A stretch of DNA of 64,000 bases from Pelobates cultripes (lineage: Eukaryota; Chordata; Amphibia; Anura; Pelobatidae). Position numbers and translations under genes: made by a program. Under the pieces are notes generated by a model, which was not told where the DNA came from, searched no databases, and saw nothing but the letters and a program-made list of their open reading frames with translations. The stretch spans positions 113,433,334 through 113,497,333 of the forward strand of contig OW240921.1 in the NCBI GenBank assembly GCA_933207985.1, given 5' to 3'. This document shows, one piece after another, positions 1 through 64,000 of the stretch (position 1 is the first letter of the stretch; every line of letters starts with the position of its first letter).

Positions 1-534
1 TCCCTATTCTTTTCTTTTTCTTTAAATATTTTTTGGAATTTTGTCAATACTGTTCTCCATTGTTGTATGAGACATAGACAATCCATTTTTCATTTTTTCC
101 TCTTTTTTCCTTTTTTAGCTGAGTATTCTACTGATTTATAGCTACAGATATTCCTGTTCTTTTGATCATCTGTTACAGGTGAGCTACACAATAACCATAC
201 ATCAGTTAGATTTATTTAGAAAAAAATTTTACTATTTTTTCTGTTCCTTTTTTTCTTCAGGTTTTTACTCTAGATTCCTTGGTTTAAGACCTCTTTCCAG
301 CACTACCTACTCTTTACATACTACTTAATTGCCCTTGTTACTATTTGTATTTCATAATTATTAGTTGTTTAACTTTTATCTTCAATTGGAGATTTCCCTT
401 TAACTTTGTTACAACACAAAATGTATGTTATCAATAAAGTTGAATTGAATGCGTATGACGTAGCGACGTACGCTAACGTCAGAAGGCGGAAGTAGTAGCA
501 TGGAGTGGTCGCGGCGGATTTTTGCCGCCTAATG
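1..534. other. Intron 1 of unit A, left part; no gene seen
   Basis: AT-rich sequence with T-runs on the + strand. An AATAAA lies near 434 and is followed at about 450-535 by a CpG-rich patch containing several ACGTAG/ACGTAC-like words. That patch resembles in style, but is not clearly homologous to, the L1 5' UTR at 20050. The arrangement could be the 3' tail of one retroelement joined to the 5' region of another. Nothing here can be named with confidence. Confidence 0.4.
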
Positions 535-1274
535 AGGATGTTTAAATTGACAAATTTACCCTTTGGCAGGACGTAGAGGAACAGGGGCCATCGAAGGGAC
601 AGCAACGTCCCGAGCGCGCAGCCCATCTCAGCCGCCTATTTCAGCCCGATTACAGGATTGCCTACGAGTATGAGCCCAGGATAAGACCTGCCAGACGGAC
701 CGGATTCCATTGAATGGACGAGTGATTTCTTCTCTCATCGAGCTACAACACATTTTCACCCTGACTCTATTTACATCATCTACATGATCTACCATCCTCC
801 TACTGAATATACTATCAAGTTTTCATATTTTTGGTGAGATCCATCCATATACTTATGGATTATATGAATTATATAGTGCACTATATCTGGGACTATTAAT
901 AGGACTGGAATATATAAATTTTTTCTTTTTCTTTTCTTTTTTTCCCTTTTTTCCTTTTTTTTCTTTTTTCCATTTTTTCTTTTTCTTTTTTTTCATCATT
1001 CAGTATTTTTCTCTGGACATTTTATTTTTTCAGTTTTTGTATCAGTAACCAGTGTATATAGATATATAACTTATGAAATTCAGCACAGGGAGGTTTTTGT
1101 GTGTGTATATATGTAAATAATCTAGGTGTATATATGATTGGAATGAATTTCACTAAGATCTACTTGATTAACTTATGAATTACTATTATAATAAATATTT
1201 TTGCAATTCAATACAAGTTTAGACTTCACTACAACAATTTTTTTGAGTGCGGTATTCATATTTGTTTTTTGGAT
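535..1274 (+). mobile_element. Partial copy of the inverted-arm element seen at 52353-53527
   Basis: From about 572 this segment matches the loop and right arm of the 1175-bp element at 52353-53527. Shared landmarks are the GAACAGGGGCCATCGAAGGG block, the T-rich tract and the GAGTGCGGTATTCATATTTG end. Here only the loop and one arm are present, so it is a different, truncated insertion. Its right edge (TTTTTTGGAT, about 1274) abuts an old L1 fragment, so it landed within that L1. The left edge is unclear. A Penelope-like origin is possible but not shown. Confidence 0.6.
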
Positions 1275-1459
1275 CTATTGAATAAGTCAAACAGGCTATT
1301 ACTAATTTAGAAAAATTTTAAACTCCGGGTCCAGATTGATTTGGTAATTTATTTTATAAGTTATTTCTAGAACAAATTAGCCCCTACTTAACCAATACCT
1401 TTAACCATGTGGCTAAAAATAGGCTCTTTTTCAGTAGGGATTTTACCTATTCTAAAATA
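1275..1459 (+). pseudogene. Relic of L1 ORF2 (reverse transcriptase start)
   Basis: Matches 47332-47518 closely. It encodes the 'TPGPDGF' region that opens the L1 reverse transcriptase domain, with stops and a 16-bp deletion relative to the B copy. It then joins directly to sequence equivalent to 52254 in B, so unit A lacks the roughly 4.7 kb that B retains between these points. The join falls in 'TTCTAAAATATTGCC', with very short microhomology. This is the paralogue of the L1 at 45540-50055. Confidence 0.75.
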
Positions 1460-2043
1460 TTGCCCTGAACTTGAGAAGACTACCATAGGCATTGCTTCCT
1501 GACACTACCTTCTATTATCTTTGTTTGTTTAAGAAATACAAATGGATCCATTATGACTGCAGATTTAATAAATGAATGCTTTTTATAAAAAATAAATAAA
1601 TTTCCTTTGGTGCATAGGCTAATGAAATGTGCTATGTGTACGGCAAGGTAAAATGTATGAAAATTAGAAAATAACTCGCCTAAAATACAATCTGTATCTA
1701 GCCACATGTATGTACATGCATTATGTTAAGTATTCTGACAGTAAAATAATTAAATAGGGAACATACCCTGAGAAAATATGTTAGGTGTAAAACAACATTA
1801 TAGTATTAATGCTTCTAAAAAATGTGTTTTTAGAATTTAAAAAAAATTGTAAATTGAATGAAGTCTCAATTCAAAACAAAAGTTCTAAAGTTATATTAAA
1901 TATTTAATAGTAATCATTTTCGATACTCAAATATATTAACTTTCAGCTCTTTCAATCAAATCTAAGTGAAAAAACAGATTTAAAGTAATTTTGGACAAGT
2001 TTTACCTTTGTTTATGGTTTTATTTCCGGACTTTTCACTGCAG
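1459..2043 (+). other. Right end of an old PLE, then intron 1 of unit A up to exon 2
   Basis: 1459-1513 equals the right terminus of the B-unit element at 45018-52308. The right target-duplication copy (ATTATCTTTGTTTG, 1514-1527) follows, then intron sequence aligning with 53543-54030 in B. At 1542-1556 the sequence TGGATCCATTATGAC is uninterrupted. In B this word is duplicated around a 1175-bp insertion, so unit A preserves the empty site. Unit C shows the same intron sequence at 63480-64000. Confidence 0.7.
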
Positions 2044-2251
2044 GTCAAATTACAGGAGACTATTTGATTGATATTTCTTCTGGCTGTAACATTCACCATC
2101 TATTGCCCATGTTTGAGTTTTTCAAAGACATCACTATTTTAGAATTTAGTGATCTCTGTTTGAAGGATCTAGTGAAATGGAATCATAGGGAGTCAGAAAG
2201 CTATGACTGGACTCATGCCTTATCGATCATGAAAGAATTGCAAGGTTCAAG
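2044..2251 (+). CDS. NNMT/INMT-like methyltransferase, unit A, exon 2
   Basis: Internal coding exon of 208 nt, bounded by a CACTGCAG acceptor and an AAG|GTAAGG donor. It enters in phase 1 and leaves in phase 2, and joins exon 3 at 4928 in frame. The protein contains the S-adenosylmethionine-binding loop LIDISSGCNIHHLL, the counterpart of LIDIGSGP in NNMT. It then has ILEFSD, where family members usually have an aspartate (T-D-Y) that contacts the SAM ribose; here it is glutamate. The SYDWTHALS stretch matches the FDWSP region. Exon 1 is outside the window to the left. The fold and cofactor assignment are secure; the methyl acceptor cannot be told. NNMT, INMT and frog-specific relatives are all possible. 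Confidence 0.9.
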
Positions 2252-2307
2252 GTAAGGATCATGCTAACAGTCCTGTTTTTGCTGACTATAGAGGTATAGT
2301 TAATTAC

Positions 2308-3257
2308 TGTGACCGACCATCTGGCACCCCGACTGGGTACCTCTGCCAATTTATTCTTCTTAGCTGACGCTGAGAACCATAAGCACCGCACCAGACACTG
2401 TAAGCACCGTAGACCCCACAAACCAACACATCTTGGTTGGGATCTCGCCATCTCTTCCCACCCTGGACCAAACTCCTGGATCCCAGGACTCAGTGGGAAG
2501 GCCTCTCCTCCAAGAGAGTATATCTGTGAAGCTCTTACATGAGCTAGTAGTAATGGCAGTATAACAGGATCTCTTTGTGTAACAGTAGAACTCTGTGTTG
2601 AGGGTAGCGTAAGATTGAATTTTATTGGTGCCACACTGGACTTTTAAGACAATCCCCATGCAAGGGGTACGCCCACATGGACCTTGTTGGGGACTCCAGC
2701 ACAAAGACACAGACCAATAAGAACAGTGATTAAATACACAACACTCCCATAACAAACATACAATCCCTCCCCTCTGCCTGGGAGATAATTGAGTCAGATA
2801 CTGTTTCAATTCAAAAAACTCCAAGTAGAAAAAAACACATATTTTTAAAAAGTTCCAAAAGTACCCCCAAGCACATAGTATCCCCACATATGTTACATCC
2901 CCTGATAGCCCTGATCAGGCTCACCAAAATGTCCAAAAATCACCCAGATCAGTTCAGGAATTCAGGAATTTTATGGAAGTCATTTATTTGACCGACCGCA
3001 GGCATGGTCCCATAGCCGAAAGTAGTTCCATAGAATCATGGCTAAGTGCCGCTGGAGGACCGACCGGGAACCACAAGGTTTTCATGTCGAAAATAGTTCC
3101 AGGGCATTCAAGGCTAAGTCCCCCTGAAGTCTATTCACGGTTTTGGTCCATGCAAACAAGATGGCCGTAACCCCGTGTTCGAATGGCACTACGAATGGCT
3201 TCGGGAGTTCGAAGTGCCGCTTCGAAAATTCGAATTGTTCCTGTCTCAGCAGTCACA
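2308..3257 (-). mobile_element. 950-bp LTR-like sequence in intron 2 of unit A (probable solo LTR)
   Basis: The ends form a short inverted repeat, TGTGAC...GTCACA, as LTRs do (TG...CA). The interior reads like an LTR on the minus strand, with a possible AATAAA downstream of a GC-poor promoter-like stretch. No clean target duplication is visible (ATTAC on the left, AATAA on the right) and there is no internal coding region, so a solo LTR is the best reading. Unit B has the same 950-bp sequence at the same intron position, so the insertion predates the A-B duplication. Open frames within it look like chance. Confidence 0.55.
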
Positions 3258-4927
3258 AATAACATTTTCAACCACGGTTTAGTCACAGGGTAGGAGGATG
3301 GCAAGTATGCTCCTCCAAGGACCTGTGATGAGGTCCAATTCATCACAATTACTTTACTAAAACATAAGAAGTTATTGGGAATTAAAAGACAAACCTATCC
3401 ATGTAGTAGATCAGGGACAGAATTCAGGTCTTTTTGAATATTTATTAATGGTTTATATTCTCTGTCACATAGACATTCACATATCTCAAAAGAATGGATG
3501 GGTCTCTCTATACAGACATTGGTTCTTAATGTGTGATTAGTGAAATGTAATAAAACAATAAACAGTCCGCCGCTTCCCAAATGAAGAGTGCTGTTATTTT
3601 GATAACATTTTATTATCAATTTACAAAATAAGAATAAATAGATTATTTTCCGTGTGCATAGCCCTACTATACTTTAGGTAACAAAATCAGTAGCGTGATG
3701 CCTGAGCTTTGTAATCCTATTGAAGAGCCATTGTCTTCAGGGGAAATTTGTCCAGATGCTTTTTGCATCAGATGTTCATTAAGTTCATTAAGTGTGTTTA
3801 TTTTTACATACATGTTTATGTCTAATTGTTATGTTTAATTTTTGTAATATCAAATAATATTTTGGATATACTGTTATCAGTCTTTTTAATAGGATTGGAA
3901 AATTCAAACATTATTTTCTTCATGGATGATGCACCTCATCATGTATCCTTGATGACACTTTCCCACAGTATGCATGAGTGTATCACAGAGATCCTAAGCA
4001 ATAAAACACTCTTAAGTTAAATCACGGTGTGTATGAGTGTATCACAAAGCTCAACAGACATAAACCTGTGAGCAATGATCAGTATGTATGAGTGCACTAC
4101 AGAGCTCCATAGCAATACATTTCACAATCTCACCAAAACAAAACTCTCAGGAATAGTTTATCAGAGTAATGAAAACACACATTCTATGTGTGCAGAATAA
4201 GGGTGGGAAATAAAAAGCAAAAAAAAAGTTAAAATACATATATAAATTTAAAAGAATGTATCAGTAAAAAAATAACTAAGTGTTTTAGTAATCTCTCACA
4301 GGTGGTATAAATAAGTCTCAAATTAATCAAAACATCATAAATCAACTTCCCCATTTAGGCCATAGGATTAGATGTTTTTTACTTTATTGATCCAAAAGGT
4401 TTCTTTCATCCTATTACTCTTTCTTTAGCTTACCTGTGACAAAAAATGTGATATCCCCAAAAATGCAAGCTTTCTTAAGTAAAATATGAAGAGTATATTT
4501 ATGATTCTTAATTTAATCCGTAATATTATTAAGCAATAATACACCCCCTTACACCCACATATATAAATATGCAAATATATTTATAGTGTTATGCATTACT
4601 TGCACCCAGGTGGTAATCAAGGTCATCAATATAGGAAGAAATATTTTTACCTAACTATATACATAGACATGTTTTGAATATTTGTTTACATATACTGTAG
4701 CTCAGAAATATGACCATCAAATGAATCAATATGTTTATGGACAAACCAAACATTTGCACAAGTCTAATAGATATGGTGAACAATTTGGCAAGACTTATTT
4801 CCAAATAAGTAAAAACAAAATTGAGCTAATCAATGTTCCTTATAAACACATACTACAGATCACGTGTTATATGTGTCTCCATTGTATGTATGTATAAAAG
4901 TTTTAGCCCCCTGGTAATATTTTTCAG
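3258..4927 (+). other. Intron 2 of unit A; no gene seen
   Basis: AT-rich intron sequence aligning almost base for base with 55245-57405 in unit B. The exception is about 480 bp present only in B at 56695-57177. It contains short repeated GAGTGTATCACA-type words near 3970-4090. No coding exon or RNA gene was recognised. Confidence 0.6.
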
Positions 4928-5363
4928 CTTCAAGGGCAATGAAATGGAAAACGCTTTAAGAAGAAATATCTCACACATTCTAAAATGTGATTTCACCAAG
5001 GAAAATATTACAGATCCAGTCATTCTACCAAAAGCAGACTGCGTGGTCAGTTTTTTAGTTTTCCATCTGGTTTCTGAAGATCGAGACGATTACTGCCGGA
5101 ACCTGAAAAAAGTTTCATGCTTGCTAAAACTGGGTGGGCATCTACTGCTATTTGGATTTTTTAAGGGAACATATTGCACCATAGGTGGGAGCAAATATCA
5201 CATATTAACATCTGATAAAACGTCTGTAGAGGAGGCTCTGAGAGATGCAGGATTTGTTATCGAGCACCTGGAAGTGATAGAAAGCAAAATACGCAATGAT
5301 ACAACATATTGTGAACATATGTTTTTTATTAAGGCCTTAAAAGAGAGCAATGTAGTTGTTTAA
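4928..5363 (+). CDS. NNMT/INMT-like methyltransferase, unit A, exon 3 (terminal)
   Basis: Terminal exon opening after a TTTTTCAG acceptor. Joining to exon 2 creates an AGC codon across the junction and stays in frame to TAA at 5361-5363. It encodes the second half of the Rossmann-like fold. Visible landmarks are LKCDF (the LKCDV motif of NNMT/INMT, adenine-contact region), KADCVVS, the LLKLGGHLLLFG motif (family LLKPGG), and EEALRDAGFVIEHLEV, which matches the EAVKEAGYTIEWFEV segment. With a 151-nt exon 1 like that of unit B, the full protein would be about 264 residues, the usual family length. Relative to B most replacements fall within about 45 residues around the presumed acceptor pocket. 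The exon is intact and probably functional if exon 1 exists. Confidence 0.9.
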
Positions 5364-5411
5364 AATGGGACTTCACCTAATGTTCCATCTGAAAGGGAAT
5401 GCATACTTGAG

Positions 5412-5489
5412 AATAAATTCTCTCTTTTCAGAATGCATTATATAACTAACACACTAAATACATTTTTGTTAAAAAAATAACTTAATAAA
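5412..5489 (+). promoter_or_regulatory. Two candidate polyadenylation signals of unit A
   Basis: AATAAA occurs at 5412-5417 and again at 5484-5489, 49 and 121 nt after the stop codon. At the equivalent positions unit B reads AATAGA (about 57866) and AATATA (about 57932), so neither canonical signal is kept there. Which site is used is not shown by the sequence. Confidence 0.5.
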
Positions 5490-5730
5490 TTTAACTTCTT
5501 TAAATTTCTTAGTGCTTGCTACTGACAATTGCACCACGCACTAGTGGACAGACCCAGACTCTTTCAGCAAGAATATACTTATGAATCAGGATCTACATCT
5601 TTTATTCTATAGGATCTGCTCTTATCTCTTTCTGGGAATGAACATACACTCAGTACAAGATTTTGCACAACACAAATAACACTGACACATGTAGCCTGGA
5701 ACTCAATGTCCCAACTGCCTTAGTGAAAAC

Positions 5731-6250
5731 CATAACAGTGATAGACTGAATGTTGTTTTTTTTCGTTCTCACAGTTGTAAAAAAAAAAAAAAATTATGTT
5801 CTTTGGAACATTTATTTAGATTGTTAACATTCATGCGGAACTGTCAAAATCTACTATGTTGCTTATTGAATATATACTGTTATATAAATAAATAAATATA
5901 TTACTACTAATAATGATAATGTTTTAATTATTTAAATTATTACATAAATAACCAACACAAATGAAGCAAAATACAATTTAAAACAGTTTTTATTATTTTA
6001 TTTAAAATGTATTATGGTCTTCAACTTGATTTTATTTTATATTTTCTTCGTTTTACGAGAATGTACATGGAAATAGAAGCCAACAATATTGGAATATATG
6101 TTTATAGAATGTATGATGTTCAATACAGTTATTACTTAAAAACTATATGAAACAAATTAGGAATAAAATAGTGAATAAACAAGGAGAATACAACTAGCTT
6201 ATTTAAGTCAACATAAAACTTCTAGAAATTAAATTAAAGGGATGCAATTA
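5731..6250 (+). repeat. Direct repeat 1 of a unit-A 3'-flank module
   Basis: A roughly 520-bp AT-rich module that starts GTGAAAACCATAACAGTG and includes TTTTACGAGAATGTACATGG. It recurs at 8529-9051 and once in unit B at 59260-59766. Each copy ends at a TTAAAGGGACACTATA MITE. Unit A therefore had a local duplication with a period of about 2.8 kb. A third short piece (TTTTACGAGAATG..., 9193-9253) follows. No coding content. Confidence 0.7.
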
Positions 6251-6610
6251 AAGGGACACTATAATCATCAGAAAAACTATATCCTGTCCCTGCAGGATGT
6301 ATTCCTGTCCCTGCAGGATGTTTTTACATTGCAGCCTAGAAAAACCTCTAGTGACTGCTCCTCAGAGGACCACTAGAGGTGCTTCCTGGGTGTAGCTCAG
6401 ATGCTGAACTTTGATTCAGTGCATCTCTATTAGGGAATTGGTGATTGGCCAGGGCTGCGTTTTGCTCTGCCATTGTTCTGTCTTCTTAGCTAAGATTATT
6501 AGAAATGACGATCTCAGCCAATGCAATGCTTTACTAGCATTGTGGTTGGCTGAGATTCTCACTTCTGATGATGTTGTAAAGGACTGCGGAATAAGTAGGC
6601 AACATATAAA
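6249..6610 (+). mobile_element. TTAA-flanked MITE, copy 1
   Basis: Begins with TTAAAGGGACACTATAATCA, a terminus typical of abundant piggyBac-like MITEs in frogs. It has internal inverted words, such as TCCTGTCCCTGCAGGA duplicated twice and the CTCAGCCAATGCAATGC / GCATTGTGGTTGGCTGAG hairpin near 6510-6560. The expected mirror end (TATAGTGTCCCTTTAA) was not found, so the right part is lost. Related copies start at 9051 and 59766. Confidence 0.6.
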
Positions 6611-8528
6611 TGCAAACGTACACAAGAACTCACATTAATGTAAATACACGTAGACTCAAACTCACAAATAAATGCATATACACATACAGAGATTCCTATA
6701 TAAACATGTTCATATACACACTTACACTTCACATACATATAGCCTCATATACATAAAACCACATTCATATGTACCCTCAGACTTGCCACACACAAATTCA
6801 GATTCATGGCACACATGCACACACACACACACACACAAATAATTACTAATAACAAAGCTGCCCCTTTAAAGTGCCAAAAAACAACAAAAATGAAACCCAT
6901 TAAAAATGAAAAAAGTGAATAAAAACTATAAAAGGTGTGGTGTGTCATTTAGACAGAATAATGTATCACTGTGATAACGTTTGAAAGTGCAATGTGCAAT
7001 ATCATTTAAAGAACAATATCCTTATACAGTGAACTTTCCAAGTGCAAATGTACAGTATCCACAAAAATATTATGCAGTGTAAATATAAAGTGCGATTACA
7101 ATGTATGTAATAGCTGTGGTGTATCACCAAATTAATATATATATTACACAAGGTTCGTCTACATTAAAAGGTATTTATTAAAAGGCAACAACACAATACT
7201 ATAAATGTATCACAAACACACAGCCCAGACCGACGGAGCAACAACCCTTTTTAAATCTATCTATATAGTAATCCCCTTCACCATACATTTGATCTCACCC
7301 ATGGTTAGGCCTTCACATCTAGTAATGGCTCACTGCTGCAAGTTCAACATCATATTCACCAAGGAATAAAAGGAAGCAACAGAGTGTAACATGGTTCACC
7401 AAGATAGCACATGGCGTCTGCACATCTGCTCTGCAGCACAGGCAAGAAGGAACAGAGAGGAATGGAGATAGGGGGAAGTGGTTATCTCTTTCCTGATTTG
7501 TAAAGGTATTGAATTACCCAATTACCATTTCAAAGGGTTAAGCTTATCCCACTGTTAGAAAGGCACACATGAGCTTGGTCACATGATCCCTGGTCACCAT
7601 ATTAGTTTGATGACAGAATGTCACCACAATAGCCACATCCACACACTCTTCAGAATATACTTACAATATGTTACCAATCAGGTAAATATATTGGACAAAA
7701 GATCAGTGATGAATCATATATAGGGAGGGGGAATGAAAAAAAAATATAGTGTAATATTGCTTTACACACAGCAAGATAACATATGGATGAAAAACCACTC
7801 ACAAATACAGAGCAGTGAAGTCTGCTCAAACTGTAATCATTCTGAATGTGCTCTGATACAAGCAGGCATGAAGCAGTACTGCAAAGGTAAGATATTTATT
7901 AATCTTCAACAATTTAAAACTGCACACAGAGTAAGAGCGAAGCGGCACATGGAGTCAGAGACTTTATTCAGCTGGCAAAGGATCCAAGGACAGAGAGGGT
8001 GCCTTCACCAGAGGGATAAAGCTTGCAAGGGGGTTTACCAGAGTGGGTTCCAAACATTCATTTAAATTAGTGAGGAGAATCATGGTAAAGTTACATTATA
8101 TTAAAAACATTATTATGTTAAAAACATATGACAATTAAAGGGAGAGGTGAAAGGCAGAGGGTCTGACCAGTTGTGCTGCGAGGGGAGATTTCATTATGTC
8201 ATGACTAATGCTATGGCATCTCTGTTTGCTCAGGCGTTCCCCATTTGGGAATGTATGGGTAAGATCGACACAATGCCAGGTCAAAAGCCTGGAAAAACAC
8301 ACTGTCACCTTGCAGAGGTAGACTCCCTATGAACCAGGCAGTCCATAGCCCACCGGTCCCGGACAGCCAGCTCACCAGCTCATGCCACCTGAAAATTGGT
8401 TTCCATGAGATGTGATATGCAGATTATGACACTGGCAATTCTCCTTTGCTCCCTCACCAGCTGGCAGTGAACATGCTTCAGGAATATGGTGCGGGAATGG
8501 TGGCACGGGTGGAATGCTAAATAAGGTG
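6611..8528. other. Unit A 3' flank; no gene seen
   Basis: Contains a short (CA)n tract near 6814-6837 and two stretches (about 7140-7640 and 7860-8050) with retroelement-like 'TATTTATTAAAAGG' words. No recognisable protein or RNA gene. Scattered open frames up to 110 codons have no family signature. Part of this segment (8446-8520, CCCTCACCAGCTGG...) aligns with 60067-60150 in unit B. Confidence 0.45.
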
Positions 8529-9051
8529 AAAACCATAACAGTGATAGATTAAATGTTACTTTTTTCATTTTCACAGTTGTAGAAAAAAAACTAACATTTA
8601 TGTTCTTTGGAACATTTATTTAAATTGTTAGCGTTTGTGCAGGACTGTCAAAATCTACTATGTTGCTTGTTGAATATATACTGTTATATAAATAAAGAAA
8701 TATATTACTACTAATAATGATAATTTTTTAATCATTTAAATTGTTACATAAATAACCAACACAAATGAAGCCAAATTCAATTTAAAATAGTTTATATTAT
8801 TTTATTTAAAATTTATAAATGTCTTCAACGTGATTTTATTTTATACCTTCTTCGTTTTACGAGAATGTACATGGAAAAAGAAGCCAACAAATTGGTATAT
8901 ATGTTTATAGAATGTATGATGTTCAATTCAGTTATTACTTAAAAAATATATGAAACATATTAAGAATAAAATTGTGAATAAACAAGGAGAATAAAACTAG
9001 CTTATTTAGGTCAACATAAAAATTCTAGAAAATAAATTAAAGGGATGAAAT
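8529..9051 (+). repeat. Direct repeat 2 of the unit-A 3'-flank module
   Basis: Second copy of the module at 5731-6250, with small substitutions and indels. It is again followed by the TTAAAGGGACACTATA MITE. The B unit has one copy only, so the extra copy arose in A or was lost from B. Confidence 0.7.
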
Positions 9052-9190
9052 TAAAGGGACACTATAATCATCAGAAAAACTACAGCTTTATGTAGGTTTT
9101 CCGGTGTCTATATCCTGTCCCTGCAGGCTTTTTTCTGTAAACACTGCCTTTTCAGCTCATCAGAGGGCCATTAGAAGTTCTTCCTGGGGC
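9051..9190 (+). mobile_element. TTAA-flanked MITE, copy 2 (truncated)
   Basis: Starts TTAAAGGGACACTATAATCATC and includes the CCTGTCCCTGCAGGC and AACACTGCCTTTTCAG segments. It breaks off into the repeated TTTTACGAGAATG sequence near 9193. Same family as 6249 and 59766. Confidence 0.6.
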
Positions 9191-9257
9191 AGTTTTACGA
9201 GAATGTACATGGAAAAAGAAGCCAACAATATTGGAATATATGTTTATAGAATGCAGG

Positions 9258-9735
9258 TGATAGTAGTAGTTGTGACAGCAACCCTGATAGTGCAGGTGGA
9301 ACCAGATAAAAAGTGTGGCAACTGCATTGGCGGTGTGGGTGCTTGCACCTGGATGAGTGAGTTTGGCAACAGCAGCACCTGCAAGAAGGGGAAGGTGGGG
9401 CTAAATGGAGGATTAGTGGATGGTGGAACCTTTGATCAAATGTCCCTTGAGCTTTTTTCCAAGTCTTCTTCCTGTAGGAGCCACATGTAGTAGGTTTTGT
9501 GAGGCAGCACATCATACTCCCTCTGGGTGGTTGGAGACACAATGATTCTTTGTGGAGTAGGACCAGTAAAATATGTGAGATGGTCCATATCCTCAAATTT
9601 TCTCAACATCAAAAACGTATTCACATCTGGTCAGATATCGAATGACAGTAATTTTGTCCCTTCGGCAAACTTGGTCCTTGGCCCCCTTGATGTCCAATAT
9701 GTGCACATGCAAACACACAAGGGTTTATTCAGTAA
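9258..9735. other. Unidentified block shared by units A and B
   Basis: This block and 60156-60590 are paralogous. The minus strand carries an open stretch in A with unusually protein-like composition, including TYFTGPTPQRIIVSPTTQ and PHKTYYMWLLQEEDLE. In B the same frame is broken by stops and a deletion. I could not match it to a family. It may be a decayed processed pseudogene or an exon of an unrelated gene carried along with the duplication. Function unknown. Confidence 0.3.
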
Positions 9736-11491
9736 ATAGTTAAATTGCAAGGCCATTATTAAATATTTTTGGATACATTTTTGAAAATTATTTAATATTT
9801 ATGGAAAAACTTGTTCGTAAGTTAAAAGGCCATTAGTCCTGAATTTGTGCGAGGAGTTATGGCCCCTATTTAAACTCCTAGCCCCTACTCACCTCTGCCG
9901 TTCAAGCTGTTTGACTTCTCCCTAGCAATCAGCACTTCCGGTCCAAAGTTCCCACCCAAACATTTAAGCTTCCATCAGGAGTCCTGTCGCCAGCAGTTTC
10001 CTCTGCCTCTGACCTCTGTGCCTGCCACCCGGCTTCTCACCGGCCTCGGTACCCGGCTTCCGGTCATGAGACCGGCACATCCACGTAAGCATAACGTGGG
10101 AAATAGCGTTTGGCTATTTCCCACGTTCAGGCCTAAAAATTAGGGGATAGGCTCCCTTCACCTGTTTGTATACTTCTGCGGTTTGTGCGGCTAAACAGCC
10201 GACCGCAGGGTACACTCATTTTCGTTTTTCTTTTGTGTGGTCTAAACAGCCGACCGCAGGCATCACGTTTGCATACAGTTCTTTGCCATTCATTCATTTT
10301 TAGCCAAACACAATCTGTTTTACTGCTTAAATTCCCTTATCTATCACTATGTTAAATTGTTATACCGTTCGTTCATACGAACGAGCAGATCTCTCTCATC
10401 GTGCAGCCTTTTCACTTAATTTTCTGTCTGGTGTATAGCATGTTAATTTTAAACAGTATAAAGTCGAATCTGTACAAATTGACATGCAATGACTATGTTT
10501 AGAATTAAATAGGACATTTTTATCATATACACTACAAAATCCACTTAAAGGTTCTAACTGAGAAGAACACATCCTAGGGGATTCATACTAAATATCACTC
10601 TGCACTTTTTCAGGCAATTTAGTCTCATATATCACCATTAATTTCTTTACTTATCATGAGTGCATGACTAGTCTTTCTTTTAACTATGTTTCTTTCATAT
10701 ATTCTTGTATATATGTAGAATGCCTATAGGTTAAGCTCTCACGGTTCCTTTCTCGCCAGGCTCAGTAGTGACCATAAGCACGATCGCTCAGTCACTGTTT
10801 TTCCAATGCTTTATACTGGTTCCAAATACTTAGCCATGTGTATGATTTTAGGCTCATCTACATTTCCTTCAAGCAGACTTCAGGAAGTGTCATCCCAGTA
10901 TTACAGTATCAGGTATAAACCTCTACACGGACCACGTTGAAGACCCCTCACTACGATCTCAACAACAATCACCTCCTAACCAATGCCGCTCTGCTACTAC
11001 TATTTCTTAACTGTGCATCACTTGTTTGTTGTTTCTACATTTCATTACCTAGACCTGCGCCAATACCACAGTTTCGCCAAGTTTTTACGCTATCAACCAC
11101 CAACAGCCAACCTGGTATCCTATATTTCAGTACCAGGTATTGTTAATCTTACTCACTAAGATTATGATTCTCATAAAGGCCTCACTCAGCCTTCTTGTCA
11201 TTACATTACCTAATTGTGGTAACCCGGGGCTTGTCTCTAAATATGGACCAACGTTCAGGTCCCTCATCTTGCATGGATTCTTACATTACAGTATCACTGA
11301 TACACACCTCACACTCAGCCAAAATCATATGTAGAGCCTCTCACTGCCACTTGGCATTAGCAGGGCCTCACCTATCACTTGGTTTTAGTTAAGTTCTTCA
11401 CCTCTGCACTAGTTAGCAGGCCAGTTCTCCGAAGGTCTCGTTCCCCCTTCACACTACCCTACTTAATTTAAATCATTATTCCTTTTTCAGA

Positions 11492-12216
11492 ATGTCACAA
11501 GAATCTATCCCCATCGACGATCTACCATTTGACGAAGTACCCAGCATGCCAATCGGGCCTGGGTCTCCAGAGGAATCCCTTACCCCCTCTACCCCCAGGT
11601 CCCTGAGATCTTGGACTATCCCAAAAATTGCAGCAGAACTTAGACTCATCTCAGTGGTCTTATAAGCTAGAGACCCATGCCTTAACAAAAAACATTCTGT
11701 CCCCCAGTTTGTATATCGAGATGTCATCTGCACGGTGTATCCACATAGGAGGAAGGAGCTCTATCTGTATATGCATAAGGTAGTTGACTTAAGCATCAAG
11801 TATGGGGGGTCCTCCTTCTACAATTACCACAAGTCAGTGTCAGCCAAGGCAGCAACTCATCTGGCACAATTTAACATAAGAACTGACTGGTGCCGGATGG
11901 ACTCCGAACTTTTTTGCCGTCACTTTGCCGTTTGGAGGCCCCCGTCCTGTGCCTCCTGTAGCTCAACATTTCACTCCACTGACTTGTGCCCTTGCGGGCA
12001 GACCCTTCCACTTCCCCTTCTCACCACTCCTTCACCACACACACTAGGAAAGGAGGTGGGCAGAGGGACAACCTGGGCAGACCTATTTCGTTCCTGGGCA
12101 AGGTGCAGTTGTGCAATAACTTCAACGTTGGGGCATGCAGCTTCAGTGCATGCAGGTTGTTGCACATCTGCTCCATTTGCTTGAGAGCTCATACTAAGAC
12201 CATGTGCCCGGCCTGA
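11492..12216 (+). pseudogene. DIRS Gag (ORF1), frameshifted
   Basis: ATG at 11492 follows an acceptor-like TTTTTCAG. The first frame (MSQESIPIDDLPFDE...) stops near 11664. The Gag core continues in another frame at 11735-12000, with YHKSVSAKAATHLAQFNI and DSELFCRHFAVWRPPSCASC, a conserved DIRS Gag block. A third frame holds the finger CNNFNVGACSFSACRLLHIC followed by a CxxCxxxH-type tail. DIRS Gag proteins bind RNA through this finger. At least two frameshifts make it inactive. Confidence 0.7.
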
Positions 12217-12240
12217 CTGTCACCTAAGAAATAACTAACC

Positions 12241-13060
12241 ATGGTTAACATTGACATTGTGGCTTTCTACCTGCGTTCCCACCCAGCCAGGCATTTGGTA
12301 GATTATTTGGTGATGGACTTCTCACAGGGGTTTCACACGGGCCTCCTTGCCATCTCCACAGGCACACTCGAATGCCCTAACCTATTGTCAGCGTCTAACG
12401 ACCCGCTTACAGTGGACCACTTACTGTCCACAGAAACCAAGGCTGATTTCATGATTGGCCCTTTCATATCATCACCGTTTTCAGTCTGGCGTACTAACCC
12501 CATCGGGGTAGCACTACACAAGTACTCAAATAAAAAAGATTGATTATCGACCTCCCTGCACCTCATTCTTGTTCCATCCTCAGCATCAACTCTCTCATAC
12601 CCACATATGAGATTTCACTGCCCTACGAAAAAATTGAAGACGCAATGCAAGCTATCATCACAGCAGGCAGTAAGGCATGGTTGAGCAAGACCGATATTAC
12701 CAACGCCTTCACGCTCCTACCGATTCACCCCTCACTATGGCACTAAATGGCAGGACAGGTATTATTTCTCTACACGGCTCACTTTCGTGTCTAGGAGCAG
12801 CCTCAAGCTATTTGACATTTTTGCCGAGACCCTATGTTGGCTGCTCCTAAACATAGTTAGGTGTCCATCTGTTATCCACTATTTGGACAATTTTTGTTGG
12901 TAGAACCTGGCTCACAAACACCAAGTAGTATTCACAGCACCACAGCCCTTTTCACTATACTAGTGGTACCACTGTCCCGAAGTAAAACGCTTGGACCCTC
13001 TACCAAGCTAGTTTTCTTGGGCATAGTCTTAGACACTATATATTTTTAAGCCAACCTACC
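12241..13060 (+). pseudogene. DIRS reverse transcriptase, degenerate
   Basis: Frames between 12241 and 13060 carry the DIRS RT landmarks LSKTDITNAFTLLPIHP (12680-12740) and KLVFLGIVLDT (13005-13040). The catalytic-box region near 12880 reads VHYLDNF, where a YLDD-like motif is expected, and is followed by a stop. Three frames are needed to read through, so the enzyme cannot be made as it stands. Confidence 0.65.
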
Positions 13061-13110
13061 ACCCGAGAAATTGACCCGCATTAGGGAAGAAATCGGCCTG
13101 TTTCTGCGGA

Positions 13111-13809
13111 GTGATGCATGCACCAGAAAGGGACTTCAGTCCTTATTGGGGTCTCTTAACTTCCCGATGCGCATCATTCTGCAGGGCAGATCTTTCGTCT
13201 CTAGGCTACTGTGTTTACTCCATGGGATGCCCGACTCCTGCCCAAATTATATTGGATGGTCCTGCCAGGGCAGATTTGCACATGTGGAGTAACTTCTTGA
13301 CCGAATGGAACAGGGTCTCTCTGTTCATACCTCCACTATCCGAGCTCTCACCCACAATCTACACAGATGCAGCAGCACACACAGGGTTTGCAGCTATTTT
13401 TGGCAACCACTGGTTTAGGGATAAATGGCCCACTGAGACGGATACCTTGACGGCCTTTAGAGAAACATCCTCATTGTTCGAGATTTACCTCATTGTGGTG
13501 GTCGCCCACACATGGGGTCATCTCTGGATTGGAAAGGCAGTTAAAGGATTCTCACACAATTCACCAGCTTGCAAAATTATTAACAAGGGGCGGTCATACT
13601 CTCTAACCATCATGAGGCTGATTCGCAAACTGACTTGGCTGGCAACAACCACTCAGTTCCACCTAGTCTGCGTACACATTCCTGGTATCCATAACACTGC
13701 TGCTGATGCTCTTTCACGCTCTCAATTTCAGATCTTCGTCCAGGCGCTCTCTACAGCCCACCACCTACCATACAGGATACCACCTTTCCACGAGCTAATC
13801 CTGGATTAA
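13111..13809 (+). pseudogene. DIRS RT thumb/RNase H segment
   Basis: An open stretch of about 230 codons. It contains PTIYTDAAAHTGFAAIFG (first catalytic Asp of RNase H), the glutamate region FEIYLIVVVAHTWG, and VHIPGIHNTAADALSR, the conserved end of DIRS/Ngaro RNase H. It follows the RT frames and precedes the recombinase, the usual DIRS order. It is separated from both neighbours by stops, so it is part of a dead polyprotein. Confidence 0.75.
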
Positions 13810-13922
13810 AAGAGCTACTGCACCACGCTTAGGCACTCACAAACCATGAACTCTCACCCAACAGCACTATCACTTACGCTAGGGCACTGACTATTTTTAA
13901 CAAATTCACTGCAGAATTTCAC

Positions 13923-14548
13923 TTGCAAGGAGACTTCTCCATTAAAACCATGGTGGCTTTTGATTCCTTCTGTCACCAACACCTCAAATTATCACATAAT
14001 ACCATTAAGCTTTACCTTACTGGAGTACAACACCATGTCCTCACTAACTTTCCTAATCACGCACATTTCCTAACATCTTACTCTATTAAGAAAATCCTCA
14101 AGGTTATTTACAAGGTTACAGTTCCCCCGTTACTACCAGATTGCCTATAGATGGTCCTATTTTTAGGCTACTTAGCAACCTACTAGTCAAATCCCCATTT
14201 GACTATCACACAAACATGGTTATTAAAGCCACCATCTTTATGGCTTTCTATGGTTTCCTCAGACCTAGGGAGTTCACAGTCATACATCAAATAGATACCA
14301 CAATAAGCCTGAAACTTTCTCATCTAAAGAAAGTAGAAGACCACTACCTACTTTCATTACCTTCCACAAAAACTAACCACACCATTCATCCCACTATCAT
14401 TCCCCTCTTCCCAACCGAGAATGCCTGGTGCCCAGTCAAAGTACGTGACATATTCCTGGTATCTCACCACACACTCCACTATTACTACTCTAAGGGCACT
14501 CACTCACCACAGCTAAATTCACATCTCACGTCAGAACTCTACTATTAG
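13923..14548 (+). pseudogene. DIRS tyrosine recombinase, split
   Basis: Two adjacent frames (13923-14150, 14141-14548) together resemble DIRS recombinases. The N-terminal core-binding part has FCHQHLKLSHNTIKLYLTGVQ. The catalytic part has FMAFYGFLRPREFTV, where the conserved catalytic arginine of box I is expected, and LPSTKTNHTIHPTIIPL. The C-terminal box with H-x-x-R and the nucleophilic tyrosine is not clearly present before the element ends. A frameshift near 14145 disrupts it. Confidence 0.65.
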
Positions 14549-15056
14549 GACAAAATAATTGAGCTGCAACATTTTGGCTACCTATCAATTTTTCCAGTTT
14601 GGTAATTTGCTTTAGAAAAGGTACGAACGGTCGTGAGGTCAGGGGTAAAACAATTTTAACCCCTTCAGGACCGACCTGTTTTTGCAATGTTGTACATTAA
14701 CCCCTTAAGACCGGAGGGTGTACTATTACGCCCTATTCTAAGTGGCTCTGAACTCCGCAGGGCGTAGTAGTACGCCCTCCGTTTTTTTTTTTACTTACCT
14801 GCTCGACGGCGATCCCACGCCAGCGATAGCGGTTGGGGGTACTCCCAGAGAGTCCCCCGTGGCAGATCCTCCCTCCTGCAGCCCCCCGGCCATGTGAGAG
14901 TGAGGTCTTTGTGAGGACCTCACAATCACATGGCCGGGTTAGCTGCCTGCTGCATTGCCAGCAGGGGGACCGCCTGTAATGACAGATAGTCCCCCTGCTG
15001 GCTGGAAATAAAATAAATTAAAGCTAATAAGTGTAAAAAAATAAAATAATATACTT

Positions 15057-15361
15057 AGATCATATATATTATATATATATGATCTAAGTATATATATACA
15101 GATATACATACACACACATACACTGTCTAGGTGTATTTTACTATTAATATATATATATAATTATATATATATATATATTAATATCAAATTACACGTAGAC
15201 TGATACTGATTGAATATATATATAATTATTGTTATATATATATTTATATATAATATAAAAAAATGTAAATACGTTAAAAAATAAAATTAAAAAAATAATT
15301 AAAAATAAATAATTAAAAATATATAGATGTGTGTTATTTCATTCTAACTGTATTGTGATAG

Positions 15362-15398
<37 letters not shown>

Positions 15399-15498
15399 TC
15401 AAAATACACATAGAACGAAATAATATATATCTATATACATAAATATATATGTATATATCACTATATATATACCTATATATAAATAAAAAAATTTAAAA

Positions 15499-15545
<47 letters not shown>

Positions 15546-15560
15546 TACGTATATACATTT
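15057..15560. repeat. AT-dinucleotide microsatellite cluster
   Basis: Several (AT)n and (TATA)n runs separated by short words, with further short runs at 18217-18250, 19986-20018 and 33840-33890. They belong to the foldback element arms, and the inverted symmetry of (AT)n helps those arms to fold. No coding content. Confidence 0.85.
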
Positions 15561-15705
15561 ATTAATTCTACATATATATTTATGTAATATTTTTACATAA
15601 TTAGGTATCTTAATTAATTACAATTAGCGGGACCTGCCTGACAACCCATGCCGAAAGTATAGGGAATTTAATTTGCTAGCAGTATATTTAAGCGTATAAC
15701 TTTCC

Positions 15706-15975
15706 AAGACACCATAAAACCTGTACATGGGGGTTACTGTTCTACTCGGGAGACTTCACTGAACACAAATATTAGTGTTTCAAAACAGTAAAATGTATTG
15801 CAACGATGATATCGCCAGTAAAAGTGACTTTTTTTGCATTTTTCACACGCAAACAGCACGGATGATATTATTGCTGTGATACTTTTTACTGTTTTGAAAC
15901 ACAAATATTTGTGTTCAGCGAAGTCTCCCGAGTACAACAGTACCCCTCATGTACAGGTTTTATGGTGTTTTCAAA
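15706..15975. repeat. Hairpin 1 of the foldback element
   Basis: CATAAAACCTGTACATG at 15712-15728 is mirrored by CATGTACAGGTTTTATGG at 15948-15965, and the arms in between pair (ACTTCACTGAACACAAATATT against AATATTTGTGTTCAGCGAAGT). A related hairpin occurs at 17650-17920, and by duplication at 19420-19690. Confidence 0.75.
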
Positions 15976-16110
15976 AGTTACACCATCAAATATAAGGCTT
16001 GTGTTTCATTTTTTTCACATTAATATTCGCCAGCTTGGTTACGTTGCCTTTGAGACCCTACGGTAGCCCAAGAATGAAAATTACCCCTATGATGGCATAC
16101 CATTTGCAAT

Positions 16111-16312
16111 AGTAGACAACCCAAGGTATTGCAAATGGGGTATGTCCAGTCTTTTTTAGTAGCCACTAAGTCACAAACACTAGCCAAAATTGGCGTTTTT
16201 TGCATTTTTCACACACAAACAAATACTAACGCTAACTTTGGTCAGTGTTTGTGATCAAATGGCTACTAAAAAAGACTGGACATACCCCATTTGCAATACC
16301 TTGGGTTGTCTA
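16111..16312. repeat. Hairpin 2 of the foldback element
   Basis: GTAGACAACCCAAGGTATTG at 16111 is mirrored by CAATACCTTGGGTTGTCTAC ending at 16312. The arms between include GACTGGACATACCCC and its complement, around a short loop near 16210. A related hairpin lies at 17300-17512, again copied at 19069-19281. Confidence 0.8.
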
Positions 16313-16701
16313 CTATTGCAAATGGTATGCCATTATGGGTGTAAATTTTATTCCTGGGCTAATATACAGTCCCAAAGGCAACGTAACCAATCTGGCGAAT
16401 TTCAATTTCAAATGTAATGAGCTATATTTGACCCTGTAACTTCCCAAAATGCCATAAAACCTGTACATAGGGGGTACTGTTTTACACATGAGACTTTGCT
16501 GAATACAAATATGTGTATTTTATTGCAGTAAAAGCAAACAGTATTATGACATTGACAGTTAAAATGTCATGTAGAACTAAAAAAATAAAAAAAATCTTAT
16601 TGTCTCCCATTTTTTTCATATTAAATTATGTTTTATAGCTACATGTTTGATATTAAATGAAAGCCCTGTTTCCCCTGAATAAAATTATATATAATAAGGG
16701 T

Positions 16702-18213
16702 GGGTGCATTTAATATGAAAGAGGTGAATTACTGTTGGACAGACATGTAGCGCAAATGCCAGGTTTTGTTTACGTTTTGTTTTGTTCACAACGTGTACAT
16801 TTGGCTCAGTCCTTAAGGGGTTAAGGGCCAGGGCTCTTTTAACACTTTTGTGGTGTTTGTGTTTAGCTGTAATTTTCCTCTCTCTCATTTACTGTTCCCA
16901 TACAAGTTATATATTGTTTTTTTCAGGACAAAATGGGCTTTCTTTACATACCATTATTTGTATCATGTCATATAATTTACTTTAAGAAAATAATAAAATA
17001 TGGTGAAAAATTAAAAAAAAAACATGTTTTTGACTTTTGCATGAAAAATCTTTTATGTACCTACGAAAGCTAATGAAAAAAACTGCTAAATAGATTAAAA
17101 ATGTTGTCCTGAGATTTAAAAAAAAAAAAACAGTGTTTACGTGCTTTATTGCTTTTTTGCAAGTTATAGGGCTATATGTATAAATAGGAAATTGCTGTTT
17201 CAAAATATATATTTTTAAAATGTATAAATAGTGACTTGTAACACTATTATCTGTCATAAATCTCTGAATCACACCCCACATGTACATATTTTTTTAAAGT
17301 AGACAACCCAGGGTATTCAATATGGGGTATGTCCAGTCTTTTTTAGTAGCCACTAAGTCATAAACACTGGCCAATATTAGTGTTCATATTTGTCTGTGTG
17401 TAAAAAAAAGTAAAAAACTAAATTAAATGCTGATTTTGGCCAGTCTTTGTGACTAAGTGGCTACTAAAAAAGACTGGACATACCCCATTTGCAATACCTT
17501 GGGTTGTCTTCTTTTGCAAATAGTATGTCATCATAGGGGTAATTCTCATTCCTGGGCTATCATATGCTCTCAAAGGAAACATAACCAACCTGGCAATTTT
17601 CAATGTACAAATGTTTGACCCTTATATTTGACCCTGTAATTTTCAAAAATGCTATAATACCTGTACATGGGGGGTACTGTTATACTCGGGAAACTTTGCT
17701 GAACACAAATATTAGTCTTTCAAAACAGTAAAACGTATCACAACAATGATATCAACAGTAAAAGTGCTGTTTGTGTGTGAACAATGCATAAAAGTCACTT
17801 TTGCTGACAATATCATCCCTGTGATATGTCTTACTGTTTTGAATCACTAATATTTGTGTTCAGCGAAGTCTCCCGAGTAAAACAGTACCCCCCATGTACA
17901 GGTTTTAGGGTGTCATAGAAAGTTACAGGGTAAAATACAGTGCTAGCAAATTAAATTCTCTGGACTTTCGGCCTGGGTTGTCAGGCAGATCCCTCAAATT
18001 GCAATCAATAAAATTACTTAATTATGTAAAAATATTACATAAATACACATGTAGAATTTAAATATATATGCATGTTTATATAGTTGAAGTCTATGTGTAT
18101 ATTTATATAATTATTTATGTAATTTTGTGTATGGACATATGTATATTTCGTATTATTTTTACTTATTTATATATACATAGATATATATACAATTCTATTC
18201 TAAGTGTGTTTTG

Positions 18214-18252
<39 letters not shown>

Positions 18253-18470
18253 TCACAATACCGTTAGAATAAAATTTCATGGGTGGAGCGTGATGACGTA
18301 GGCGGGCGTGCGTCTACGTGAGAGGAGGGGCGGTATGGTGGATGGCGGCCGGCAGCGTTTTTTTCTGGCGGGTGGAGTGAGCGTGGAGTGAGCGACTGAG
18401 AGGAGGACCGGGCGGACGGAATTTGGGACTTCAGCTCTCTCTGTAGCCTGCTGAGGATTGTGGGCCATCC
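16702..18470. repeat. 1769-bp tandem duplication, copy 1
   Basis: The sequence from GGGTGCATTTAATATG (16702) to GGGCCATCC (18470) repeats at once as 18471-20239 with a constant offset of 1769. The copies are over 99% alike by eye. Most of the differences I found are C/T changes at CpG: ACATGTAG/ACACGTAG, ATACCG/ATACTG and GGACCGGGCGGACGG/GGACTGGGCGGATGG. Copy 1 ends in 190 bp of L1 5' sequence, so it formed after the L1 insertion. The junction shares only GG or GGG. Confidence 0.9.
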
Positions 18471-18472
18471 GG
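18281..18472 (+). mobile_element. Duplicated first 190 bp of the L1 5' UTR
   Basis: Identical in content to 20050-20241, apart from CpG transitions, and preceded by the same AAAATTTCAT target sequence (18271-18280). It is not a separate insertion; it was carried into copy 1 of the tandem duplication. It is GC- and CpG-rich, as L1 promoters are. Confidence 0.85.
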
Positions 18473-19982
18473 GTGCATTTAATATGAAAGAGGTGAATTA
18501 CTGTTGGACAGACATGTAGCGCAAATGCCAGGTTTTGTTTACGTTTTGTTTTGTTCACAACGTGTACATTTGGCTCAGTCCTTAAGGGGTTAAGGGCCAG
18601 GGCTCTTTTAACACTTTTGTGGTGTTTGTGTTTAGCTGTAATTTTCCTCTCTCTCATTTACTGTTCCCATACAAGTTATATATTGTTTTTTTCAGGACAA
18701 AATGGGCTTTCTTTACATACCATTATTTGTATCATGTCATATAATTTACTTTAAGAAAATAATAAAATATGGTGAAAAATTAAAAAAAAAACATGTTTTT
18801 GACTTTTGCATGAAAAATCTTTTATGTACCTACGAAAGCTAATGAAAAAAACTGCTAAATAGATTAAAAATGTTGTCCTGAGATTTAAAAAAAAAAAAAC
18901 AGTGTTTACGTGCTTTATTGCTTTTTTGCAAGTTATAGGGCTATATGTATAAATAGGAAATTGCTGTTTCAAAATATATATTTTTAAAATGTATAAATAG
19001 TGACTTGTAACACTATTATCTGTCATAAATCTCTGAATCACACCCCACATGTACATATTTTTTTAAAGTAGACAACCCAGGGTATTCAATATGGGGTATG
19101 TCCAGTCTTTTTTAGTAGCCACTAAGTCATAAACACTGGCCAATATTAGTGTTCATATTTGTCTGTGTGTAAAAAAAAGTAAAAAACTAAATTAAATGCT
19201 GATTTTGGCCAGTCTTTGTGACTAAGTGGCTACTAAAAAAGACTGGACATACCCCATTTGCAATACCTTGGGTTGTCTTCTTTTGCAATTAGTATGTCAT
19301 CATAGGGGTAATTCTCATTCCTGGGCTATCATATGCTCTCAAAGGAAACATAACCAACCTGGCAATTTTCAATGTACAAATGTTTGACCCTTATATTTGA
19401 CCCTGTAATTTTCAAAAATGCTATAATACCTGTACATGGGGGGTACTGTTATACTCGGGAAACTTTGCTGAACACAAATATTAGTCTTTCAAAACAGTAA
19501 AACGTATCACAACAATGATATCAACAGTAAAAGTGCTGTTTGTGTGTGAACAATGCATAAAAGTCACTTTTGCTGACAATATCATCCCTGTGATATGTCT
19601 TACTGTTTTGAATCACTAATATTTGTGTTCAGCGAAGTCTCCCGAGTAAAACAGTACCCCCCATGTACAGGTTTTAGGGTGTCATAGAAAGTTACAGGGT
19701 AAAATACAGTGCTAGCAAATTAAATTCTCTGGACTTTCGGCCTGGGTTGTCAGGCAGATCCCTCAAATTGCAATCAATAAAATTACTTAATTATGTAAAA
19801 ATATTACATAAATACACACGTAGAATTTAAATATATATGCATGTTTATATAGTTGAAGTCTATGTGTATATTTATATAATTATTTATGTAATTTTGTGTA
19901 TGGACATATGTATATTTCGTATTATTTTTACTTATTTATATATACATAGATATATATACAATTCTATTCTAAGTGTGTTTTG

Positions 19983-20021
<39 letters not shown>

Positions 20022-20239
20022 TCACAATACTGTTAGAATAAAATTTCATGGGTGGAGCGTGATGACGTAGGCGGGCGTGCGTCTACGTGAGAGGAGGGGC
20101 GGTATGGTGGATGGCGGCCGGCAGCGTTTTTTTCTGGCGGGTGGAGTGAGCGTGGAGTGAGCGACTGAGAGGAGGACTGGGCGGATGGAATTTGGGACTT
20201 CAGCTCTCTCTGTAGCCTGCTGAGGATTGTGGGCCATCC
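18471..20239. repeat. 1769-bp tandem duplication, copy 2
   Basis: Second copy of 16702-18470. Its end continues without a break into the rest of the L1 5' UTR (GAGATGCACTGGGGG), so this copy holds the original L1 junction. Confidence 0.9.
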
Positions 20240-20759
20240 GGAGATGCACTGGGGGTCCGGTGAGAAGAGAAGTTCTCGATATACACGCTGGACATACAGG
20301 CTCGAAAGATAAGTCTGTTTTCATGTTTTATCGATATAACTAAAACGAACAGAGCAACATTGTATCTGAGAGGGTGAAAGAGAGAAGGGGGATGAGGGTA
20401 GAAAACAGAAACCAGTGCAAATATGTTTCTTGCAAAGTACTAGGAGAGAGGAGAAAGTTGAGGGGTGAAGCCTCAAAAAAAATAATTGGATTATAAATAT
20501 TGAGGACAAGTTTTGTTGTCTTGTTGTTTAAAAAAAAGAAGAAAGGACAAAAGGAAGAAAGGACAAAAGGAGGAAAAAGGAGAAGAAAAAAGAAGGGAAA
20601 AAGAGAAAAGAAAAGATACAAAGAAAAAGAGAGCCTCACAAAAAAATAGGGTAAGGTGAAGCTTGAAGAAAAAAAAAAAAGGAGGAAAGGAAACTGAGAA
20701 AAACAATAAGAAAGAAAAGGGAAGAATAAAAGTATAGACGATCTTTTATAGAAAATAAA

Positions 20760-21602
20760 ATGGCAACCAGAAAGCCACAGGAGAAAAGAAAAAAAAGAGA
20801 AAAAAAAGACATCATCACTGATAAAAGGTTATCAGGATATTTCTCCCCTCCTCCAAACAAATTCCAACTGAATTCTGAAAATCAGGATAATTCCCCTCCC
20901 CCCAAATTTAACTCTAATCCCTCTCATGCTGCACATGCAGGTAAACCTCTAACTGAAGAGATCTTAATTAATTACCTGGAGAAATTACAGGACAATATTA
21001 AAGAAGATATCCAAAAAGGATCACTAGATTTAAAACAAGAGATAAGAGATATGAAAGTCCAATTGGAATCTATAGAGTCTAAGATGATGCAAACAGACTT
21101 AAAAAACGTGCATATAGAGTCAGTAATGACAGACCTACAATCCAAGGTAGAATTATTAGAGGACAAACTAAATGATTTGGAAGATCGTTCCAGGAGAACC
21201 AATATAAGAATCCGTAATATTCCTGAACAAATTAATGATTCTTCACTAAAAAAAATTCTGATGGAATACTTTGAAACAGTATTATCTCAAGTTGGTTTTC
21301 AAGATTCAGAATTAGACAGATACCACAGGTTACCTAGACCCAGAAATGTGGCAGAATCATTACCAAGAGATGTAATTGTTAAATTTCAATCTTTCTACAT
21401 TAAAAATCAAATAATGAGTTTTGTGAGAAATAATCCGGTTACAGAAGAGAGATTTAAGAACTTGAAGATTTTCCCTGATTTATCTTTCCATACAAGAGCA
21501 TGGCGGAAAAGCTTTAGTCAGGAACTATCCATATTAAGAGCCAAAGAAGTGAAATATATATGGGGATTTCCTAAATGCCTTAGGATCTTCTGGAGAGAAT
21601 AA
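20760..21602 (+). CDS. L1 ORF1 protein (RNA-binding chaperone), 280 aa
   Basis: An intact frame of 280 codons. It has a lysine/arginine-rich N-terminus (about residues 1-25), a coiled coil of heptads (about 65-145, e.g. LQSKVELLEDKLNDLEDRSR), and the RRM-like core opening with RRTNIRIRNIPE (about 145). Then come DRYHRLPRPRN and RDVIVKFQSF, motifs typical of L1 ORF1/transposase_22 proteins. The C-terminal domain holds ARAWRKSF-like residues. L1 ORF1p forms trimers through the coiled coil and packages L1 RNA. The start is the first ATG after a purine-rich leader (20520-20760). It is followed by about 1.1 kb of spacer before ORF2. Confidence 0.9.
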   Translation: MATRKPQEKRKKREKKDIITDKRLSGYFSPPPNKFQLNSENQDNSPPPKFNSNPSHAAHAGKPLTEEILINYLEKLQDNIKEDIQKGSLDLKQEIRDMKVQLESIESKMMQTDLKNVHIESVMTDLQSKVELLEDKLNDLEDRSRRTNIRIRNIPEQINDSSLKKILMEYFETVLSQVGFQDSELDRYHRLPRPRNVAESLPRDVIVKFQSFYIKNQIMSFVRNNPVTEERFKNLKIFPDLSFHTRAWRKSFSQELSILRAKEVKYIWGFPKCLRIFWRE

Positions 21603-22696
21603 AATGAAAAACTACTCTGGATGCCTTGAGAAAATGGATGGAAGAAAAATCAATAGCGGGTGTTATATGATTCAGGAATAATAACCAAAAACTGAAGATG
21701 TTTCGCAGTTCGCAGTTGTCTGGATGAAAATGAACAATTAGAATTATATATTTTTTTTTTCTCTTCTCGAGTGGTTTGGTGCGAATAGATAGATAACAAT
21801 GTAAAGGATGGAGATAAGTTAAAGGTTAAGAATAAGTATGAATAATAAGTGAATGGTGGGTTTATTTGTACACGTTTTAAGATGGATGTTAAGAGTTAAT
21901 ATTTTAAAGGAGAAAATATGCACATAGACTGGGTAAACTCATAAAATTCGATAGTTTTAATATAGTAAAGGGATGTAATTTTTACACATAGAATTAGAAA
22001 CTGATAAAGTGTTAGGAGATATTGGAAATTTGAATAAGAACCACGGAAGGAATCAATAATGGATGGATTTTGTATACACAGTAGGAATAGATAAATTCTT
22101 AACGATTATATACAAATAATCACCACAAGATTAAAATACATGGTTGGATTTGACACATTAAAGAGATAGATTTGTATATATTGTTACACAAATACATAAT
22201 TGGTTGGGGGGTAATAGTAAGTGGTATAAGAAGCATGGAAGATTTTCTATAAACAACTGGATAGATCTTTTAAAATAATGGAATTATATAAACTGCTAGT
22301 GATTATACATCCATAATTATCGAGGGATGCAGGATGTAAATAAGGTTTTTTTTTTTTTTCTTCTTCCGAGTAATTATATGAGATAGTAGAGTGTTCTCAA
22401 ATATAAGGAATAAGATTTTCGGTTACTCTCCTCCATACCTGCCCCACCAAGTGTCATCTTTTTTGTTGACACAAATACCGTGATATGGTAATCCTAAATA
22501 CCATCTCACGAGGACAAAGATGGCCCTGGAGTGATATGCCGAGAGGAAACCTTTCGGGAGCCAGGCTGTGTTGGGCCAGACTGGGTGTTTTTCCCATAAG
22601 GCTTTTGTGGGTCTATGTACAATGGACCATTTGTGTTTTATGTAAATGAATTGCAGCTCTCTTGGGGTTAGTGGAAACAATGATTTTTGATTTAAA
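21603..22696 (+). other. L1 inter-ORF spacer
   Basis: AT-rich, stop-dense sequence between ORF1 and ORF2. No conserved protein was recognised. An open frame on the minus strand at 22423-22746 appears to be chance. Spacers this long occur in some non-mammalian L1-clade LINEs. Its function, for example internal ribosome entry for ORF2, is unknown. Confidence 0.5.
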
Positions 22697-22820
22697 ATGG
22701 TAAAGATGATTTCAGTTAATGTCCAAGGCCTTAATTCTCCAATCAAAAAATTTTTAATTTATGATTATATGTTAAGAAATAAAGTGGAAGTGGGCTTTTT
22801 TCAAGAAACTCATTGGTTAG
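22697..22820 (+). pseudogene. L1 ORF2, 5' piece (endonuclease start), cut by LTR element
   Basis: ATG at 22697 opens MISVNVQGLNSPIKKF, the first motif of the L1 apurinic-type endonuclease. VGFFQETHWL follows, containing the conserved catalytic glutamate (QETHW). The frame is interrupted at 22820/22821 by the LTR retrotransposon. Counting the GTTAG duplication once, it would continue in frame with sequence after 29450, so ORF2 was open here when the LTR element landed. Confidence 0.9.
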
Positions 22821-23835
22821 TGTGGCAAACCTAGCCACTCGGACTATAACTGGACACTATGCCTTTAAGGGTTGCCTATAGATCTGGAGAGAAGATGCGT
22901 TGTACCTGTATGTGCCTGCTTCATGTATTCCCTGCATTGCCTGTACCTATCTGTTCCGCCGAATGCAAATGGCGGTTTGTATGGGGATTCTCGTTTGTTT
23001 CACGAACGGCACTTTGGAGGGCCGTTCGTGAACCGAACGCGATACCCCCTAATAGCCCACACACTTAGAGGCGTGTGGCACTAGTTAACCGATTGCAATC
23101 GGTTATTAGAGGCTCTCCTGGGTGGCCGTCGTTCGACTACCGACCATGCGGCGGTCGGCCATCTTGGATCCTTTGTTCCCCAGCGGGGTTATGTCGTCGA
23201 GCGCCTGGTACTAAAAACGGCTACTCGACGGCATGAGCCCCGCTGAGCCTCCAGGACGTTCGGGAGTTTCGGGACGTTCGGTATTTTGTTCCATAATAGC
23301 AATCGGTTCTTTTTGTATATTTTATATGAATTGTGTTGTTCGTGCGGCGTTCGGTTAGTTTAGCTGGGATCTGAGCGGTAACCTCACGAATGATACCCTC
23401 AGACCCCAGCTATCCGCCGAACGTCCATTCGTGTAAATCCACTATATATTCACCAAGTTATTGATTTTTATGCGAATTATCGGTTCTGCTGCACGAGGGG
23501 AGAGTCCACTTAACGGTGCATTCTGGGAAGACTATCCCTCTCGTGCAGCGGTGCCTGATGGGAGAAATATGGTGTAATGTAAGTCCCCCATGTAGTCCCC
23601 TCCTGTACAACCCCTGTAATGTCAGTTTGGAAACCCCTTGCATGGGGAATTGCATAAATACTGTGACCTGTGATTAAAACCTCAGTTGACTCCCAGCCTA
23701 TGTGTCGTCTAGTTCTTGGGAAGGAAGGGTTACTGCAGTGCTGTTTGGATTAATATATGCTGATTCCCTGGATTATCCTTTGTTGTTCCTGTTACCCAGC
23801 GGAGATATCGTGGATTATACTGCCTCTCCGCTACA
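22821..23835 (+). repeat. 5' LTR of the Gmr1 element
   Basis: 1015 bp, TGTGGCAAACC...CTCCGCTACA. Compared with the 3' LTR it lacks an 11-bp CATTGTTGCAA-type stretch in the CCGATTGCAATCGG palindrome (about 23085) and has one extra C near 23032. I see only about eight substitutions, most at CpG. It holds the promoter of the element. A likely polyadenylation region lies near its 3' end, but I could not place the R boundary. Confidence 0.93.
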
Positions 23836-23959
23836 ATTGGTGGCAAGCGACGGGATTGAATTTACACAGCAAAGCAACGTTCGGCAGATTTTTAAACGAA
23901 TCAAGGAACAAGCATTCGGGAATTAGCGCATTCGAATAAACCTCACGAACAGCAGGTGA
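23836..23959 (+). promoter_or_regulatory. Primer-binding region and gag leader
   Basis: Just after the LTR end, ATTGGTGGCAAGCGACGGG includes a TGG start as expected for pairing with the 3' CCA of a tRNA primer, offset 2-3 nt from the LTR. I could not assign the tRNA; the TGGTG start resembles several vertebrate gypsy primer sites. A short leader leads to the gag ATG at 23960. Confidence 0.5.
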
Positions 23960-24622
23960 ATGGGAACAGATTACGCCCTGCTAAAACGGAGCACATTAAA
24001 GGAGCTGCTGGAAGCAAGAGGAGCAATCGCCAGTAACAAGGCAAAGGCTGTCCTAATTACAGAGCTCATGGAAGGAGACAGAGCCGCAGCTGCTGCAGCA
24101 CCTCGAATGGAGGGACAAACCAACGAATTTACAGCGGAATTCCGAGCACGAATGGCTTTATTTCCTGAACCCCCATCTACAGAGATGATTAACCGGCTGT
24201 TCGCTGATGTACAGGAGTACATTATGGCTAGGGGACCGCCAGGGAACCAGCAAGCCGGGGAAAGAGCCGCAACGCCAGTCCATATTTTCCCAGGGAAAGC
24301 CAAAATCCCATATCAAGCCTTCAAAAGCTATGTGGAGACAGAGGGTGGCGTTGACGACTATTTACAGGATTTCGAGAGACTGTGTTTGCTGCACGAAATT
24401 AATGATGCAGACAGAGTACCCCTACTAGCGGGGAGATTATCTGGGCGAGCCGCCGAAGCGTACCGGGCAGTACCAGACGAGGATAGTAGAGACTACGCTA
24501 AAGTAAAACGGGCCATCCTAGCCCGGTATGCCATCACATCAGAGGCATACCGAAAGAAGTTTCGGGACATTAAAAAACCCATTAAGGACACACATGTGGA
24601 ATGGGCGCACCAGTTGCAATGA
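23960..24622 (+). CDS. gag: Gmr1 Gag, N-terminal part, ends at a premature stop
   Basis: 220 codons from ATG to TGA. The start LKRSTLKELLEARGAIASN resembles a SAP-type helix-extended-helix motif (about residues 8-42). An alanine-rich linker follows, then a capsid-like helical region (YVETEGGVDDYLQDFERLC, about 115-195), then the beginning of a SCAN-like domain (EAYRKKFRDIKK, about 197). The TGA is in the same frame as the long pol frame that begins 13 codons later, so it is a nonsense change within Gag, not a normal gag-pol boundary. It sits where a CGA would be one transition away. Gag assembles the particle that packages element RNA. Confidence 0.88.
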   Translation: MGTDYALLKRSTLKELLEARGAIASNKAKAVLITELMEGDRAAAAAAPRMEGQTNEFTAEFRARMALFPEPPSTEMINRLFADVQEYIMARGPPGNQQAGERAATPVHIFPGKAKIPYQAFKSYVETEGGVDDYLQDFERLCLLHEINDADRVPLLAGRLSGRAAEAYRAVPDEDSRDYAKVKRAILARYAITSEAYRKKFRDIKKPIKDTHVEWAHQLQ

Positions 24623-27600
24623 GCTGCCAAGGGGTGGCTGGAGGCCGCCCAAGTTGATACATTGGAGGGTCTGTTCCAGCTAATGGTACTGGAACAATTC
24701 TTCAATGGCGTCCCGACCTACCTACAAAACTGGATCCGGGACAGAAAGCCACACACCCTGCAGGAAGCGGCTAATATGGCAGACGATTTCCAGGACAATC
24801 GGAGAGATCAACCCATACCAACCCGAGCCACCATTCCCCCTACAACGACCAGCCCTCCAGGGGGCCCCGCAACTTACCAGCGACCAGGGGCAAACCAGAA
24901 TTCCTACCCCCCCAGATATTCAGCACGTCCACCAATCCGGTGCCATACCTGCAACCAACAGGGGCACATCCAGAGAGACTGCCCACGGAACCGGCCTCGA
25001 CCCAGCTGGAATAACGCCGCCCCGAGCAACCGTGCCGCAGTCCATTGTCTACAGGCCGAATCCTACCAAGATCTGGAGTTGGGGACAACCCGGGAGGAAC
25101 CCCTCGGTACTCTACATGAGGTGAACCCGATCCAGGCCGCCTCCGATAACCGCCAAGGGCACCGCCAGGAAGTACACATGGAGGGGAGGAAAGTACAAGG
25201 ACTTCGTGACTCTGGAGCCACCCTAACTCTAGTACGCAGTCATCTGGTACCAAAGCCCAAGCTCACGGGGGACTGTGTGGCTGTGCGGGTGGCTGGGGGA
25301 GCCATTTACAAAGTACCCACGGCCAAGGTGCACTTGAATTGGGGAGCGGGGCACGGGAATGTATATGTGGGGATGATGCAAGACTTGCCAGCGGATGTGA
25401 TTTTGGGCAACGATTTGGGGGAGCTGACTTCAGCTTTTGTTCCACAGCCCACCGTACAAGAAGCATACCCGGTTGTGACCCGGCAACAGGCCCGCACCAC
25501 TGCACCATCCGAACACTCTGAGGCTCAGGTAAGCAATGACCCTCCCCTACCCCCTATCATGCCCTGGGCCAATTCTATAGAGTTCGGGGCCGAAGTAGCC
25601 CTAGATCCCTCGTTACAGGTATACAAAGACCGCATGGATAAAAATCAAGCCGGGTTAGAGGGGGAAAGATATATCTGGGACAAAGGACTACTATATCGGC
25701 ACGCAGAGAAGGTAGTGTCCGGGTCAATACCGTTGCCCATTAAACAGCTAATAGTGCCTCGAAAGTATAGGTTAGAGCTGTTACGCATAGCCCATGATAT
25801 CCCTCTGTCTGGACACCTAGGCATCAGTCGGACCAAGCACAGGCTGACCCAAAATTTCTTTTGGCCAGGTATTTCTCAGGATATTAAGCGATATTGTCAG
25901 ACCTGCGATACCTGCCAAAGGGTAGGCAAGAGGGGGGACAGATACAAAGCCCGACTACGGTCTCTGCCCATCATTGAAGAACCATTCAGTAGGGTGGCAG
26001 TAGACATCATAGGTCCCCTCGCAAAACCCAGCCCCTCCGGCAAGAAGTATGTCCTAACTGTGGTGGACTACGCCACCCGGTACCCCGAGGCAGTGGCCCT
26101 AACGAACGTACACGCAGAAACGGTAGCCGAGGCCCTGATGAGGATATTCACCCGGGTAGGATTTCCCCGGGAGATTATCTCCGATAGAGGCACCCAGTTT
26201 ACTGCTGAAGTGACCCATCAGCTCTGGAAAATATGTGGGATACAACAAATCCTCAACTCCCCATATCACCCCCAGTCCAATGGGCTCTGTGAACGATTTA
26301 ACGGAACCCTGAAACAAATGATCCGCACGCTCATGGACACCCAAAAGGACTGGGAGCGGTTCTTACCCCACCTACTGTTCGCGTATCGAGAAGTGCCACA
26401 AGAATCCACCGGATTCTCTCTGTTCGAATTATTATTCGGGAGGAGAGTGAGGGGACCTCTTGACTTGATACGGGAACACTGGGAGGGAGACGAAACCATT
26501 AATGGCACCCCTATCTTACCATATGTGCTCGAGTTCAGGGAACGCCTGGAGAGGCTAACCCAGACCGTCCGAGACAATCTCCAGGTAGCGCAACAACGAC
26601 AGCGCCGATGGTATGATAAGGGAGCCAGGGACCGCAGCTTCCAGGTGGGGCAGAAAGTCCTAATCCTGCGACCCGTCCACAAAGATAAGCTGCAGGCTTC
26701 CTGGCAGGGCCCATACAAAGTGGTGGAACAGATCTGTGACACCACCTATGTGATCGGCCCGGTTACCGGCGTGGGAGGCAAACGCATGCTCCATGTGAAC
26801 ATGCTCAAGCCATACCACGAACGGACTGAGGAAGTCACCGCAATCTGTGCCCCTGCCACGGAAGATTTTGATAACCTACCCCTACCCGATCTCCTAGACC
26901 AAGAGGGCCAGAGCGGAGATCTGGGAGAGGTACAGCTAGGAGAAAGATTAAATGCCCAAGAACGGGCCCAGGTACAAAAGTTGCTTCGGGAAAAGAAGGC
27001 CACGTTTTCCAATTTACCCGGCTATACCCCGTTGGCTACCCATAAGGTAGAAACGCTAGATCCGACCCCCTTGCGCCAACCCCCATACCGCACTCCAGAA
27101 GCAGTCAAGGAAAATATGCGCAAGGAAATTGAGGAGATGATTCAGCTAGGAGTAATAGAGCACTCGGACAGCCCCTGGGCCTCCCCGGTAGTACTGGTGC
27201 CAAAACGGGACGGGACGACCCGTTTCTGCGTAGACTACCGACGGCTCAACGATAAAACGACCTCTGACGCATATCCCATGCCCCGAATAGACGAACTCCT
27301 CGACAAGATGGCCAGGGGTCAATACCTAACCACTATAGACTTGTGCAAAGGGTACTGGCAGATTCCCTTAGCGGAAGACGCCATCCCTAAGTCGGCTTTT
27401 GTCACCCCGTTTGGCCTGTATCAGTTTAAGGTCATGCCATTCGGGATGAAAAACGCTCCAGCTACCTTCCAGAGAATGGTGGACAGACTATTAGATGGGT
27501 TCCAGGAGTATGCCTGCGCGTATCTAGATGATATCGCCATATTCAGCCACTCCTGGCACGAACATCTGGTTCACATAGGAGCCATTCTAGACCGAATCCG

Positions 27601-28339
27601 AGAGGCCGGACTGACCCTAAAACCCAGCAAATGCCATATCGGTATGGCGGAAGTCCAGTATCTGGGGCACCGGGTAGGGAGTGGGCAACAGAAACCCGAA
27701 CCTGCTAAAATAGAGGCAGTCGCCCAATGGCCTACCCCTCGCACCAAGACCCAAGTGCTCGCCTTTTTAGGGACCGCCGGGTACTACCGGAAGTTTGTGG
27801 CCAACTATAGCGCCCTCGCCAAACCCCTCACAGACCTGACCCGCAAGAACCTCCCTAAGTTAGTAGTCTGGGCCCCAGAGTGTGAGCAGGCGTTCCAACA
27901 GCTCAAGACGGCGCTTGTTAACTCTCCTGTACTTTCTGCTCCTGATCCAACTAAACGCTTTCTCGTCCACACAGACGCTTCTATGTTTGGATTGGGAGCA
28001 GTATTGAGCCAAGTTGGACCCGATGGCGGCGAGCACCCCGTAGCTTACCTAAGCCGAAAACTGTTACCCAGGGAAGTAAGCTACGCCGCCATTGAAAAGG
28101 AGTGCCTGGCTGTGGTGTGGGCCCTCAAGAAGTTGCAACCCTACTTATACGGGCAACCCTTCACTTTACTCACGGATCACAACCCGTTGGTGTGGCTGAA
28201 CAGGGTGTCCGGAGACAATGCCAGGCTGCTGCGCTGGAGTTTGGCGCTGCAGCCTTTTGACTTTACTATCCACTACCGCCCTGGGAAGCAGAATGGCAAC
28301 GCCGACGGGTTGTCTAGACAAACAGACTTGGAGCCGTGA
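24623..28339 (+). CDS. pol: Gmr1 Gag C-terminus and Pol (PR-INT-RT-RH), one frame
   Basis: Continuous frame to TGA at 28339, same frame as gag. In order (codon numbers from 24662): SCAN-like helices LFQLMVLEQFFNGVPTYLQN (about 1-45); CCHC knuckle CHTCNQQGHIQRDC (about 95-108); aspartic protease with LRDSGATLTLV (about 183); integrase zinc region (H-x-H, then CQTCDTCQR, about 375-420) and catalytic D, D, E in VDIIGP, ISDRGTQF and NGLCERFNG (about 440-545); RT with FCVDYRRLND and CAYLDDIAIF (about 850-965); RNase H with HTDASMFGLGA, AIEKECLAVVW, LTDHNPLVW and NADGLSR (about 1100-1220). All catalytic signatures are present. The integrase-RT order is confirmed directly. Confidence 0.95.
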   Translation, partial: AAKGWLEAAQVDTLEGLFQLMVLEQFFNGVPTYLQNWIRDRKPHTLQEAANMADDFQDNRRDQPIPTRATIPPTTTSPPGGPATYQRPGANQNSYPPRYSARPPIRCHTCNQQGHIQRDCPRNRPRPSWNNAAPSNRAAVHCLQAESYQDLELGTTREEPLGTLHEVNPIQAASDNRQGHRQEVHMEGRKVQGLRDSGATLTLVRSHLVPKPKLTGDCVAVRVAGGAIYKVPTAKVHLNWGAGHGNVYVGMMQDLPADVILGNDLGELTSAFVPQPTVQEAYPVVTRQQARTTAPSEHSEAQVSNDPPLPPIMPWANSIEFGAEVALDPSLQVYKDRMDKNQAGLEGERYIWDKGLLYRHAEKVVSGSIPLPIKQLIVPRKYRLELLRIAHDIPLSGHLGISRTKHRLTQNFFWPGISQDIKRYCQTCDTCQRVGKRGDRYKARLRSLPIIEEPFSRVAVDIIGPLAKPSPSGKKYVLTVVDYATRYPEAVALTNVHAETVAEALMRIFTRVGFPREIISDRGTQFTAEVTHQLWKICGIQQILNSPYHPQSNGLCERFNGTLKQMIRTLMDTQKDWERFLPHLLFAYREVPQESTGFSLFELLFGRRVRGPLDLIREHWEGDETINGTPILPYVLEFRERLERLTQTVRDNLQVAQQRQRRWYDKGARDRSFQVGQKVLILRPVHKDKLQASWQGPYKVVEQICDTTYVIGPVTGVGGKRMLHVNMLKPYHERTEEVTAICAPATEDFDNLPLPDLLDQEGQSGDLGEVQLGERLNAQERAQVQKLLREKKATFSNLPGYTPLATHKVETLDPTPLRQPPYRTPEAVKENMRKEIEEMIQLGVIEHSDSPWASPVVLVPKRDGTTRFCVDYRRLNDKTTSDAYPMPRIDELLDKMARGQYLTTIDLCKGYWQIPLAEDAIPKSAFVTPFGLYQFKVMPFGMKNAPATFQRMVDRLLDGFQEYACAYLDDIAIFSHSWHEHLVHIGAILDRIREAGLTLKPSKCHIGMAEVQYLGHRVGSGQQKPEPAKIEAVAQWPTPRTKTQVLAFLGTAGYYRKFVANYSALAKPLTDLTRKNLPKLVVWAPECEQAFQQLKTALVNSPVLSAPDPTKRFLVHTDASMFGLGAVLSQVGPDGGEHPVAYLSRKLLPREVSYAAIEKECLAVVWALKKLQPYLYGQPFTLLTDHNPLVWLNRVSGDNARLLRWSLALQPFDFTIHYRPGKQNGNADGLSRQTDLEP

Positions 28340-28420
28340 TTCGTGAGTACTCCTCCGGACATCCCCAAGCCGATCCGTTGGGATCAGACTGTGTATGCTG
28401 GCTTGGTTCTGGGGGAGCAT

Positions 28421-29445
28421 TGTGGCAAACCTAGCCACTCGGACTATAACTGGACACTATGCCTTTAAGGGTTGCCTATAGATCTGGAGAGAAGATGCGT
28501 TGTACCTGTATGTGCCTGCTTCATGTATTCCCTGCATTGCCTGTACCTATCTGTTCCGCCGAATGCAAATGGCGGTTTGTATGGGGATTCTCGTTCGTTT
28601 CACGAACGGCACTTTGGAGGGCCGTTCGTGAACGAATGCGATACCCCCTAATAGCCCACACACTTAGAGGCGTGTGGCGCTAGTTAACCGATTGCAACAT
28701 TGTTGCAATCGGTTATTAGAGGCTCTCCTGGGTGGCCGTCGTTCGACTACCGACCATGCGGCGGTCGGCCATCTTGGATCCTTTGTTCCCCAGCGGGGTT
28801 ATGTCGTCGAGCGCCTGGTACTAAAAACGGCTACTCGACGGCATGAGCCCCGCTGAGCCTCCAGGACGTTCGGGAGTTTCGGGACGTTCGGTATTTTGTT
28901 CCATAATAGCAATCGGTTCTTTTTGTATATTTTATGTGAATTGTGTTGTTCGTGCGGCGTTCGGTTAGTTTAGCTGGGATCTGAGCGGTAACCTCACGAA
29001 TGATACCCTCAGACCCCAGCTATCTGCCGAACGTCCATTCGTGTAAATCCACTATATATTCACCAAGTTATTGATTTTTATGCGAATTATCGGTTCTGCT
29101 GCACGAGGGGAGAGTCCACTTAACGGTGCATTCTGGGAAGACTATCCCTCTCGTGCAGCGGTGCCTGATGGGAGAAATATGGTGTAATGTAAGTCCCCCA
29201 TGTAGTCCCCTCCTGTACAACCCCTGTAATGTCAGTTTGGAAACCCCTTGCATGGGGAATTGCATAAATACTGTGACCTGTGATTAAAACCTCAGTTGAC
29301 TCCCAGCCTATGTGTCGTCTAGTTCTTGGGAAGGAAGGGTTACTGCAGTGCTGTTTGGATTAATATATGCTGATTCCCTGGATTATCCTTTGTTGTTCCT
29401 GTTACCCAGCAGAGATATCGTGGATTATACTGCCTCTCCGCTACA
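28421..29445 (+). repeat. 3' LTR of the Gmr1 element
   Basis: 1025 bp, same ends as the 5' LTR. It is preceded by the short purine tract GGGGGAGCAT (28411-28420), the likely plus-strand primer site. It keeps the longer CCGATTGCAACATTGTTGCAATCGG palindrome that the 5' LTR has shortened. It is followed by the GTTAG target duplication. Confidence 0.93.
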
Positions 29446-32400
29446 GTTAGATATGGATAACCAAAGTTGGGGTGGTTCAAAATTCCCCACAATGATACAT
29501 GCTTCTTTAAGTGGAGAAAAAAAAAGAGGAGTAGCAATAGTATTTTCCCACACATTAAAAGTGGACATAATACATCAAATTAAAAATAAGGAAGGTAGAT
29601 ATGTTATAGTCTGTTGTAGATTGAATGAGATATCATATACATTGACTAATATATATCTTCCCAATGATTTTCCTGCCCTAACTTTAAAAAAGGTTTTAAG
29701 TTTAATGGAATCTATCAAAATAGGTACATGTTTGGTGGCTGGGGACTTTAACAGTGTATTGCACCCGATATTAGATAAGAAGACAACTTCAATATTACTA
29801 CATCAAAAAAGAACAGATACATTGGCAAAATCTATTAAGAGAAATATGATTAATTTTGATTATTTTGATCTTTGGATAACGACCAATCCTGATTCATTGG
29901 AATATACGTTTTTTTCACGTGTATATCTTTCGTATTCCCGAATAGATATGGTTTGGGGAAATATGATAGCATTGATGAATATTAAATATTATAAGATACT
30001 TGATAATACTTGGTCAGATCACAGTATTAATATGTGGGAGATGAAGAATCAATGGACCAGGATTGGTCGTGATACTTGGCGTATGGACGATAATTTGTTA
30101 AAATCTAAGATTAATCTTGATATATTGGAAAAACAAATAGCAACCTTCTTCCTTGAAAACGATCCAAATGACACCTCGTATACAAATAACTGGTGTGCTT
30201 TTAAATCCACCATGAGAGGAAACATAATAAGTATACAAACAAGATATAAAGTAGAAAATAATAGATCTTTTATGGTATTACAAGTAGAACTGAAAAAGAC
30301 TGCTAGTAAGAACAAGCAGTTTCCCTCTAAAGAAAATGCAGATGAACTAAAAAGTATTCAGAATAGAATTAATAATTTTCTTATAGCAAAGAATGTAAAA
30401 ATTAGGAATAAACTTAAAGCTAATTACTATTATAAGGGAAACCGAGCAGATAGAATTATGACCAAAAAATTAAGAGATAAAATTGGATCTAATAAAATAG
30501 TAAAGATAGAGGATGAAGATGGGGTATATCTGCACCCAAAAAAAATAGGTGAGAGATTTAATAAGTATTGTGAGGCTCTGTATAATTTAACTCCCTCGAT
30601 AACCAATGAGGAGGATTATTTGAGTAAAATTAATACACCTAAGCTTACAATAGAACAAATTAATAAGTTAAATACTTTAATTACAGCTCAAGAAGTAGAG
30701 GTAGTAATAAATAAATTAAAACCAGATAAGACGCCAGGTCCAGATGGTTTTGCAAATATATTTTATAAATCATTTAAAAAACTTATAGTTCCCCACCTAA
30801 CAGATATGTTTAACGAAATTGTATCAGTTGGTAAATTTCCTACCGAAATGTTGAGTGCAAATATTCTTCCAATTCTTAAAGATAATAAAGATACTCTAAA
30901 GGTAGAAAATTATAGTCCTTAATTAACACAGATGTTAAAAAATTTTCTTCAGTCTTGGCCCACAGATTAAGGGGATTAATGGATAATATAATTAAAAATG
31001 ACCAAATTGGTTTTGTACAAGGCAGAGATCCAGTAGATAACTCTAGAAGATTGTTGGACTTGATAGATGTATCTAGAAGAAATAACAAATCTTTATTTGT
31101 ACTGGCGGTAGATGCCGAGAAAGCATTCGACAGGGTCGGTTGGGATTTTTTAAGGAAAACTATGGAAAAATTTGGAATTCAGGGAAGGATGCTAAATGCT
31201 ATTTTGGCATTATATGAAGGTCCAAAAGCAAGAACAGTGGCCCCAAACATATGCGCAGAGTGGTTTACACTTAAAAATGGTACGAGACAGGGTTGTCCTT
31301 TGTCGCCGATTCTATAAATTATGACAATGGAGATCTTAGCTATTAATATAAGAGACAACCCTCAAATTAAAGGGGATTCAGACTCAAAGAGAAAGAATTC
31401 AAATTAAATCTATATGCAGATGATTTGATATTGACCCTAACCGACCCTGTCGAATCGCTTAAAGCTTTGATGGAAGAGATAGACAAATATAGTCTGATCT
31501 CAAACTATAAAATAAATGCAATTAAATCCACTTTTTTAGCAATAAATATTTCCAGAGACTCTATTCAACAGATTAAAGATAAATATAAATTTAATTGTAA
31601 TAAAAATATGTTATCTTACTTGGGTATAATTCTTACTGATGATGTAAAAGACATGCTCCAAACAAATTTTTTGAAAATATTTAGATCGACACATGAGTCG
31701 TTAAAGAGATGGAGACAAATTGAACTGTCTTGGTGGGGCAGAATTAATTTGGTCAACTCGTATTTACTCCCTAAATGGTCTTATCTATTCCGTATGATCC
31801 CCTTGAGAATGCCACAACCATGGTTATCTATGATACAACGAGATATAAATAATTTTATATGGAAAGGAAAAAGGCAGAGGATGAATAAGCAACTTTTGAT
31901 GCAGAAGAGCAGGAAAGGAGGGATAAATTTCCCAAATGTTAATATAACTTATTTAGCAAATATGATGTTCCATATATATAAGACACAATTACTACGTTCA
32001 GAGGAAGCTGGTTGGTACCAATTAGAAATGGAGATGGCAGAAATGGAAAATTTACATCAATTGATTTGGTTAACTAAACAAGATGAAAGAACCAAAAAGG
32101 CCTGTTCCTCCAATAAATGTCTGAAATCTATACTAATGGAGTGGGAAAAGTTGAGGATTAATAGTGGATTATGTAATAAAATATTGGGAAATTTTAACCT
32201 TAGTATTATCCAACTAAGGATGAAGGATCTAAATTTAAGGGAATGGACAAGGAAAGGTATTGACTCTATAAACCAAATAATAATGGGTGACAAAATTAAA
32301 TCATTTGAAAATTTGATACAAGAATTTTCATTACCTAGGAAGGAGTGGTATAATTATTTAAGAATTGGAAGTTTTATTAAACAATTTTTGCTATACCGAC

Positions 32401-33080
32401 CTACAGTGGGTATAGAAAATTTGATAGTTTTATTAAAAAATGAGAATGTACCGCAAATAGTCTCAAAGGCAAGGACTGCTCTCCTTCAAATTGAAGCTCC
32501 AAATTTAAATGTAAATATCCAAAAATGGAGTAAAGAGCTAAATGTACAGATTCTTAAGTCTGAATGGGATCAAGTATTATATCAAACAAGTAAGATAATT
32601 CATTGTTTGAACATTCTCGAGGTATTATTCAAATTAATGAACCGCTGGTATTTAGTCCCTACCAGACTATCTAAAATGTATACTTCCAATTCTTCAATCT
32701 GTTGGAGATGTAATGAAAAAGAGGTGACTTTTGGACACATATGGTGGGATTGCAGTAAGGTGAAAATTCTGTGGTATATGGCTTTCGAATCACTGGAATA
32801 CATTACAGAAATAAAAATCCCTAGAGGTCATCATAATGGCTTATTCCACTTAAATTTGCAATCACTCCTTTTTAAGGATAAATTTATATACGTCCATTTT
32901 GTAGCAGCAACAAAAATAATAATTGCAAGGAACTGGAAGAGTAGTGCAAATTTTACACAAGCCCAATTATATTCACAAGTTCAATATCAATTAAATATGG
33001 AGGCCTTGGGACATCAGTCAATAAAAATTAGAGACGTTAGTAATTTCTGGAAAGAAAAAGTGGAGAGTATGGTCAGATAA
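29446..33080 (+). pseudogene. L1 ORF2, main part: endonuclease, RT, C-terminal zinc motif
   Basis: It resumes the frame cut at 22820. Endonuclease motifs include CLVAGDFNSVL (29730) and the WSDHSI end (about 30017). RT motifs are TPGPDGFANIFYK (30730), VDAEKAFDRVGW (31110), RQGCPLSPIL (31290) and LYADDLI (31410-31430). The C-terminal CWRCNEKEVTFGHIWWDC motif (32700-32750) is the L1-clade zinc-like motif. The frame shifts near 30920 and between 31317 and 31425, so at least two breaks besides the LTR insertion. ORF2 protein supplies the nickase and RT for target-primed insertion. This copy is dead but fairly young. Confidence 0.88.
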
Positions 33081-33639
33081 AAATCTGGACAAAATAAAGT
33101 AAATAGAATAGTTTTTCTCTTTTTCCCACATCTTTACCTGCTTATTATCTTAAGGTAGCGAAATAGAGGTGCCACTGAAATACCCCAAGAAGAGTTTGCA
33201 ATGCATAAAAATAAATGTTTGTTTTTGTATGTTTGTTATGTATATCACACTAATGACGTCTGGAATGCCATCTACCTAATCTAAGTAATAACAAATAGTG
33301 AACTAAGTTGTTTTATATGGTAGATAAAATGTACTCTAATTTTAGAGGGAATGTTGGATAAAAAATTTAGCTATGTATACTGATTTTTTTTTTTTTTTTA
33401 ATATGGCATTTGGACTAGTTCCAGAAAATAATATAGTCGAATAATGAAAAGGGGAACAAGTTCTAATATCGTAAAGGGTAATCTGTAATATTTACTGAGT
33501 ATACATACAATTTCACAAGTTCTATCTAATTGGTGGTAGATGGCAACATTTTTTATGTTTTTTATATCATTACGGTTGATGGTAATGTCTTGTATGTTTA
33601 TATAAGAAAAACGAAATAAACAAATAAAAAAAAAAGAAG
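33081..33639 (+). other. L1 3' UTR and A-rich tail
   Basis: About 540 bp of AT-rich 3' UTR ending in CAAATAAAAAAAAAAGAAG, directly before the right AAAATTTCAT target duplication. The A-tail is typical of L1-clade elements. Confidence 0.75.
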
Positions 33640-33865
33640 AAAATTTCATATAGATATATAAGTTGTTTACATTTTTATTATTTTTAATTTTTTTAATTTA
33701 ATTTAATTTACTTATTATTTGTATTTTATAATAATATATATAGTTATTATAAATATATTATATATTTATGTGTGTAATTTAATTATAAGTGTATTTTTAT
33801 ATTAATATATGTGTATTAATATAAAAATACACTTAGAATGACATTATATATATGATATATACACA

Positions 33866-33896
<31 letters not shown>

Positions 33897-34218
33897 TTTA
33901 AATTAACATTAACATGCATTTTTTTTATTTTACACTTGAAGGGAGGCTGCCTGTCAGCACAGACAGTCCCCCTGCAGGCAGACACTAGGACACCTACTGT
34001 GGACATGTGACCGCTCTGTTGAGCGATCACATGGCCCCCAGGGTCCTAATTTGCCGCGGGGAGACAGTCTGGGCTGCAGGCAGTGTCCCCACACTGGGAG
34101 CACTGCCGATTGCCGCTGGGGAAACAATGGCAACCGGGTGAGTACATGTTACCGTTATGACGGTCCTGAACCGTCAAAGGGTTAAAGGGGGTTATGGTGA
34201 TTGAATTTTTACTGAGGT

Positions 34219-35735
34219 TTAAATAGTTTTATTTGCCCACCGATTGGATGCAGCACTGAATGGATTAAGGGATCTCTTAAAGGACTTTAGGCTTAGGGAT
34301 GATTTTAAATTGTGCGGGAGGTCGTTCCACAATTGCGGTGCTCTGTAGGAGAAGGAGGATCGGGCCGTTTTCTTTTTGTAATGAGGTAGACTAAGTAAAG
34401 TTTTGGTACTGGATCGGAGTTTATAGGAAGTGTGAACAGCTGGGGAAAGCATTTTGTTCAGGTAGGGTGGGAGTTTCCCAGAAAAGCTCTTAAACACAAG
34501 GCTGGAAAGATGAAGGGTGCGTCTGGATTCCAGCGACAGCCAGTTTAGTTCTTTTAGCATGTCACAATGGTGGGTCCTGTAATTACATTGTAGCACAAAT
34601 CGGCAGAACGAGTTATACAATGTGTTGAGTTTATTAATGTGGGATTGAGATGCAGACGTATATACTACATCCCCATAATCAATGATTGGCATCAGCATTT
34701 GCTGTACAATCTTTTCCTTTACTGTAGGGCTTAGGCAGGATTTGTTTCTGTACAGGGCACCTAGTTTTGGATAAAGTTTAGATGCAAGCTTTTCTATGTG
34801 CAGGCCAAAAGATAGATTGGGGTCTAATATCATACCCAAGTATTTGAAAGAGTGGACTGCGGTCAGTGTGCCATTTGAATTTGTTTTGATGGATAGGTGG
34901 GAATTGTGTAATTTGTGTAATCTGTTCCAAAGATCATTGTGACAGTTTTGTCAGTGTTCAGGAAGAGTTTGTTTTTTGCGATCCACTTTTCTACCTCTGT
35001 AAACTGGTCTTGAAGCACAGCCTCAAGTTGCGGTAGATTGGATTTGCTTGCATAGATTACCGTGTCATCTGCGTACATGTGTACATTTGAGGATTGGCAT
35101 AAATTAGGCAGATCATTTATAAATAATGTAAATAGTAGGTGGCCGAGAATGGAACCCTGGGGAACACCACACATGACTGGGAGAGGGAGGGAGTCGCTGT
35201 CAGAAATGGACACATATTGCGAGCGATCAGATACATACGATCGAAACCAGGTTAGCGAACGATCACCAATACCTGAGTTTTTGAGTTTGTGCAGTAGAAT
35301 GTCATGGTCTACTGTGTCAAAGGCCTTAGCAAAATCAAGGAAAATAGCTCCAGTTAGGTCTCCTTGTTCCATGCCAGTTTGGATGTCATTGCAAACTTTT
35401 AAGAGGGCAGTTGTAGTGGAGTGATTCTGGCGGAAGCCCGATTGATCAGGGTTCAGATAGTTGAATTGTTGGTAGTACTCACAAAGTTGCATATGGACAC
35501 ATTTTTCTAAGATTTTTGACAATACCGGGAGCAATGATATTGGGCGATAGTTAGAAACCAAAGTAGTGTCACCACTTTTATGGATAGGCACTACTCTCGC
35601 AGTCTTCCAAATTTGGGGTATGTATCCAGACACCAAGGATTCGTTAATTAGAGTTGAGACGGGCTTAGCAATTGCCGGCACACTGAGCTTCGACAGCATT
35701 GCTGGGATTTGATCGGGTCCAGACTGGTTTTTCAT
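34219..35735 (-). pseudogene. CR1/L2-group LINE reverse transcriptase
   Basis: Two frames on the minus strand. 35735-34863 has QSGPDQIPA, NYRPISLLPVLSKILEKC, SGFRQNHSTTTAL, FLDFAKAFDTVDHDILL, GVPQGSILGHLLFTLFINDLP and MYADDTVIYA, the RT palm with its YADD catalytic box. 34839-34219 has the C-terminal GMILDPNLSFGLHIEKL and APQLWNDLPHNLKSSLSLKSFK blocks. A frameshift lies between them near 34850. The motif set fits the CR1/L2/Rex branch; finer assignment needs a tree. Confidence 0.85.
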
Positions 35736-35928
35736 TTTTAGATTATTAAGATGTTTTTAATGACACTAACAGGTACAGGTCTAAAAATAAACTTGTCTAT
35801 ATTGGGCCTTTGCAAATTTAGTGGGACCTGATCCACATTTGTAGTTTCAGAATGCGTATCATTTATTAGCTTGGCAATCAGAGCAGTAGAGCATCCGACA
35901 AAGTAATTGTTAAAGGCATTTGCTACAT

Positions 35929-36330
35929 CTAAGGGAAGTTGCAGGGTTTGACAGTGGAGGGTTGGGAGTGGATTGGGGGAGTTTGTAGTTTATTTATGAC
36001 TTTCCAAAAGTTTTTAGGGTTTGAGATGTTATTGTTGAGATTCTCATAGAAATATTGGGCCTTGGCCAATTTTGTCTGTTTTGTGCATATATTTCGCCAT
36101 TGTCTATATGCACAGTGATCATTCCTAGAGCCACTACGCTTAAACTTTGACCACAAAGAATCCCGAAACTGGTACATTTGGATAAGGTCAGCTGTGATCC
36201 AGTTCAGATGTGCTCCTTTTACCCTCACCTTACGCAGCGGGGCATGCAAATTGCAAATTTGTAAGAGTTCAGACTGAAAGAATTCAACAGCACAGTCTAG
36301 ATCTGGAATAATGTTTAATCTGTGCCATGG
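35929..36330 (-). pseudogene. LINE linker between endonuclease and RT
   Basis: Minus-strand frame with LHAPLRKVRVKGAHLNWIT and DLIQMYQFRDSLWSKFKRS, then WRNICTKQTKLAKAQYF and NPKNFWKVINKL. This is the conserved segment between the endonuclease and RT of CR1-type LINEs. The endonuclease itself is absent (5' truncation). A stop and gap at 35736-35928 separate it from the RT frame. Confidence 0.75.
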
Positions 36331-36388
36331 GAGGCATAATGCTGGCAAAGCATCAGGAGAGATGCAGTCCATCTGAAGTTTCAAATGT

Positions 36389-36402
36389 TTATTTTATATA
36401 AG
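36389..36402. repeat. Target-site duplication of the PLE, left copy
   Basis: TTATTTTATATAAG, identical at 42030-42043 on the other side of the Penelope-like element. 14 bp. Confidence 0.85.
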
Positions 36403-37210
36403 TACTAGAAAATGACTTTCCTGTTACTGGTCACTGAAACCAGAACCAGGACTGTCAGCTGGACAAAATATTAGTAAATAATAAATAATTAAATCAAAAT
36501 TGCCATCAATATGTCGGAATATAGAGAGGGTTCATATGTAGATTCAAGTGATTAAAATAGCCTAAATGGCTCTTCTCCTGTCTAAAGGACTCTTAGACGT
36601 AAAGAATCTATTTGAGACTCAGGACTTTAATATAATCAACCATAGTATGTCCATGTCAACAGTAAAAGCGGTTGTGGAATGAGCCTTTAAATTAACTCCT
36701 GTAATCTAGATGGAAAAGACAATCAGTCAAAGAGGAACTTTGAATAGTGGCTGTATATAAAGTAACACTTGTAGCAAAGCCCGCTGTATCAAAAAAGCTA
36801 CAATAAGAGTGTAGTTAAGCAATCAGCAATTAAGGATAACAGCATTTAGCTGGATACCAAGTAACATATAATAAAAGGAAAAAAGTCTACATGAAAATTC
36901 GTAGATTAATCACAAAATATGTCATAAATGATAAATCTTAAGTTAGTGGTTTCCTAAATCGCTATGGGGTACAAAGAGTATCTGTTGCCCCCTCAAATAC
37001 ATACAGAGCCAGTCCAGATTCCTCAATCAAATAGATAGTTCCAATCTAGATAGCATATCAGGAGTGACAGGAGGAAAAGGTGAAAAATTAGGAAATAATA
37101 GTGCTAATGTGTAGAACCATGCTTAGAGTGCTGGTTACCTACACATCGTGAAATAGTGCCCTAGAAGTGAAAATAAAAAGTGAGTGAAAGTGAAGGAGAA
37201 AAACCTCCTT

Positions 37211-37257
37211 CAACCCGACGCGCGTTTCGGTGCTGTGATGCACCTTCGTCAGGGGCT
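37211..37257 (-). ncRNA. Hammerhead ribozyme in the PLE 3' region
   Basis: Read on the minus strand: CUGACGA core at 37252-37246, stem II GGUGC/GCACC with a 6-nt loop, the GAAA core box, a very short stem III (ACGCGCG, minimal type), then GUC as cleavage triplet (37219-37217). Stem I closes with AGCCC against GGGUU (five pairs, one G-U). Every invariant core position I can check is kept. Minimal hammerheads with tiny stem III are the form described in PLEs, where they are thought to process the RNA. It lies 3' of the ORFs, in the expected terminal-repeat region. Confidence 0.85.
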
Positions 37258-38610
37258 GAATTCGTTATGGACCCTAGACCTTGTTTAAATACCCCTGGTA
37301 TTGTAACTGTTGAGAGGATTCCACCAATCAGGGTTCCTATGTGGACCGTCAGTCGGCGCCAAAATGACGTCAGAATATGCTAATTCGCTGTTTAAATAAA
37401 AAAATAAAAAATAAAAAAAAGGCTCCAATCAGGGTTAAGTCCACCTCTACATTGTGTGGTTTATATTTAACCCTGTATGTACTCATTGGATGGAGTGACT
37501 TGCTTCATAAAATAGGGAAAGGACGAAGGTGAATATATCTGTGTAAATTTTATAATCAGAGACGGATGATTCGTCAAGACATTTGTATCATGTAAAGTCA
37601 GTGTATTGCTATCGCAAGGCATTGTTTGAGAAGTAGACGGTTCATCATGGGTTATCTGGACGCCTGTAGGATCATGAGAATGGGTAGAGAGGCTTTGAGC
37701 GAAAAACCTCTAAAAAGTGGAAATAAGGGATTTTAACCCTCGCTCAGCCATGGGGACCTAATACCTATCCCAGGATATCATAAGGATTATATAAATATGG
37801 GTGGTCAGGTTAACTGTACTTCCTATTAGGGTAATGATCATTTCATTATCAAGCCTCATTCTCGATTTACGGGCGGAATTAACCCCCGCTATACTGTTCT
37901 TAGCAGTCATGTGAAAATAGTAATAGCTGAGCTTATACCCAAAATTCCCATGTGCGGGTATTATCAAATGGCTTGGTGATCGTAAAAAAATTGCCAGATA
38001 CTCATATACCAGTGTGTCTACATAAATACTAGGTAATGAATGCCTCTGATATACATAATCAAATATTGAGGCTTTTTATAATGCAGATAAATTCGTCAGT
38101 TCTTATTCTTACTAAATGGAGATTAGTATTTCGATAATCGAAATTTGTCCAGCCATTCCCGTTGGCAGTATCAATTCAATTTGTCAATTTAGATGGCTGG
38201 TACGTTGGGCTAGTCCATATATCCATATAACGTGTATAGTATTATAAATAGGAGATGGAGGGAAAAGTAGCATACGACATATTAAATTTTAAGTAATTTA
38301 TATAACTTTTAATGGATCATGTGTCATCATGGGATCAGAGTGATCGGTCATGTGTAAGTCTTACTGGACATAATTTACTCAAATGAGTGAGTTATATAGT
38401 ATATTTAAAGTGTATCCAGAAGATACCCACTAGACAGGCTATAATAATGAGGGCTGTATACCTTCTTTGAGCCACTAGGGGTCAGTCACAGACATACCAG
38501 GGGTAAATTTCCATATTGAATGTATCTAAGTGGTATTTACTCTTTTGATGGATTAATTTCCAATTATTAAATAGTAAATTAATGAAGTGTTGCTAGGGAA
38601 GAACCGGTAT
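37258..38610 (-). other. PLE 3' noncoding region
   Basis: Between the hammerhead and the GIY-YIG frame. AT-rich, no gene recognised; short open frames are not conserved. 36403-37210 beyond the ribozyme is likewise noncoding and runs to the 3' end of the element. Confidence 0.6.
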
Positions 38611-39246
38611 TTAATCAGGGATAAAGGGAGTGTATGAAAATCCTTCGTTAATGCCCAAGGGGGATAAAGTTTTTAATTTAAATATCCAGAAGCTCTCTCG
38701 CTGTAAGAGTCTTTTGTCCAGATCTCCCTTCCTTGGTCCCAACTTTATTTTTTCTACTCCATTAAAGCGTAAGCCCTGTGCAGAGCCGGCATGTTTAATT
38801 TTCAAATGTCTTGATATAGATGTATCTATCTGTCTGGATGGATTCACAGAGTTTATGTGTTCAAGGATGCGGGTTTTAAACTGTCTGAAAGTCTTCCCCA
38901 CGTATTTCAAATTGCAACTGCAAGTAATGAGGTATATTAGGCCCTCGGTTTTGCAGTTAAAGAAGGTTTTAGTTGTATGTATCTCAGTATTATCCGAGTT
39001 AGAGAATGATTTCGATTGTTTCCGGATAAATTTACAGGCCTTACACTTGCCGCACTGAAAGGTGCCGGCAGCAGGCGATTTAAGCCAGGTGTTAATAGGT
39101 TTTGGGAGAGATAAATGGCTTGGAACCAAAATATCTTTTAAGTTCTGACCCCTCCTTGCTGTAATCGATACGTGGGGTGTCAGCACATCCTTCAGATGTG
39201 TATCTTGGTACAGTAGTGGCCAGAATCTCTCTAGTGTTTTTTTCAT
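38611..39246 (-). CDS. PLE GIY-YIG endonuclease domain
   Basis: 211 codons. A zinc-like cluster CGKCKACKF lies at about residues 70-78. The GIY-YIG core follows: GLIYLITCSCNLKYVGKT (about 108-125; here the 'GIY' is GLIY and 'YIG' is YVG), then RQFKTRILEHI (catalytic Arg region) and RLLQRESFWIFKLKTLSPLG with the conserved glutamate (RES), ending in GINEG. PLE endonucleases nick the target for priming. In related elements this domain is fused to the RT. Here it is separated from it by a TGA at the end of the RT frame and a shift at a run of 10 G (39306-39315). The annotated ATG is therefore only the first one in this frame, not a true start. Confidence 0.88.
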   Translation of the reverse strand: MKKTLERFWPLLYQDTHLKDVLTPHVSITARRGQNLKDILVPSHLSLPKPINTWLKSPAAGTFQCGKCKACKFIRKQSKSFSNSDNTEIHTTKTFFNCKTEGLIYLITCSCNLKYVGKTFRQFKTRILEHINSVNPSRQIDTSISRHLKIKHAGSAQGLRFNGVEKIKLGPRKGDLDKRLLQRESFWIFKLKTLSPLGINEGFSYTPFIPD

Positions 39247-39391
39247 ACCGTCCCAACCCGAATCAAAGGTTCCAATACATCTTATTATTTCCTGATTTTT
39301 GTTTTGGGGGGGGGGACTTTTCGGACAGAAGGTTGGTCCTTTCAGTAGCTAGTGCCCTGTGATAAGCTCTTTTTAGACACTTGTTTGGATA

Positions 39392-40960
39392 TCACTTGGC
39401 TTTAAAAAGGGATCTCAGGGTCTGTGCTTTTATTTTAAAATCTTCTTGGGAGGAACAATTCCTCCTTAGTCTGAGATATTGGCCTGTCGGTATCCCACTT
39501 TTTAAAGCAGGGGGGTGATGACTCTCCCAGTTCAGAAAGTTATTGGTTGCGGTTGGTTTTTTGAAAAGCGTGGTGGTGAAATCGTTGTTATGAGAAATTT
39601 CGAGAGTTAGGTCCAAAAAATTCAGTCTTTTCTCTCCTATATCGAAAGTGAATTTAAGGTTAATCTCATTCACATTGAGTACTTCCACGAATTCATGGAA
39701 TAGATCAATCGGACCTGTCCACACTATCAAAATGTCATCGATATAGCGTTTCCATAGGTTTATGTGTACGCTAAATTTATCGAGACTAGGGTTGAAGACA
39801 ATGTTACTTTCCCACCACCCCAGGTGAAGGTTGGCATAGGATGGTGCACAAGTCGTACCCATCGCTGTGCCCTTCACCTGGTGATAGTAGTTGCCTTTAA
39901 AGAGGAAGTAATTATGAGTCAATATAAACCTCAACAGTCTGAGGACAAACTCATTGTGTTCATTGCGGGTAGGGTCTCTCATATACAGAAACGTTCTAAC
40001 GTGTCTGATACCAACATCATGGGGAATAGAACTATACAGACCCTCAACATCTAGGCTACAAAGGCTTGCTTTGGCCGGAATTTTCATATCTTTGAGGATG
40101 CTGAGGGTCTGCTTAGTGTCTCTCAAATGAGAAGGAAGAGACTTAACTAGATCACGAAGGATGTGTTCAATATACACACTACAATTCTGCGTCAGATTGT
40201 TATTGCCTGAAACGATAGGTCTCCCTGACAATGTTTTGTGCTGTTTATGAATTTTTGGTAAAGCATAAAATGTAGCTATCACTGGTTTTTTATTGAACAT
40301 AAATTTAAATTCATCCTTAGAAATGAGATTGGACTGAAGTGCTTCCTCTAGTATTCCTTTTAATTCATTTAGATATTTAGCTGTGGGGTCTGAGCTCAGA
40401 ATCATATATGTGTCTTTGTCGTCTAGGATTCTGCTGACCATTTCAATATAAGCGGTTTTATTCATAACGACTATGTTGCCCCCTTTGTCTGAAGCCTTTA
40501 TGATAATTGAGTCATTCTGTCTTAGTGTATTGAGAGCTTTTCTTTCAGCTTGACTCAAATTATCAAAATGGTCAGAGGAATAAAAATCATCACTCATACC
40601 CTCAATTTCTTTGCATGTCAGTTCAACAAAGAGGTCGATGTATTTAAACTCCGAAATATATGGTGTGAATTTACTTCTAAGTTTCAGATTCGTGAAGGGT
40701 GCTTGCTTCTTCGTAGGGAGGTCATTGCTGTTGAGGAGATCAACTAGATTGTCAAGAAGATCCATATCCTTAACCTCCAACCCCAGTCTTAATGCCTTTT
40801 TAGATTTTTGAATCTCATGAAACTTATGTAACGCCAACTTGCGTGCGAAAAGATGGATGTCCTTTGTCCACACAAACTTATCGAACTTGGGTGTAGGGAC
40901 AAAGGCCAGCCCTCTTCCAAGCACCTGGGACTCAAGGGGAGTGAGTTGATGAGACGACAA
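39392..40960 (-). CDS. PLE reverse transcriptase, 522 aa
   Basis: An open frame of 522 codons carrying PLE RT signatures in order: IIIKASDKGGNIVVMNK (about 150), FYALPKIHK and RPIVSGNNNLTQNCS (about 232-262), CSLDVEGLYSSIPH (about 302, first catalytic Asp), KGTAMGTTCAPSYANL (about 364), and WKRYIDDILIVW (about 407, the YIDD catalytic pair), followed by LNFLDLTLE. PLE RTs are related to telomerase RT and use target priming. The ATG is 24 nt after the ORF1 stop. The frame ends in TGA where related proteins would continue into the endonuclease. Confidence 0.93.
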   Translation of the reverse strand: MSSHQLTPLESQVLGRGLAFVPTPKFDKFVWTKDIHLFARKLALHKFHEIQKSKKALRLGLEVKDMDLLDNLVDLLNSNDLPTKKQAPFTNLKLRSKFTPYISEFKYIDLFVELTCKEIEGMSDDFYSSDHFDNLSQAERKALNTLRQNDSIIIKASDKGGNIVVMNKTAYIEMVSRILDDKDTYMILSSDPTAKYLNELKGILEEALQSNLISKDEFKFMFNKKPVIATFYALPKIHKQHKTLSGRPIVSGNNNLTQNCSVYIEHILRDLVKSLPSHLRDTKQTLSILKDMKIPAKASLCSLDVEGLYSSIPHDVGIRHVRTFLYMRDPTRNEHNEFVLRLLRFILTHNYFLFKGNYYHQVKGTAMGTTCAPSYANLHLGWWESNIVFNPSLDKFSVHINLWKRYIDDILIVWTGPIDLFHEFVEVLNVNEINLKFTFDIGEKRLNFLDLTLEISHNNDFTTTLFKKPTATNNFLNWESHHPPALKSGIPTGQYLRLRRNCSSQEDFKIKAQTLRSLFKAK

Positions 40961-40983
40961 ATTAATGATCTGGCTACTTTGTA

Positions 40984-41754
40984 TTAATAAGCTTTTCTCC
41001 TTTTGTATCCTCGTGTTGAGGTTTTGCTTCTTGTGTTTCTTTGGCTTTTCTCCTCTGTATTCGTTCTTTCTAAAAAATTAAACCCTTTCTTAAGGATACT
41101 TTTAGGATTACCCTCTGCTGACGTTGAGGGGCTTTCTTGGTTTGAATCAGGCTCTGATGCACTGGAGTCGTACTCTGATGTGGAGAATCTATCAAAGTCT
41201 ACTCTCTTGCTTTTAAATTTGCGGTAGATATTACCAGTTTGAAAATCTTTTGTATCTCTCATGAATTTGGAGTGTTTCCTAAGTTTAATTGATGTTTGAA
41301 ACTTATCTAGATTGGTTTTGAGTTTTATCTCAAATTGTTCGAAGTTGGGTTCGTTTTTGTACGTCTGGACTTTTTCAATCTCCTCGTCCACCTCTTTATT
41401 AACTCTCTCTAGTCTCTTAGTTTCGTACCTACATAAAATATCCATGAATTTTTTTGAGCATGTTCCTGCTGCCTCTTCCCATTCTTTAATAAACTCGGAT
41501 TCTTCAATATGTGGGGCAGGGATATTTTGAACCCTCAAACCTCTTGGAATAAGTTCCTTACTTAGATATTTTTCTAAGGAAGCTATCTCCCAACCTGCTT
41601 TAATTTGCTGTTTAAATAAGAATGTTAAGTGGTTGAATGCTGAGTTTATATTTGTATGAGTGATATTCTCTTGCAAGTGCCCCTCAGAGAAGACTGAGTC
41701 TATGTCAGAGTACCAGGCATCCCTTGACGTTTTATCTGATAGAAAACCGGCCAT
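40984..41754 (-). CDS. PLE ORF1, upstream protein of unknown function, 256 aa
   Basis: An intact frame immediately upstream of the RT frame, 55 nt inside the terminal palindrome. It is rich in charged residues, with an acidic/serine stretch (SEYDSSASEPDSNQESPSTS, about 190-210) and a basic C-terminus (RSKTSTRGYKRRKAY). The middle (about 85-165) is predicted-helical, possibly coiled coil (ETKRLERVNKEVDEEIEKVQ). I do not recognise a named domain. A leading ORF1 is known in some PLEs. A nucleic-acid-binding or particle role is a guess. Confidence 0.75.
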   Translation of the reverse strand: MAGFLSDKTSRDAWYSDIDSVFSEGHLQENITHTNINSAFNHLTFLFKQQIKAGWEIASLEKYLSKELIPRGLRVQNIPAPHIEESEFIKEWEEAAGTCSKKFMDILCRYETKRLERVNKEVDEEIEKVQTYKNEPNFEQFEIKLKTNLDKFQTSIKLRKHSKFMRDTKDFQTGNIYRKFKSKRVDFDRFSTSEYDSSASEPDSNQESPSTSAEGNPKSILKKGFNFLERTNTEEKSQRNTRSKTSTRGYKRRKAY

Positions 41755-41808
41755 AACCAGGCAACACTTAAAAGGTGATATGGTACTGAAACCAATTTAA
41801 CAAAAAAA

Positions 41809-42029
41809 GTAGTAGAAATTGACTAGGCCAAAGGTAGTGGTTATTCCAGACTTGAATATACCACCCTCCTAGTGGTCAGTCACACTTTTGAATGACACTC
41901 CAGTGGTGTCAAGGGGTTATGCCCCTTGACACCACTGGAGTGTCATTCAAAGGTGTGACTGACCACTAGGAGGGTGGTATATTCAAGTCTGGAATAACCA
42001 CTACCTTTGGCCTAGTCAATTTCTACTAC
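41809..42029. repeat. 221-bp near-perfect palindrome at the PLE 5' end
   Basis: Starts GTAGTAGAAATTGACTAGG and ends with its reverse complement. The centre is at CAAGGGGTTATGCCCCTTG (about 41919) and I see one mismatch between the arms (CACACTTTTG against CACACCTTTG). Inverted terminal sequence at the 5' end is a known feature of PLEs. Here the arms are adjacent, so it would form a long hairpin. Confidence 0.9.
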
Positions 42030-42043
42030 TTATTTTATATAAG
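42030..42043. repeat. Target-site duplication of the PLE, right copy
   Basis: TTATTTTATATAAG, the partner of 36389-36402. Confidence 0.85.
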
Positions 42044-42595
42044 GCATATGTTTTTGACTTTGCTTATTTGTTTATTGTTTTTTTCTTTATTTGCAGAGCT
42101 GGAGATAGAGATATTCTTCTTGACTTTCTTCTGTGACTTGAAAATCAAGGTGTACACAATAACCAGCTGGATATTTTTGGGGAAGGTAGAAAGTGCCTGA
42201 ACATTCTGTGCTGCAGTCTGCAGGCCCCTGAAGGTTCGGTTAGATTTCAGTCTTTCCCTAATGCTGTATTGATAAAGAAGGCTCTAAAAAGACATACTTC
42301 TTGAAATCATCATGTATTGACAAGAGAATTACAAAATGTAGGGTATTTTGGCTCAAATGTTGCATTTCTATTGTAAGTTGGTCACATTTCGTTCTTTAGT
42401 AGATAACCCAATAAGAGATCAATGTAATTATTAAGAGGTTATCTGAGTGATTACTTAAAAATAAATTATTTGATCAGCTGAAGTCATGAGAATATTGTAA
42501 TATATCTGTGTTGATATTGACTTGCACTGACTCAAGATATGTCTCGTGTTGGTTAGTCAACAGGATCCACTAACTGATAATGTTAAATAACAAAG

Positions 42596-42602
42596 TATAT
42601 AA
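42596..42602 (+). promoter_or_regulatory. TATA box of the unit B methyltransferase gene
   Basis: TATATAA, 48 bp before the ATG, which would place the transcription start near 42627 with a very short leader. The surrounding 270 bp (from about 42380) are conserved in the truncated repeat at 44240-44532 and in unit C at 62290-62548. Both of those read TATATAG at this position. The shared block includes GATATTGACTTGCA and CAGGATCCACTAACTGAT. Confidence 0.65.
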
Positions 42603-42649
42603 CAGCTTGCTGGTGACATTATCATCATAGAACGCTACATGCATTCAGA

Positions 42650-42800
42650 ATGGACCCCAGCTCTCACAAATGCTATCATCTACATGAATGTGAACCAACA
42701 GACAGGTTTAATGCATATTATTCTGGAACAACGGAAAAGTATATCACTGATGAGACTGTAAGATTTCCAATGGAACAGCTTTATAAGTTGGTAGGGCAAG
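42650..42800 (+). CDS. NNMT/INMT-like methyltransferase, unit B, exon 1
   Basis: First coding exon, 151 nt, from ATG to CAAG|GTATGT. It leaves in phase 1 and joins exon 2 at 54031 in frame (VGQ-GQITGDYLID). The protein starts MDPSSHKCYHLHE and includes FNAYYSG, where the paired tyrosines match those that line the pocket in NNMT (the DYLEKYY region). The exon length and phase match those of unit C. Intron 1 is 11.2 kb, swollen by transposons. With exons 2 and 3 the protein is about 265 residues, against 264 for human NNMT. It is a soluble cytosolic enzyme, with no signal peptide or membrane span. Confidence 0.9.
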
Positions 42801-43857
42801 GTATGTTCAGTTTAATACATTACTACATTTAAAAATACAGCACATTTTCATTGGTATTATATATATATATATTTTTTAATTCTTTATTTTTTGCAGTGCA
42901 TAGAGTAACATACAGGTATTAAAACAATGCGTTCAAAAGAAAAGAGTAGCTTAGTACATCAAAGGTAATGCACTTTTTGTGTAATGGTATATGCACTATG
43001 CACAGTCTGTCAGCCAGTAGTAGGGTGAAAATTAACAGAATGAGCAACAACAGGTGTGTGGTGGAAATCATAACAGTAAATAATGAATAAAAGTAGGGTG
43101 AAACATACAGCTTGTCTATTAGTGTAAGCTTCCAGGAGTTCCCCTAATCAGGTTATAAACATAAGCTCAGCAGGAGATAGGGAAATATAAACAAACTGCT
43201 GGCTATATGAAGGCTGTAGAGGTGTTCTTGGAGCATCGCACCAGCATATGGTAGACCTGCTTCCAGCTGCAAGATCATCCTATGACTTGCAGGTGCCTAA
43301 CATAGATTGTCCACTGGAATCATGGTACTAGGCCCGTAAGCTCAGAGGGGTTGTGATGTGCGATTGCCATGTGACAATCAGGTAAGTCCCATGTGATGAT
43401 AAGGGCCCGACAGTCCCCTGTGATTAAACAGGCAGTCCTCCGGCTTATGCCCCATTACGGGTCGTAAAGTGTGTCTTTGCATCAGTCGGGTCTGGGCTTG
43501 GTAGATGCCACCCTCCAGATCCACAACTACACTTTGGTAGTACTAAGCATTGGTTCAATCTCCCAGCAAGGTCTGTGCAAGTGATGCTGGATATTGTTGG
43601 AATCTCAGCTGAATTCGGAGTGGCACGCGGTGCTCGCCATCTTGTATACGCTTTAGTACTAGTTGGTTGTTGAGCAGGTATGCCACATACCCTTAGTAGT
43701 GGTAAGATGCCTAGATGGCAGCACAAGCCAGGAGCAGAGATCGGCAGCTGGTTCACTCATCCAGTCCCACTAGATCGCCAAGCTTATTCTCTGTCCTCCA
43801 GCAGTGTGGACATCTGATGACATCAAAACACATTTCAGCTCAGGAACACCACAAACT
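42801..43857. other. Intron 1 of unit B, inserted stretch
   Basis: From about 42860 the sequence (ATATATTTTTTAATTCTTTATTTTTTGCAG...) looks like the reverse complement of a retroelement 3' end with an A-rich tail and AATAAA. It runs to about 43857, where the second promoter/exon copy begins. No coding motif was recognised; the open frame on the minus strand at 43445-43756 has no family signature. It is absent from the matching place in unit C. Confidence 0.4.
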
Positions 43858-44592
43858 TGACTTTCTTCTGTGACTTGAAAATTAGGGGCACACAGTAGAC
43901 AGCTGAATATTTTTGGAGAGTGCCTAAAAATTTGGTGCTGCATTGTACAGGCCCCTGAAAAAAACAAGTTGGCTTTGAAGAGGATATGGAAGTAGGTCAC
44001 AGCAAATGATGGATGGTTGGGTGGGTGGATGGATAAGACATATGATCTCATCTATCCTCTGTAGAGCAGATAGCCTCTGGCAGATCTGTGAAATCTCTAT
44101 TTTTTAAAAGTATATTTTCAGTTAGGTAGATTTCAGTCTTTCCAGAATTCTGAATTGATAAAAAGGCTCCAAAAGATTTAATTAATTACTTAAATCATGA
44201 CATGAGGACAAGAGAATTACAAAATGTAGGGTATTTTGGATCAAATGTTGCATTTCTCTTGTGAGTTTGTCAGATTTTGCTGTTTAGTAGATAACTCTCT
44301 AAAAGATCAATATAACATTAAAGAGATTATCTGAGCGATTAATTAAAAAAAATATTTTATCAGTTCAAGTCATGAGAACACTGTAATATATCTGTGTTGA
44401 TATTGACTTGCATGGACACATGATATGTCTCCTGTCAGTTAGTCAACAGGATCCACTAACTGATTATGTTAATTAACAAAGTATATAGCAGCTTGCTGGT
44501 GACAATATCCTCATAGACCACTATGATTCAGAATGGACCCCAGCTCTCACAAATGCCATCATCTCCATGAATGGGAACCAAACGACTTTATG
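43858..44592 (+). pseudogene. Duplicated promoter and truncated exon 1 inside intron 1 of unit B
   Basis: The block aligns with 42118-42710 and with unit C 62020-62600. It carries a TATATAG box (about 44481) and an ATG at 44533 opening MDPSSHKCHHLHEWEPNDF. Homology stops after about 57 nt of exon, so the rest of exon 1 and its donor are missing. It is closer to the C copy in its flank: 44700-44935 aligns with 62820-63040, which lies downstream of exon 1 in C. It could still act as an extra promoter, but cannot supply a full exon 1. Confidence 0.75.
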
Positions 44593-45003
44593 CTCTATGT
44601 TCCTCAACCATTGCCAGTGGTTTAGGGGTTAAGAATTAAGCAGCCATCAGTTTAACTTCAGGCCACTTCTTCTCCAGTTTCCAGACTGTGATAAGAGGCT
44701 TAGTCTTGGACATGGGTGAGAGGTTCAGAATTAAAGTATTGGGGGGCTGGACTCAGCATCCTGCTGTTTACATAATTCACCACTCAACTGCTGGCAAAGG
44801 GTGAGAGGCATGGGAGTCTCTGCACAAGGTCTCTCGCATGAAAAGTTCCCTGCAGTTATACAGCCTGGAGGATTTACGGCAGGCAGCTCAACTTAACAGA
44901 CAAAGATATGTATCTCCAGAATGAATCATTGTTAAAAAGAATGGTTGCAAGGATCATTGGACCATAACCACTCCAGTAAGTTTAAGTAGTTAAGGTGTGA
45001 TTC
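44593..45003 (+). other. Intron sequence shared with unit C
   Basis: 44700-44935 aligns with 62820-63040 and 44935-45003 with 63479-63560. No gene. It marks the duplication unit and ends at the target duplication of the old PLE. Confidence 0.6.
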
Positions 45004-45539
45004 ATTATATTTGTTTGGGAGGCAATGGGGGTGGAATATATCAGTGCTTGTATTTTTGGCTGCTAGAACTTCCTAGAAACTTCCTAGAGTCTCTTCTTTT
45101 CTGACAATACGGTAGGTATGGGAGGTATTGTTAGGAAGCAGCACCTATGGTAGTCTTCTCAAGCTCAGGGCAATATGGGGAAAATAGGGAGAGGACACAA
45201 ATATAGTGTAGTATATTAGACTGCTAGTGATAGCAAATAAAAGAAAATTGCACTTACAATTTTCTGGAACTTATATTTAGCTCCAGATATATGCGCCTGG
45301 ACCGTACATTCCCCGTCTATGGATATGATGATGGTCTTGGTGCACTCACAAAGCTGTCTTCAGGGTATGTAAGGGTATTCCTTTACCAAAAAAACAGAAT
45401 TAGCAAGATTAGCAGGATTAGAAAAGCAGGCAAATGAAATATTTCTCAGTTTAAGAGGCATAAGTGGAATAATCCCCACCAAGAATATCACTTGCGAGTC
45501 CTCGGGTTCCTGACAATAAACTAAGCAGTTTTTCCCAAA

Positions 45540-48500
45540 ATATAACTAACTCAGACAGAACCACAATCCTCCCCCCACTCCCTCCCAATGTGAGAACAAA
45601 CACCAACTGCAGACCAAGTTTATAAATATCTGCATTTTAAAGTGTAATTAGACGGTGTCCAAACAGCTGTTCTCTATACAGGTCTGTACACAAAATGACA
45701 AAGGTAGAAAACAGTAAAGTATATAAAAGTCAGACCAGGTAGGCCTGCTTAGTGTCTAAATAAATACACAGTATCAGACTGATTTCTCAAAATGATGAGA
45801 AAACTGTCTTTGCACCAACAGGGGTTGATATCCCCAACCGATTTTAGATTTATTTGTTTTTGTGTACATGTATATGCAACAATAGTGGAAAAAAACAAAA
45901 CAAATGAATGCCAAATCAGAGAAGAAGAAGCTTTACAATTTTAAATTATAAAAATGTTAACATTAAATGTCCAAGGTATGAACTCAACAACAAAAATGTC
46001 TTTACTATACAAATATTTGACTAAAGAACATATCGACCTAGGCTTTCTCCAAGAAACACACTGGAGACAAGCATACAAACAAACATGGGGTGGGAAAAGA
46101 TTTCCAAATATTGTTCATGCTTCAGATAAAACAAAAAAGAAATGTGGAGTAGCAATAATATTGGGAGAAGAAAATAGAAGTTGAAATAATTTATCAATTA
46201 CATTATTCAGAGGGAAGATTTTTGGTGATAGTCTGTAAAATAAATGGAAACTTATTTACATTATGCAATGTCCACCTGCCAAATGAATCTTCAGCAACTT
46301 ATTTAAGAAAAATATTAGAAAAAGCAGAAGAAATAAAAACAGGACAAATCATACTTTCAGGAGATTTTAATTGAGTTCTAGACCCCAATCTAGATTAAAA
46401 AAATAATGAAAGGAGCCAAAACCAATAAAATGGTATTGAAACAAGCTAAATCTCTAAATAAAACTAAAAATAAATTCAATTTCTATGATATATGGAGAAT
46501 TATAAACATAAATGAACTGGACTATACTCATTTCTCAAGAGTCAATTTGTCTTAGTCAATAATAGACATGATTTGGACAGATCCTACGCTTATAGATATA
46601 ATAACTAAAATAGAAATTAAAGAAATAATTTGGACAGACCATAATGGAGTGATATGTAAAACTGGAGCTAGCAAAAAGACAAAGTAAATTTATAGTTGGT
46701 GCCTAAACAATAGTCTACTCAGTTCAGACTATAACAGAAAATATATTGAACTGAATATTAATAACTGTTTTGGAGAAAATAAGACGGAGAATATGGATCC
46801 AATGATTTTATTGTGTGCATTTAAGGCAGTAATCAGATGATATTTTATTAAATGAAATTTAAAAAAAAAATATACAAAGTCAAGTCAATAAAATCTCAAA
46901 TTAAGTGACCTTTATACAAAATTAAGAAAGCTAACTCAAATTATTAAACAAAACCCAACAGCTGAAAATTCTAATAAAATAATTGTGGTAAAGGAAAAAC
47001 TAAATCAACTGCTAATGGAAAGAACAGTTAAAAATTTAGACAGATTGAAGCTTAAATATTACTGTAAAGGAAATAGAGCTGATAAAATGTTATCCCAAAA
47101 ACTTAGACAGCAAAAAGGAACAAATAAGGTGGAAAAACTAATAGATAAAGATAACATATTTGAAACATCTAAAGACATAGGGCAATAATTCAATGAGTTT
47201 TACAGCAAACTGTATAATATTCCATCAACAATGACTAGAGAGGTTATCAAACAATATCTCGATAAATCAAATATACCTCAGATTACGGACTTGGATAGAT
47301 TTTCTTTGAATAAATAAATAACTATTGAAGAAGTCAAACAGGCTGTAACCATTTTAGAAAAATTTTAAACTCCGGGTCCAGATGGATTTGGTAATTTATT
47401 TTATAAGTTACTTATAGAACAAATTAGCCCCTACTTAACCAATACCTTTAACCATGTGGCTAAATAAGGCTCTTTTTCAGTAGAGATGGTTAGAGCAAAC
47501 ATCTTACCTATTCTAAAACAAAATAAAATACCTACATATGTCAGAAATTATCATCCTATATCTCTTATAGACGTAGATACTCAAATTTATGCCTCAATTC
47601 TGGCTACCAGATTGAAAAAAATATTACCAACAATTATACATCAAGATTAAATAGGATATGTTCCAGGAAGAAATTCTTATACTAGCATCAGAAGAATAAT
47701 AAATATCCTAGATGATGCTACAAGAAAGAGGGTTCCATTGTTGACTCTGTCAATCGATGCAGAGAAAGCATTCGACAGAATCAACTGGAACTACTTAGAA
47801 GCTGTATTAACACACTATTCTATTGTGGGGTGGATTAAAAAAGCTATTTTGGCTCTGTATGTTAAACCAACAGCGCATACAAAAAGGTCCAAATATAAGC
47901 TCTCCATGGTTTCTGTTGAAAAATGGAACACAACAAGGTTATCTACTCTCCCCATTATTATACTTGCTCTCCATTGAACCATTAGCTGACAACATAAGAA
48001 ATAATAAAGAAATGAATGGTTATAAAATATCTGACAAAGACAAAAAAAAAGTCTGTATGCAGATGATATTTTAATTACGTTAACTAATCCCAGTGTCTCA
48101 TCAGATATTCTCATGGAATAAAAAGAGAGATATAGACTGATATCTAACTATAAGATACATATTAATAAGTCTATGATTTTAGACATTAACCTAGATAACA
48201 GAAACAAAAAGAAAATCAAAGAAAAATATGAATTTGTATGGGTAGAATAGAAAATGGACTACTTAGGCATTAAATTGACCAGAGATATATATAGACTCAT
48301 GGAGACAAACTTTTTGGATCTTTGACAAAAAATAAATAGATGATTAAAAGACTGCAAAAACCTAGAAATAACTTTCTGGTGTAGAATTAATGTAATACAA
48401 ATAAAGCTATAGGTCATTCGAAAATGGAATTATATGTTCCAAATGCTACCCTTACATATTCATAACAGCTGGCTAGAAATTATCCAAAGAAGTTTTATGC

Positions 48501-50055
48501 AATACATATGGAAAGGCAAAAAACCCAGATTAAGACAAGTAACATTGGCACAGAAGCTAAATAAGGGAGGATAGGCATATCCCATTACTCAAAATAATTA
48601 TAGAGCAGCGATAATTCTACATGTATACAGGATGCAGCTATCTGACAATAATAATGAAGGATGGTATATGATGAGGCCAAAGCAGGAGAGGTTCAACATT
48701 TAGAAAGTTTGGTTTGGAATACCATGAAAACAGACAAAAAACAATATCCAAATATAATTTACACACACCTGCTGAAGAACTGGAAAAAAATCTAAACAAC
48801 TTTAAAAATCAAAAATAAAGTACCAGGTAATTTGGACTTAAAATTTATTGAACAACAAGTCTATGATATTAATTTAGATAAGTGGACACAAGCTAGAATA
48901 ATAAGTATAGCTCAGTTATTAATAAAGGAGTATTTAAACCATTTTCCCAACTGACAAACACATTTAATTTACCATCAAAAGAACTATTTAGTTTTTTGAG
49001 AATAAAAAGCTTTTCAATGTCCCATTTAATGAAACCAGGGTCTATTCTGATCAAAAGAATAACCACATTATTTAATTCACATCCGGCAGATAAACCACTC
49101 TCAAAAGCTTTATCTTTGAGTAGATCCTGTAACAAGGAAAAAACACCCACAGCTCTAAATATCTGGAAGAAAGAATTGAAAATTAACATAGAAATTGAAA
49201 ACTGGGGCTCTTCATTGTTAAAAGTTTCTAAAAACACACACTCATTAAATCTAATGGAATCTCATTTTAAAGTATTAAATAAATGGCATTTAGTTACAGA
49301 AAAAATTAATAAGATGTTCCCCACATTAGACCATCTATGTTGGAGATGTGGGCTGACTATAGGAACATACAAACATATATGGTGGGACTGTACAAAACTA
49401 AACCATCTGTGGGAAGCAATACACATATTTATTTCAACAAATGTAATTTTTTTGTGTTGAAACTATATCCAGAAGTAGTTCTGCTTCACCTAAACTGGCC
49501 CCCTATGCCCCTGGAGATCAAAACTATAATAACTTAAACAACTTAAACTAAACAACTTGAATTTCAGATCAAAATTGAATTAATGTTAAGTAAACAACAC
49601 TTGAGTAAGAAGCTATCCATCTGGTACACTTGTTGGGAACTTATATAAGATAGTGGAAGAAAAACACATTAATAGCTCATTTTAAGCAGATCAGTGTTAC
49701 TATAAACCCCTACCATATAGTTCATAACTATGGACAAACATTAATTTTCTTTTCTCTTTGGCATTTTCTAGTATCAGCTATGCATTATTCTGTCTTTGAA
49801 AGAAAATGTTTGTTTGTATTGTTTATGTATGTATATATGTATGTATGTATGTGATTACAAAGATAGCTTACATCCACTCTATATTAAATCAAATATTTGG
49901 TATTATTTGGCATGTTATGGAGGTTTCCTCCTAAGTTTAGTTATCTTAAAAGCTGATTTGGATATACACAAGGGAAATCTATTTATTGTAAAGTCTGTGC
50001 TGTTTTTTATTATTATTTACAAACTGAAATATTTAATAAAGAATATATAAAAAAC
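45540..50055 (+). mobile_element. Decayed L1-clade LINE, 5'-truncated
   Basis: Plus-strand ORF2 remains: LNVQGMNS and DLGFLQETHW (45955-46060), PGPDGFGNLFYK (47375), LSIDAEKAFDRINW (47745), a YADDIL box (about 48056) and the C-terminal CWRCGLTIGTYKHIWWDC (49337-49393). It has many stops and frameshifts. It starts within the spacer before ORF2, so ORF1 is lost. The 3' end has AATAAAGAATATATAAAAAAC (about 50035-50055). A paralogous fragment is in unit A at 1275-1459. It is related to, but older than, the L1 at 20050. Confidence 0.8.
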
Positions 50056-50559
50056 ATTTTTTAACTATATATATATATAAACATGTATAAAGAAAACAAG
50101 AAGAGAGGATAAAAAAGATATATAACAAGTAATCTATGTAAAATAAAAAGTAAACAAAAACACAAAAAAGGAAGAGTGGAAATCTGATGAGAATACACAT
50201 AGGAGGAATATATAAGATAAAATGCATATATGAGGAGAGAATATGCATCAATGAAAGCAATCTTAATTAAAAGGAAAACAACCATAATTTAAAATATATG
50301 AAATAAAATAAAAAATATGAAATAAGGACATACATTGTAAAAACATTGGTAGATGCATAAAAATTACACAGAATGTTAATCTTTGGAGATATATTAACAG
50401 AAATTTGCAGAATTTAGAGGTGCCAAGGTACCAGGGTTCTGTAAAATAAAAGCAGATGTGTAAAAACGCTAAAGACTGACTGGTACATAAAAATTACATA
50501 AAAAGTACATATTAAGAATATTTTTACAGGAAATGAAAAAGATCAAAGTCTACATTTAA
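50056..50559. other. PLE noncoding remnant
   Basis: AT-rich sequence between the L1 tail and the decayed GIY-YIG segment. Probably the 3' noncoding part of the old PLE on the minus strand. No gene seen. Confidence 0.4.
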
Positions 50560-50975
50560 CCCTTGAGGTGCCAAGGTGCCAAGATTAAATACCCAGTTTA
50601 TTTCTTTTCTAAGTTTAAGTTTTGATAGGTTACCACCTCGCCATGGGAGAGACACTTTCTCTATGGCATAGAATTTTAAAAGACTAGGATCTTTGTTATA
50701 AATTTAGACACAGAGTAGTTAATGTTGCCTTTTTTAAAAATATATTTCTGCCATGCTAAGCAATGCAAGTTTTAAAATTTCTTCTGGTCATGCCGACATA
50801 TTATAATATACAAGGGCATTCCAATACATAAATGACATTTGTGGAATTACAGGTAATGAAGCCTTTTATGTTGTATTCACAAGGTGAGTGCTTAGATTTA
50901 AAAGTAGTAAGCTTGGTAAAGTTATTGTTGGAACTCCTGCATCCTAGGCATGTCTAAAAAACATTATGTTGATTA
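50560..50975 (-). pseudogene. Decayed PLE GIY-YIG endonuclease
   Basis: Read on the minus strand, near 50870-50740, the sequence gives FITCNSTNVIYVLECPC, a stop, YVGMTRRNFKTCIA, a stop, then HGRNI. This matches the GIY-YIG core of Penelope-like elements (VIY...CPC...YVG.T.R..K.RI.EH..NI), with at least two in-frame stops. Upstream on the same strand, a cysteine-containing stretch (CLGCRSS, about 50940) fits the zinc-like region that precedes this domain. It is clearly inactive. Confidence 0.65.
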
Positions 50976-51056
50976 AAAAAGGAGAAAGAGGAATTTGAAC
51001 TAATTTTTTTGGTAATTTTTCGTAAGGCACATTTTTAGGTTTGGGACATCCTTAAA

Positions 51057-51683
51057 GTGAATGATATCTTAAAAACAATGTTACCAGACAAACCGAATAC
51101 TGTGCTTAGGGGTGCCCCAAACCTAACAATGTGTCCCCCCCCCTTAGTGGCCTCACTGATCTCCTCTCAGTTAGGAGACCAGCGACGTGACCCGGCTGAT
51201 CAAGTGGTCCGGAACGCGGCTGTCATTTTGGAAAATTTAGAGTCTGCAGTTCACAGAACTAGGAGTAATAACTGCTCATTTTCATAAGGGACTGGCTCCC
51301 TTTATCTCCCCAATCCCTTTCAAATATACCCAAGTTGTCTAATTAATTAAATTCTTGTGCCTCCACACCAGCATCTACATTTAAGCTGGTGGTGGCCATC
51401 TTGGTGTCCCCAAGTAACATGTCCCAGTGGCCATCTTGGTGTTCCCCCTCCCTTAAAGCTATCCCACTCTCTTTTTAATTTCTTTTAAATTTCTTTTATA
51501 TTCTTTATAAAACAAACTTTTATACTATTAGGATTCTAAGCTCATATTTATTTTATGTTTCCATTTCTATTTTGACTTTTATTATTCCAATATTCTACTG
51601 AATGTTTTGTCACATGATCAATGATGTCACTATTGTCACTACTATGCTATTTAAACAGGATAGGCCCCTCATGCTGTAACACT
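51057..51683 (+). other. Unassigned stretch of the old PLE
   Basis: Contains a 76-codon open frame on + (51057-51287) without a recognised motif, and CCATCTTGGTG words repeated at 51394 and 51432. Probably belongs to the inverted terminal part of the old PLE. No gene claimed. Confidence 0.3.
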
Positions 51684-51717
51684 CTGAAAAAGCCTTACTA
51701 ACAGGTAAAACGCGTTA
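51684..51717 (+). ncRNA. Degenerate hammerhead motif
   Basis: CUGAAAA, then CCUUACUAACAGG (stem II-like), UAAAACGCG and UUAG. The layout is that of the PLE hammerhead at 37211-37257, but the core is damaged: CUGANGA has become CUGAAAA and the GAAA box is UAAA. It is unlikely to cleave. Its value is as a marker of PLE terminal sequence and of its strand, which is opposite to the GIY-YIG remnant, as expected for an inverted terminal copy. Confidence 0.55.
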
Positions 51718-51824
51718 GTGTTTTAAAAAGCACTTTTACAATATTGTTTTTGTTCTATTTTTTTCCATTAATATAGCCATTGTATGCTATTTGGATCCTC
51801 CTAGCCTCTCCTTTTAAACATCCA

Positions 51825-52295
51825 ATAGTTTTGTCATCAGGAACCTGAGGACTCGCAAGTGATATTCTTGGTGGGGATGATTCCACCTACGCCTTCTATA
51901 CTGAGCAATATTTAATTTGCTTCTCGCTTGTGAGTACACCTCCTTTCTCTACTTCCACTTTTATTTTGGACCATACAGAGAGCACTATATTGTGTTTTTA
52001 TCTTCCCTCCCATCCACTGAGGATACTTGATTGCTGCTTTGCTGCTATTTGGTAAAGAAATACCCTTACATACCCTGAAGACGCCTTTGTGAGTGCACCA
52101 AGACCATCATCATATCCATTGGCGGGGATTGTACCGTCCATGCGCAAAAATCTGGAGCTAAATATAAGCTCCAGAAAATTGTAAGTGCAATTTTCTTTTA
52201 TTTACGATCACCAGCAGTCTGATAGACTACACTATATTTGTCTCTCTCCCCATATTGCCCTGAACTTGAGAAGACTACCATAGGCATTGCTTCCT
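51825..52295 (+). repeat. Inverted terminal repeat of the old PLE, right copy
   Basis: Reverse complement of 45128-45525 over about 400 bp with moderate divergence. It includes TGGAGCTAAATATAAGCTCCAGAAAATTG and CCATATTGCCCTGAACTTGAG. It ends next to the ATTATATTTGCTTG target copy. Confidence 0.75.
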
Positions 52296-52352
52296 GACAC
52301 TACATTCTATTATATTTGCTTGTTTAAGAAATACAAATGGATCCATTATGAC

Positions 52353-53527
52353 AAAAAACACATTCAGTGTTGGCACTCAATTATGCTAGGTGCAGGTATT
52401 CGAGGTTTAACCCCACAACAACCTCCTAAACTAGATCCAAAAAACAAATATGAATACCGCACTCAAAAAAATTGTTGTAGTAAAGTCTAAACTTGTATTG
52501 AATTGCAAAAATATTTATTATAATAGTAATTCATAAGATAATCAAGTAGATCTTAGTGAAATTCATTCCAATCATATATACACATAGATTATTTACATAT
52601 ATACACACAAAAACCTCCCTGTGCTGAATTGCATAAGTTATATATCTATATACACTGGTTACTGATCCAAAAACTGAAAAAATGAAATGTCCAGAGAAAA
52701 ATACTGAATGATGAAAAAACAAAAAAAGAAAAAATGGAAAAAAGAAAAAAAGAAAAAAAGAAAAAAGGAAAAGAAGAAAAAATTTATATATTCCAGTCTT
52801 ATTAATAGTCCCAGATATAGTGCACTATATAATTCATATAATCCCCTGAGAGAGGAACAGGGGCCATCGAAGGGACAGCAACGTCCCAAGCGCGCAGCCC
52901 ATCTCAGCTGCCTATTTCAGCCCGATTACAGGATTGCCTACGAGTATGAGCCCAGGATAAGACCTGTCAGACGGACCAGATTCCATTGAATGGACGAGTG
53001 ATTTCTTCTCTCATTGAGCTACAACACATTTTCACCCTGACTCTATTTACATCATCTACATGATCTACCATCCTCCTACTGAATATACTATCAAGTTTTC
53101 GTTTTTGGTGAGATCCATCCATACACTTATGGATTATATGAATTATATAGTGCACTATATCTGGGACTATTAATAAGACTGGAATATATACATTTTTTCT
53201 TCTTTTCCTTTTTTCTTTTTTTCTTTTTTCCATTTTTTCTTTTTCTGTTTTTTCATCATTCAGTATTTTTCTCTGGACATTTCATTTTTTCAGTTTTTGG
53301 ATCAGTAACCAGTGTATATAGATATATAACTTATGAAATTCAGCACAGGGAGGTTTTTGTGTGTATATATGTAAATAATCTATGTGTATATATGATTGGA
53401 ATGAATTTCACTAAGATCTACTTGATTATCTTATGAATTACTATTATAATAAATATTTTTGCAATTCAATACAAGTTTAGACTTTACTACAACAATTTCT
53501 TTGAGTGCGGTATTCATATTTGTTTTT
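52353..53527 (+). mobile_element. 1175-bp element with 400-bp inverted arms and 15-bp target duplication
   Basis: Flanked by TGGATCCATTATGAC (52338-52352 and 53528-53542). Unit A has this word once, uninterrupted (1542-1556), so the insertion is real and later than the A-B duplication. Left arm 52435-52844 is the near-perfect reverse complement of right arm 53131-53532 (which overlaps the target copy slightly). An 82-bp unique leader precedes the left arm. The 286-bp loop contains a short coding-like block (REEQGPSKGQQRPKRAAHL..., ending RPVRRTRFH). The long target duplication and inverted arm resemble PLEs, but there is no RT, nuclease or hammerhead. Classification uncertain. Confidence 0.8.
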
Positions 53528-53542
53528 TGGATCCATTATGAC

Positions 53543-54030
53543 TGCAGATTTAATAAATGAATGCTTTTTATAAAAAATAAATAAATTTCCATTGGTGCAT
53601 AGGCTAATGAAATGTGCTATGTGTATGGCAAGGTAAAATGTATGAAAATGAGAAAATAACTCGCCTAAAATACAATCTGTATCTAGCCACATGTATGTAC
53701 ATGCATTATGTTAAGTATTCTGACAGTAAAAGAATTAAATAGGGAACATACCCTGAGAAAATATGTTATGTGTAAAACAATATTATAGTCTTAATGCTTC
53801 TAAAATATGTGTTTTTAGAATTTAAAAAAAATTGTAAATTGAATGAAGTCTCAATTCAAAACAAAAGTTCTAAATTTATATTAAATATTTAATAGTAATC
53901 ATTTTCGATACTCAAATGTATTAACTTTCAGCTCTTTCAATCAAATCTAAGTGAAAAAACAGATTTAAAGTAATTTTGGACAAGTTTTTACCTTTGTTTA
54001 TGGTTTTATTTCGGGATTTTTTCACTGCAG
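53543..54030 (+). other. Intron 1 of unit B next to exon 2
   Basis: Aligns with 1557-2043 of unit A at high identity and ends in the CACTGCAG acceptor. No gene. Confidence 0.75.
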
Positions 54031-54238
54031 GTCAAATTACAGGAGACTATTTGATTGATATTTCTTCTGGCTGTAACATTCACCATCTATTGCCCATGTT
54101 TGAGTTTTTCAAAGACATCACTATTTTAGAATTTAGTGATCTCTGTTTGAAGGAACTAGTGAAATGGAAGCATAGGGAGTCAGAAAGCTATGACTGGACT
54201 CATGCCTTATCGATCATGAAAGATTTGCAAGGTTCAAG
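54031..54238 (+). CDS. NNMT/INMT-like methyltransferase, unit B, exon 2
   Basis: 208 nt, same length, phases and splice sites as unit A exon 2. It encodes the SAM-binding loop LIDISSGCNIHHLL and ILEFSD. Compared with A, only three residues change (LKD to LKE, WNH to WKH, KEL to KDL), so this exon is strongly kept. Joining to exon 1 (42800) and exon 3 (57406) gives one continuous frame. Confidence 0.92.
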
Positions 54239-54294
54239 GTAAGGATCATGCTAACAGTCCTGTTTTTGCTGACTCTAGATGTATAGTTAATTAC

Positions 54295-55244
54295 TGTGAC
54301 CGACCATCTGGCACCCTGACTGGGTACCTCTGCCAATTTATTCTTCCTAGCTGACGCTGAGAACCATAAGCACCGCACCGGACACTGTAAGCACCGTAGA
54401 CCCCACAAACCAACGCATCTTGGTTGGGGTCTCACCATCTCTTCCCACCCTGGACCAAACTCCTGGATCCCAGGACTCAGTGGGAAGGCCTCTCCTCCAA
54501 GAGAGTATATCTGTGAAGCTCTTACACGAGCTAGTAGTGATGGCAGTATAACAGAAACTCTTTGTATAACAGTAGAACTCTGTGTTGAGGGTAGAGTAAG
54601 ACTGAATTTTAATGGTGCCACATTGGACATTTATGACAATCCCCATGCAAGGGGTTTGCCCACATGGACCTTGTTGGGGACTCCAGCACAAAGACACAGA
54701 CCAAAAAGAACAGTGATTAAATACACAACACTCCCATAACAAACATACAATCCCTCCCCTCTGCCTGGGAGATAATTGAGTCAGATACTGTATCAATTCA
54801 AAAAACTCCAGGTAGAAAAAAACACATATTTTTAAAAAAGTCCCAAAAGTACCCCAAAACACATTGTATCCCCACAAATGTTACATCCCCTGATAGCCCT
54901 GATCAGGCTCACCAAAATGTCCAAAAATCACCTAGATCAGTTCAGGAATTCAGGAATTTTATGGAAGTCATTTATTTGACCGATCGCAGGCATAGCCGAA
55001 AGTAGTTCCATAGAATCATGGCTAAGTGCCGCTGGAGGACCGACCGGGAACCACAAGGTTTTCATGCCGAAAATAGTTCCAGGGCATTCACGGCTAAGTC
55101 CCCCTGAAGTCTATTCGCGGTTTTGGTCCATGCAAACAAGATGGCCGTAACCTCGTGGTTGAATGGCACTTCGAATGGCTTCGGGAGTTCGAAGTGCCAC
55201 TTCGAAAATTCGAATTGTTCCTGTTATGAGTCTCAACAGTCACA
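54295..55244 (-). mobile_element. 950-bp LTR-like sequence in intron 2 of unit B
   Basis: Paralogue of 2308-3257, same length and same TGTGAC...GTCACA ends. Its presence at the same site in both units shows it was duplicated with the gene and not inserted twice. Confidence 0.55.
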
Positions 55245-57405
55245 AATAACATTTTCAACCAGGGTTTAGTCACAGGGTAGGAGGATGGCAAGTATGCCCC
55301 TCCAAGGACTTGTGATGAGGTCCAATTCATCACAATTACTTTACTAAAACATAAGAAGTTATTGGGAATTAAAAGACAAACCAATCCATGTAGTAGATCA
55401 GGGACAGAATTCAGGTCTTTTTGAATATTTATTAATTGTTTATATACTCTGTCACATAGACATTCATATATCTCAAAAGAATGGATGGGTCTCTCTATAC
55501 AGACATTGGTTCTTAATGTGTGATTAGTGAAATGTAATAAAACAATAAACAGTCCGCCGCTTCCCAAATGTAGAGTGCTGTTATTTTGATAACATTTTAT
55601 TATCAATTTACAAAATAAGAATAAATAGATTATTTTCCGTGTGCATAGCCCTACTATACTTTAGGTAACAAAATCAGCAGCGTGATGCCTGAGCTTTGTA
55701 ATCCTATAGAAGAGCCATTGTCTTCAGGGGAAATTTGTCCAGATGCTTTTGGCATCAGATGTTCATTAAGTTCATTAAGTGTGCTTATTTTTACATACAT
55801 GTTTATGTCTAATTGTTATGTTTAATTTTTGTAATATCAAATAATATTTTGGATATACTGTTATCAGTCTTTTAATAGGATTGGAAAATTCAAACATTAT
55901 TTTCTTCATGGATGATGCACCTCATCATGATGACACTTTCCCACAGTATGCACGAGTGTATCACAGAGATCCTAAGCAATAAAACACTCTTAAGTTAAAT
56001 CACGGTGTGTATGAGTGTATCACAAAGCTCAACAGACATAAACCTGTGAGCAATGATCAGTGTGTATGAGTGCACTACAGAGCTCCATAGCAATACATTT
56101 CACAATCTCACCAAAACAAAACTCTCAGGAATAATTTATCAGAGTAATGAAAACACACATTCTATGTGTGCAGAATAAAGGTGGGAAATAAAAAGCAAAA
56201 AAAAAGTTACAAAATATATATAAATTTAAATGAATGTATCAGTAAAAAAATAACTACGTTTTTTTAGTAATCTCTCACAGGTGGTATAAATAAGTCTCCA
56301 ATTAATCCAGACACCATAAATCAACTTCCCCATTTAGGCCATAGGATTAGATGTTTTTTACTTTATTGATCCAAAAGGTTTTACTATGTGCCAGGTTTCT
56401 TTCATCCTACTACTCTTTCTTTAGCTTACCTGTGACAAAAAAAGTGATATCCCCAAAAATGCAAGCTTTCTTAAGTAAAATATGAAGAGTATATTTATGA
56501 TTCTTAATTTAATCCGTAATAATATTAAGCAATAATACACCCACTCACACTCACATATATAAATATGCATATATATTTATAGCGTTATGCATTACTTGCA
56601 CCCAGGTGGTAATCAAGGTCATCAATATAGGAAGAAATATTTTTACCTAAATATATACATAGACATGTTTTGAATATTTGTTTACATATACTGTAACGGT
56701 TCTATGTAGTGGTTGTGTTGCTTAGACTTTTTCTTTGTAGATAAAAAGTTAACCTCCCCCTCTAACCCCGTAGAAATTAACATTACCCCTTGCCTTCACT
56801 GTCAATCACAGTGATGATTCATGTAACTTTTTGTGAAGATACATTCTGATTTATTGTGAAGACATGCTTCACCAGAAAAGAAACAGCAACATTTATGACG
56901 GAGTGTCAATTCTAGTCTTTAGGAAGGTCGCATGCATGGGTTTCAATATGACCTCATATGATGTACGTAGAAAACATAGCAGCTCCGTTAGTCCAACCTT
57001 TATGTAACACAATATAGCTTAGTAATTCAACCTCACGTCATGCATTGTTATTATAATTATATATATATAACAAATACGGGACTTCTGAAACAGTTCAACA
57101 CATTGATTGTCTGAAACAAATCCCTTTGATTCGTATTCAAACTCATCAATTTGTTCTGAAACTAAATGGAAATTCCAGCTCAGAAATATGACCATCAAAT
57201 GAATCAATATGTTTATGGACGAACCGAACGTTTGCAAAATTCTAATAAATATGTTGAACAATTTCGCAAGACTTATTTCCAAATAAGTAAAAACAAAACA
57301 GAGCAAATCAATGCTCCTTATAAAGACACGCTACAGATCACGTGTTCTATGTGTCTTCATTGTATGTATGTATTAAACTTTTAGCCACCTGGTTATATTT
57401 TTCAG
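55245..57405 (+). other. Intron 2 of unit B; includes about 480 bp absent from unit A
   Basis: Aligns with 3258-4927 in A except at 56695-57177, where B has extra sequence between ATACTGTA and GCTCAGAAATATG. No terminal repeats or target duplication are clear there, so it may be a deletion in A. No gene or RNA recognised. Confidence 0.6.
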
Positions 57406-57844
57406 CTTCAAGGGTAATGAAATGGAAAACGCTTTAAGAAGAAATATCTCACACATTTTAAAATGTGATTTCACCAAGGAAAACATCACAGATCCAGTCG
57501 TTCTACCAAAAGCAGACTGCGTGGTCAGTTTGTACGTTATCCATTTGGTTTCTGAAGATCTAGACGAATACTGCAGGAACTTGAAAAAAGTGTCATGCAT
57601 GCTAAAACTGGGTGGGCATCTACTGCTATTTGGAGCATTTAATGGAACATATTGCACTATAGGTGGGAGCAAATATCACATATTAACATCTGATAAAACG
57701 TCTGTAGAGGAGGCTCTGAGAGATGCAGGATTTGTTATCGAACACCTGGAAGTGATAGAAAGCAAAATACGCAATGATACAGCATATTGTGAACATATGT
57801 TTTTTATTAAGGCCTTAAAAGAGAGCAATGTAGTTCCATCTTAA
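57406..57844 (+). CDS. NNMT/INMT-like methyltransferase, unit B, exon 3 (terminal)
   Basis: It opens after TTTTTCAG and ends at TAA 57842-57844. Landmarks as in A: LKCDF, KADCVVS, MLKLGGHLLLFG and EEALRDAGFVIEHLEV. It is one residue longer than A at the C-terminus (VVPS against VVV). Differences from A cluster between about residues 28 and 80 of the exon: FLVF/LYVI, RDD/LDE, FFKG/AFNG. By my alignment, the residues of human NNMT that hold nicotinamide (Asp197, Ser201, Ser213) and Asp167 are not kept in A or B, so the substrate may not be nicotinamide. The gene has all three exons and appears functional. Confidence 0.92.
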
Positions 57845-58086
57845 AAGGGAATGCATACTTGAGAATAGATTCTCTCTTTTCAGAAGGCATTATATAACAC
57901 ACTAAATACATTTTTGTTAACAAAATAACTTAATATATTTATTTAACTTTTTTAAATTTCCCAGTGCTTGCTTCTGACAATTGCACAACACAGTAGTAGA
58001 CAGACCCTCTTTCAGCAAGAAGTTACTTATGAATCTGGATCTACATCTTTTTTCTATAGGATATGCTCTTATCTCTATCTGGGAAT

Positions 58087-58922
58087 TTGGCTTCCAATAT
58101 CATTTCTATGCAGATGACACGCAAATCTACTTGTCCTCTCCTGATCTCTCCCCGTCCCTCTTGACTAGTGTCTCTGACTGCCTCTCTGCGGTTTCTAACT
58201 GGATGGCTACCCACTTCCTTAAACTAAACTTGACCAAAACTGAAATTCTGGTCTTTCCTCCCTCAAATGTTGTTACTCCTGTGTCTGTCTCCCTCCAAGT
58301 CAACGGTGCTACCATCAGCTCCACCACGCAGGCTCGCTGCCTAGGTGTTCTCTTTGACTCCGACCTCTCCTTCACGCCTCATGTTCAATCTACCGCCAAA
58401 TCCTGTCATTTCCATCTCAAAAACATTGAGCGCATCCACCCCTACTTAACGCCAGATGCGACTAGGGTGTTGGTCCATTCCATTGTCCTTTCTCGCCTTG
58501 ACTACTTTAATCCACTTCTCAGTGGTCTTACGTGCTCCCAACTTGCGCCGTTACAGTCCATAATGAATGCGACGGCAAGGCTCATCTTCTTGTCCGCCCG
58601 CACCTCCCATGCCTCACCCTTCTGTCAGTCCCTACATTGGCTTCCTATAAAATATAGAGCTCAATTTAAAATTCTGGTTCTTGCTTTCAAATATCTACAT
58701 AATGCTGCTTCCACCTATCTATCCTCCCTTATACACAAGTATGTCCCGTCTAGGCCATTACGATCTGCTGAAGACTTACGTCTATCTTCTGTCCGTACTC
58801 CCACCTCTGATGCTCGCCTTCAAGATTTCTTGAGGGCTGCACCGTTCCTGTGGAACTCGCTTCCCTCCTCCGTTAGATGCTCACCCAATCTCCACTCCTT
58901 CAAAAAACCCACTTCTTCATAA
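58087..58922 (+). pseudogene. L2-like reverse transcriptase, C-terminal part
   Basis: An uninterrupted frame of about 280 codons from the YADD box to the stop. It contains the RT thumb region (NWMATHFLKLNLTKTEILVF), the conserved CLGVLFDSDLSF, and the C-terminal CHFHLKNIERIHPYLT and LHWLPIKYRAQFKIL blocks of the L2/CR1 branch. It lacks the endonuclease and the RT fingers, so it is inert. The absence of stops shows that the insertion is recent. Confidence 0.85.
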
Positions 58923-59178
58923 AAGAGTATCAATTAAATTAGCTCCTGACTGATTCCTCTTTTGCAACTGTCACTAGTCTAATACTATCCTTACCTTTTT
59001 GTGTCATTTTACCCCACTCCCTCTAGCATGTAAGATCATTGAGCAGGGCTCTCAACCCCTCTGTTCCTGTGTGTCCAACTTGTCTGGTTACAACTACATG
59101 TCTGTTCGTCCACCCATTGTAAAGCGCTGCAGAATTTGACGGCGCTCTATAAATATCATGATAATAATAATAATAATA
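58087..59178 (+). mobile_element. 5'-truncated L2-like LINE, unit B only
   Basis: Starts inside the RT at FQYHFYADDTQIYL (catalytic YADD near 58107) and runs through GVLFDSDLSFTPHV and FLWNSLPSSVRCSPNLHSFKK. It ends with a 3' UTR and the GCGCTCTATAAATATCATGATAATAATAA tail that marks L2-type LINEs. Unit A at 5626-5660 has the flanks joined without it (CTGGGAATGAACATACACTCAG), so B gained it after duplication. No clear target duplication. Confidence 0.85.
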
Positions 59179-59259
59179 TGCGCTCAGTACAAGATTTTGC
59201 ACAATACAAATAACACTGACACAGGTAGCCTGGAACTCAATGTCCCAACTGCCGAAGTG

Positions 59260-59766
59260 AAAACCATAACAGTGATAGATTGAATGTTGCTTTTTTTGTT
59301 CTCACAGTTGTAGAAAAAAAAAAAAACATTTAAGTTCTTTGGAACATTTATTTAGATTGTTAGCATTCATGCAGGACTGTCAAAATTTACTATGTTGCTT
59401 ATTGAATATATACTGTTATATAAATAAATAAATATATTACTACTAATTAATTAATAATTTTTTATTTTTTAATTATTACATAAATAACTAACACAAATGA
59501 AGCCCTATACAATTGAATACAGTTTTTATTTTATTTAAAATGTATTATTGTCTTCAACTTGATTTTATTTTATACCTTTTTCGTTATACGAGAATGTACA
59601 TGGAAAAAGAAGCCAACAATATTGGAATATATGTTTATAGAATGTATGATGTACAATGCAGTTATTACTTAAAAAATATATGAAACAAATTAGGAATAAA
59701 ATAGTGAATAAACAAGGAGAATAAAACTAGCTTATTTAAGTCAACATAAAACTTCTAGAAATTAAT
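59260..59766 (+). repeat. 3'-flank module, unit B copy
   Basis: Single copy in B of the module found twice in A (5731-6250 and 8529-9051). It ends at the MITE. Confidence 0.7.
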
Positions 59767-60045
59767 TTAAAGGGACACTATAATCATCAGAAAAACTACG
59801 GTTTAATATAGTTTTTCTGATGTTTATATCCTGTCCCTGCAGGCTGTTTTCTGTAAACACTGCCTTTTCAGAGAAAAGGCAGTTTTTACATTGCAGCTTA
59901 GAAACACCTCTAGTGACTGCTCCTCAGAGAGCCACTAGAGGTGCTTCCCTGGCAGTGCTGTACAGTATGTAGCTGAGACGCTGAACTTTGATTCAGTGCA
60001 TCTTTATGAGGAGATGGTGATTGGCCAGGGCTGCGTTTTGTTCTG
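59766..60045 (+). mobile_element. TTAA-flanked MITE, unit B copy
   Basis: TTAAAGGGACACTATAATCATC start, with two internal hairpins: CAGAAAAACTACGGTTTAATATAGTTTTTCTG, and AAACACTGCCTTTTCAGAG mirrored by AAAAGGCAGTTTTT. The right end is missing. It is the best-preserved of the three copies. Confidence 0.65.
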
Positions 60046-60155
60046 CTCACTAGTCTGTGCCACCTGTCCCTCACCAGCTGGAAGAAAACAACTTTCAGGA
60101 CTATGGTGTGGGGTTCTGGCAAGGGTGGGAAGCTGAATGAGGTCTCTGGATACAG

Positions 60156-60590
60156 GTGATGGTAGCAGTGGTGGCATCAACCCTGATAGTGCAGGTGGAA
60201 CCAGATAGAAGGTATGGTAACTGCATCAGTTGAACTAATGGGAAGGTGGGGCTAACTGGAGGATTAGTGGATGGTGGAATGTGTGGAGCTTTAGTAGAGA
60301 CATTTAAGTGTCCTGACCTTTCATCAAATGTCCCTTGATCCTCCTGTAGGAGTCGCACTCTGGGGAGTAGGAGACACAATGATTCTTTGTAGAGCATGAC
60401 CTGTATAATATGTGAGATAAACCACATCCTCAACCATTCTCCACATCAAAAATGTACTCACTTTAAAGCCCTGGTCAGATTTGGTATTGTAGTAATTTTA
60501 CCCCATAGGTAAACTTAGATCCTAGGCCTCCATGAAATGCAATATATGCACATGCAAGCACACATGGGTTTGTTCAGTAAACAGTTAATT
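60156..60590. other. Unidentified block, unit B copy
   Basis: Paralogue of 9258-9735. On the minus strand it keeps LTYYTGHALQRIIVSPTPQ, but the following segment is deleted or frame-shifted. The origin is unknown. Confidence 0.3.
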
Positions 60591-61269
60591 TGCAATTGAA
60601 AACCAAGGCCATTATTTCATTTTTTTTTTTTTTTAAATGTTTAATTATTTAAAATTTATGGATAAACTTAATTGTTTTCCACAATTCACAATTCATTAAA
60701 TTGCTGTGAATTCCTCCACTACAATTACTGAAGATCGGTGCAAGCTTAGCTCATTGTCTCAGAGTGATCAGCTGACACTTTCAGCCAATAAGCTAACCAT
60801 GCACTACAGATGCTTGTGGTCTTTCATCGGAAGTAGTGGAGTTGGGGAGAAGCATCTGATGGTCACCAGGGTTGGGGTAAAACCATTCTAAAGTGGGTTA
60901 CAGTGATTGGATTTTCCTAAGATTTAGAATTTTAGAAGTTTTATTTTTTCACTGAATGGATGCAGCATTGAATGGTTTAAAATATACTTGTACTTGTTGG
61001 CCTTTGTGTGCACGCATGCCTTTGACCTTAATGCTGGAGTTAGAGGATTCAGAATTTGTTTCTAGCAGCTTTAGATTTGTAGTAAAATTTATTAACCAAT
61101 AAGACAATGAGGCAATATAGAAATAAGTTGCAAGTTTTACCAAAGGATCTACATTCTGTTCGAAAAGTATCACATCTGATAAAGTCTGTTCGAATTTACA
61201 CCATCACAGAGTTCTCTGTTATCGCAGGTTTTATCAAAATTTGCTTCCAATAAAATGAACCCTCTAGTG
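60591..61269. other. B-C spacer, left part
   Basis: No gene. 60930-60985 retains the last bases of the minus-strand LINE that is much longer at 34200-36330 (AATGGATGCAGCATTGAATGG). 60885-60905 shows the target region into which the foldback element was inserted in the A-B spacer. Confidence 0.55.
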
Positions 61270-61940
61270 CAGGGGTAGGCAACCCCGGATGCTGTGGAGT
61301 ACACTTACCATATGTCAGGATTACTAATTGATCCAGCACGTAGGATTGTGTCACACCTAGGACTAAAAGGTAACGTATAACCAGGCCTTAGAATGACTTA
61401 ACGCACCAAAGAATAGTCAAGATCCTTCCCGAGGTCGGGGGTTACAGAATGGGACACAACGATAAGGGAAAGCCAAAAGTCAGGAATACCAGAATAAAGA
61501 GAAGTCAAAAAAAGCCAAAGTCAATAACCAGAAATAAACGATCCGGATCACACTCTCGGACAACCACTAAAGGAAACCACGACAGGGCAATGTGGAAAAG
61601 AAGAATTATGTTTAAATAAGCCCTTAAAAAAATTTGATTGGTTGAAATCGGCCTTTGACCCCAGAATGTGCGCACATGTCTCCTGCGTGATGTCACACAC
61701 ACGCCGACGTCGTCATCAACGTGGGCGGATGTGGGGCTATAATTGGGTGTGGATCAACAGCGACCAGCATCCATCAAAATGTTGCAAGAGTCAGTTATGC
61801 AGACGAACGGCCGCTGAGCGCAAATACCGCAAGGTGATGAAGTATATATTACACCATAATGCTCTTAGAGGCATAATTCTGGCAAAGCATCAGGAGAGAT
61901 GTAGTCCACAACATCTGGAGTGACGAAGGTTGCCGACCCC
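61270..61940. mobile_element. hAT-type non-autonomous transposon, itself interrupted
   Basis: CAGGGGTAGGCAACC at the left and GGTTGCCGACCCC at the right are hAT-style inverted ends. CTCTAGTG and CTCTAGGA outside them form an imperfect 8-bp target duplication. The inner flanks CCGGATGCTGTGGAGTACA and GTCCACAACATCTGGAGT pair as longer arms. About 61320-61840 between them holds a further repeat (ACCAGAAATAA, ATACCAGAATAAAG words). There is no transposase. A trace of the right part (GGCAAAGCATCAGGAGAG) is also at 36345 in the A-B spacer. Confidence 0.6.
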
Positions 61941-62289
61941 CTCTAGGATATAGTTTTTTGACTTTGCTTATTTGTTAATTGTTTTTTCTTTATTTGCAGA
62001 GCTAGAGAGAAATATACTTCTTAACTTTCTTCTGTGACTTAAAAAAAAAGTTGTACACAATAAACAGCTGGATATTTTGGGGCACGGTAGAGAGTGCCTG
62101 AAAATTCTGTGCTGCATTCATCAGGCCCCTGAAGGTTAGGTTGGATTTCTGTCTTTTCCTAATGCTGTATTGATAAAGAAGGCCACAAAAGACATACTTC
62201 CTGAAATCATCATGTATTGACAAGAGAATTACAAAATGTGGGGTATTTTGGCTCAAATGTTGCATTTCTAGTAAGTTGGTCACATTTCA

Positions 62290-62548
62290 CTCTTTAGTAA
62301 ATAACCCTATAAGACATCAGTGTAATATTAAAGCGGTTATCTGAGTAATTACATAAAAAATTAATTATTTGATCAGCTGAAGTCATGAGAACATTGTAAT
62401 ATATCTGTGTTGATATTGACTTGCACTGACGCATGATATGCCTCGTGTCGGTTAGTTAACAGGATCCACTAACTGATAATGTTAATTAACAAAGTATATA
62501 GAAGCTTGCTGTTGACATTATCCTCATAGACCACCTGACGGATTCAGA
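62290..62548 (+). promoter_or_regulatory. Promoter region of unit C
   Basis: Aligned with the B promoter (42380-42649). It has TATATA at 62495, 54 bp before the ATG. The shared blocks GATATTGACTTGCACTGAC and CAGGATCCACTAACTGAT are kept. Confidence 0.55.
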
Positions 62549-62699
62549 ATGAACCCCAGCTCTCACAAACGCTATTATCTCCATGGATGGGAACCAAAAG
62601 ACTTCTTTAATGCATACTATTCTAGAAAGACTAAAAAGTATATCACTGATGAGATTTTGAGATTTCCAATGGGACAGCTTTGTAAGGTGGCAGGGCAAG
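62549..62699 (+). CDS. NNMT/INMT-like methyltransferase, unit C, exon 1 (donor altered)
   Basis: Open for all 151 nt, same length and phase as B exon 1. The protein starts MNPSSHKRYYLHGWEPKDFF and keeps the NAYYS tyrosine pair and DEILRFPM. The donor, CAAG|GTATGT in B, reads CAAG|ATATGT here, so the invariant GT is lost. Either the unit is a pseudogene, another donor is used, or the base is an error. Exon 2 should begin about 100-200 bp past the window, since 63760-64000 aligns with the intron just before exon 2 in A and B. Intron 1 is therefore near 1.5 kb, much shorter than in B. Confidence 0.75.
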
Positions 62700-63040
62700 A
62701 TATGTTCTGTTTAATACATTAATACATTAAATAAAATCCAAATTCTCATTTGTATTACATTTAATGTCTATCTAAAATCTATAGGAAAGGGTGCTAGGTA
62801 TAGGGCCCCATAATGTCCCTCACTCATTGCACATAGGTGAGAGTTTCAGAATGAATGTATCGGGGGAGTTGACCTCAGCAGCCTGCTGCTTACATAATGA
62901 ACCACTCAATTGCTGGCAAAGGGTGAGAGGCATAGGAGTCTCTGCATCAGGTCTCCCGCATGAAAAGTTTCCTGCAGTTATACAGCCCATTAGATTTGTG
63001 ACAGGCAGCTCAACTCAACAAACAAAGATATGTATCTCCA
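62700..63040 (+). other. Intron 1 of unit C, part shared with B
   Basis: 62820-63040 aligns with 44700-44935 in B. No gene; the open frame there has no family signature. Confidence 0.55.
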
Positions 63041-63478
63041 GAATCTATACATAGGACAGGGCTATACATAGGACAAGTGGTCACGCATTTAGGCTGGAAG
63101 AAAGGAAATTTCATCTAAGGCAAAGAAAAGGTTTTTTTTACAGTAAGAGCAATAAGGATATGGAATTCTCTGCATGAAGATGTGGTTTTATCAAAGTCCA
63201 TACAGATGTTTAAACAGCATTGGATAAATACTTGCAAAACATAACATACAGGGATATAATTTCTAATTAGTGGGGTAATAGTTGCTTGATCCAAGGAGAC
63301 ATCTGATGCTATTTTGGGGTCAAGAAGGAATTTTCCCTAGTTTGTTGCAAAATTGGAAGCGTTACAGACTGGGATTTTTGCCTTCTTTTGGATCCACAGC
63401 AAAAACATATGTGAGGAAGGCTGAACTTGATGGACGGAAGTCTCTTTTCAGCTATGTAATTATGTAACTATGTCAGAA
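63041..63478 (+). mobile_element. 3' end of a CR1-group LINE
   Basis: Reads (in shifted frames) FRLEERKFHLRQRKGFF and IRIWNSLHEDVVLSKSIQMFKQ, the usual C-terminal 'LWNSLPEEVV...F' end of CR1-type RT proteins. Then comes a 3' UTR ending in ATGTAATTATGTAACTATGT, a microsatellite-like 3' tail. It is absent from the matching place in B (44935), so it is an insertion in C. GGGCTATACATAGGACA is repeated at its left end. Confidence 0.55.
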
Positions 63479-64000
63479 TTGTTAAAAAGAATGGCTGCAA
63501 GGAAAGGGTCATTGGACCATAACCACTCCAGTAAGTGCTTAAGCTGTGATTCATTATATTTGTTTGTTTAGGAAATGCAAATGGACCATAACAACTCCAG
63601 ATGTAATAAATGTATCTTTTTTTAGTAAAAAGAAAAAAATAAATGTCATTAGGTGAACAGGCTAATTAAATGTGATATACAATTTATAAACAGAACAATG
63701 ACAAATATATTTTAGGAACTATAGATAAAGACAAATCAGAAATAATTTTATGTAAGGCAAGGTGCAATGTAAGAAGATGAAACAATAACTTGTCTAACAT
63801 ATAATCTGTATCTAGCCACATGTAATTACATGCATTATGTGAAGTATTCTAACAGCAAAATATATAACAAGGGAACATATCCTGAGACAATGTTATGTGT
63901 GAACCAACTTTATAGTCCTAATGATTTTAAAATAAGTGTTTTTAGGATTTCTTTTTTTAAAAGAGTTTGTAAATTGAGTGATCTCAATTCTTCTAAAATT
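63479..64000 (+). other. Intron 1 of unit C up to the window edge
   Basis: Aligns with 44935-45003 and then with 1535-1900 and 53543-53870 of A and B (TATCTAGCCACATGTA...CATGCATTATG). It lacks both the old PLE and the 1175-bp element, showing the original uninterrupted intron (TTTGTTTAGGAAATGCAAATGGACC). No gene. Confidence 0.7.

Follow-up and report, generated by a model that had tools for sequence, protein, structure and literature searches.

The Penelope-like element and its family

The window, i.e. the whole 64-kb stretch of Pelobates cultripes DNA that was analysed, contains an insertion of a Penelope-like element (PLE) with a minimal hammerhead motif on its minus strand (Table 1). The copy is 5'-truncated, its open reading frame is broken and its only hammerhead lies downstream of that frame. 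The target duplications of 14 nt are exact, as reported in the sequence-only reading that was followed up here, and a related repeat copy without the PLE at 61857-62015 has aligning flanks that differ in a few bases at the insertion point. The further hallmarks of PLEs, i.e. pseudo-LTRs (pLTRs) or tandem units, an inverted copy at the 5' end and a tail, were found as well. The inverted arm of 108 nt has a single mismatch to its direct counterpart, which suggests a young copy.

The reverse transcriptase (RT) frame has 536 relatives at E ≤ 0.001, the best with 49% identity over 93% (Leptobrachium). Wherever an organism is named among the 120 relatives in the list, it is an amphibian, with the exception of one fish; the closest named relatives are anuran. 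The match to the Pfam family RVT_1 reaches 24.7 bits, under the cut-off of 29.6; judged from its sequence, the frame qualifies as a PLE-type reverse transcriptase. The endonuclease frame gave no GIY-YIG match in Pfam, but it aligns to the C-terminal part of all five full-length relatives tried, and PF01541, which we take to be GIY-YIG, occurs in four other relatives among the 120 listed. Solved structures matching the RT or endonuclease frames were not found. An upstream frame is apparently the first ORF of the element; no homologue of it was found at E ≤ 0.001. The ORFs had been described as nearly intact, a view that an in-frame stop and a frame change contradict.

Table 1 Features of the PLE insertion and its hammerhead motif, in window positions
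Feature	Position	Strand	Basis
Target-site duplication (TSD), left, TTATTTTATATAAG	36389..36402	+	
PLE insertion, 5627 bp	36403..42029	-	TSD, related repeat without insert, PLE-type RT relatives, same unit at genome loci
Reverse-transcription start box 1, GTCATTTTCTAGTA, 3' end of insertion	36403..36416	-	
Stable hairpin competing with distal stem I (predicted)	37191..37212	-	fold
Minimal type I hammerhead, whole with stem I	37209..37260	-	Rfam model, consensus pattern, fold, descriptor
Stem I, 3' arm, GGGUUGAA	37209..37216	-	fold
Predicted cleavage bond, 37217 (C17) / 37216	37216..37217	-	sequence
Stem III, ACGCGCGU; predicted 2 bp and 4-nt loop in the monomer, perfect 8-nt palindrome in the dimer	37218..37225	-	fold
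Core GAA (G12-A14)	37226..37228	-	fold
Stem II, 5 bp GGUGC/GCACC, 6-nt loop AUCACA	37229..37244	-	fold
Extra A at the junction of A9 and stem II	37245..37245	-	fold; family arms compared
Core CUGACGA (C3-A9)	37246..37252	-	Rfam match and fold
Stem I, 5' arm, UUCAGCCC	37253..37260	-	fold; 5' stops in 32/94 arms
TATA-like box, TATTTAAA, first T 31 nt upstream of 37260	37284..37291	-	
Promoter-like cluster	37324..37372	-	inverted CCAAT 37324-37328, TTTGGCGCC 37355-37363, TGACGTCA 37365-37372
GIY-YIG-like endonuclease frame	38611..39348	-	stop and frame change separate it from the RT frame
Reverse transcriptase frame	39392..41077	-	Pfam, relatives, alignment
Upstream open frame, 270 aa, overlaps the RT frame	40984..41796	-	
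Direct arm of the 5' inverted repeat	41809..41916	-	
Reverse-transcription start box 2, GTCAATTTCTACTA, 12/14 like box 1 by eye	41810..41823	-	
Short inverted cDNA arm	41922..42029	+	
Target-site duplication, right, TTATTTTATATAAG	42030..42043	+	

Further mobile elements lie in the window. An older second PLE remnant (the endonuclease end) at 50527-50953 on the minus strand aligns to the same relatives as the window PLE; no hammerhead was found within the surrounding 4 kb. A LINE-like element at 29300-33080 (plus strand) has weak endonuclease and RT matches, and a LINE-like RT element at 34219-36393 (minus strand) adjoins the PLE insertion point.

The family is represented by more than 100 exact-word copies in the 3.1-Gb genome. 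A motif query of 151 bp returned 691 candidates in the 3.09-Gb genome, and the 40 that were scored were all 100% identical. The sequence-only reading had called the element young, and this identity supports a very young family. The head-to-head arms at seven loci are 99.25-99.96% identical, differences compatible with an origin from the same RNA as well as from different RNAs. Same-orientation hammerheads spaced 5542, 5543, 5545 and 5584 bp apart indicate tandem units, as read at the fetched loci, where 19 nt separate the element end from the leader that follows it. A hybrid origin of the element had at first been suggested by the lack of a significant alignment between its 3' part and the 5' leader (the best one was equalled by 18 of 300 shuffles), but it was rejected, as the tandem junction of 19 nt in the genome copies provides the explanation. 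One head-to-head junction is common to two loci (C1:185288040 and C3:282085226), which may represent a segmental duplication or an assembly duplicate. The ends at C6:42212025 and C2:272125477 also have an identical flank.

The hammerhead motif and its predicted folds

On the minus strand, from 37260 to 37209, the motif has the order UUCAGCCC-CUGACGA-A-GGUGC-AUCACA-GCACC-GAA-ACGCGCGU-C/GGGUUGAA. The strand, CUGACGA, the perfect 5-bp stem II, GAA(A), the tiny stem III (2 bp), GUC and the cleavage position had all been recognized in the sequence-only reading, and each is borne out by the fold, the descriptor or the sequence itself. The extent of 37211-37257 given there placed the motif correctly but not its ends, since stem I has 8 bp including one G-U pair (37260-37253 with 37216-37209). 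The three helices of 8, 5 and 2 bp with an open stem I correspond to the type I layout, and the type I features CUGACGA, GAA, A15.1-U16.1 as an A-U pair and the NUH site as GUC are present; positions such as A9 and C17 follow the hammerhead numbering. The type I consensus has no insertion between A9 and stem II, a feature that is not strictly defining, and here the extra A at 37245 departs from it. The core, previously described as intact, thus contains one nucleotide that had been overlooked, and the same A was present in all 81 family arms compared (91 anchored arms less 10 with an early end, an N or a gap). A viroid hammerhead reportedly also has an extra core nucleotide.

The check proposed in the sequence-only reading, a search with the Rfam covariance model, gave a divided result. 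In cmscan with all families at the gathering level, no match was obtained within the 64-kb window, whereas a scan of a 7-kb stretch at E ≤ 10 matched the full model (1-45) of RF00163 Hammerhead_1 at 37258-37211 on the minus strand with 22.9 bits and E=0.054, which falls short of the gathering score of 34 bits, a detection threshold and not a biological definition. The consensus hammerhead pattern matched once in the 64 kb against 0.05 expected, and a descriptor of all stems had a single match within the window. With stem I of at least 6 and stem II of at least 5, none of 400 dinucleotide shuffles matched; at the laxer setting of at least 4 for both, 13 of 400 did. By these counts the hammerhead motif is real and not a product of chance. 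Neither Rfam nor the consensus pattern revealed a second hammerhead anywhere in the window, not even next to the PLE fragment at 50.5 kb. Relatives of the motif were not found in viral contigs (one exact pattern) or in plasmids. Five bacterial matches in GTDB contigs were judged to be chance; none had proper stems by eye.

The predicted fold of a single-copy RNA is a rod that pairs G5-G8 with the cleavage-site strand (pairing probability of G5-C17 0.966), with a z of -3.56 and none of 200 shuffles as stable. In energies that leave out the non-canonical pairs in the core of a folded hammerhead, the hammerhead form of the monomer lies at -15.9 against -22.3 kcal/mol for the minimum free energy (a gap of 6.4), whereas the two-strand hammerhead reaches -49.9 against -50.5 kcal/mol, reducing the gap to 0.6. 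The octamer ACGCGCGU of stem III is self-complementary, and dimerization is predicted to relieve the pairing of G5 with the cleavage-site C. Amphibian and PLE hammerheads are described, in the available parts of the respective papers, as acting poorly alone and perhaps working as dimers (PMC7229834, PMC6155905, PMC7761336), and the predicted fold of the motif fits such weak single-copy and possible dimer action. The accessible text of the study on an Anolis PLE states that its hammerhead showed no cleavage without protein (PMC11167929). The same text mentions that self-cleavage of a PLE hammerhead at 3-25 mM Mg2+ had earlier been seen by the same group, and hence protein is perhaps not always required (PMC11167929).

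Ends of genomic copies

Insertion ends of young copies were read as records of the copied RNA. Element coordinates (el) equal 42030 minus the window position. An exact 35-mer starting at the cleavage bond was found at 128 genome places, so that only young copies were sampled, and 94 distinct arms were read. As many as 32 of the 94 end at el 4767-4785 (window 37263-37245), with 31 distinct junctions; in 24 of the 32, element DNA lies directly upstream, mostly the head-to-head partner arm. When 91 arms were extended with gaps from a second anchor farther downstream, 39 ends came to lie in el 4701-4933 (one at an N run), of which 25 fall in a 16-nt window against 2.7 expected if the ends were uniform over el 4701-4933. 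Apparent ends at el 4608-4662 were an artefact of ungapped extension across an A/T-rich stretch with indels. A pattern count of arms starting at the equivalent of 37260 was dropped, as the readable ones among its 115 matches were mostly from an apparent sister subfamily. This subfamily (115 places; letters seen for part of them) has the same hammerhead start TTCAGCCCCTGACGAAGG with other bases just upstream.

Stem I begins at el 4770 (37260), 31 nt past the first T of TATTTAAA, and a distance of this size from a TATA box to the start is usual. Further upstream lies the promoter-like cluster, with what we take to be an inverted CCAAT box and other promoter motifs. The arms stop near 37260, at this distance from the TATA-like box, and the hammerhead therefore probably forms the beginning of the RNA; the simplest reading of the pile-up of DNA ends is an RNA that begins at about 37260, with the hammerhead as its first 52 nt.

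The first 35-mer is blind to ends just inside the cleavage bond, and therefore a word at el 4934-4968 was used too (148 places, 100 taken, 97 of the 100 examined, one of the 97 through a pattern match with intact GTC). One arm that was read (C3:20040897, plus strand) starts exactly at the equivalent of 37216, and its partner ends near el 4828; the T run of this head-to-head pair (C3:20040650-20040900) is longer than usual. Another arm borders an N run and its end is ambiguous. Seven other ends lie in el 4815-4933 (119 nt, 97 places; three of the seven read by eye), which puts the chance of one end at a given base at about 0.06. Genome-wide, two arms (the one read and one by 21 letters only) matched a pattern for a start at the bond that requires three changed bases before it, and the same pattern moved to the next base had no match. 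A pattern three bases past the bond (el 4817) gave 4 matches against 14 for its reversed control, i.e. chance level. The bond-start pattern by design misses 58% of such arms (42% sensitivity), so that about five arms, or 3%, are estimated to stop at the bond. In comparison, 136 copies run past it with GTC|GGG intact. The copied RNAs were thus mostly uncut and, as far as the arms reveal, cut templates are rare. Two exact stops are too few to prove or exclude a low activity in cells, and cleaved RNA might exist yet be poorly copied.

The 3' ends of the arms cluster at two boxes, GTCATTTTCTAGTAC and GTCAATTTCTACTAC, which lie about 127 nt apart in tandem units. The box search gave 35 and 24 distinct ends at the two boxes. 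By extension of the 91 arms, 33 and 20 end at the boxes and 28 at the edge of the data, seven continue as tandems, two have internal breaks and one ends between the boxes. In all 13 insertions for which both ends and a shared flank were read, one end belongs to each box type (P ~8e-5 if ends were independent; the tally counts pairs sharing at least 8 nt of flank, 10-13 found), and the window copy obeys the same rule. That one of the inverted pLTRs may carry a tail is already known (PMC3846280, in the part available), and two start sites without a strand difference are reported from the Anolis PLE in vitro in the accessible text of PMC11167929. No statement of a strict one-of-each count with a shared box, and no footprint of cDNA ends as evidence on PLE hammerheads, was found in the literature searched, which covered papers other than the PLE hammerhead studies of 2014 and 2017.

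Interpretation and relation to known hammerheads

The reading that we favour, and hold to be moderately probable, is that a PLE-type minimal hammerhead occupies about +1 to +52 of an RNA made from a pLTR promoter, is latent there, and that each insertion uses uncut read-through RNA and two reverse transcriptions. The promoter in the pLTR would start the RNA at about 37260. The ribozyme of a single copy would be latent because G5-G8 pair with the cleavage strand, and its activity would require either the pairing of two copies by way of the palindromic stem III (in tandem units about 5.5 kb apart) or help from the PLE protein. A productive round of transposition would require read-through RNA with the internal hammerhead uncut, as a cut RNA would retain no more than 0.8-0.95 kb upstream of the sites where reverse transcription begins. 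Each insertion would then consist of two reverse transcriptions, one per target strand, from box 1 and box 2. For the Anolis PLE, the available text reports that hammerhead mutants had no effect on insertion in vitro, that the authors regard unprocessed RNA as the dominant substrate, and that reverse transcription starts internally at two adjacent sites and on both strands (PMC11167929). A further step, in which the hammerhead is not a processing enzyme but a 5'-terminal lock whose silence preserves tandem read-through RNA, and the two-strand insertion is ordered by priming from box 1 on one target strand and from box 2 on the other, is put forward tentatively and is less probable than the reading on which it builds.

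An efficient self-cleaving ribozyme, which would define the RNA 5' end and release unit-length RNAs from tandem transcripts, appears quite unlikely. The consensus core is complete apart from the extra A, it has no changes in 957 positions compared, and of the bond-stop arms one was read exactly at the 5' end of the product and a second came from the pattern, with none at the next base. However, the change rate is already low, at 0.002 for the motif and 0.0016 for the 70 nt beside it, and in so young a family the absence of core changes means little. The 136 copies past the bond against two found stops (about five after correction for the 42% sensitivity), the predicted sequestration of the cleavage site in the monomer, and the fact that efficient cutting would prevent copying of the ORF all speak against it. 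The sequence-only reading had presented the motif as a good candidate for an active ribozyme. In that form the claim is not borne out, given the extra A, the monomer fold 6.4 kcal/mol below the hammerhead, the single hammerhead after a broken ORF and the few stops at the bond, and the earlier interpretation of the motif is thus supported in part.

Catalysis might also be incidental, the motif serving as an RNA structure such as a 5' leader hairpin bound by a PLE protein or a translation leader. The place of the motif at the probable first RNA base, its stable rod-like fold and the normal insertion of the Anolis hammerhead mutants in vitro, as given in the available part of PMC11167929, would agree with this; yet such a structure would not need a hammerhead core with GUC, which the accessible parts of PMC6155905 and PMC7761336 describe as conserved in PLEs, and we regard it as unlikely. 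Very improbable, in turn, is that the pile-up reflects stalling of the reverse transcriptase on the folded motif and not a transcription start. The stable fold and the scatter of ends across about 16-19 nt would suit stalling, but the enzyme comes from the 3' side, so that it should stall no later than the 3' arm of stem I (at about 37209 and lower positions), and the motif had already been copied before the observed stop. Few ends of that kind were found, 4 of 91 at el 4821-4933, in a set chosen mostly by a word that is blind to them, and 7 at 97 places in the less biased sample, and the TATA-like box stands at the usual distance.

PLE hammerheads are known already, and the useful part of the present case is the evidence that the RNA probably begins with the motif and that, in the templates that were copied, the motif was mostly left uncut. 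The minimal PLE hammerheads described earlier (Cervera and de la Pena 2014; Lunse et al. 2017), compared here through papers citing them, are likewise of type I with a tiny stem III, located in the PLE pLTR and proposed to act as dimers. The window motif would differ from them in its position at the probable first RNA base, its extra A and its record of insertion ends. Closest in arrangement is the Poseidon PLE PAc of Anolis carolinensis, for which the available text describes a hammerhead at the junction of pLTR and ORF, a 'tail' bounded by two internal reverse-transcription starts, extension on both strands and uncut RNA as the main template (PMC11167929). In PAc, according to the same text, the hammerhead overlaps the ORF start and one reverse-transcription start lies 111-118 bp into the ORF, whereas in the window PLE about 1 kb separates the motif from the assumed ORF start downstream, and the reverse-transcription starts lie in the leader, about 127 nt apart.

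With more than 100 cDNA ends, the young family resembles an experiment already done, in which RNA start, cutting and reverse-transcription start sites can be read. Its outcome, a probable start at the ribozyme, mostly uncut templates and one start of each type, agrees with the in vitro study of a purified PLE protein, as far as that text is available, and extends it (PMC11167929). The approach is repeatable in other PLE-rich genomes. If the tentative lock reading were true, the ends of genomic arms would offer a general in-genome assay of ribozyme use in any animal with young PLEs.

Other relatives share single traits with the window element. The hammerheads of newt and axolotl satellites and retrozymes are, in the part of PMC7229834 at hand, also amphibian, of type I, weak in stem III and better as dimers, but they belong to short tandem repeats and not to an autonomous PLE. 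Those of Xenopus tropicalis come from a frog and are tied to interspersed repeats, with no PLE named in the available text (PMC3088659). The Penelope elements of Adineta vaga have pLTRs, an inverted 5' copy, a TSD, a TATA-like box in the pLTR and an optional tail on one of the inverted pLTRs; in the accessible part of that paper a hammerhead is mentioned nowhere, and the one-of-each rule is counted here (PMC3846280).
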